From an uncultured Opitutia bacterium (GTDB lineage: Bacteria > Verrucomicrobiota > Verrucomicrobiia > Opitutales > Opitutaceae): 32,881 bases of DNA. Every line of letters begins with the position of its first letter. Within the stretch, counting starts at the first letter, position 1. Made by a program: the position numbers and the translations under genes. Under the pieces are notes generated by a model. That model was given only the letters and a program-made list of their open reading frames with translations, searched no databases and was not told the origin of the DNA. The stretch is taken from positions 1 to 32,881 of the forward strand of contig CAJAKX010000380.1 of the NCBI GenBank assembly GCA_903940425.1, given 5' to 3'. Shown here piece after piece: positions 1-32,881 of the stretch.

Positions 1-366
1 GCTCTTGATCTTGCGCTTGCCGATGAAGTCGAAGTCACAATCAGGCCGGTAATCATCCGGTCGGTCAGCTACAAACATCCCATGATGGCATTTGATTATG
101 CCGTTAGGCACTGGGAGGACCTTGGCAAGTTGATCGAAGATCCCGACAGGCGCTCGGTATTCATAGCCTACCTGCTCTCGAACGCGAATAAAACGGAGGT
201 CTTGATCCGGCTCGATGCTTTCGCTGCAGCCCACGTCTCTCCCAGCAACAAAACGGACATCCGCAAAATCGCCGCAGCGGTTCGCGACCTCGCTCGCATT
301 CGGACCGAAAGGCTGCCCGAGATTGATCGTTGGGTTGCTGCCCGGGTCGGAGCGCCGGGACCGTAA
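1..366 (+). CDS. C-terminal fragment of a probable M1-family aminopeptidase
   Basis: The reading frame is open from base 1, so this is the 3' end of a gene that begins outside the window; about 121 residues are visible. The fragment is helical and ends in a stretch (NPxx-like 'HPMMAFDYAVRHWEDL', then 'RIRTERLPEIDRWV') that matches the usual end of the ERAP1-like C-terminal helical domain of M1 zinc aminopeptidases. There the pattern 'P..aWdf...nW' is followed by 'r...lp.l..Wl'. The zinc site (HExxH) would lie upstream and is not visible, so the assignment rests only on this C-terminal pattern. No clear terminator follows, and 367-507 holds no gene I can support. Confidence 0.55.
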   Translation, partial: ALDLALADEVEVTIRPVIIRSVSYKHPMMAFDYAVRHWEDLGKLIEDPDRRSVFIAYLLSNANKTEVLIRLDAFAAAHVSPSNKTDIRKIAAAVRDLARIRTERLPEIDRWVAARVGAPGP

Positions 367-507
367 CCATTGTGAGAGCGGCATGACCTTGTTTGCGGAC
401 AGTCGGCGGGTTGGTGCCGGTTACGCTAAGGTCTCACGGAGTGATCTAGTTGGTGTCCGTTGCGGTCCCCGCGACTCCAATATCCGTGCTGCAAAAGCAG
501 TTAAGAT

Positions 508-582
508 TGGAGGCGCGGGCCGGAATCGAACCGGCGCATAGGGCTTTTGCAGAGCCCGGCCTTACCACTTGGCTACCGCGCC
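508..582 (-). tRNA. tRNA-Cys (anticodon GCA)
   Basis: Read on the minus strand, the sequence folds into a complete cloverleaf. The acceptor stem is GGCGCGG/CCGCGCC, the D arm contains GCCAAGTGGTAAGGC, the anticodon stem is GGGCT/AGCCC with loop CTGCAAA (anticodon GCA), and the T arm contains GGTTCGATTCC. The discriminator base is U73, the identity element expected for tRNA-Cys. The 3' CCA is encoded (508-510 on the plus strand read TGG). No intron or mismatch in the stems was noticed. Confidence 0.97.
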
Positions 583-740
583 AAAAAACCCGAGCGTGCA
601 CGTTGCGCGAATTGACCCCGCCGCGCAAGTTTGGAAATTGTCCGGCCGAGCGGCCTGCGCACGAGTTCACCGACGTGCCGGAGCAGCTCCAAATCACGCT
701 GCGCGGCATGGCAGTGGGCCGCCCGTTGAGGAGACCCCGG

Positions 741-776
741 AGAAACAAACCGGCCGGCCCTTGCGGGGCCGGCCGG
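741..776 (-). terminator. Intrinsic terminator of the TonB receptor gene
   Basis: A GC-rich inverted repeat pairs 750-760 with 766-776 (11 perfect base pairs, CCGGCCGGCCC/GGGCCGGCCGG, 5-nt loop). On the minus strand it is followed by TTTGTTT at 743-749. It lies about 37 bp past the stop codon of the leftward TonB receptor gene, the right place and orientation for a rho-independent terminator. Confidence 0.85.
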
Positions 777-812
777 CAGATCAGACTCCTAAATAAACGA
801 TACAGACTCCGC

Positions 813-3299
813 CTAGAAGTTGTAGGTAAGCGAGGCCCTGAGGCAGCGCGGGTCACCGACCACGATGGCGGTGCGGCTGCCGCCGGCCGCAATGTATTTC
901 TTGTCGAACAGGTTGCTGATCTGGACCCGGGCGACCCAACTTGTCGCGCGGTAGCTGAAGCCCAGATTGTACAGCGTGCGGCCTTCGTATTTGTAGGTCG
1001 CCTGCTGCGGCACAAAGGTGCCGTCGGGCAGCGGCTTGGTGGTGGTGTAGCCGGAGGCGCTTTCGCCCACCATGTCGCTCTTGTAGTCGATCCCGACATT
1101 TACGCCGAAGCCGTTGAGCCCACCCGTGGTGAAGCGGTAGTCCACATAGAGCGCACCGAGATTATCCGGCACGGCGCGGATGCGGACCGCGAGGGGCGTG
1201 CGATACTGGAACTTCGAGTAATTGCCGATGAGGGTGAGGTTCTTGTTCAGCGCGTAGTTGCCCTCCACCTCCCAGCCCTTCGACACGACGTCCATGTAGA
1301 CCGTGCTCTGGATTAAGTTCGCCTCCGCCTGCCTGCCCTGAGACACGAGGGTATAATACTCGCTGTTGGGCACACCTTGGTTGGTCAGCGAGATGTCGAA
1401 ATGGGAGTACGAGAAGGAGAGGGTATCCTTCAAGAAGGAGGTCTTCACACCATACTCTTTCTGGTTGCCGTTGGGGTACGCGAACGGCGGGCTGGCGTAC
1501 TCGGAAATGCCGGGGTTGCCCGCCGACAGGGTGCCGGGCATCGTTGCGCCGGTACTGTTGTAGCTATAGAAAAGCGAGACTTCCGGGATCGGCTTCACGA
1601 TGACGCCATAGCTCTTGGCCACAGAGTTGATGCTATTGGTCGGAGCGCTGATGACCTGGGTCGTGCCGTCGGGGTTGATCACCGTCTTCGTGGCGATCGG
1701 TTGAACCCCCGAGGTGTCCGTGCGGGTCATCTGTCCGAAGTACTGCGACACGCCGCCGGAAAGCTCCAGGTGATCCTTAAGGAAGCTGAGGTTCTCGAAG
1801 GCATACAGCTGCAGCTCCTCCAACTTGGCGGTCTTGTTCTGGCCGTTGTTGGGGGGGGTCGGCTCGGGGAAGACGTAGGGCGTCCAAGTCATCGCGCCGA
1901 GGTCGGTGTTCGCCACGTCCGGCCCCTGCGACTGGGCGACGTAGCTCTTCCATCTCACCCTTGAAAGGTTGCCGGCGAGACCGGCGACCGTGGTGGACTT
2001 GTAGAAATCACCTTCAAACTTGGCCGCATAGTCGTTGCGGATGTGCCCTTCGGTGTACCAGAGGTGATCGCTGCCATTGACGCGGTGATAAACGTAAGTG
2101 CTGGGGTCGGGCAGGGGAACGATCGTCGAGGTGGCGATGGCAGTGGGGCCGCTCTGGTTCAGCGACCAGACGACACCGGGCTCATATTTGCCGGTATAAG
2201 GATTGCGGGTGGGATTGAAGGCCACGAGAGCGTGGGTAACCGGGTCGGGCGTGAAGATCGCGGCACTGGTGCCGCCCTGGTCCAGACGCGCAACGTGATC
2301 GGCCGACAACATGAAGCGGGAGGTGATGTGATCGCTGAGGGTCGAAAGCAGCTCCATGGTGATGCGATCCGTGCGGCGGTGGCGGAAGTCCTGATTCTTG
2401 TTGGCAAAAGACCAGTCGCGCGGCAGGCCCGTCGCAATGATGGCATAACCATCACTGCCGACGCTGGGGTCGATGGGCACGCTGTAAGCGAGCATCTCAC
2501 GGTTCTGCACAAACTCGGCCTTGATGGTCAGCTTGTTCGCGGGGGAAAGCTGCCAGCTGATCGAGGGGGCAAACTCATAACCCTTGCGAAAAGTTTGCCT
2601 TTGGTAGCCCGTGCTGTCCCAAAAGGCGGCGACAAAGCGGACCGCCATCCCTTTTTCCAGCGAGATGACGCGGTTGATGTCGGTGCTGATGGCATTGCCG
2701 AAGTATTGGGAGAGTTCGAGCGTGGCGGACTGCTGGTCCTTCAAGATCGGCGACTTGGTGATGGGATTGAACTGGCCGCCGGGGGCGCCGCCGGGGACGA
2801 GGATGGCGTTCGGGCCCTTGATGATCTCGACGCGGTCGAGGTTGTAGGGGGCGAGTGACATGCTGTAGCCGTCCTCGCCAGAGATCACCATGCCGTCGAT
2901 AAACTCATGGGAGACCTGGAAGCCGCGGATCGTGTAGCGGTCGCCGCCGATGGGCAGCGTCGATTCGACCACGGGGGTGACATATTTCGCGGCGTCGAGC
3001 ATGCGCAGGCTCATCGAGTCCGCCATGAAATCGCTGGTGACGACGGAAACCGTCTGCGGGATATCCTGGATCGACATCGCCACGCGCGAGGAGGAGAGGG
3101 CCTGCTTGGACACATAGGCGTTAACCGGCGTCTCGGTGACGACGAACTTGGGCAGTTCGACCACCTCCTGGCCGGCCATGGCAGCCGCGGGAGTGGGAGC
3201 AGGCTGGGCAAAAGCGAAACGGCAGGCGCCCAACGAAAGGACGGTCACCATCACGCGCAGAATCAGACGAGAACGACTGTCGGGAGTTGAAGCAGTCAT
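813..3299 (-). CDS. TonB-dependent outer-membrane receptor (siderophore-type)
   Basis: The 828-residue product is an outer-membrane active transporter driven by TonB-ExbBD. A Sec signal peptide spans about residues 1-31 (charged start, hydrophobic core, cleavage near AFA|QP). Then come a TonB-box-like segment (VVELPKFVVTETP, about 47-59) and a plug domain from about 76 with IPQTVSVVT, followed by IRGF and a GAPGG turn. The rest is a long beta-barrel ending in ...LTYNF, the C-terminal Phe signal used by the BAM complex. The IPQTVSVVT plug signature is common in FhuA/FhuE-like ferric-siderophore receptors, but the ligand cannot be read from sequence; substrate uptake other than iron is possible. 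The ATG at 3299 has no Shine-Dalgarno sequence: the adjacent bases read CCTCCT, the anti-SD sense. It is monocistronic, with its own terminator downstream and a repeat-bearing upstream region. Confidence 0.93.
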   Translation of the reverse strand: MTASTPDSRSRLILRVMVTVLSLGACRFAFAQPAPTPAAAMAGQEVVELPKFVVTETPVNAYVSKQALSSSRVAMSIQDIPQTVSVVTSDFMADSMSLRMLDAAKYVTPVVESTLPIGGDRYTIRGFQVSHEFIDGMVISGEDGYSMSLAPYNLDRVEIIKGPNAILVPGGAPGGQFNPITKSPILKDQQSATLELSQYFGNAISTDINRVISLEKGMAVRFVAAFWDSTGYQRQTFRKGYEFAPSISWQLSPANKLTIKAEFVQNREMLAYSVPIDPSVGSDGYAIIATGLPRDWSFANKNQDFRHRRTDRITMELLSTLSDHITSRFMLSADHVARLDQGGTSAAIFTPDPVTHALVAFNPTRNPYTGKYEPGVVWSLNQSGPTAIATSTIVPLPDPSTYVYHRVNGSDHLWYTEGHIRNDYAAKFEGDFYKSTTVAGLAGNLSRVRWKSYVAQSQGPDVANTDLGAMTWTPYVFPEPTPPNNGQNKTAKLEELQLYAFENLSFLKDHLELSGGVSQYFGQMTRTDTSGVQPIATKTVINPDGTTQVISAPTNSINSVAKSYGVIVKPIPEVSLFYSYNSTGATMPGTLSAGNPGISEYASPPFAYPNGNQKEYGVKTSFLKDTLSFSYSHFDISLTNQGVPNSEYYTLVSQGRQAEANLIQSTVYMDVVSKGWEVEGNYALNKNLTLIGNYSKFQYRTPLAVRIRAVPDNLGALYVDYRFTTGGLNGFGVNVGIDYKSDMVGESASGYTTTKPLPDGTFVPQQATYKYEGRTLYNLGFSYRATSWVARVQISNLFDKKYIAAGGSRTAIVVGDPRCLRASLTYNF

Positions 3300-3649
3300 A
3301 GGAGGATTAGGGTTTGCTTTTGAACTAACATCCGCGCCGCAAATGAGGGGTTCATCGGAGGCACGTATTAAGGGGATGCGAGTGCACTCGCAGTTTGCAG
3401 CAATTGATTTAATAAGATGATTAGCAACGCCACCATAGTCTTACTGTCAGAAATCAAAGGTGAAATAATCTTACTGTCAGTCAAAACCAAGGCATTTTTC
3501 CGCAATCAGATCATGTGTCGCGGATGAAACGGGTTGAGACCGCGTATTCTCCTCAGCGCGGATTGCCCCCGCCTGCAAAGTCACCAACGCACCTAGGCAA
3601 TCCTCAACCGCGTCGCGGGGATATGTTCCGGGAGCGCTTGGGAAGCCCG
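3300..3649. other. Intergenic region upstream of the TonB receptor
   Basis: This 350-bp gap lies between the start of the leftward TonB gene and the stop of the leftward metallo-hydrolase gene. Roughly 3400-3500 is clearly richer in A+T than its surroundings, as expected for a promoter/leader of the receptor gene. It holds the paired 12-bp repeats listed separately. I find no convincing ORF and no clean -35/-10 pair. Confidence 0.6.
3439..3480 (-). promoter_or_regulatory. Paired 12-bp direct repeats, candidate operator of the TonB receptor
   Basis: TCTTACTGTCAG occurs exactly at 3439-3450 and again at 3469-3480 (CTGACAGTAAGA on the minus strand). The two copies are 30 bp apart start to start, about three helical turns, so both would face the same side of the DNA. 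They lie 140-181 bp upstream of the receptor start in the AT-rich part of the gap. This fits binding sites for a dimeric regulator of the receptor gene, but the regulator is unknown. The sequence is not a Fur-like palindrome. Confidence 0.45.
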
Positions 3650-4468
3650 TTATCGCGCAAAGAACGGATTGTGCTTCTTCTCCTGCGCCAGGGTCGTGAG
3701 AGGACCGTGACCCGGGGCGATGACCGTATCGCGCGGCAATGTGAAAATCTTTTCCACGTTGTTGCGGTATTGGTCCTCGTAGGAGACCAGGCCGCCGCCC
3801 ATGGAGCTGGCGAACATCGAGTCGCCGCAGATGGCGAGCGGCCAGGCCAGGCCGGTCACGAAATAGGTCGTTTGACCTGGCGAGTGACCCCAGGTGAGGA
3901 GGGTTTTGATGGCCACGCCATCAAGATGAAATGTCTGGTTCTCGCGGAATGTTTTTCCTCCCGGGAACGGTTCACGTTCGGAAGAATAGATCTCGGCGCC
4001 GGTTTGCGCGAGCAGGCGCGCCGCGTCGGCGATGTGGTCGTCGTGGGTATGCGTGAGGAAAAGATAGCGCACGGTGAGCTTCTCCGCGCCGATCGCGCCG
4101 AGCATCGGTTCGCAGGTGGCGCCGGTATCAAACGCCGCGGCCCGGTGCGTCCGCGGGTCCCAGACGAGATAGCTGTTCACCGTCATGTCCTCGAACGGTG
4201 TGTTGAACATGGCGAAGCCGCGCGGCGGGATCACCTGCTCCGGATACCACGCTTTGCGCCCGAGGGCCACCAGCTGGTCGGCGCCCAGCTGCAGTACGGG
4301 AGCGACGGCTCGCGCGGCCGCCTCGTCGAAGGTGCCGCCCTTGAGCGCCCGCAGCGCAGGGCTGCTGATGCCGGCGCGCCGCGCCAGCTCGCCATCATCC
4401 AGACGCAGTCCGCGCTGCGCCTTGTTGATGACGTCGTCGAAGTTGTCCTCCAGCGGGATGCGGGGCAT
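3650..4468 (-). CDS. XRE-type HTH fused to a metallo-beta-lactamase-fold hydrolase (glyoxalase II-like)
   Basis: The 272-residue protein has two parts. Residues about 10-65 look like a small helix-turn-helix of the XRE/Cro type (ELARRAGISSPALRALK). Residues about 95-270 are a metallo-beta-lactamase fold with the metal ligands in order: HTHDDH at 140-145, H195 in HSPGQT, D216 in CGDS and H254 in APGHGP. The ligand set and the C-terminal KKHNPFF are typical of glyoxalase II-like thioester hydrolases, so hydrolysis of a glutathione- or other thiol-ester is plausible; the substrate is unknown. A longer ORF extends upstream to 4657, but its extra residues are low-complexity and the conserved region begins at the ATG at 4468. 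The gene is divergent from the dehydrogenase at 4688, with 219 bp between the two starts. Confidence 0.85.
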   Translation of the reverse strand: MPRIPLEDNFDDVINKAQRGLRLDDGELARRAGISSPALRALKGGTFDEAAARAVAPVLQLGADQLVALGRKAWYPEQVIPPRGFAMFNTPFEDMTVNSYLVWDPRTHRAAAFDTGATCEPMLGAIGAEKLTVRYLFLTHTHDDHIADAARLLAQTGAEIYSSEREPFPGGKTFRENQTFHLDGVAIKTLLTWGHSPGQTTYFVTGLAWPLAICGDSMFASSMGGGLVSYEDQYRNNVEKIFTLPRDTVIAPGHGPLTTLAQEKKHNPFFAR

Positions 4469-4687
4469 GGGATACAAGGAAACGCGCGTTCCGAAAAGTT
4501 CAATGGCAAGATCGCGATTCGCGCCCCGGCCTTGTTGAACACCAGCGGCAGGGCCATCGGTCATCGATGAATGCGGGCGGGGGCCCGCGCTCAAGCCGTG
4601 GCATATTGATGAAAAAACGGCGGAATCGTCCACCTTTGTCGTTGCGTTTGCTGGCAAAATCTTGCTTGGTGAACAAACTTTCTACCT

Positions 4688-5482
4688 ATGAGCACGCAGA
4701 ATTATCTCGACACGTTATTTTCCCTGAGCGGCCGGGTGGCTGTCATCATTGGCGGTGCCGGCGAACTGTGCGGCACGATGGCCGAGGGTCTGGCCGGCGC
4801 GGGCGCGGAGGTCGTCCTGGTCGGGCTGGCCGGGCGCGATGAGGAGAATGCGAAGGCGCGGCTCGCCAGGATTGCCGCGGCCGGCGGCAAGGGCTGGTTC
4901 CACATCGCCGATGCGACCGATCTGACGCAGCTTCAGGCGCTGCTGGCCGCCGTGCTCAAGCGCTCGGGTCGCGTGGACATCCTGGTCAACGGCGCCGGCA
5001 TCAACTCGTCCACGCCGTTCCTCGAGATCACGGAGGAGGAGTTTGAACGCATCGTGCGCGTCAACCTGAAGAGTATATTTCTGGGCTGCCAGGTGTTCGG
5101 CAAGTACCTCGTCGAGCGCGGCCAGGGCGGCTCGATTATCAATATGGGCTCGATGTCGGGCATCGTGCCGCTCTCGCGCGTGTTCACCTACTCACTGACC
5201 AAGGCGGCGGTGCACAATCTGAGCAAAAACCTGGCGCGGGAATGGGCGCTGAAGAACGTCCGCGTGAACGTGCTCGCCCCGGGCTTTTTCCCGGCAGAGC
5301 AGAACCGCAAAGTGCTTACGCCCGACCGCGTGGCCAGCATCATGGGCCACACCCCGATGAAACGCTTCGGGGAAACTCGCGAACTCATCGGCGCGACACT
5401 CCTGCTGGCCAGCGATGCGGGCTCATTCATCACGGGAGCCGAAGTCGCCGTCGACGGTGGCTACCACGCAATGACGATCTAA
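4688..5482 (+). CDS. Short-chain dehydrogenase/reductase (SDR), sugar-acid oxidoreductase-like
   Basis: The 264-residue product is a classical SDR that uses NAD(P)(H) to oxidise or reduce an alcohol/carbonyl. The Rossmann glycine motif is GGAGELCG (22-29), NGAG is at 101-104, and the catalytic residues are S155, Y168 and K172 (YSLTK). The C-terminal segment ([21 protein letters not shown], split here by position 233 onward) and [10 protein letters not shown] resemble gluconate 5-dehydrogenase and SDR-type mannonate/fructuronate oxidoreductases, so a sugar-acid substrate is the best guess. The first glycine position differs from the usual TGxxxGIG: Gly replaces Thr and Cys-Gly replaces Ile-Gly. 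The gene stands alone between a divergent hydrolase and a long gap, so context does not narrow the substrate. Confidence 0.88.
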
Positions 5483-6054
5483 GGGAGGGAAGGGCGGCGG
5501 GCCGGTGACGGCCCCAGCTGCCGTGGCGCCTCCGCGCCGGGAAATCATCAGCCGGGAGCCGCTCCTTTTCGCCGGCTGAAGCAGGCGGCAGCCGGCCAGG
5601 TGATCCGCCGTCATCCGACCGGACAACGATTGCATCCGCGGATGATCGGCAACGCGTTTTCCATCCGTGGTTGCATCGTGGCGGGTGGAGGGATGAATAA
5701 ACGCAGGCCTCCCGGAGAAATTTATAGATCATAAGCGGGCATGTTTACCCAAAAATAAGTTGGTGACGCGACGACGGACCAAATAATATCATCGGGAAGA
5801 CTGTCACCGGAATCCCGGAATAGCATCGATACGTTGTCGCGGTGGCTGATTCCAGGTCACGGGAAAACGAGGTGACAGGCGGCGGTATTATCAAAATGAT
5901 ATCTGGCCGAAAACCCTGGGAACACACCGGCCTTGCCCGCTAGTCCCTGAATAAACCATATAAATCAGCGGATCAAAAATTGAATTTCAATAATCCAAGC
6001 GATGGGAAATATAGGCTTGTCTATACATTGTCCCGGACACTTCATAATCATCAT
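5483..6054. other. Long intergenic region without a supported gene
   Basis: This 572-bp gap has two parts. About 5483-5690 is GC-rich; about 5690-6054 is markedly AT-richer and likely contains the promoter and leader of the HTH gene at 6055. A short symmetrical TTGAATTTCAA lies near 5990. The stretch 5634-5685 contains CATCCGCGG and CATCCGTGG, which may be a decayed copy of the repeat described at 10251. I see no convincing coding frame or RNA gene. Confidence 0.5.
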
Positions 6055-6423
6055 ATGGTTACCGAAAAAATCAAACAGCTGGCTGATTATCAGGGGAAAG
6101 TAGCCGAGTTGCAGAAGCAAATCGAGAGGGAGCGGACCAAGGCATTGGCGCACCTTCATGAGAAATACGGTTTTGAAAGCGTCAAAGAGCTGGTCAAAGC
6201 CCTTCGCGCGGCGGCGGGTCCCGCCGGCAAACGCCGGGGACGCAAGCCCGGGCGTCACCGGAAGCACGCGCGGATCACGCCGCAGATGAAGGACAAGATC
6301 AAGGGCGCCCTCCAGACCGGCAGGACCGGCGCGCAGATCGCCCGGGAATTCGGCATTTCGCTGCCCAGCGTCTACAACATCAAGAAAGCCTTTGGCTTGG
6401 TGAAAGCCCGCAAGAAGAAGTAA
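6055..6423 (+). CDS. Small coiled-coil, basic-linker and helix-turn-helix protein
   Basis: I do not recognise the family. The 122-residue product starts at the ATG at 6055; an upstream extension to 5980 has no helical or basic character and is judged non-coding. Residues about 3-50 form a heptad-rich charged helix (IKQLADYQGKVAELQKQIER). Residues about 58-75 are a very basic linker with GRKPGR, reminiscent of AT-hook or H-NS-like minor-groove motifs. Residues about 78-115 contain a resolvase/homeodomain-like HTH (TGAQIAREFGISLPSVYNI). The protein ends in KARKKK. This architecture suggests a dimeric DNA-binding protein, either a local regulator or a nucleoid-associated protein. It has its own AT-rich upstream region and a probable terminator, so it is probably monocistronic. 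Confidence 0.7.
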   Translation: MVTEKIKQLADYQGKVAELQKQIERERTKALAHLHEKYGFESVKELVKALRAAAGPAGKRRGRKPGRHRKHARITPQMKDKIKGALQTGRTGAQIAREFGISLPSVYNIKKAFGLVKARKKK

Positions 6424-6449
6424 GGCGCGGCCACGTGAGGTGATTTTCG

Positions 6450-6478
6450 GGCCTCCGTACGGGCGGGCCTTTTTATTT
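6450..6478 (+). terminator. Probable terminator after the small HTH gene
   Basis: GGCC at 6450-6453 can pair with GGCC at 6466-6469, with an inner CCG/CGG pairing, followed directly by TTTTTATTT (6470-6478). The stem is short and imperfect, but the T tract in a GC-rich genome and the position 27 bp after the stop codon support termination. Confidence 0.5.
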
Positions 6479-6505
6479 GTCGGCTTGTGGTGAGGGAGCC
6501 CGGCG

Positions 6506-7441
6506 GTGATGCTGCTGGCGCTCATGCCGCACGACTACATCCAGGCCAACACCAACGGACGGCTGCATGCCGCGCACGAGCCGTCCATCGCCCCTCTCAA
6601 TCGCGGCTTCCTTTATGGTGACGCGATCTACGAGGTCTGGCGCACCTATCATGGCGTCATCTTTGCTTGGGAGGAGCACTGGGAGCGGCTGGAAAATTCC
6701 GCGCAGGCCCTGACCCTGATGCTGCCGTTGTCGCGGGAACGGCTCCTGGAGGAAATCCGCCGCACCGTGGCGGAGTTCATGGTCCACCACGGTGGCCAGG
6801 GCGAGGTCTACGTGCGCGTGCAGGTCACGCGCGGCGGTGGTCCGATCGGCCTGGATCCGGCGCTGGCGGATCACGCGGACTACGTGCTGCTGGTCCAGAC
6901 CAACAAGGACTTTCCGGTCGCGAAGGTGCAGGCCGGCCTGCGGCTCTCACTGGCGCGCGAATTGCGCCGCAATGACCGGCGCACCATCGATCCGGCCTGG
7001 AAGACCGGCAACTACCTCAACAACCTGCTCTGCCTGCGTGAGGCGAAAAGCCGCGGAGCCGACGAGGTGGTGATGACCAACCTGGCGGGCGAAATCACCG
7101 AGGCCGCCGTGTCGAACGTTCACTTCGTCCGGGATGGCGTGGTGCTGACTCCGGGTCTGGCCAGCGGTTTGCTCGCGGGGGTCACCCGGCGCGTGCTGAT
7201 CGAGGAGGTGGCCCCGGCGGCGGGCATCCCACTGCGGGAAGTCACGTTGCGGCCATCCGATCTGCCCGACATGCAGGAATGCTTTCTGACCTCGACCACC
7301 AAGGACATCACGCCGGTGGCCGCGATCGATGCGCAGCACTTCCAGGTCGGACCAGATTCCGTGGCGATGCGGCTGAAAGCCGCGTTCGCCGATCATGCCC
7401 GCGCCTATGCCGCGGCGCATCCGGAACTGAAGGTGCGGTAG
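6506..7441 (+). CDS. Class IV (branched-chain/D-amino-acid type) PLP aminotransferase
   Basis: The product, about 311 residues, is a fold-type IV PLP enzyme, the family of IlvE, D-alanine aminotransferase and aminodeoxychorismate lyase. The Schiff-base lysine is K166 in DPAWKTGNYLNN, and E199 in GEITEAAVSN is the usual partner of the pyridine nitrogen. RGFLYGDAIYEVWRTY near residue 33 is the N-terminal family signature. Exact substrate specificity cannot be read from these motifs. Three closely spaced starts exist: GTG 6506, ATG 6509 and ATG 6524. A purine-rich GAGGGAG at 6492-6498 favours one of the first two, whereas family alignment would allow 6524 (MPHDYIQ). The gene converges on the MoeB-like gene with only 19 bp between stops. 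Confidence 0.88.
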   Translation: MMLLALMPHDYIQANTNGRLHAAHEPSIAPLNRGFLYGDAIYEVWRTYHGVIFAWEEHWERLENSAQALTLMLPLSRERLLEEIRRTVAEFMVHHGGQGEVYVRVQVTRGGGPIGLDPALADHADYVLLVQTNKDFPVAKVQAGLRLSLARELRRNDRRTIDPAWKTGNYLNNLLCLREAKSRGADEVVMTNLAGEITEAAVSNVHFVRDGVVLTPGLASGLLAGVTRRVLIEEVAPAAGIPLREVTLRPSDLPDMQECFLTSTTKDITPVAAIDAQHFQVGPDSVAMRLKAAFADHARAYAAAHPELKVR

Positions 7442-7460
7442 CGGACGCGGCGCCCCAGCC

Positions 7461-8639
7461 TCAGTATCGCGGCATCGCCGGATCAATGCGTTCGGCCCAC
7501 GCCGCGATGCCGCCCTGCACATTGCTCACCGCCGGAAACCCCTGCGTGCGCAGATACTCGGTCACGTGGCGGCTGCGGCTGCCGTGATGGCAGAGCACGA
7601 GGATGCGGCGGTCGCGGGGCAGTTCGTCGAGACGCCCGGCCACTTCCCGCATCGGCATGGGGGCGCTGGCTTCAATCCGGCAGATCTTGACCTCGCGAGG
7701 CTCCCGGACATCGAGCAACATGACGCAGTCGGCCTGCATCTTGAGCAGGTCGCGGGCATCCTCGACCGAGATTTCAAGCGGGATTTCCTCCGGGCCTGGT
7801 CCGGCGCTGGTCGCGGGAGTCGCGCCACACGCAAAATCGTAGCCGGCGGCGTCGATGGTCCGGATGCGCGGCTCGCCGCCGCACAGCGGACAGCGGGGAT
7901 CACGCTTGAGATTCAGGGTGCGGAACTGCTGGGTGAGCGCGTCGAAAACGAGCAGGCGTCCGCGCAAGGATTGGCCGATGCCGAGCAGGCATTTGATCGC
8001 CTCCATGGCCTGCAAGCTGCCGATCACGCCGCAGAGCGCGCCGAAGACGCCGGCCTCGCCGCAGTCGGGGACACTCCCGGGCGGCGGTGGCTCGGGGAAA
8101 AGGCAGCGATAACACGGGCCGCCCTGCGCCGGGTCAAACACCGACACCTGTCCCTCAAACTTGAAAATGCTGCCGTAAACGAGTGGCCGCCGGGCGAAAA
8201 ACGCCGCGTCGTTGTTCAGATAGCGCGTGGGAAAATTGTCCGAGCCGTCGACGATGAGGTCATATTCGGAGAACAGGGCGACCGCGTTGGCTGGTGTGAC
8301 GCCCCCGCCGTGAAGCCGCAGCCGCACGTGCGGATTCAGGAGGGCGAGTTGCCGCGCCGCCGATTCGACCTTGGGCTGGCCGACGGCCGGCGTGCCGTGG
8401 ATGATCTGCCGCTGGAGGTTGTGCTCCTCGACCCGGTCGCGGTCCGCCAGGCCGAGCGTGCCCACGCCCGCGGCGGCCAGGTAGAGCGCCGCCGGGCTGC
8501 CCAGGCCGCCCGCGCCGACGACGAGCACGCGCGCGGCCGCGAGCTTGCGCTGTCCCTCGACCCCGACCTCGTCGAGCTGCACCTGCCGGCGGTAGCGGCT
8601 GAGTTCTGCGGGCGAGAGACTGGGCAGGGCGTCGGGCAT
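7461..8639 (-). CDS. moeB: MoeB/ThiF-type adenylyltransferase with C-terminal rhodanese domain
   Basis: The 392-residue protein would activate the C-terminus of a ubiquitin-like sulfur carrier (MoaD or ThiS type) by adenylation and pass sulfur through its rhodanese domain, for molybdopterin, thiamine or cysteine synthesis. Residues about 12-260 are the E1-like domain: GAGGLGS nucleotide loop at 42-48, DGSDNFPTRY at 131-140, structural zinc cysteines C176/C179 and C250/C253, and the conserved C193 in VPDCGE. Residues about 288-392 are a rhodanese domain with active-site loop CHHGSRS (C350). This two-domain layout matches MoeZ/MOCS3-like proteins. No carrier gene is adjacent, so the pathway is not fixed by context. 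It is divergent from the manC-like gene. Confidence 0.9.
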   Translation of the reverse strand: MPDALPSLSPAELSRYRRQVQLDEVGVEGQRKLAAARVLVVGAGGLGSPAALYLAAAGVGTLGLADRDRVEEHNLQRQIIHGTPAVGQPKVESAARQLALLNPHVRLRLHGGGVTPANAVALFSEYDLIVDGSDNFPTRYLNNDAAFFARRPLVYGSIFKFEGQVSVFDPAQGGPCYRCLFPEPPPPGSVPDCGEAGVFGALCGVIGSLQAMEAIKCLLGIGQSLRGRLLVFDALTQQFRTLNLKRDPRCPLCGGEPRIRTIDAAGYDFACGATPATSAGPGPEEIPLEISVEDARDLLKMQADCVMLLDVREPREVKICRIEASAPMPMREVAGRLDELPRDRRILVLCHHGSRSRHVTEYLRTQGFPAVSNVQGGIAAWAERIDPAMPRY

Positions 8640-8729
8640 GTGGAAACGCAGTTAAGTGCGTCGAAACCCCTGTTTTCGCAACTGCATTTGCGCCTCGACG
8701 GCCGGCCCGGCGGCGGTTTCTTCTCTCTC

Positions 8730-9818
8730 ATGGTCCGTCGATACGTCGTGATTCTGGCGGGAGGCAAAGGCGAGCGTTTCTGGCCACAGAGCCGCTTGCG
8801 CCGCCCGAAGCAATTGCTGCCCATCATCGGCGACCGGCCGATGCTGCGGCAGACGCTGGAGCGCGTCCTGCCGGTGGTGCCGGCCGCACGCGTGCTGGTG
8901 CTCACCAATGTTGAACAGGCGGCGGCGGTGCGGCGGGTTTGCCGGGTCCTGCCGCGCGCGAACATTATCGCCGAGCCGGTGGGCCGCGACTCCGGTCCGG
9001 CGGTGGGACTCGCGGCGCAATTGATCGCGGCGCGTGATCCCCGGGCGGTTTTTGCCTCGGTGCACTCCGACGCGGTCATCCACCATGTGCGGGCCTTCCA
9101 GGGCGATTTGCGCGCGGCCTTCGTGGCGGCCGAGGCGGCCCCGGTCATCGTGTTGATCGGCGTGCCCCCGACCGAGCCCTCCACCGCCTTCGGTTACATC
9201 CAGCGGGCGGAACCGTGGCGCACGGTGCACGGCCGGGTCATCTACCGGGCCCGGCGGTTTGTGGAAAAGCCCTCGCTGGAGGAGGCGCAGGGCTACCTCG
9301 CCTCCGGCGAATATTATTGGAATCCAGGCATCTTTGTGTGGCGGGCCGGCGTTGTCCTGGAAGCTTTTGCCCGGCATGCCCCCAAGGTTTTCGCGGGCCT
9401 GGCGAAGATCGGCGAAGCCCTGGCGGCCCGACGGCCGCTGACAGACACCCTGCGCAAAATTTATCCCTCGCTGCCGAAAATCGCGGTCGACTACGCCATC
9501 CTCGAAAAGGCGGATAACGTGGTCGTGTTTCCGGCCACCTTCGACTGGGACGACATCGGCTCTTGGGCGGCGCTCACCCGGCACTTGAGCAAGGACGCGG
9601 CCGGTAATGTCGTCCGCGGGAACGCCGTCATCGAGCAGGGCAGCCATAACATCGTCATCAACGAGGGCCGCCAATTCACCGCCGTCCTGGGCGCCGACAA
9701 CCTGATCATCGTGCAGACGCGCGACGCCACGCTGGTCTGCCCGCGCGACAAGGCGCAGCACCTGAAAACCCTGCTCCAGCGGCTGGCGGCGGATCCGCGC
9801 GGCCGCAAGCTCCTCTGA
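8730..9818 (+). CDS. manC: Mannose-1-phosphate guanylyltransferase
   Basis: The 362-residue enzyme would make GDP-mannose from mannose 1-phosphate and GTP, feeding cell-surface polysaccharide or LPS synthesis. The N-terminus has the nucleotidyltransferase signature AGGKGERFWPQSR, followed by KQLLPI, FVEKP and WNPGIFVW, and FDWDDIGSW close to the end of the catalytic domain; these are characteristic of the GMP/ManC family. A beta-helix-like tail follows. There is no phosphomannose isomerase domain, so this is the monofunctional short form. The open frame extends far upstream across the opposite-strand moeB gene; ATG 8730 is chosen because the family begins immediately before the AGGKGERFWP motif. 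ruvX starts 3 bp after the stop. Confidence 0.92.
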   Translation: MVRRYVVILAGGKGERFWPQSRLRRPKQLLPIIGDRPMLRQTLERVLPVVPAARVLVLTNVEQAAAVRRVCRVLPRANIIAEPVGRDSGPAVGLAAQLIAARDPRAVFASVHSDAVIHHVRAFQGDLRAAFVAAEAAPVIVLIGVPPTEPSTAFGYIQRAEPWRTVHGRVIYRARRFVEKPSLEEAQGYLASGEYYWNPGIFVWRAGVVLEAFARHAPKVFAGLAKIGEALAARRPLTDTLRKIYPSLPKIAVDYAILEKADNVVVFPATFDWDDIGSWAALTRHLSKDAAGNVVRGNAVIEQGSHNIVINEGRQFTAVLGADNLIIVQTRDATLVCPRDKAQHLKTLLQRLAADPRGRKLL

Positions 9819-9821
9819 GGC

Positions 9822-10250
9822 ATGCGTTGTCTCGGCATCGATTACGGGGAGAAGCGCGTCGGCCTCGGCTATGGCGACGACCTCGGCGTGGCGACGCCGC
9901 TGCCGGCCCTGACCGATCACTCGCCACGGAAACGGCTGGAAAAACTCGCCACGGTGATCCATCAGCGGCGCATCACCGACCTCGTGCTCGGCCATCCGCT
10001 CAACATGGACGACACGGCCGGCTTCAAGGCCAAGGAGGCCGAAGCCTTTGCCGCGCAGCTCAAGGCGACCTTCAGCCTGCCGGTGCATCTCGTGGACGAG
10101 CGGCTGACGTCCTTTGAGGCGGAGCAATCCATCCCCAAGCGGAAGCGGCGGGCGGTGCGGGCGTCCGGTCTGGTCGATTCACGCGCCGCCTGCCTCATCC
10201 TGCAGGATTTCCTCAACCAGCGTTTTCCGCCAAAGTCGGCGGAAGAATGA
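9822..10250 (+). CDS. ruvX: RuvX/YqgF-type putative pre-16S rRNA nuclease
   Basis: The 142-residue RNase H-like fold protein matches the YqgF family, implicated in 16S rRNA 5'-end maturation and earlier proposed as a Holliday-junction resolvase. The acidic active-site positions are present: D7 in LGIDYGEKRVG, E93 in VDERLTSFEAE, and D119 in GLVDSRAACLIL. Length is normal. The start is an ATG only 3 bp after manC, with GAGG immediately upstream, so the two are probably co-transcribed. The downstream side runs straight into a repeat element whose first base follows the stop codon. Confidence 0.92.
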   Translation: MRCLGIDYGEKRVGLGYGDDLGVATPLPALTDHSPRKRLEKLATVIHQRRITDLVLGHPLNMDDTAGFKAKEAEAFAAQLKATFSLPVHLVDERLTSFEAEQSIPKRKRRAVRASGLVDSRAACLILQDFLNQRFPPKSAEE

Positions 10251-10429
10251 CCGCGGATCAAGCGGATGACCCCGGATGAATGATTATTTCCTTTTATGGG
10301 CGACCAAAAATCCAGGCAGGAAGGTCGCTGGCGACCGCCCTGGCCCTGCCAGCGGAATTCTGCAAAGACCCGTGCTCATCCGTGTAATCCGTGGCTAACA
10401 AAATAGCTTTCGTGTCTTCCGTGGCCTCT
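10251..10429. repeat. Inverted repeat element between ruvX and truA (TCCGTG-type)
   Basis: The left arm at 10251-10268 and the right arm at 10377-10394 (CATCCGTGTAATCCGTGG) are inverted copies of one motif; the reverse complement of the left arm, CATCCGCTTGATCCGCGG, matches 13 of 18 positions. A further half-copy, TCGTGTCTTCCGTGGC, lies at about 10410-10425. Inside is a perfect small palindrome (GGTCGC-TG-GCGACC, 10323-10336) flanked by GGCAGG/CCTGCC. The same motif recurs as an inverted pair at 20524-20605. The element is AT-richer than the flanking genes and overlaps the 5' end of truA. Confidence 0.7.
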
Positions 10430-11173
10430 TCAAAAATCCAGCGCTGGAAGTGTGTCTGTGCCTACGACGGCCGGGGTTTCAGCGGCTGGCAAAGCCAGCC
10501 CGATGGCAACGCCGTGCAGGATGTCATCGAACGCCGCCTCAAGTGGATGCTCGGCCGCGCCGTGCGCATCCACGGCAGCGGCCGCACCGATGCGGGCGTG
10601 CACGCGCTGGGGCAGGTGTTTCACTTCGACGCCGGCTGGACGCACGGTCCCGCGAAACTGCTGGCGGCGTTGCGCGACGGACTGCCGCCGACGATCCAGG
10701 TGAAGTCGGCGCGCCCGGTGCCGCGGAGTTTCCACGCGCGTTTCTCGGCCGTCGGCAAAATCTATTTCTACCAGCTGCATCAGGGCGGTCCGGCCGATCC
10801 GTTCCTTCACCCGTTTTGCTGGTCGCTGCACCAGCCGCTCGACGTGGCGGCGATGCGCACGGCGGCGCGCCGCCTGACGGGGCGCCACGACTTCCGGGCG
10901 TTCACGGCCCTGAATGGCGTCGGGAGGGAGGACACCGTGCGGCACCTGCGCCGGCTCGACGTGACCGGACGCGGCGCGCGGCTGCGCATCACCGCGGAGG
11001 CCGACGGGTTTCTCTACAAGATGGTGCGCAGTCTCGTCGGCGCGCTCGTGGCCGTGGGGCGGGGGAAACTCACGCCGGTCCAGGTCGAGGCGATCCTGCA
11101 CACGGCCCGGCGCACCCATGCCGTCCAGACCGCGCCTGCGCAGGGGCTTTTCCTGGCGCGGGTGCTTTACTGA
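10391..11173 (+). CDS. truA: tRNA pseudouridine(38-40) synthase TruA
   Basis: The product isomerises uridines 38-40 in the anticodon arm of many tRNAs. The catalytic aspartate is D67 in GSGRTDAGVHALGQ. Family motifs include YDGRGFSGWQ near the N-terminus, RSFHARFSA, the RLTGRHDFRAF segment, and FLYKMVRSLVGAL near the C-terminus. Length is normal (up to 260 residues). The start is unusual: the only in-frame start codons ahead of the conserved region are GTG at 10391, 10412 and 10421, and a TAA lies at 10385. All three GTGs lie within copies of the TCCGTG repeat, so the annotated N-terminus of about 10 residues is uncertain. comF follows after 2 bp. Confidence 0.93.
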   Translation: MANKIAFVSSVASSKIQRWKCVCAYDGRGFSGWQSQPDGNAVQDVIERRLKWMLGRAVRIHGSGRTDAGVHALGQVFHFDAGWTHGPAKLLAALRDGLPPTIQVKSARPVPRSFHARFSAVGKIYFYQLHQGGPADPFLHPFCWSLHQPLDVAAMRTAARRLTGRHDFRAFTALNGVGREDTVRHLRRLDVTGRGARLRITAEADGFLYKMVRSLVGALVAVGRGKLTPVQVEAILHTARRTHAVQTAPAQGLFLARVLY

Positions 11174-11175
11174 GC

Positions 11176-11916
11176 ATGAGCACCCTTCTCGCGTTCGGCC
11201 AGCTGGGGCGCACCGCGGGCGACCTCGTGTTTCCGCCGGTGTGCGTGCACTGCGGGGGGCTGGTGGAAGGCGGCGGCCTGCGGCACCTCTGTACGCGGTG
11301 CGGGCCGCTGATGACCTTCGTGCAGCCGCCGCATTGCCACGTGTGTGGCCATCCCTTCGACGGGGAAGTGCACGGCCAGCGGGTATGTCCGCACTGCGCG
11401 GAACTCGAGCCCGCGTTCCGGGAGGGCCGCACCTGCGTGCTGCTGCAAGGTCCCGGGCGGACGCTCGTGCACGCGCTCAAATACCATCGCGCCCTGTATG
11501 TGCTGAAGGACATGGCCGCTCTCATCCGCGCCACCCCGGGGATCACCGGCTATCTGCACGGCGCGGTCCTCGTACCGGTGCCGTTGCATCCGCGCAAGGA
11601 ACGCGAGCGCGGCTACAACCAGAGCCGGCTGCTCGCGGAGTGCTTCGCCGCTGCCGGCGGCGCGGACACGCGCGTGACGGAGCCGTTGCGCCGCGTCATC
11701 GACACGCCGACCCAGACCGCCTTCGATCGGCGCGCCCGCCAGGCCAATCTGAAAAATGCCTTTGCCTTGCGGTCCGGCGCTGCCATAAACCCCGCCGAAC
11801 GTTACGTCCTCATTGATGATGTCTTCACGACGGGTTCCACCCTCAACGCCTGCGCTGCCGTGCTGCGGCGGGCCGGCTGCCTGAATCTCGACGTCGTCAC
11901 CTTCGGCCACGGCTGA
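11176..11916 (+). CDS. comF: ComF-family phosphoribosyltransferase-like protein
   Basis: The 246-residue protein belongs to the ComF/GntX family, needed for DNA uptake in naturally competent bacteria, possibly by helping to move single-stranded DNA inward. The N-terminal zinc-binding part carries Cys pairs (CVHCGG, CTRC, CHVCGHPF, CPHC). The C-terminal half is a type I PRTase-like fold with VLIDDVFTTGSTL, the PRPP-loop motif. VPVPLHPRKERERGYNQS is the usual ComF signature. It starts 2 bp after truA and ends 8 bp before accD, so it looks co-transcribed. No other competence gene is visible here. Confidence 0.9.
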   Translation: MSTLLAFGQLGRTAGDLVFPPVCVHCGGLVEGGGLRHLCTRCGPLMTFVQPPHCHVCGHPFDGEVHGQRVCPHCAELEPAFREGRTCVLLQGPGRTLVHALKYHRALYVLKDMAALIRATPGITGYLHGAVLVPVPLHPRKERERGYNQSRLLAECFAAAGGADTRVTEPLRRVIDTPTQTAFDRRARQANLKNAFALRSGAAINPAERYVLIDDVFTTGSTLNACAAVLRRAGCLNLDVVTFGHG

Positions 11917-11924
11917 TTTCCATC

Positions 11925-12794
11925 ATGGTGCATTTCAACAAGCCGCAGTATCCCACCGTTACCGCCAAAAAGAAGGACATCCCCAAGGGCGTCTGGGTGA
12001 AGTGCCCGCTCTCGGGCGAGATCGTCTTCAACAAGGATCTCGAGGCCAACCAGATGGTGGTGCCGAAGAGCGGCTATCATTTCCGCCTCGGCGCGCGGGA
12101 GCGCCTCAGGAACCTGCTCGACCCGGACACCTTCCAGGAATTCGCCGCGGAGGTGCGGGCGGCCGATCCCCTGGGCTTCACGGATTCGCAGCCTTATTCC
12201 GAGCGTCTCCGGAAATATGAAAAGGAGAGCGGCATGAACGAGGCGGTGGTGTGCGGCACCGGCCGCATCCACGGCATACCGGTGGCGGTGGCCGTGATGG
12301 ATTTCCGCTTCTGCGGCGGCGCCATGGGTAGCGCAACCGGCGAGAGGCTCACGCGCACCATCGAACGCGCGCTGCAGGAGAAGATTCCGTGCCTCATTTT
12401 CAGCGCCTCGGGCGGCGCGCGCATGCAGGAGGGCATTTTCTCGCTGATGCAGATGGCGAAGACCAGCGCGGCGCTGGGCCGGCTTGCGGCGGCGAAAATC
12501 CCCTTCATCTCCGTCCTCACCGACCCGACCACGGGCGGGGTTACGGCGAGCTTCGCCACGCTCGGCGACGTCATCCTTGCCGAGCCGGGCGCGATGATCG
12601 GCTTCGCCGGAGCGCGCGTCATCAAGGAGACCACCAAGCAGTCGCTGCCGGCGGGCTTTCAAAGCGCCGAGTTTCTCCTCAAGCACGGCCTCATCGACCA
12701 GATTGTCAGCCGGCTCGAGATGCGCGACCGGTTGCGCGACATCCTCCAGGCGCTGTACGTGAAGCAGCGGCCGGCGGCGGGCAAAGCCGAATAA
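11925..12794 (+). CDS. accD: Acetyl-CoA carboxylase carboxyltransferase subunit beta, zinc ribbon degenerate
   Basis: The 289-residue subunit pairs with AccA to transfer carboxyl from biotin-BCCP to acetyl-CoA, the first step of fatty-acid synthesis. The crotonase-like catalytic region is intact: GSATGERLTRTIERA, FSASGGARMQEG, DPTTGGVTASFA and the EPGAMIGFAGARVI loop. The N-terminal zinc ribbon is not. The normal C-x2-C-x15-C-x2-C set falls at residues 27, 30, 46 and 49 with spacing preserved, but here it reads Cys27, Ser30, Val46, Ser49 (KCPLSG ... VVPKSG). One cysteine cannot hold structural zinc, so this domain must be metal-free or act differently. folC follows after about 60 bp in the same direction, as in the common accD-folC pair. 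Confidence 0.95.
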   Translation: MVHFNKPQYPTVTAKKKDIPKGVWVKCPLSGEIVFNKDLEANQMVVPKSGYHFRLGARERLRNLLDPDTFQEFAAEVRAADPLGFTDSQPYSERLRKYEKESGMNEAVVCGTGRIHGIPVAVAVMDFRFCGGAMGSATGERLTRTIERALQEKIPCLIFSASGGARMQEGIFSLMQMAKTSAALGRLAAAKIPFISVLTDPTTGGVTASFATLGDVILAEPGAMIGFAGARVIKETTKQSLPAGFQSAEFLLKHGLIDQIVSRLEMRDRLRDILQALYVKQRPAAGKAE

Positions 12795-12854
12795 CGCCCG
12801 GAACAAAAGACGGCGTGACGCGGGTCCGTGCGCCTGTTGAACTCGCGTCCTTTC

Positions 12855-14162
12855 ATGCCAACAACCGGGACATTCGCCGGCTATGCACCGGTGCAGGACT
12901 ACCTTTTCGGCCTCAAGGCAAAGGGCATGAAATTCGGCATCGACCGGATGCAGGTCCTGGTCGAGGCGCTCGGCCATCCGGAAAGAAGCTACCCGGTCAT
13001 CCATGTCGCCGGCACGAACGGCAAGGGCTCGGTGTCGGCATTGCTCGACGCCATCCTGCACACGGCCGGCTGGCGCACCGGGCTCTACACGTCGCCCCAC
13101 CTCGTGAAGCTCGGCGAGCGCGTGCAGGTGGACCGCCGGCTGCTGGGCGAGGCGGAGATCGTCGCCTACACCAACGAACTGCGGCCCGTGGCGGAGCGAC
13201 CGGCGCTCTTCAGCGCCGACGATCATCCGAGCTTTTTCGAGTTCATGACGGCCATGGCCTTCCTCCAGTTTGCGCGGCGGCAGGTGGACATTGGCATCAT
13301 CGAGGTGGGTCTGGGCGGACGGCTCGACGCCACCAACGTCGTGCTGCCGGAGGTGGCGGTGATCACTTCGATCGGCCTCGACCATTGCGATATGCTCGGC
13401 GACCGGCTCGACCTGATCGCGGCCGAGAAGGCGGGCATCATCAAGCCGGGGCGGCCCGTCGTGCTCGGCCGCATGCCCCCCGTGGCCGAGGAGGTCATCC
13501 GGAAGATCGCGGCGGAGCGGCATGCGCCCGTTCATTCGGTGCGCGAGGAGTTCGGTGACGGCATCGATCGTTATCCGCACACCAATCTCGAGGGCGACTA
13601 CCAGCGCTGGAACGCCGCCACCGCCACGCTCGTCGCCCGGCTGCTGCCCCCGCGCTGGAAACTGGACGGCGAGGTCATCAGCCGCGGCCTCCTGCACGCC
13701 AACTGGCCAGGCCGCTGGCAGCGGATGACCGCCGGAGGACGCCCGCTCATCCTCGACGCCTCGCACAATCCCGAGGGGGCGCAGGTGCTCGACGCCAATC
13801 TGACGAAGCTCCTGTCCGAGACCGGCCGGAAACCGGTCATCATGACCGGCGCGCTCGGCGAGTATCGCGCCCGGGCCCTGCTCGAGGTGATTGCGCGGCA
13901 CGCCCGGGAGATCCACCTCGCCATTCCGCACCAGGCGCGCGCCTGCGGCTATGAGGAGCTGGAACACTGCGTCCCCGCGGCCTTCGACGGCCGGGTGGCG
14001 CGCACGACCGTCGCCGACGTGTTTCCCGGCCCGGATCGCTGCGCCATCGGCGGCGCGGAGGATACGGTGGTGGTCACGGGTTCAATCTACTTGATCGGCG
14101 AAGTCTTCGAGCAGCTCGAGCCCGGCCGCGGCGCCGGCGAGGGCCGGTTGCAGGATTTTTAG
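12855..14162 (+). CDS. folC: Folylpolyglutamate / dihydrofolate synthase
   Basis: The enzyme of about 435 residues adds glutamate to dihydropteroate and/or reduced folates. The ATP-binding P-loop is HVAGTNGKGSVSA (near residue 53). LYTSPHL, IIEVGLGGRLDATNV, the SIGLDHCDMLGDRL segment and LILDASHNPEGA are canonical Mur-ligase/FolC motifs. A GTG at 12828 would add nine residues, but ATG 12855 (MPTTGTFAGY) fits better with families starting just before the 'Y..v.dYLf.L' helix. No good ribosome-binding site precedes either start. The gene sits directly downstream of accD and ends the rightward run; a palindromic element follows. Confidence 0.93.
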   Translation: MPTTGTFAGYAPVQDYLFGLKAKGMKFGIDRMQVLVEALGHPERSYPVIHVAGTNGKGSVSALLDAILHTAGWRTGLYTSPHLVKLGERVQVDRRLLGEAEIVAYTNELRPVAERPALFSADDHPSFFEFMTAMAFLQFARRQVDIGIIEVGLGGRLDATNVVLPEVAVITSIGLDHCDMLGDRLDLIAAEKAGIIKPGRPVVLGRMPPVAEEVIRKIAAERHAPVHSVREEFGDGIDRYPHTNLEGDYQRWNAATATLVARLLPPRWKLDGEVISRGLLHANWPGRWQRMTAGGRPLILDASHNPEGAQVLDANLTKLLSETGRKPVIMTGALGEYRARALLEVIARHAREIHLAIPHQARACGYEELEHCVPAAFDGRVARTTVADVFPGPDRCAIGGAEDTVVVTGSIYLIGEVFEQLEPGRGAGEGRLQDF

Positions 14163-14203
14163 GTTCTGCGGGAGACGGGATGACTGCTACCTGCGAACAA
14201 TAG

Positions 14204-14322
14204 AGGCTATCCGAAAACCGTGCTGCGCTGCCCGGTGGAGGGCGCTGCTCCGTCAGCGCCGCTCGGGCATTTGGCGGCGACAGCGCGCCGCCCTCCAAGT
14301 TCTGACGGTTTTCGGATAACCT
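14204..14322. repeat. 119-bp palindromic element between folC and purA
   Basis: Terminal inverted repeats of 18 bp, AGGCTATCCGAAAACCGT (14204-14221) and ACGGTTTTCGGATAACCT (14305-14322), differ at one position. Inside, TGGAGGGCG and CGCCCTCCA form a second inverted pair, and further GC-rich hairpins are possible. The element occupies nearly all of the convergent gap between folC and purA. It has no room for a transposase. It could be a MITE or REP-like repeat that also serves as a bidirectional terminator. Confidence 0.75.
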
Positions 14323-14345
14323 CCAGCCTGTGGCTTCCAGATGGC

Positions 14346-15890
14346 TCAGAATCCCGCCAGCTCGATGAGCTCCGCCGTCGCCGGCACGTCCTTGATGATC
14401 TGCGTGGGCAGCGGGCCGACGCCGAGGTAGCGCAGATTGGGCAGCGCGGCCGGCCAGGCGCGGCCGTCATAGGCCACCTCGAGCAGGGCCTTCATCATGG
14501 CGCCGGCGTAGCGCTGGGCATTGCGCGGCAGATCGGCGAAGCGGCGCACGCCGGCGATGTCCTCGGGCCATCCCGGGCAGCTTTGATAAACCGGCCGGAG
14601 CGTCTTGCGCACCGCCTCGTTGCGCGGCACGTGGCGGACAACGCGTCCGTCGGGCGCCTGGTAGGCGGTGCAGACGAGCAGGTCGCCGCGCCAGTCGCCG
14701 GCCTGGGTGAGCGCGTCCAGCTTGTTGATCATCAGGTCGTGAAACCCGCCGTAGCGCAGCGCGTCACCCTTTTCGACCGCGTCGTACCAGCCGACCATGC
14801 GCTGGCGGCCGGTGGAGGTGCCGTACTCGAGCTGCTTCAGGCGGACGCACAGGGGATGGGTGTCGTCCATCTGCGTGAGGAACGTGTGGGTGCCGACCTT
14901 GGTGTCGTAGGCCTTGGCCACGCCGATGGTGTGGATGGGTTGGAGGGGAATGCCCGCCGACTGGAAGAACTCCGGCGAGAAGGTGTGCGAGGCCGTGACG
15001 TTGGGCGAAAAGCCCTGGCGTTTGTCGAGCCAGTAGGACTGGCCGAATTCGCCGATGATGGTCCGCCCGGCGCCCAGTTCGCGCAGCACCAGCTCGCGCA
15101 CCTCGCCGATGTGCCGGGCCAGCGCGGTGCCGGCGCGCCAGTAGGTCTCGGCCAGCCGGTCGAGATCGAGGGTGAACGGCTCGCGGCCGAGAAAGCGGAT
15201 GAAGTCAAATTCCTCCGCGGGGAAAATGCCCTGCTCGATGCTCTCGCGGTTGGCCCGTTGCTCGGCTTCCGTGAGTTTCTTGAAGAATCCGGTCCACGTC
15301 TCCTCGCTCACGCGGCAGACGTGGCGGATGGTGTGGAGGGCGCGGTCGGCGCGCTGGGCGAGCTTGCGGGCGAAATAGTTGGGACCGGCCTGGAAGTCGG
15401 AAAAGCAGATCTGCCACTGGGCGATCTCGTCGCCGTAGGCCGGCGTGATGCCGCGGCCGGTGGAGCCGCGCGGCTCCTCGTGGAGCACGTTGGTGCGGTA
15501 GTCCTCCCACGCGAGGTCGAGCAGGCGGTGGGTGAGGTCGGAGACCAGCGTGCGCTCGTCGATGAGCAGGCGCGAGAGCACGGCATAGCCCTTGTGCTCG
15601 AGCGGCCGGGTCTCCCACCAGATCTTGCGCGGGTCGGCCACGACGCCGCTGCCGATGCAGAGGTGCGGAATGAAGGGCACGGCCACGCCGGACGGCAGCA
15701 GGTTGAACTTCAGGCCGGCGGCGGTGTGGCCCGAGTTGGCGCCGCCGTTGACCTTGATGACGACCGCGACGGGCGCGCGGGACGGACGCAGCTCCTCGGC
15801 GACCTCGGGAATGAGCCGGCCTTTGCCTTCGTCGCCGAAGCTGATGCCCACATCGGCGATGAGCTGGCTGCTGAACGGGGAGAGGGACAT
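14346..15890 (-). CDS. purA: Divergent adenylosuccinate synthetase
   Basis: The enzyme joins IMP and aspartate with GTP hydrolysis, the first committed step to AMP. Recognisable motifs are FGDEGKGR at 18-25 (catalytic Asp and P-loop-like segment), GGANSGHT at 49-56, [14 protein letters not shown] at 142-155, [11 protein letters not shown] near 358-368 and NKLDAL at 389. It departs from typical PurA in several ways: 514 residues rather than about 430, an N-terminus without the usual QWGDEGKGKIVD, and [19 protein letters not shown] near 281 where most PurA read EGAQGxLLDIDxGTYP. It lies 220 bp downstream of guaB on the same strand; a small hairpin (16064-16083) without a T tract lies between. 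The two enzymes draw on the same IMP pool. Confidence 0.85.
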
Positions 15891-16110
15891 GGTTCAAGCG
15901 GCAGCCAGAGATGCGAGCCCCCTGTTGCCATGAAGGAGAAAGGGGAGGGGGGACGGCGGGGCAAGGAGATTCTTGGGAAACCGGAAAGCGGAGACCAGAT
16001 AGGCGGAACCCGAGGCCAACGGCAGTTGTCAGTCGCGCCAGCTTCGGGCGCCATCCCGCCCGTCCAAACCCTCATGGGGTTGGCTATGGCAACCCTGAAC
16101 CTATGCCCGC

Positions 16111-17706
16111 CTACGGATTATTCTTGGTCGACACCTCGATGACGTCGTGCGCCGCGGCCTCCTTCTGACCGGCCGTGGTGACGTGCACGTAGCGCGCCTT
16201 GACCCGGAGTTCGGACAGGTTGCGCGCGCCGAGGTAGCCCATGCCGGACTGCAGGCCGCCGATGAGCTCGGCGAGCACGCTGTCGACCGAGCCGGACACC
16301 TCCTTGAGCGCCTCGATGCCCTCGGCGGAGATTTTGCGCGTGTGGTCCTCCTTGTCGTGGCCGTAGCGCGCGGCCGAGCCGGCCTTCATGGCGGCCATGG
16401 TGCCCATGCCCCGGTACTGTTTGTAGAGCTTGCCGTTGATCTCGAGGATCTCGCCCGGCGCCTCGCGGCAGCCGGCGAACAGGCCGCCGCAGATGACGGC
16501 GTCGGCGAGCGTGAGCGCCTTGACGATGTCGCCCGACTTGGCGATGCCGCCGTCGGCGAGGATACGCACGCCCCGGGCCGCGGCGCCCTTGCGTCCCACG
16601 TAGAGGGCGGTGAGCTGCGGGATGCCCACGCCGGCCACCATGCGCGTGGTGCAGATGGAGCCCGGCCCCTGGCCGATCTTGATGGCATCGGCGCCACACT
16701 CGGCGAGATACTCCACGCCGGCGGCGCCGGTGACGTTGCCGGCGATGATGGTAAGGGTGGGAAACGCTCCGCGAAGCATCTTCACAATTTCGCCCACGCC
16801 GGCGCTGTGGCCATGGGCGGTGGAGACGGCGACGGCGTCGATGGCTTCGTCCACCAACTCGCCGACATGTCCGATGATCTTGTCGCGGTCGAGTTCCCCC
16901 GACGGTTTGCGCACGGGAGCCACCGCGGCGCCGGCCACCAGGCGGAAATGCGTATCGCGGCTGGGCTTCCGGCGCGACTTGGCCTCGCCGATGATGCGTT
17001 CGACGTCGGTGCTGGTCACGAGCCCGCGCAGGCGGTCCTGGTCGTCAACGACCAGCATCTTGTTGATGCCGATGTGCTCGCTGAAAAACGTGTCGGCGTA
17101 CTTGATGGGATCGCCGCCGAGGTCGCGCTCCTGGGCGACAATGAGCCTGGCGCGCGGGGTCATCGCCTCGGTGACCTTTTTGGCGCGGTAGCGCTCCTTG
17201 ACGATGCTGCCGGGCAGCAGGCCGACGAGCCGGCCCCGCGCGTCGACGACGGGGAAGGTCAGAAAGCTGAAGTGCCGCTGCTCGATCATCCCGAGCACGT
17301 CGCCGATGGCGAGATCGGGGGAGACGGTGATGGGATCCTGGATGAGGCCGTGGACATGACGCTTCACGCGCGCGACCTCCTTCACCTGATCCGGCGCCGG
17401 CATGTTGTAGTGGATGAGGCCGAGGCCGCCGTTGAGCGCCATGGCGATGGCCATGCGCGACTCGGTGACGGTGTCCATGTCCGACGAGATGATCGGAATC
17501 TGCAGACGCAGCGTTTCCGAGAGCTGCGTGGCGAGATCGGCGTCCTTGGGAAGGATTTCCGAGTAGAGCGTCGCCAGCGAGACGTCGTCGTAGGTCAGCG
17601 CCGTGGGCAGGAGGCGGGCGAAAAACTCGTCCGCGGTGGGATAGAACTTGTCATCCCCCGGGCGGGCAATCGTGACAGGCTTGGTCATGGTTGCCATGAA
17701 TGACAT
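16111..17706 (-). CDS. guaB: IMP dehydrogenase
   Basis: The 531-residue enzyme oxidises IMP to XMP with NAD+, the committed step to GMP. The catalytic cysteine is C352 in [13 protein letters not shown]. Upstream are [16 protein letters not shown] and the [10 protein letters not shown] segment, then two CBS domains (about residues 120-240), and downstream [13 protein letters not shown] and [19 protein letters not shown]. The usual MxGxxLAG stretch reads [16 protein letters not shown] here. The frame is open to 17775, but residues before ATG 17706 ([10 protein letters not shown]) look non-coding; ATGs at 17697 and 17688 are also possible. The gene is divergent from menC and probably co-regulated with purA downstream. 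Confidence 0.95.
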
Positions 17707-17800
17707 AATGCCGCGGCGAAAAACCGCAACGCCTTTTTTCTGCGACGGCGACACGCACGCGCGGTTGCGTGCCACGGGTCAGGCGCTACACCATGGGACT

Positions 17801-18895
17801 GTGACCCTTCGCCTGGCCTATCGCCCCTACCGTCTTCCACTCCTCCGCACCGTGCGCACCGCCCATGGCCCGTGGATGGAGCGGGAGGGAATTGTGCTGC
17901 GGCTGGAGGACGAGCAGGGACGTGTCGGCTTCGGTGAGGTGGCGCCGATTCCCTGGTTCGGCACGGAGACGCTGGCGGAGGCCGGGAACGTGCTGGCGAA
18001 GCTGGGGGACACGGTGGAGACGGCGTCCCTCGAGGGCATCGACGAGCGTCATGGCTGTCTGCGGTTCGCCCTCGCCTCGGCTATGACCGAGGTGGGGCGG
18101 ATTATCCCTGATCCGCCGGATCCGGCACAGGCGCGGCGCGTCAAGGATAACGCGCCCAACCTTTCGTCCGCTGCGGTCCGGCGCCTGCCGGTGGCGGCGC
18201 TGCTGCCGGCGGGCAAGGCGGCGCTGGCGGCGGCGGACAAGGCGCTGGCAGAAGGGTTTGTCGCGTTCAAATGGAAGGTCGGCGTGCTTGACGCCGCCGA
18301 CGAATGGGTGCTGCTGGACGATCTGTTGGCGCGGCTGCCGGGTCACGTGAAGCTGCGACTCGATGCCAATGGCGCGTGGACGACGCGGCAGGCGGCGAAG
18401 TGGCTCGAGCGCTGTGCGGAGCGGCCGATCGAGTTTGTGGAGCAGCCCTGCTTCGCTGACGCTTCGCAGGGCGCGGCCGGGAAGCGCCGGACGGACGACG
18501 TCCTGCTTGGGCTGGCCCGTGACTACCCGACCACACTGGCGCTTGATGAATCGGTGACCGGACTTCCGAGTCTGCGGACATGGCTGGGGCGCGGCTGGCC
18601 GGGTGCCTTGGTGCTGAAGCCGGCGCTGGCCGGTGCGCCTGCGAGCGTGCTGGGATTGCTCGTGAAGCATCAAGCCGATGTGGTTTTTTCCTCGGCGTTC
18701 GAGACGGCCGTGGGCCGGCAGGCGGCGCTGCGGTTGGCATTTCAATTCAAGGGCCGTCACCCGCGCGCACTCGGTTTTGGAGTCACGCCGCTGTTCAAGG
18801 ATGGACGGTTTGACGGTCTGCCCGCCGTTCCCTTCGTGTCGGTTGAAGATGTCAACAGGATGAATCCCGAGACCGTATGGAACGCACTGAATTAG
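17801..18895 (+). CDS. menC: o-Succinylbenzoate synthase (MenC)
   Basis: The enolase-superfamily enzyme dehydrates SHCHC to o-succinylbenzoate in menaquinone synthesis. From the GTG start at 17801 (364 residues), the catalytic lysine pair is KWK at 157-159 and the metal ligands are D188 (LRLDANGAW), E214 (FVEQP) and D249 (LALDES); the second-side lysine is K273 (LVLKPALAG). An upstream open frame reaches 17648, with ATG codons at about 17687 and 17696, but that stretch overlaps the start of the opposite-strand guaB and lacks family similarity, so the GTG just before TLRLAYRPYRLPL is preferred. The 3' end overlaps menE by 19 bp, suggesting coupled translation. The menE neighbour supports the OSB-synthase role over dipeptide epimerase or N-acylamino-acid racemase. 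Confidence 0.9.
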   Translation: MTLRLAYRPYRLPLLRTVRTAHGPWMEREGIVLRLEDEQGRVGFGEVAPIPWFGTETLAEAGNVLAKLGDTVETASLEGIDERHGCLRFALASAMTEVGRIIPDPPDPAQARRVKDNAPNLSSAAVRRLPVAALLPAGKAALAAADKALAEGFVAFKWKVGVLDAADEWVLLDDLLARLPGHVKLRLDANGAWTTRQAAKWLERCAERPIEFVEQPCFADASQGAAGKRRTDDVLLGLARDYPTTLALDESVTGLPSLRTWLGRGWPGALVLKPALAGAPASVLGLLVKHQADVVFSSAFETAVGRQAALRLAFQFKGRHPRALGFGVTPLFKDGRFDGLPAVPFVSVEDVNRMNPETVWNALN

Positions 18896-20124
18896 TCCGC
18901 CGGCTCGGAATCACACTCCGGGTGGCTGCCCCGCGTGATGTCATCGTGGAGGAGCGTGAGCCCGAACGGTTCATGGCCGCTTTCGGCGAGGCCATGGCGG
19001 CCGGGGCCACGGTGTTCGTGGCAGATCCATCGTGGGGCGCGGCGGAACGGGCCCGGTTTGACGAACTGACCAACCCTAAACTCAAAACCCAAAACACAGA
19101 ACCGAGGCAGAGCCTCGGCTGGCTCTGTCTGCCAACCGGTGGATCGAGCGGGAGGCTGAGGCTGGCCCGGCACGATCAAGACACACTGTCCGCCGCAGTG
19201 GGTGGCTGCTGCGGACATTTCCATGTCAGGCAGATCAACGCGGTCGGCGTGCTGCCGTTGCATCACGTGAGCGGCCTGATGGCGTGGATGCGCTGTGCGC
19301 TCACCGGCGGCCGATACCTGCCGTGGGCCTGGACGGAGATGGAAAGCGGGCGCTGGCCGGAGACTGGGAAGGGCGACTGGTTCCTGTCCCTCGTGCCGAC
19401 CCAGCTTCAGCGGCTGCTGGACCAGCCGGCGGCGGCGGACCGTCTGCGGCGGTTTCGGGCGGTTTTTCTTGGCGGCGGGCCGGCCTGGTCGGATCTGCTC
19501 GACCGCGCGGCAGAGGCGCGGCTTCCCCTGGCGCCGGGTTACGGGATGACGGAAACGGCGGCCATGGTCACGGCCTTGCGCCCGGAGGAATTTCTGGCCG
19601 GCCACCGCGGTTGCGGTTCCGCCCTGCCGCATGCGAGGGTGGAACTGGGTGTGGATGGCGTCATCCAGATTACGGCGGAGTCCCTGTCTCGCGGTTATTA
19701 TCCGCACGGGCGCAAGGCCGGCCCGTGGCTGACGGAGGATCTCGGCTTTCTTGACGAATCCGGCAGCCTGCACGTGCTTGGGCGGCGGGATGCCGTCATC
19801 ATCACCGGCGGGAAAAAGGTCGAACCCGGCGAGGTCGAGGCGGCGTTGCGCACCACCGGACAGTTTGCCGACGTGGCGGTGATCGGCGTGCCGGATGCGG
19901 AATGGGGGGAGGCGGTCGTGGCATGCTATCCGGCCGGTCCGAAGGAGCCGGATGTCGCCGCAGTCCGCGAGTGCATCACGGGCCGGCTGGCGCCGCACAA
20001 GCGGCCCAAGCGCTACGTCCGCGTCGCCGTCTGGCCGCGCAACGACCAGGGAAAAGTGAACCGGCGGGAATTGACGGCCCTGGCCTTGGAGGCGGGCGGC
20101 AGGATCAGGCGGAATGATGCCTGA
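18877..20124 (+). CDS. menE: o-Succinylbenzoate-CoA ligase (MenE)
   Basis: The 415-residue adenylate-forming enzyme would activate o-succinylbenzoate to its CoA ester. The AMP-binding P-loop is LPTGGSSGRLRLARH (85-99), a Gly-rich variant of the usual TSGTTGKPKG. GYGMTETAAM is the A5 motif, LTEDLGFLDESG the A7/A8 aspartate, and the C-terminal domain has GGKKVEPGEVE and NDQGKVNR with the catalytic Lys. It is shorter than many acyl-CoA ligases because the N-terminal domain is reduced, as is common for MenE. Residues 66-79 (NPKLKTQNTEPRQS) are encoded by an atypical AT-rich repeat plus a small palindrome and look inserted. It overlaps menC at its start and overlaps the opposite-strand thioesterase gene by 20 bp at its end. 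Confidence 0.9.
   Translation: MERTELVRRLGITLRVAAPRDVIVEEREPERFMAAFGEAMAAGATVFVADPSWGAAERARFDELTNPKLKTQNTEPRQSLGWLCLPTGGSSGRLRLARHDQDTLSAAVGGCCGHFHVRQINAVGVLPLHHVSGLMAWMRCALTGGRYLPWAWTEMESGRWPETGKGDWFLSLVPTQLQRLLDQPAAADRLRRFRAVFLGGGPAWSDLLDRAAEARLPLAPGYGMTETAAMVTALRPEEFLAGHRGCGSALPHARVELGVDGVIQITAESLSRGYYPHGRKAGPWLTEDLGFLDESGSLHVLGRRDAVIITGGKKVEPGEVEAALRTTGQFADVAVIGVPDAEWGEAVVACYPAGPKEPDVAAVRECITGRLAPHKRPKRYVRVAVWPRNDQGKVNRRELTALALEAGGRIRRNDA
19071..19118 (+). repeat. In-frame AT-rich repeat plus palindrome inside menE
   Basis: 19071-19101 is an A/C-rich stretch with the core CAAAACCCAAAAC, clearly unlike the surrounding GC-rich coding sequence. It is followed by a perfect palindrome, CCGAGGC-AGA-GCCTCGG, at 19102-19118. 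The same 13-base core occurs on the opposite strand within 31572-31609. The insertion keeps the menE frame and falls between the reduced N-terminal part and the P-loop strand. Confidence 0.6.
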
Positions 20125-20518
20125 TCCAGGCGGCGAGGGCGGCCGGCAGGACGTGGCGTTCGCTGGACCGGGAGGAGATGCAGACGTGCTCGGTGCGCAC
20201 CCGCGCCGCGAGTTTTTCCGGGCGGCCGAGACGGTGCAGATCGTAGTCGATGGCGTAGCCGTCACTGCCGAGGAGCGCGGGCGTGAGGGTCACGCTGATT
20301 TTGTCCCCGCAGGTGAGCGGGCGCAGATATTCGGCCAGGCTTTTGGTAATCGGCACCACCACGCCGTGCTTGCCGAAAAACGATTTCAACTCGATTCCGT
20401 CGGCCGCCAGCGACTCCTCATAGGCTTCGTGACAGATGGCGAGGTAATTGGGAAAAAACACCACGCCGGCGGCATCAGTGTCCGCGAAGCGGATGGTGCG
20501 ACGGTAGACAAAAGGCAT
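20105..20518 (-). CDS. Hotdog-fold acyl-CoA thioesterase, likely DHNA-CoA hydrolase
   Basis: The 137-residue protein is a 4HBT-type hotdog thioesterase. It has the family signature FADTDAAGVVFFPNYLAICH near the N-terminus, with the catalytic Asp in DTDAAGVV, then HEAYEESLA and a typical beta-strand C-terminus. The upstream frame runs to 21085, but the ATG at 20518 (MPFVYRRTIRF) is where the family begins. It lies convergently against menE with a 20-bp overlap. Placed beside menC and menE, the most likely role is hydrolysis of 1,4-dihydroxy-2-naphthoyl-CoA, the step after MenB. This is inferred from context plus family; other acyl-CoA substrates are possible. Its promoter must lie within the repeat-filled gap shared with polX. 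Confidence 0.85.
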   Translation of the reverse strand: MPFVYRRTIRFADTDAAGVVFFPNYLAICHEAYEESLAADGIELKSFFGKHGVVVPITKSLAEYLRPLTCGDKISVTLTPALLGSDGYAIDYDLHRLGRPEKLAARVRTEHVCISSRSSERHVLPAALAAWIRHHSA

Positions 20519-20523
20519 GCCAC

Positions 20524-20605
20524 CACGAATACACAGAATCCACGGAAAGGGAAGCCATCCGAAAGTGGATCTTGAGTTTCCGGGTATATTCCGTGTGTTC
20601 CGTGG
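20524..20605. repeat. Inverted repeat element in the thioesterase/polX divergent gap (TCCGTG-type)
   Basis: The left arm at 20524-20546 contains CACAGAATCCACGG (CCGTGGATTCTGTG when reversed). The right arm at 20588-20605 reads ATTCCGTGTGTTCCGTGG. Both follow the consensus NTCCGTGTNNTCCGTGG seen at 10377-10394 and are arranged as an imperfect inverted pair, with CACGGAAAG and GAGTTTCCGGG extending the pairing inward. The element takes up almost the entire 99-bp gap between the two divergent start codons. Confidence 0.7.
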
Positions 20606-20617
20606 GGAAAACCGGGC

Positions 20618-22387
20618 ATGACCAAGAACGAGATAGCCGGAGTCCTTGAGGAGATCGGCGTGCTGCTGGAATTGAAGGGCGAAAATCCCTTCAAGGTGCG
20701 CGCCTATCGTGCGGGGGCGCGGGCGCTGGAGACGCTGGAGGAGGATGTGGGCACGGTCATCGCCGAAGACCGGCTGCAGACCATCCCGGGCATCGGCGAG
20801 GCGCTGGCGAAAAAGATCACCGAGCTGCACGCGACGGGCCAACTGGAGTTTCACGAGAAACTGAAGGCTTCGATCGCCCCCGGCCTGGTGGAGATGCTGG
20901 AAATCCCCGGTCTGGGCGCGAAGAAGATCAAGGCGCTGCACGAGAAGCTCGGGATCAGTGCGGTCGCGGAACTGGCGCGAGCCTGCGCGGAGGGGCGGGT
21001 GGCGGCGCTCGACGGATTCGGCGAGAAAAGCCAGGAGAAGATCCTGGCGGGCATCCGCAACCGGGCGGCCTATGCGCGGCGGCACCGGTGGTGGGAGGCC
21101 TTCGCCGTGGCCGAGCCGATTCTGCAGGGATTACGCGCCCTGCCGCAGGTGCGGTGCGCCGAGCATGCGGGCAGCCTGCGGCGCGGGTTGGAAACCGTGG
21201 GTGACCTCGATTTTCTCGTGGCCGCGGCGGCGTGGGCGCCGATCGTCGAATGGTTCATCACGCGGCCGGAGGTGCGGGAGGTGACGGCGAAGGGGGAGAC
21301 GAAGGCGAGCGTGCGCTACGCCGGCGGCCTGCAGGCCGACCTGCGCATCGTGCCGCCCGCCCAGTTTGCCTTCGCGTTGCATCATTTCACCGGCTCGAAG
21401 GACCACAACGTGCAGATGCGCCAGCGGGCGCTGGCCCGCGGACTGAGTCTGAGCGAGTGGGGGCTCGTGCCGGCCGAGGGCGAAGGGACGGCGAAGGAGA
21501 AGGCGGCGGCGCAACGCAAATCCCGGAGCGCGAAGCTGGAGCACATCCAGTCGGAGACCGACCTTTTTGCCGCGCTCGGTTTGCACTACATCCCGCCGGA
21601 GTTGCGCGAGGGACTGGGCGAGATCGAGGCGGCGGAGAAAGGCGAACTTCCGCGGCTGGTCGAAGCCGCCGACATCCGCGGGGTATTTCACAACCACACG
21701 ACGGCATCCGACGGCCGCAACACGCTCGCCGAGATGGTGGCGGCGGCCCAGGGGCACGGCTGGGAGTATCTCGGCATCGCCGATCATTCGAAGGCGAGCT
21801 TCCAGGCAAACGGTCTCGACGAGGCTAGATTGTGCAGGCAGATCGCCGAAATCGCCGCGCTCAACCAGTCGGGCCGCTTCACGACGCAGGTCCTGGCCGG
21901 GGTGGAGTGCGACATTCTGCCTGACGGCCGGCTGGATCTCGACGAGGCGGTCCTGCGTGAGCTCGACTATGTCGTCGTCTCGGTGCACTCGGCCTTCACG
22001 CAGAGCGAGGCGGAAATGACGGCGCGCATCATCCGCGCCATCGAACACCCGTGCGCCACCATGCTGGGACATCCGACCGGCCGGCTGCTGCTCAAGCGCG
22101 AAGGCTACGCGGTCAACGTGGCGAAGGTGATCGATGCCGCCGTGGCGAACCGCGTGGCCATCGAGCTCAACGCCCATCCGCAGCGACTCGACCTGGACTG
22201 GCGGCACTGGCGCCGGGCGGTGGAGCGGGGCCTGTACTGTGTCATCAATCCCGACGCCCACGACACCGCCGGGCTCGAGCACGTTCGTGCGGGCATCAAT
22301 GCCGCGCGCAAAGGCTGGCTCACGGCGGAGCACGTTTTAAACACCCGCGGCCTGGCCGGGGTGCGGGAATACCTGCGCACGCGGTGA
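20618..22387 (+). CDS. polX: DNA polymerase/3'-5' exonuclease PolX
   Basis: The 589-residue family X polymerase acts in base-excision and gap-filling repair. Residues about 1-150 hold the helix-hairpin-helix 8-kDa and fingers region ([12 protein letters not shown] at 56-67, IPGLGAKKI at 96-104). The palm has [17 protein letters not shown] with metal aspartates D196 and D198, and D241 in LQADLRIV. After a thumb domain, the C-terminal PHP domain begins near 355 with [12 protein letters not shown] (H358, H360) and continues through ADHS, GVECDI, VSVHS, GHPTGR and NPDAHDT, all PHP metal-site motifs; proofreading exonuclease activity is expected there. Length and domain order are normal. It is divergent from the thioesterase and followed by a terminator. 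Confidence 0.95.
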
Positions 22388-22405
22388 GGCGGGGTTTGGA
22401 TCTTT

Positions 22406-22461
22406 GCCCGTTTTGAGGGGAGAAAAGCACCCCGGAACGGCCTCAAAAAGGGCTGATTTTT
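22406..22461 (+). terminator. Terminator after polX
   Basis: GCCC-G-TTTTGAGG (22406-22418) pairs with CCTCAAAA-A-GGGC (22441-22453): 12 pairs with one mismatch and a 22-nt loop. TGATTTTTG follows, and GGCTGA/TCAGCC can form a second small hairpin around the T run. It begins 19 bp after the polX stop codon. The T tract is short, so efficiency is uncertain. Confidence 0.6.
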
Positions 22462-22578
22462 GTCAGCCGGCGGCGCGAATGGTGACTTTTGTTGGCAAAT
22501 GTCGAGCCTTCAGACCTACCAAAAATTGAGTGTCCGCCATGGTTGTAAGAAACGGGTGATACTACCCAAGATGGGGTG

Positions 22579-22607
22579 CCTCCAAGTCCACCAGCAGGAC
22601 TGGGAGG
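22579..22607 (+). other. Stable hairpin in the leader of a small ORF
   Basis: CCTCCAAGTCC (22579-22589) pairs with GGACTGGGAGG (22597-22607), 11 positions with one non-Watson-Crick T-G pair and a 7-nt loop ACCAGCA. It is 35 bp upstream of the ATG at 22643 and is flanked by further complementary C-rich and G-rich blocks. It may be a structured 5' leader or an attenuator; it matches no riboswitch class I know. No T tract follows, so it is not a simple terminator. Confidence 0.4.
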
Positions 22608-22642
22608 GTGTTTAAGCAGCTTCAACTGATCAGCTAACCCAC

Positions 22643-22876
22643 ATGGCCACTAAAAACCGGTGTCGCCTCGTACAGTCCACTGCCAAGCCGGCGTTGAAAC
22701 TCATGCCCGCGCCCCGTTCTTCCCAAGACGTGGTCAAGCTGCTCCAGTTTGCAGCCCACCAGGGCCTGGCCAACGCAGAGATCGTCGCCCATCTCACGGA
22801 GATGGGCGCGCTGTTTCCCAAGGAGCTGCTGGGGGCCTTCAAGGCATACCAGGAAAGGCAGGCTTGCGACAATTGA
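22643..22876 (+). CDS. Small uncharacterised protein (77 aa) with AHxxExxxLFP[KR]E motif
   Basis: I do not recognise the family. The 77-residue product has a basic N-terminus and two predicted helices (SSQDVVKLLQFAAHQG and EIVAHLTEMG), then LFPKELLGAFKAYQER. The segment AHLTEMGALFPKE aligns without gaps to AHVCEVMGLFPRE in the next small ORF (23224-23544), identical at seven of 13 positions. That shared motif is the main reason to believe both are real. There is no signal peptide or membrane segment and no Shine-Dalgarno sequence before the ATG. It lies after the polX terminator behind a structured leader, so it is probably its own unit. Confidence 0.5.
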   Translation: MATKNRCRLVQSTAKPALKLMPAPRSSQDVVKLLQFAAHQGLANAEIVAHLTEMGALFPKELLGAFKAYQERQACDN

Positions 22877-23223
22877 GGCGCATCCGGGGAGCGCCAGCGT
22901 ATTTTCAGCACAGCCATGCTGATTGCCGAGGCAAACAACACCAGGTTCCGGTTGCCGTGTCCGGCCGGAAACCAGCCGGGCTGCAGGGATCAGGGCCGGC
23001 CGGGGTTTCCGGCCTGGCTGACAAGGGGGCGGGGGCGGTTCATGGCGCGGCTCTGACAATTCGGATACCCCGGGGCAGGACTCCCGCCAGTCACCGATGC
23101 ATCCGATCGCGGGCGAAGCAGAAGGCGATTCTGTTTTCGGGCAAAAAAAATTTGACATAATAAAATTATACAGTTTGGAATAACGCGGAGCCGGCCGCAT
23201 GGGTGGCCCTCCTGCATTCCCCT
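22877..23223. other. Intergenic region with an AT-rich promoter-like end
   Basis: I see no supported gene in 22877-23223. The first part is GC-rich without pattern. From about 23140 it becomes strikingly AT-rich: an A run, then TTTGACATAATAAAATTATA (23151-23170). TTGACA at 23152-23157 is a perfect -35 hexamer; at the standard 17-bp spacing the -10 position reads TTGGAA, a poor match. The stretch is probably the promoter of the ORF at 23224. Confidence 0.45.
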
Positions 23224-23544
23224 ATGCATCACAAGTCCGACAGCCATCACCGGAAGCACCCGCCCGGCCGCCAGGGAAGCAAGCCCGGAACCACGCGTGC
23301 AAATCGGGCGGAGAAGAAAACCACCCGGGGCTCGCGGCGACGCAGGTCCGCCGGGGATGAAACCGGGGATCTTCTCGCGCATGTCTGCGAGGTCATGGGG
23401 CTGTTCCCGCGTGAAGGCGACCAGGCGCTCGCCGAATGGATTGCCAGGATGAAGGCTGAAGGGCAGGCCGGCGCGGCGGTCAAAAAAAGCCGCCGCGCCG
23501 GATCCTCCCGGCGCGCGCGGACGAAGCGCCGGCCGAAACGATAA
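23224..23544 (+). CDS. Small very basic uncharacterised protein sharing the LFP[KR]E motif
   Basis: I do not recognise the family. The 106-residue product has a basic, disordered N-terminus rich in His, Lys and Arg, a central helical segment (about residues 45-80) with AHVCEVMGLFPREG, and a strongly basic tail (KKSRRAGSSRRARTKRRPKR). The central motif matches the small protein at 22643. Basic flanks suggest nucleic-acid binding, like histone-H1-like tails; this is inference from composition. ATG 23224 is preferred; a GTG at 23203 would add seven residues. An AT-rich, TTGACA-containing region lies upstream. Confidence 0.55.
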   Translation: MHHKSDSHHRKHPPGRQGSKPGTTRANRAEKKTTRGSRRRRSAGDETGDLLAHVCEVMGLFPREGDQALAEWIARMKAEGQAGAAVKKSRRAGSSRRARTKRRPKR

Positions 23545-23674
23545 GATCGCGCGCAAGCCGCCGGTGGACCGGCCGCCGCCTGCGGGCGAATGCATCAAGG
23601 CCATGGGGACTGCTTTGGCGTTTCTCCGGACGGTTTTGCTTGGAATCAGTCCCTCGGACGACGAAACACAAAGC

Positions 23675-24205
23675 ATGCCGGAGTCCAAGAGCGCTGAGGA
23701 ATGGTTCGACGTGGTCGACGAAAAAGATGTCATCGTATCCCGTGCCACCCGGCGGGAGGTGCACGCGCACGGCCTGAGGCATCGGGCGGTGCATGTGCTC
23801 GTGTTCAACCGGGCCGGGGAGCTGTTTTTGCAGAAACGTTCAGCGCGCAAGGACACGGCCCCGGGAGCATGGGATTCCTCGGTCTCCGGTCACGTTGATG
23901 TCGGCGAAGATTACGACGTGAGCGCCGTGCGGGAGATGCGCGAGGAGATCGGCCTCCACGTGGCGCGGGCGCCCCGTCGCTGGCTTCGCTTCCCGGCGTG
24001 CCCCGAGACCGGCCATGAATTCGTCTGGGTTTACCGGCAGGAAGCGGAAGGGCCGTTCAGCTTGCATCCCGAGGAAATCGAGCGGGGGGCATGGTTCGCC
24101 CCGGCCGGGATTACCCGCCTCGTGCGCCAGCGCCCCGCCGAATTCGCCAGTTCGTTCCGCCTCATCTGGCAAAAACTGATGGAAAGAGGCGAGGCGCCCA
24201 GGTGA
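23675..24205 (+). CDS. Nudix hydrolase (isopentenyl-diphosphate isomerase/YfcD-like)
   Basis: The 176-residue protein carries a complete Nudix box GX5EX7REUXEEXGU, reading GHVDVGE at its start and REMREEIGL at its end. The opening EEWFDVVDEKDVIVSRATR and HRAVHVLVFNRAGELFLQKR follow the pattern of the IPP isomerase/YfcD subgroup of Nudix proteins, whose substrates vary and are often unknown. The frame opens at 23564, but ATG 23675 (MPESKSAEEWF) matches where the family begins. It converges on the small coupled ORF at 24252, with 46 bp between stops. No adjacent gene indicates its substrate. Confidence 0.9.
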   Translation: MPESKSAEEWFDVVDEKDVIVSRATRREVHAHGLRHRAVHVLVFNRAGELFLQKRSARKDTAPGAWDSSVSGHVDVGEDYDVSAVREMREEIGLHVARAPRRWLRFPACPETGHEFVWVYRQEAEGPFSLHPEEIERGAWFAPAGITRLVRQRPAEFASSFRLIWQKLMERGEAPR

Positions 24206-24251
24206 TCTCCTCCCGCCGGTACGTGGGCATCGGCGGCCGGCCAGGCGGTCT

Positions 24252-24497
24252 CTAGCTTGGTCGCAGTCGCTTGATTGCCTCGAATTGCTTGGTTGAAAGC
24301 AGACGCCGCGGAAGGCGCCGCCTGGCTTCGGCAAACAGGTGATCCCAATCCTCGTCCGTGGGAGGGCCGTAGGGCTCCCATGGCTGATGGTGCCCCTGTT
24401 TGCGGCTCCAGGTCGGGTCCCCGCCGAAGATGATCACCCGGACCTGAAAAGGGCGGTTTTCGGCATCACGGGCCCACCAGCCAAATTCCATGGTCAT
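24252..24497 (-). CDS. Unknown 81-aa protein translationally coupled to a phosphoesterase
   Basis: I do not recognise the family. The 81-residue product begins MTMEFGWWARDAENRPFQVR, contains an aromatic, glycine-rich middle (IIFGGDPTWSRKQG, then HHQPWEPYGPP) and ends in a basic helix (FAEARRRLPRRLLSTKQFEA). The ATG at 24497 overlaps the TGA stop of the upstream phosphoesterase in the classic ATGA arrangement, strong evidence for a translated, coupled gene. No signal peptide or membrane segment is visible. A longer frame in the same phase runs through the phosphoesterase and is a shadow. A role in the same process as the phosphoesterase is plausible from coupling only. Confidence 0.65.
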   Translation of the reverse strand: MTMEFGWWARDAENRPFQVRVIIFGGDPTWSRKQGHHQPWEPYGPPTDEDWDHLFAEARRRLPRRLLSTKQFEAIKRLRPS

Positions 24498-25372
24498 GGC
24501 GTGGGAACCAGTTCGGGCATGGTTGCTGCGGAGCCCTCGGCACCGTCGCGCGTGGGAGCCAGGGCAAAGGAGGCCACCACCCGCCCCAGCTCGAAGGAAC
24601 CCCGGTGGTGACGCACGCGCCGCACCACCACCTGCTCCGGCGAAACATCGACGGCATAGCAGCCAAACGGCGGGCAAAATGAGCCGGTGTTGATCACCAC
24701 CAAGTGCCGCGGATACCACACACCGGGCAGATGCGTATGGCCCACCACGATAAAACGCGCCCCGGGTCGGTGGCGGCGGGCAAAAGCCGCGGCGCGGGCG
24801 GGCAGTTCGCGCCACGCCCGCATCATGGCCAGGGTGCGCGTGGGCGGCCAGAACATGCGCGCGGTGTGCACGGTGCGGCTCCAGGATGTGCGCGGATGCG
24901 AATCGTAGGGCAGCCGCAGCTGCGTACAGGCGCGCTTGCAGGCGGCCAGCCGCGCCTCCAGCCGGTCGCGCTCGGCGGAGGACAGGCCGGCGAGCTGCTG
25001 GCGGTAGAGTTCGCGGATCTGTGGAAGCTCCGCACTCCACGGCACGAGATCCTCAAAGAGGATCTCGCCATGGGTCACGAACACGAGCCCTCCGATCAGA
25101 TCAAGATGATGGAGGTCGGAGATGCCGGCATCATGATTGCCGGTCAGCAGTGCGGCGCCCGGTGCCTCGTCGCGGACAAACTCCAGAAAGTGCCGGCGCA
25201 TTTCTTCCACCGGTTGCGCGGCCGGACTGAACCGTGTCTCAAGGCTGTCACCGTTGAACACGATCCGGTCGGCGCCCGCAAGCAGCGGTCGCAGCGCTAC
25301 GAGCGAACGCACGCGGCTGGCGGGATCGCCATAGTGCAGATCGGACAGGATGCGGGTGATTCTGATCGCCAC
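24494..25372 (-). CDS. Calcineurin-like metallophosphoesterase
   Basis: The protein of about 292 residues has the di-metal phosphoesterase motifs in order: SDLHYGD (DxH), FNGD (GD), LLTGNHDAG (GNHD), THGE and VGHTHLPG (GHTH). Such proteins hydrolyse phosphomono- or diesters; UDP-diacylglucosamine hydrolase, cyclic-nucleotide and nucleic-acid phosphodiesterases share this fold, and the substrate cannot be read here. A mid-protein insert of about 70 residues rich in Arg and aromatic residues separates THGE from GHTH. The longer frame starts with a TTG at 25411; the GTG at 25372 (VAIRITRILSDLHYGD) is preferred. Its stop overlaps the start of the 81-residue gene. Confidence 0.88.
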   Translation of the reverse strand: MAIRITRILSDLHYGDPASRVRSLVALRPLLAGADRIVFNGDSLETRFSPAAQPVEEMRRHFLEFVRDEAPGAALLTGNHDAGISDLHHLDLIGGLVFVTHGEILFEDLVPWSAELPQIRELYRQQLAGLSSAERDRLEARLAACKRACTQLRLPYDSHPRTSWSRTVHTARMFWPPTRTLAMMRAWRELPARAAAFARRHRPGARFIVVGHTHLPGVWYPRHLVVINTGSFCPPFGCYAVDVSPEQVVVRRVRHHRGSFELGRVVASFALAPTRDGAEGSAATMPELVPTP

Positions 25373-25548
25373 GGGAGCGATCAACACAGCCAAAGTCGCC
25401 CGGCGCGGCAACGTTTTAGATGCGGCGCCTCACCCGGAGGATGCCAGGGTGGCGCTTCCCGTCAGGCGAAGATTCGCCGCCCGGGCCATGGCCGGCGGCC
25501 TGGCGGTATTGCCTTGCGGGCCTCTGGCGCGGGCCCTCAATTTCCGGC

Positions 25549-26043
25549 ATGGCTTTCTTTGGATCTCTCGCCACGGTGCGCGCCCGGTGCGCGCGCTTCC
25601 CGGAATTCAATTCCGCGTTCGCCTATGCCGGGCAGGCGTTGGCGCCCGGTTCGGCAGTGCATGCGCGCATCACCGCCCTGGCCGGCGGGTCCACGCACCG
25701 TCACGAGCTTCCCGGCGGCGCCTACGCCATGGAGATGGCTTACCAGACAAAGCCCCGGCCGGAGGGATTTTTCGAGACACACCGCAAGTACGTCGACGTG
25801 CAGGTGATCGTGGCGGGCGACGAATTGATGGAAGTGGCCGCCGCGGCCCGGCTCGGCATCACGCAGGCCCACGATGAGGCGAAGGATCTGACCAAACACG
25901 CCGACACCGGTGCCGCGTCCGTGCTCCGGATACGGACGGGCGATGTGGCCGTATTCTGGCCGGAGGACGCGCACATGCCGGCACTCGCGGTGAAAGGACC
26001 CGCGCTCGTGCGCAAGACCGTCGTCAAGGTGCCCGTGGTCTGA
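25549..26043 (+). CDS. YhcH/YjgK/YiaL (EbgC-like) cupin-fold protein
   Basis: The 164-residue protein matches the YhcH/YjgK/YiaL family, which includes the beta subunit EbgC of evolved beta-galactosidase and sugar-metabolism accessory proteins such as YiaL. The family signature is FFETHRKYVDVQVIVAGDE, where the His and Glu are part of the metal-binding cupin site; DVAVFWPEDAHMPALAV and RKTVVKVPV at the end are also typical. ATG 25549 (MAFFGSLATV) is chosen; an earlier in-frame ATG region from 25420 is low-complexity. It has no sugar genes beside it. The gene is divergent from the phosphoesterase and convergent with rph, separated from rph by a palindromic element. Confidence 0.87.
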   Translation: MAFFGSLATVRARCARFPEFNSAFAYAGQALAPGSAVHARITALAGGSTHRHELPGGAYAMEMAYQTKPRPEGFFETHRKYVDVQVIVAGDELMEVAAAARLGITQAHDEAKDLTKHADTGAASVLRIRTGDVAVFWPEDAHMPALAVKGPALVRKTVVKVPVV

Positions 26044-26075
26044 CGGTAGGGGGCCAGGACGCGTCGTCATACCAT

Positions 26076-26251
26076 CTGTCATCGCGAGGCGCGCCCGCGC
26101 GCCGTGGCGATCCAGTCCCTCGACAGGGCTCGGGGCCCTGAGCCGTTTCGACAAGCTCAAGGCCCCGAGCATGTCGAGGGGCTTGTCGAAGAGCTGGATT
26201 GCTTCGTCGTCCCGTAGGGCGCTCTGCTGACCAGCAGAGTCGCAATGACAG
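26076..26251. repeat. 176-bp composite palindromic repeat between a yhcH-like gene and rph
   Basis: The outer ends CTGTCATCGCGA (26076-26087) and TCGCAATGACAG (26240-26251) are inverted repeats with one mismatch. Just inside are GGCGATCCAG and CTGGATTGCTTCG, another inverted match. A second nested palindrome pairs 26117-26137 with 26161-26180 (20 bases with a one-base difference in length). It contains TTTCGACAAGCTCAAG and GGCTTGTCGAAG, sequences that resemble a widespread family of intergenic repeats. There is no coding capacity. It occupies the convergent gap and may also act as a bidirectional terminator. Confidence 0.8.
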
Positions 26252-26265
26252 GCTTAAGACACGGC

Positions 26266-27012
26266 TTAGAACTTCAGCAGGTGCCGTGCGAGGAAGGCCG
26301 TCTGCAGCGCAGCAAGTTCCTTGAGCCCGTTCTGGGCGAAGGTGAGCAGGCTCTGCAACTGATCGTGCGTGAAGGTCGCCTCCTCGCCCGCGCCCTGCAC
26401 CTCGACGAACTGGCCGCGGCCGGTCATGACGACATTGAAGTCGACCTCGGCGTCCCGGTCCTCGAGGTAGGCGAGGTCGAGCATTTCCCGCCCCTGCAGC
26501 AGGCCCACGCTCACGGCGGCCACCGAATCGGTGAGCGGATTCTCCGTGATTCTCTTATTGTCGAGCAACTTTTGGATGGCGAGGCGCGCGGCAAGGTAGG
26601 CGCCGGTGATGGAGGCGGTGCGCGTGCCGCCGTCGGCCTGGAGCACGTCGCAATCAATCCAGAGCGTGTTGTCGCCGAGTTTCTGCAGGTCGATGACGGC
26701 GCGGAGGGAGCGGCCGATCAGGCGCTGGATCTCGACCGTGCGGCCGTCCAGCTTCCCGCGGGTGATGTCGCGCGGCTTCCGCTCGAGCGTGCTGTAGGGG
26801 AGCATCGAGTATTCGGCGGTGAGCCAGCCGCCGGTCACGCCCTGCTGTTTCATCCAGGTGGGCACCTTGGACTCGATGGTGGCGGCGCAGATGACCTGCG
26901 TATTGCCGAAGCGCGCCAGCACGGAACCGGCGGCATAGGGGGCGGGGCCGGCCTCAAAGATCACGGGGCGCAACTGGTCGGCGCGGCGGCCGTCGGCACG
27001 GGGAAGGGGCAT
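26266..27012 (-). CDS. rph: Ribonuclease PH
   Basis: The 248-residue phosphorolytic 3'-5' exoribonuclease trims tRNA 3' ends. The family opening RADGRRADQLRPV, then GWLTAEYSMLPYST, the QRLIGRSLRAVIDL helix, ADGGTRTASITGAY (phosphate site GGTR) and DLAYLEDRDAEVDFNVVMT are all present. Length is normal. The ATG at 27012 is unambiguous. It lies 45 bp downstream of hprK on the same strand and is the last gene of the leftward cluster, followed by the composite palindrome. Confidence 0.96.
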   Translation of the reverse strand: MPLPRADGRRADQLRPVIFEAGPAPYAAGSVLARFGNTQVICAATIESKVPTWMKQQGVTGGWLTAEYSMLPYSTLERKPRDITRGKLDGRTVEIQRLIGRSLRAVIDLQKLGDNTLWIDCDVLQADGGTRTASITGAYLAARLAIQKLLDNKRITENPLTDSVAAVSVGLLQGREMLDLAYLEDRDAEVDFNVVMTGRGQFVEVQGAGEEATFTHDQLQSLLTFAQNGLKELAALQTAFLARHLLKF

Positions 27013-27057
27013 GATGATGTCGATTGGCGGGGGACAGACGGCCGCCCGGCCGCGGGA

Positions 27058-28083
27058 TCAGGAAGTGGCGCTGCGGCTCGGTTCCTCGCGCGGAAACGTG
27101 GAGGCGGAGAGCCTGAGCGGTTTCTTGTTTTCGGTTTCCGGCTGTTCGGCCATGTGGGCGATCAGGCGCTCGTTGAAATCCTTCGCCGGATCGTGGCCCA
27201 TGCGCTTGAGCGCCTGCACCATTGCGGCCACCTCGACCAGGCGCGCGATGTCGCGGCCGGGCCGGACAAACAGCTCGATGTGCGGCAGCTTGATGCCGAG
27301 GATTTCATAGTAGTTCTCTTCGAGCCCCGTGCGTTCCTCGGCGGCGTCGGGCGTCCACTCGCGCAGGCTGACGACCATGTCGATGCGCTTCTCCAGGCGG
27401 ACGCTCTTGATGCCGAACATCTCGGCGATGTTGATGATGCCGATGCCGCGGCACTCCATGTAACCGCGGGTGAGCGGACGGCTGCTGGCCATGAGTTCGC
27501 GCTCGTCGAGCAGCTTGATCACGGTGATGTCGTCGGCCACGAGGCTGTGGCCGCGCTCGACGAGGGCCAGGGCGCACTCGGATTTGCCCACCCCGCTGTC
27601 GCCGCGGATGATCACTCCCACGCCCTTGAGGTCGACGGTGGTGCCCTGTTCGATCGTGGCGGGGGCAAACTCGTTGTCGACGCAAAGCGTGGCCGTGTTC
27701 ACGAAATTCATCGTGATCATCGGCGTGCGGAAGACGGGCAGGTGGCGCTCCTGCGCGACTTCCAGCATCGACTTCGGGAAGGTGTAGTTTCGCGTCAGAA
27801 TCAGGCACGGAATATGGCGGTCGGCCATGCCGTTCATGACCTCGCGCTGGGCCTTCTCGCCGAGCGTACGCAGGAAGGTCATCTCGGCGGCGCCGAGCAC
27901 CTGGATGCGTTTGTTCGCGAAATACTTGAAGAAGCCGGTGAGGGCCAGGGCGGGGCGGTTGATCGCGGGCTCGCGGATGAGACGGTGCAGACCATCGCGG
28001 CCGGTGATGAGTTCCAGCTTGAGCTTGGCACCGTAGGTCTCGAAGAAGTGGGCGACGGAAATGCCGTGGATGGCTTTGGGCAT
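27058..28083 (-). CDS. hprK: HPr kinase/phosphorylase, with a non-canonical residue at the conserved His
   Basis: The 341-residue enzyme would phosphorylate and dephosphorylate the regulatory serine of HPr or an NPr-like protein. Residues about 1-130 form the N-terminal domain. The Walker A is GDSGVGKSE (161-169), VADD follows near 182, and MECRGIGIINIAEMFG (209-224) is the HPrK signature. In most HPrKs a His-Gly pair precedes Walker A by about 20 residues; here it reads Gln146-Gly147 (EQGTTVDLKG). The C-terminal 30 residues are polar and likely flexible. It lies 76 bp downstream of lptB and 45 bp upstream of rph. In proteobacteria hprK or ptsN commonly follows the lpt genes, so the position is informative although no HPr gene is visible here. 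Confidence 0.93.
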   Translation of the reverse strand: MPKAIHGISVAHFFETYGAKLKLELITGRDGLHRLIREPAINRPALALTGFFKYFANKRIQVLGAAEMTFLRTLGEKAQREVMNGMADRHIPCLILTRNYTFPKSMLEVAQERHLPVFRTPMITMNFVNTATLCVDNEFAPATIEQGTTVDLKGVGVIIRGDSGVGKSECALALVERGHSLVADDITVIKLLDERELMASSRPLTRGYMECRGIGIINIAEMFGIKSVRLEKRIDMVVSLREWTPDAAEERTGLEENYYEILGIKLPHIELFVRPGRDIARLVEVAAMVQALKRMGHDPAKDFNERLIAHMAEQPETENKKPLRLSASTFPREEPSRSATS

Positions 28084-28159
28084 GGGGTGGAGGGGCCGGA
28101 AGGCGGGTGATGACGGATGGCCGGATGACTAATGACGGGGTGGCAAAAGAAGCGCCAGC

Positions 28160-28963
28160 CTAGAGGTTGAAGTCCTTGCCAAGATAGAACTCCCGGGCCA
28201 TGGCATCGTTGATGAGGTAATCCCGCGGGCCCTCGGCAATGACGCGGCCCTCATGGATGATGTAGCCGCGGTCCACGATGTTGAGGGTTTCGCGGACGTT
28301 GTGGTCGGTGATGAGCACGCCGATGCCGCGCTCCTTGAGCTGTCGCACGATCTTCTGCACGTCCGCCAGGGCGATTGGATCGATGCCGCTGAACGGCTCG
28401 TCCATGAGCAGGAAGCGCGGCGTGGTGACCAGCGCGCGGGCAATCTCGAGCCGGCGGCGCTCACCGCCGGAGAGCGTGTAGGCCTTCTGTTTCGCGAGGT
28501 GGGCGAGGCCGAGCTCGTCGAGGTGGCGGGCGACGTGCGCCGGGCGATCGTGGTGGGCGATGGGCAGCGTCTCGACGATGGCGAGGATGTTTTCCTCCAC
28601 GGTCAGCTTGCGGAAGACGGAGGCCTCCTGCGGCAGGTAGCCGACCCCGAGGCGCGCCCGCCGGTGCATGCGCAGGCGGGTGGCGTCGGCGCCATTGATG
28701 AACACGCGGCCGCGCGTCACCGGCACCAGACCGACGATCATGTAGAAGGTCGTGGTCTTGCCCGCGCCGTTGCGGCCGAGCAGACCGACGATTTCGCCGG
28801 CATTGACGCGCAGGTTGACCCCGTTGACGACGGCGCGCTGGCCGAAGACCTTCACCAGACCGTCCGTGCGAATGGACGCGCCGTTCTCCGGCTCAGGAGC
28901 CGCCGCCGCCACGGCGGGGGCCGCCGGCGGGACCGTACGCACTGCACTGGGAGCGGTTTCCAT
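28160..28963 (-). CDS. lptB: LPS export ABC transporter ATP-binding protein LptB
   Basis: The 267-residue ATPase powers LptB2FG, which extracts LPS from the inner membrane toward the LptC-LptA bridge. After a 28-residue Ala/Pro-rich N-terminal extension absent from most LptB, it has Walker A GLLGRNGAGKTTTF, Q-loop YLPQEASVFRKLTVEENI, signature LSGGERRRLEIAR, Walker B FLLMDEPFSGID and H-loop ITDHNVRETL; EPFSGIDP and the YLG(K)DFNL end are LptB-specific features. A longer frame in the same phase extends to 29497 but is a shadow over lptA; the ATG at 28963 with GAGG just upstream is the start. It begins 2 bp after lptA. Confidence 0.95.
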   Translation of the reverse strand: METAPSAVRTVPPAAPAVAAAAPEPENGASIRTDGLVKVFGQRAVVNGVNLRVNAGEIVGLLGRNGAGKTTTFYMIVGLVPVTRGRVFINGADATRLRMHRRARLGVGYLPQEASVFRKLTVEENILAIVETLPIAHHDRPAHVARHLDELGLAHLAKQKAYTLSGGERRRLEIARALVTTPRFLLMDEPFSGIDPIALADVQKIVRQLKERGIGVLITDHNVRETLNIVDRGYIIHEGRVIAEGPRDYLINDAMAREFYLGKDFNL

Positions 28964-28965
28964 CC

Positions 28966-29526
28966 TCAGGGCTGCTTGGCGGCCGGCTCGGCCGGCGGCG
29001 CGGGGGGCGGCTGGTTTTTGTCGAAGCCAAGATCCTTGAGCGGCGGCAGCGTGATGCGGACATTGCTGCCGCGGACGCGGCGATCGCCGCGATAAAGAAT
29101 CAGCGGCTCGCCTGTGGCCGTCGAATTGTTGCCGTGATCGACGACCATGGGGCGGCCGGAAAGCGTGATCCGATCCTCGCCCGGGAGCACCTCGGCGCGT
29201 TCGCAGGTGGCCTCGCGGTCGCCCTGCACGATGCGCACCCGGCCGGTGGCGATGAGCGACTTGAAGCGGTCCTGCTTGCCCAGGGTATCCAGCTTGTCGC
29301 CGCTGCGCAGGGACACGACGTCGAGCCGGTCGCAGGTGATGCGGATGGCGTTGCCAGTCACCGTCACATTCCCGGTGAAGACCGAGAGGGTCTGGGTGTC
29401 GGTGCTCTGGCTGTCGAGGGCCTGGGATTCGATGACCGTGTCGGAGGCGGACGCTTCTTCGGCGGCGCGCAGCGGCAGCGCGCAGAGCAGAAGGCACGGC
29501 AGAACGGTGCGGAGACGGGAGGTCAT
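28966..29526 (-). CDS. lptA: Periplasmic LPS-transport protein LptA (OstA-like)
   Basis: The 186-residue product has a signal peptide (about residues 1-21, cleaved near LRAAEE) and an OstA/LptA beta-jellyroll domain (about 45-160), with repeated patterns FTGNVTVTG, LIATGRVRIVQGDREATCERAE and ITLSGRPMV typical of the family. It would form the periplasmic bridge that carries LPS from LptC to LptD. A Pro/Ala-rich tail of about 20 residues follows the domain. Its ATG overlaps the lptC stop by 4 bp (ATGA), and lptB starts 2 bp after its stop, so the three are translated together. Confidence 0.9.
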   Translation of the reverse strand: MTSRLRTVLPCLLLCALPLRAAEEASASDTVIESQALDSQSTDTQTLSVFTGNVTVTGNAIRITCDRLDVVSLRSGDKLDTLGKQDRFKSLIATGRVRIVQGDREATCERAEVLPGEDRITLSGRPMVVDHGNNSTATGEPLILYRGDRRVRGSNVRITLPPLKDLGFDKNQPPPAPPAEPAAKQP

Positions 29527-29987
29527 CGGAGAATACTCTGCAGCTGGGCGTGGAAAACTACCCGCACGTCTTTCCGGATGGAAACCTTTTTCTGGCGGTG
29601 ATCGTAGACCCAGTCCGCGCCGGTCGCCTCGAAATCGTCGTTGATGAGCCGGAGGCGGCCCGGGCCGCGCACCTGGCCCGCGTTGAGAAGCGCGGTGGCC
29701 GCGGGGCTCAGGAAGACCGACTCCACGCGGTTCGAGGCATCGCCGGTGAAGACCGTGAGGCTAAGGTTGGTGACGGCGAGCTGGTTCTCATTGATGTAAA
29801 GCCCCTCGGAACCGCACAAGAGCCACGAACGGTAGCCCTCCTTGGTAAAGGTGGGCACGCGGAAGTTGATCACCGGCGCATCGGTGGTGAGGGTGGTGGG
29901 GCGTTCGTCGGCTCCACGCAGAAGGCCGGCGGCGGACGCAAGGCTGAGCGCGCCGAGCGCAAGGAGAATGAAACGCAGGTAAGACAC
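29523..29987 (-). CDS. lptC: LPS export protein LptC (membrane-anchored)
   Basis: The 154-residue protein has one N-terminal hydrophobic helix (YLRFILLALGALSLASAAGLL), which may be an anchor or signal sequence, followed by an OstA-like beta domain (NFRVPTFTKEGYRSWLLCG, then ATGADWVYDHRQKKVSIRKDVRV). Its position between kdsC and lptA is that of LptC, the inner-membrane partner that receives LPS from LptB2FG. Sequence similarity in LptC is always weak, so the call rests on size, fold pattern and context. An alternative is a second LptA-like protein. Confidence 0.8.
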   Translation of the reverse strand: MSYLRFILLALGALSLASAAGLLRGADERPTTLTTDAPVINFRVPTFTKEGYRSWLLCGSEGLYINENQLAVTNLSLTVFTGDASNRVESVFLSPAATALLNAGQVRGPGRLRLINDDFEATGADWVYDHRQKKVSIRKDVRVVFHAQLQSILR

Positions 29988-29996
29988 GGCGGGGCG

Positions 29997-30545
29997 CTAG
30001 ACCGGGCGGTTGAGAATAAGTTCACACACTTCGCGCACGGCGCCGCGACCGGCGGAACGCGAGGTGATATAGCCGGCCGCCGCGAGGGCGGCGGGCATGG
30101 CGCCGGGCACGGTGACGCCGACGCCGGCCCAGGCGAGCGCCGGCGCGTCGATGTCGTCGTCGCCCATGTAGCATACCGTCTCGGCTCCGAGGCCGAGCCG
30201 ACCGGCCAGTTCCTGGAGCACCGCGAGCTTGTCGGTGCAGCCTTGGATGAGGTGGGTGATCTTCAGTTCGGTGGCGCGGACGATGGAGACCGGGGAGGTC
30301 CGGCCGGAAATCCAGGCGAGAATGATGCCGGCGTCGCGGCAGCGCACGAGGCCCAGGCCGTCGAGGATGGAGAAGGTTTTCGACTCGGTGCCGTCGGTGT
30401 GGATCGTCACCGTGCCGTCGGTGAGGATGCCGTCGACGTCCATCGCGAAGAGCCGGATGCGCGTCCAGGAGGAACGGGGGATGCCGGATCGCGGAGGCCG
30501 GCGACCGGAAAGTGATTTACGCGGGCGGGGGCGTTTCGATTTCAC
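29997..30545 (-). CDS. kdsC: 3-Deoxy-D-manno-octulosonate 8-phosphate phosphatase KdsC
   Basis: The HAD-superfamily phosphatase, about 182 residues, releases Kdo from Kdo 8-phosphate for LPS core synthesis. Motifs are MDVDGILTDG (nucleophile and acid aspartates), ISGRTS (motif II), the conserved lysine in GCTDKLAVL and CYMGDDDIDAPAL (motif III, metal aspartates). The start is uncertain: the frame opens with a TTG at 30584 inside a short repeat, a GTG lies at 30545, and the first ATG (30443) is already inside the catalytic motif. GTG 30545 gives a basic N-terminal extension of about 30 residues compared with usual KdsC. lptC follows 9 bp after the stop. Confidence 0.9.
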   Translation of the reverse strand: MKSKRPRPRKSLSGRRPPRSGIPRSSWTRIRLFAMDVDGILTDGTVTIHTDGTESKTFSILDGLGLVRCRDAGIILAWISGRTSPVSIVRATELKITHLIQGCTDKLAVLQELAGRLGLGAETVCYMGDDDIDAPALAWAGVGVTVPGAMPAALAAAGYITSRSAGRGAVREVCELILNRPV

Positions 30546-30570
30546 GTGGGGCCAAGCAAACAGTGGTCTT

Positions 30571-30593
30571 TCCGAAATCGCCAATCCGAAATC
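30571..30593. repeat. Tandem TCCGAAATC repeat at the E1/kdsC junction
   Basis: TCCGAAATC occurs at 30571-30579 and 30585-30593, 14 bp apart, with GCCAA between them. The block lies between the E1 stop codon (30604-30606) and the likely kdsC start, and the TTG candidate start of kdsC falls inside it. The composition is AT-richer than the flanking genes, like the other junction repeats in this window. Confidence 0.55.
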
Positions 30594-30603
30594 CGCCCTC
30601 GGT

Positions 30604-32670
30604 TCATCCCAGCCAGCTGGCGACGGCGGCGAGCACCTTCTCCCTGGTCGGGCGGAAGGCCGTTTCCAGTTCGGGGGCGAAGGGCACGGGCAGGTCGAGC
30701 GCGCCGAGGCGCAGCGGCGGCGCCTCGAGCGAGAAGAACAGCTCCTCGGTGAGGCGGGCGACCAGCTCGGCGCCGAAGCCGTGCGTGCGCCGGCCCTCGT
30801 GCAGCACGATCAGCCGGTGGGTGCGCGCGAGCGACTCCTTGATGGCGTCCAGCCGGAGCGGGGAGAGGCCGCGCAGGTCCCAGAGCTCGAAGTTGCGCTC
30901 ATACTCGGCGGCGAAGTAGTCGCAGATCTCGCCCGTCAGATGCACCATCTCGCCATAGGTGACGAGGGTCGCAAAATCGCCGGTCCGGACGCACTTGGGA
31001 TTCCAGACGTCGCGGAAGTGCGGATCCCACGTGATGGGATGCTTGCCGCGGCGGTAGAGCCCCTTGTGTTCGAACAGCAGGACGGGATTGCCATCCTCGA
31101 AGGCGGCGAGCAGCGCGTTGAAGGCGTCCTGCGGGTTGCTGGGGTAGAGCGCCTTGAGGCCGGGCATGGAGAGGTAGAACGACTCGAGTTCCTCCGAGTG
31201 GAACGAGCCGAAGGTGAGCCCGCCGCCGCACGGCAGGCGCAGCACGAGCGGCACGGCGGCGCCCGACCGGAAATGATACGTCGCGGCGTTGAGCACGATC
31301 TGCGTCGTGGCCTCGGTGGAGAAGTCGGCGAACTGGAATTCCTCGATGGGGTGGTGGCCGTTGACCGCGAGGCCGATGGCGTAGCCCGTGCTGACGCTCT
31401 CGGCGAGGGGCATGTTCATCACGCGCGGCCGGCCGAAGTCCTTGAGTAATCCCTCGGTGACCTTGAACGCGCCGCCATAGGTGGCGATGTCCTGGCCGAG
31501 GACGAGGGATTCGGGGCGCTCGGTGAGGATTTTGCGCAGCGCGCGGTTGAGCGCCTGCGCCATGGTCACGATTTCGGTTTTGGGTTTTGCGTTTTTGGTT
31601 GGGGGTTCCGAGTCGATGGAGGGCACCCAGGGAACCGGCGGTGCGGGCGGCGCGAACAGGTCGTGCTCCATCCCGGTCGGGTCGGGGCGCGGCTGGGCCA
31701 TCGCCACCTTGAGGCATTCCTCGACAAACGCGGCGATTTCCGCGTCGAGCGCGTCGAGGTTCGCGCCGTGGCCGCCGGCGGCGAGACGGGCGCGCAGTTT
31801 CGGGAGCGGATCGGCCGCAAACATGGCCTCGGCCTCGCCCGGCTTCAGGTAGTCGCAGGTGTCGTAGGCGGCGTGGCCGCGCAGGCGCAGCGTGTTCGCC
31901 TCGATCAGCAGCGGGCGGCCGGTCCGGTGGACCTTGTCAATGGCGGCGGCGAACGTCTGGAGCGTGGCGGCGACATCCGCGGTGCAGTCGAGGGCGAGGC
32001 CCTCGATGCCGTAGCCGGCGGCGCGGCGCCAGAGTTCGAGCCCGGCGGCGTATTGCTCGCTGACCGGCGTCGAGTAGGCGTAGTGGTTGTTCTCGATGAC
32101 GAAGAGAATCGGCAGGTTGAGCAGCGTGGCGAGGTTGAGCGATTCGTGCACGTCGCCCGTGCTGCTGGAGCCGTCGCCGATGAAGGCAAAGCCCATGGCC
32201 GGCCGGCCGAAACGCCGCTGCGAGTCGAGGGCGCCGACCACGTTCGACACCATGATGCCGAGGTGGCTGATCATCGGCAGCGAGCGGTGCTTCGGGTCGC
32301 CGTGGTGGACGTTGCCCTCGCGCGCCTTGGTCGGGCTGGCGGCGTTGGCGAAGTACTGGTTGAGATGGTCGACGAGGTGGCCGCTCCAGATAAGATGCCC
32401 GCCGAGGCCGCGGTGCGTGAGGGAGATGACGTCGACATCCTTGTCGGCCAGCAGCGCGAGCGGGACAATAAGCCCCTCGTTGCCCTGGCCGCCGGTGACG
32501 GTGCCGCGGATGAGGCCCTGCCGGAAAAGGTCGAGAATGCGGTTGTCGGCCGTGCGGGCGGTCAGCATCCACGCGTAGGTGCGGAGCAGGGCGCCGGGGA
32601 GGTCGGCGGCGAGATCCGCGGGCCGCAGGTCGCGGCCCGCCAGGATCGCGGGAGGTTTTGGGTAAACCAT
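30604..32670 (-). CDS. Fused alpha-beta 2-oxoacid dehydrogenase E1 component
   Basis: The 688-residue ThDP enzyme would decarboxylate a 2-oxoacid (branched-chain 2-oxoacid or pyruvate) and pass the acyl group to a lipoyl-E2. Residues about 1-350 are the alpha half: ThDP-Mg motif GDGSSSTGD (165-173) to ENN (193-195), plus SLTHRGLGGHL. Residues 370-688 are the beta half, beginning MAQALNRALRKIL, with FGRPRVMNMPLAES, PIEEFQFADF, the catalytic-domain end YPSNPQDAF and EGRRTHGFGAE. The two halves, separate genes in most bacteria, are joined by a linker (about 354-369, EPPTKNAKPKTE) encoded by an AT-rich repeat. ATG 32670 is preferred over the TTG at 32691. Nothing here fixes the substrate; no E2 or E3 gene is in view. 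Confidence 0.9.
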   Translation of the reverse strand: MVYPKPPAILAGRDLRPADLAADLPGALLRTYAWMLTARTADNRILDLFRQGLIRGTVTGGQGNEGLIVPLALLADKDVDVISLTHRGLGGHLIWSGHLVDHLNQYFANAASPTKAREGNVHHGDPKHRSLPMISHLGIMVSNVVGALDSQRRFGRPAMGFAFIGDGSSSTGDVHESLNLATLLNLPILFVIENNHYAYSTPVSEQYAAGLELWRRAAGYGIEGLALDCTADVAATLQTFAAAIDKVHRTGRPLLIEANTLRLRGHAAYDTCDYLKPGEAEAMFAADPLPKLRARLAAGGHGANLDALDAEIAAFVEECLKVAMAQPRPDPTGMEHDLFAPPAPPVPWVPSIDSEPPTKNAKPKTEIVTMAQALNRALRKILTERPESLVLGQDIATYGGAFKVTEGLLKDFGRPRVMNMPLAESVSTGYAIGLAVNGHHPIEEFQFADFSTEATTQIVLNAATYHFRSGAAVPLVLRLPCGGGLTFGSFHSEELESFYLSMPGLKALYPSNPQDAFNALLAAFEDGNPVLLFEHKGLYRRGKHPITWDPHFRDVWNPKCVRTGDFATLVTYGEMVHLTGEICDYFAAEYERNFELWDLRGLSPLRLDAIKESLARTHRLIVLHEGRRTHGFGAELVARLTEELFFSLEAPPLRLGALDLPVPFAPELETAFRPTREKVLAAVASWLG
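31572..31609 (-). repeat. AT-rich CAAAACCCAAAAC repeat encoding the E1 linker
   Basis: On the minus strand this block is A/C-rich with two similar units (CAAAAACG, then CAAAACCCAAAAC). It lies exactly between the alpha and beta halves of the E1 fusion, ending about nine bases before the Met codon (31563) that would start a separate beta subunit. The 13-base core is identical to that inside menE at 19071-19101. Confidence 0.6.
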
Positions 32671-32881
32671 GCTGGGCCCCGACGGTGGCAACCGGCGGTG
32701 CCGCGTGCAAGCCCGTTAGAAGTCCGGCTGACCTCGGGGTCGCAAAGTCCCCGGGGAGGGAAAATCCGCCTGAAACTCACCTTCCCGCCGGTCCGTTCAC
32801 CTCAGGTGTTGATCCGGCTCTTTCCTCATGACTTGGCGTCGAGCCTCTTGGTGCCGACCATGCTCCAAGCCCTGGCAATCC
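32671..32881. other. Window end; possible 3' tip of a leftward gene
   Basis: No complete gene is visible. On the minus strand one frame is open from the window edge to a TGA at 32826-32828 and reads IARAWSMVGTKRLDAKS, which would be a reasonable protein C-terminus but is too short to identify. The rest (32671-32825) is intergenic and presumably carries the promoter of the E1 gene; I see no clear hexamers or RNA. Confidence 0.25.

Follow-up and report, generated by a model that had tools for sequence, protein, structure and literature searches.

Dispersed heptanucleotide arrays read in frame as the linker of a fused E1 alpha-beta protein in Opitutaceae

The window analyzed here is a stretch of 32,881 nt from an uncultured bacterium of the Opitutaceae, and on its minus strand lies a single gene that combines the alpha and beta subunits of an E1 enzyme. 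The features of this gene are as follows.

30604..32691, minus strand: fused E1 alpha-beta gene, 695 aa, stop codon counted in
31564..31650, minus strand: linker between the alpha and beta domains, residues 348-376
31561..31563, minus strand: Met codon opening the beta half, residue 377, read from 31563
31570..31596, minus strand: degenerate heptanucleotide array of AAAACCC type, in frame

A profile search placed E1_dh at residues 42-338 in the alpha part and Transket_pyr (375-547) and Transketolase_C (568-686) in the beta part, all above cut-off, which is the composition of an alpha/beta-type 2-oxoacid dehydrogenase E1; no NCBIfam profile that would name a pyruvate or branched-chain substrate reached cut-off against this ORF. 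The two-chain E1 of PDH and BCKDH (e.g. 1um9, 1w85, 1dtw) has the same domains, but the solved relatives listed consist of separate alpha and beta chains whereas the E1 of the window is one chain. The 28 solved relatives among the matches listed at E 1e-20 each align to one half, either to alpha inside residues 24-348 or to beta starting at 369-375, and none covers both; the residues left uncovered, about 348 to 369-375, were therefore taken as the linker. An AF2 model (26 rows, mean pLDDT 73, moderate quality), informative solely on the linker being coil, shows residues 346-372 as coil without secondary structure.

A reading made from the sequence alone had described an AT-rich block at the subunit boundary with the core CAAAACCCAAAAC and a beta Met codon at 31563, and both positions are confirmed, the core lying at 31577-31589 on the minus strand. 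Residue 377 is not conserved as Met among relatives. The low GC content is real, with a GC3 of 0.42 in the linker (12 codons) versus 0.91 in the whole E1 gene, but the block is more exactly a period-7 tandem array: the coding-strand sequence of the stretch, AAAACGCAAAACCCAAAACCGAAA, is a degenerate tandem array of CAAAACC type, translated as the linker peptide SEPPTKNAKPKTEIVTM, and because 7 is not a multiple of three the period is a property of the DNA. Matches to the core with at most two mismatches number 6 in the window, compared with 0.30 expected and a maximum of 3 in 100 shuffles, and all 6 are confined to two spots, the E1 linker and one other in-frame stretch.

19076..19102, plus strand: second array of the window's linker family, in frame in a MenE-like gene (18877-20124)

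Eight exact copies of the core 13-mer occur in the 3.68-Mb genome (G000), 6 of them inside ORFs according to a simple ORF caller, these ORFs being E1 and matches to RuvB, ABC_transp_aux, penicillin amidase, DUF255 and the MenE-like protein. The proposal that a repeat is read in frame as the linker stands, in that a dispersed repeat which is also intergenic forms linker coding sequence. Arrays at the N-terminal ends of RuvB-, MocA- and HisH-like ORFs of this genome may precede the true starts and were not counted as proof; in the RuvB-like case the array lies in an N-terminal extension behind a predicted start. The core has no inverted partner nearby in the window, and the linker array is a direct tandem repeat rather than one palindrome. 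In a general repeat search of the whole window the linker was absent from the 20 largest families, which are weak coding look-alikes, and a reversed-pattern control for CAAAACC words was discarded as these words are identical when read backwards. The linker array of the window is a weak example: at the stricter lag-7 score of 13 no array was listed in the window, the E1 linker included, so the case depends on relatives.

A protein search of 150 genomes of the family at E 0.001 gave matches in 148. By hand count of the listing, 125 of the 150 have the match at a single location that covers residues 19-694 or more, the remaining genomes having pieces, splits or distant relatives only. Of 223 relatives found, 80 were kept as named loci, and most of the named records are metagenome assemblies. 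The first set consisted of 89 distinct genes aligned without interruption across the linker. At lag 7, 23 of these linkers reached a score of 9, as opposed to 1 of 1656 control segments from the same genes; at lag 9 the same threshold was reached by 6 linkers and 31 control segments, and at every other lag by 0-1 linkers. A larger set, for which both halves were required and identical domain sequences were removed, comprised 115 ingroup and 13 outgroup rows. A 7-nt array stood at the linker site in 26 ingroup rows and 89 fell below the threshold used, L039 and L047 with a score of 8 being counted as array-free. Raising the score to 13 left 14 of the 115 rows at lag 7, with 0-1 rows for any of the remaining lags between 4 and 12. 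An alternative explanation could be an ordinary low-complexity linker whose period emerged incidentally, as the hydrophilic character of the peptide was selected, or by chance; this would suit the presence of arrays in just 26 of 115 rows and the loose constraint on linkers in general. This would not account for a period that is no codon multiple, for the excess over control segments, or for the lag test, in which a score of at least 10 gave 22 rows at lag 7 and 0 at lag 9, and we regard it as highly improbable. The same low likelihood attaches to an artefact of repeat assembly in metagenome bins: many records are indeed metagenome assemblies, but when the 115 rows are grouped into 89 clusters at 90% identity, array rows occur in 21 of the clusters (4 of these mixed), with varied units and mostly in frame.

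The preference for 7 nt extends beyond the linker. In 623 kb of family DNA there were 45 period-7 arrays and 15 of period 14, and the remaining periods between 4 and 15 had 0-5 arrays each. Of the 45, 44 have at least one strand free of stops (87% expected from shuffling) and 26 have both strands free (38% expected); by a simple caller, and in loci chosen around E1, 21 arrays were intergenic, 7 at a gene edge and 17 inside ORFs. The linker arrays are built of tandem 7-nt units and the same family can occur at many places in a genome, as in dispersed heptanucleotide (STRR-like) repeats.

More than ten unit families were found at the same linker site. They include, not exhaustively, AAAACCC, AAATCCG, ATATCCG, AAAATCC, AAAATCG and ACTCCGC, and further AGCTCTC, AGCGCTC, AGCTCCC, ACTGCTG, AGAGGCT and AACATCC. 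Linker peptides track the DNA unit, e.g. NPKSEIR, TPHSALR and SALSSQL, and a linker peptide retained with unrelated codons, the pattern of ordinary conserved coding sequence, was not seen in relatives. In a small clade of genus g2, with end branches of ~0.03 and equal linker length, L032 carries AAAATCC while L041 and L051 carry ACTCCGC. Within one 90% cluster, L075 is without arrays and L127 has arrays and a linker ~105 nt longer. The linker of L141 (G103) is very long and rich in Ala, Pro and Ser.

The family at the linker tends to be one that is common elsewhere in the same genome. Exact double units of five families, picked for occurring in linkers, were counted in 24 genomes. ACTCCGC gave 39 in G050, 15 in G079, 7 in G001, 6 in G121 and 0-3 in the other 20; AGCTCTC gave 12 in G320 (L062), 10 in G321 (L068), 7 in G001, 6 in G322 (L096), 3 in G109, 2 in G071 and 0 in the 18 remaining. 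AAAATCC was most numerous in G001 (22), G102 (19), G050 (14), G024 (12) and G087 (10), with 0-6 elsewhere. AAAACCC, the linker family of the window, is sparse in its own genome, with 2 matches in G000, 2 each in G125 and G060, 3 in G024 and 0 in the other 20, and AAATCCG, at 0-2 per genome, is weakly informative. With ties shared and E1 matches excluded, the linker family ranked first among the five in 12.3 of the 14 genomes whose linker belongs to one of them; shuffled labels gave a mean of 3.2 and reached 12.3 in 0 of 20000 shuffles, these shuffles not being independent trials since the families were picked from linkers and the genomes share ancestry, and several of the genome matches resting on 1-3 counts. 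In genus g2 the linker family outnumbered the alternative (ACTCCGC vs AAAATCC) in 4 of 5 genomes. Agreement was not clear in G121 (5 vs 6 matches) or in G060, where three families tie at 1; the linker of G087 is short and plain despite the many AAAATCC units of that genome, and G001 has its AGCTCTC matches but an AAAATCC linker.

Arrays also occur at other coding sites and at gene ends. At the MenE site within the genus of the window, G060 is nearly identical to the window and four other members differ. By a lenient measure 5 of these 6 score 11-16 at lag 7 vs 2-6 at other lags, L188 being weak at lag 7, and by the strict measure 4 of 6 reach 9. Two further features lie beyond the E1 stop.

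30570..30597, minus strand: very degenerate heptamer-like stretch just past the E1 stop, lag-7 score 6
29997..30584, minus strand: KdsC-like gene downstream of E1, in whose relatives the N-terminal frame hosts heptamer arrays

Among 77 loci of sufficient length, 62 showed the DVDG motif of KdsC. An array was present in the 110 nt preceding the motif in 19 of the 62, all 19 inside the open kdsC frame, and in L065, L067 and L086 the scored array apparently precedes the probable kdsC start. Around E1 itself, arrays occurred within 200 nt after the stop in 15 of 78 loci and before the start in 1 of 74. The arrays after the stop are often paired in inverted orientation. The longest inverted arm there had a median of 15 nt in the 15 array loci; in the 63 without such an array the median was 7, with arms of 13-21 in some of them. 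In 12 loci the arms match better within a locus (median 15.5) than between loci (11), and the within-locus median is attained by 21% of cross-locus arm pairs. Either of two processes would account for the inverted downstream pairs: arrays being copied in inverted orientation, or an RNA hairpin close to the kdsC start being selected. Such pairs near the kdsC start were observed in L065, L066, L067, L071, L079, L082, L083, L091, L099, L105, L108, L112 and L125, and their arm units vary between species while remaining complementary within a locus. In the genome of the window, an inverted AAAACCC-type pair lies directly before the probable ATG of a HisH gene (L018:1485-1565). Two arrays are very long and nearly pure, where the usual ones have few units: AAGACGG inside a 556-aa ORF (L105:669-821) and AATGACC at a gene edge (L106:2854-2936).

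The order of fusion and arrays can be approached from a tree of the domains without the linker, built quickly and with a long-branch warning at the outgroup. On it array presence changes at least 16 times, 11 of them forced by well-supported branches, counts that cannot separate gain from loss. Early-branching fused rows (L145-L154, L156) have short plain linkers without an array, and several array families at the site are restricted to few close relatives. In the outgroup, ~36% identical, alpha and beta are separate with an in-frame stop between them in 13 of 13 rows examined, these rows being best single-frame matches and no census. Given the separate outgroup subunits and the array-free early fused rows, the fusion either originated in the lineage leading to this family or was acquired, and the arrays most likely followed it.

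The sequence-only reading had proposed the reverse, that the fusion was created when a repeat in the spacer between two separate subunit genes lost its stop, in which case plain linkers would reflect later loss of the repeat. The separate out-of-family relatives do indicate that a fusion occurred, and arrays are frequent beside gene ends, as after the E1 stop. However, both the early fused rows and the 89 ingroup rows below threshold are without an array, and the site hosts arrays from numerous families, several of these limited to few close relatives, so that we consider this history quite improbable. Moreover, the only array-linked change in gene structure that was found runs the opposite way. 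In G060, from the genus of the window and with halves 95-97% identical to it, the array is out of frame: alpha closes with TGA, and two bases (CC) separate this stop from the ATG that opens beta. Provided that the draft assembly is correct, this would be a split caused by a change in the array.

It could also be supposed that the array is a phase-variable switch of the neuO type, in which gain and loss of units moves E1 between fused and split forms. The G060 junction, and the fact that 7-nt steps shift the frame, are in line with such a switch. On the other side, arrays are short and degenerate, the frame is kept in 24 of 26 array linkers, and the linker of G060, in a draft assembly, is 8 nt longer than that of the window, which makes a single 7-nt unit alone insufficient; this pair, G000/G060, is the one pair of close strains compared for linker length. 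In the other out-of-frame case of the 26, L137, the break is in a C run preceding the array. A switch is thus unlikely, if somewhat less so than creation of the fusion by the repeat.

Several other candidates for broken linkers were not retained. The genome G053 was rejected as a split gene on account of the position of its break; its linker (L137) has an AACATCC array with an inverted copy farther along and a long C run upstream that breaks the frame. In G070 the break is located within alpha, the linkers of G027 and G096 are long but in frame, and the single listed stops of G119 and G099 sit at the very start of the match, outside the linker. No stop was found in the match of G037, and so none in its linker.

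Given the period of 7, the multiple families at one site, the agreement with genome pools and the array-free early fused branches, the explanation we favor, with good though not full confidence, is that the alpha-beta fusion predates the arrays and that the linker is a tolerant site occupied, in frame, by heptanucleotide repeats of the families dispersed in that genome. Such repeats would arise and change at the DNA level, a 7-nt unit being unobtainable from a codon-level process, and three units give a peptide period of 7 residues. Because the units are stop-free in the coding direction, an array of frame-fitting length may be tolerated and may work as a spacer, the constraints on the linker probably being mainly frame and absence of stops, which would let arrays persist. 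Over time the arrays at the site would be replaced by a family common in that genome, probably via slippage plus copying between arrays; an earlier proposal, told in PMC4679880, linked the 7-nt preference to the polymerase. We infer that arrays move or are converted between places, and the linker peptide may act as a spacer only. No insertion with target-site marks was seen in the analysis. A broader and more doubtful possibility is that a self-spreading heptanucleotide class docks at tolerant sites (the E1 linker, the KdsC N-terminus, the MenE loop) and that the dominant family of a genome overwrites its arrays, in which case intergenic and coding arrays would evolve in concert and the same DNA process would make both gene-boundary hairpins and protein spacers.

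Repeats of comparable kinds are known. Cyanobacterial STRR sequences are likewise many dispersed 7-nt arrays, often beside gene ends. The palindromic elements of Rickettsia, a repeat family of noncoding type, likewise lie in frame within genes unrelated to one another, but are palindromes of ~100-150 nt as opposed to the short tandem heptamers described here. Heptanucleotides have been reported as over-represented among the repeats of many bacteria (PMC4692102, PMC2700814, PMC4679880). In neuO of E. coli K1 an AAGACTC heptanucleotide array lies in the 5' coding region (PMC13001214), and there too a 7-nt tandem array is translated in frame with unit number setting the frame; neuO, however, is carried as cargo by a phage, has 3-53 units and varies in phase by direct measurement (PMC13001214), whereas the present arrays are short and degenerate, come from many families, lie in housekeeping genes and are mostly in frame. 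The dispersed heptamers of Xanthomonas and Nostoc, GGGAATC and GGGGA(C/T)T, are similar in forming many dispersed arrays often beside gene ends, but are G-rich and reported to be under-represented in coding regions (PMC4692102), in contrast to several non-G-rich families here that sit inside genes and vary between species. In Geobacter metallireducens, four-unit GGGACCG elements occur in 49 places within and between genes (PMC2700814); they are one family, proposed as a regulatory RNA element, and the account given of them there does not mention cross-species turnover. For the TAACTGA heptanucleotides of Beggiatoaceae, which are also dispersed, it has been noted that proteins might tolerate them at their ends or, in modular proteins, where subunits join; unlike the arrays here they are mostly intergenic and in forward orientation place stops in all three frames (PMC4679880). 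Among the open-access literature matches listed, there was no description of such arrays in genes of Opitutaceae or Verrucomicrobia.

The best reading is that repeats of a kind already known take on a new role here, that of writing protein, with rapid family turnover, which suggests a DNA-level process supplying spacer peptides to working proteins. Sister species fill one site with different repeat families that tend to follow the repeat pool of the genome, and one enzyme offers fused and apparently split forms within one genus. This would provide a route, accessible to measurement, from a repeat process acting on DNA to peptide segments within conserved enzymes, and the function and spread of heptanucleotide repeats, an old question, becomes testable by comparative genomics.
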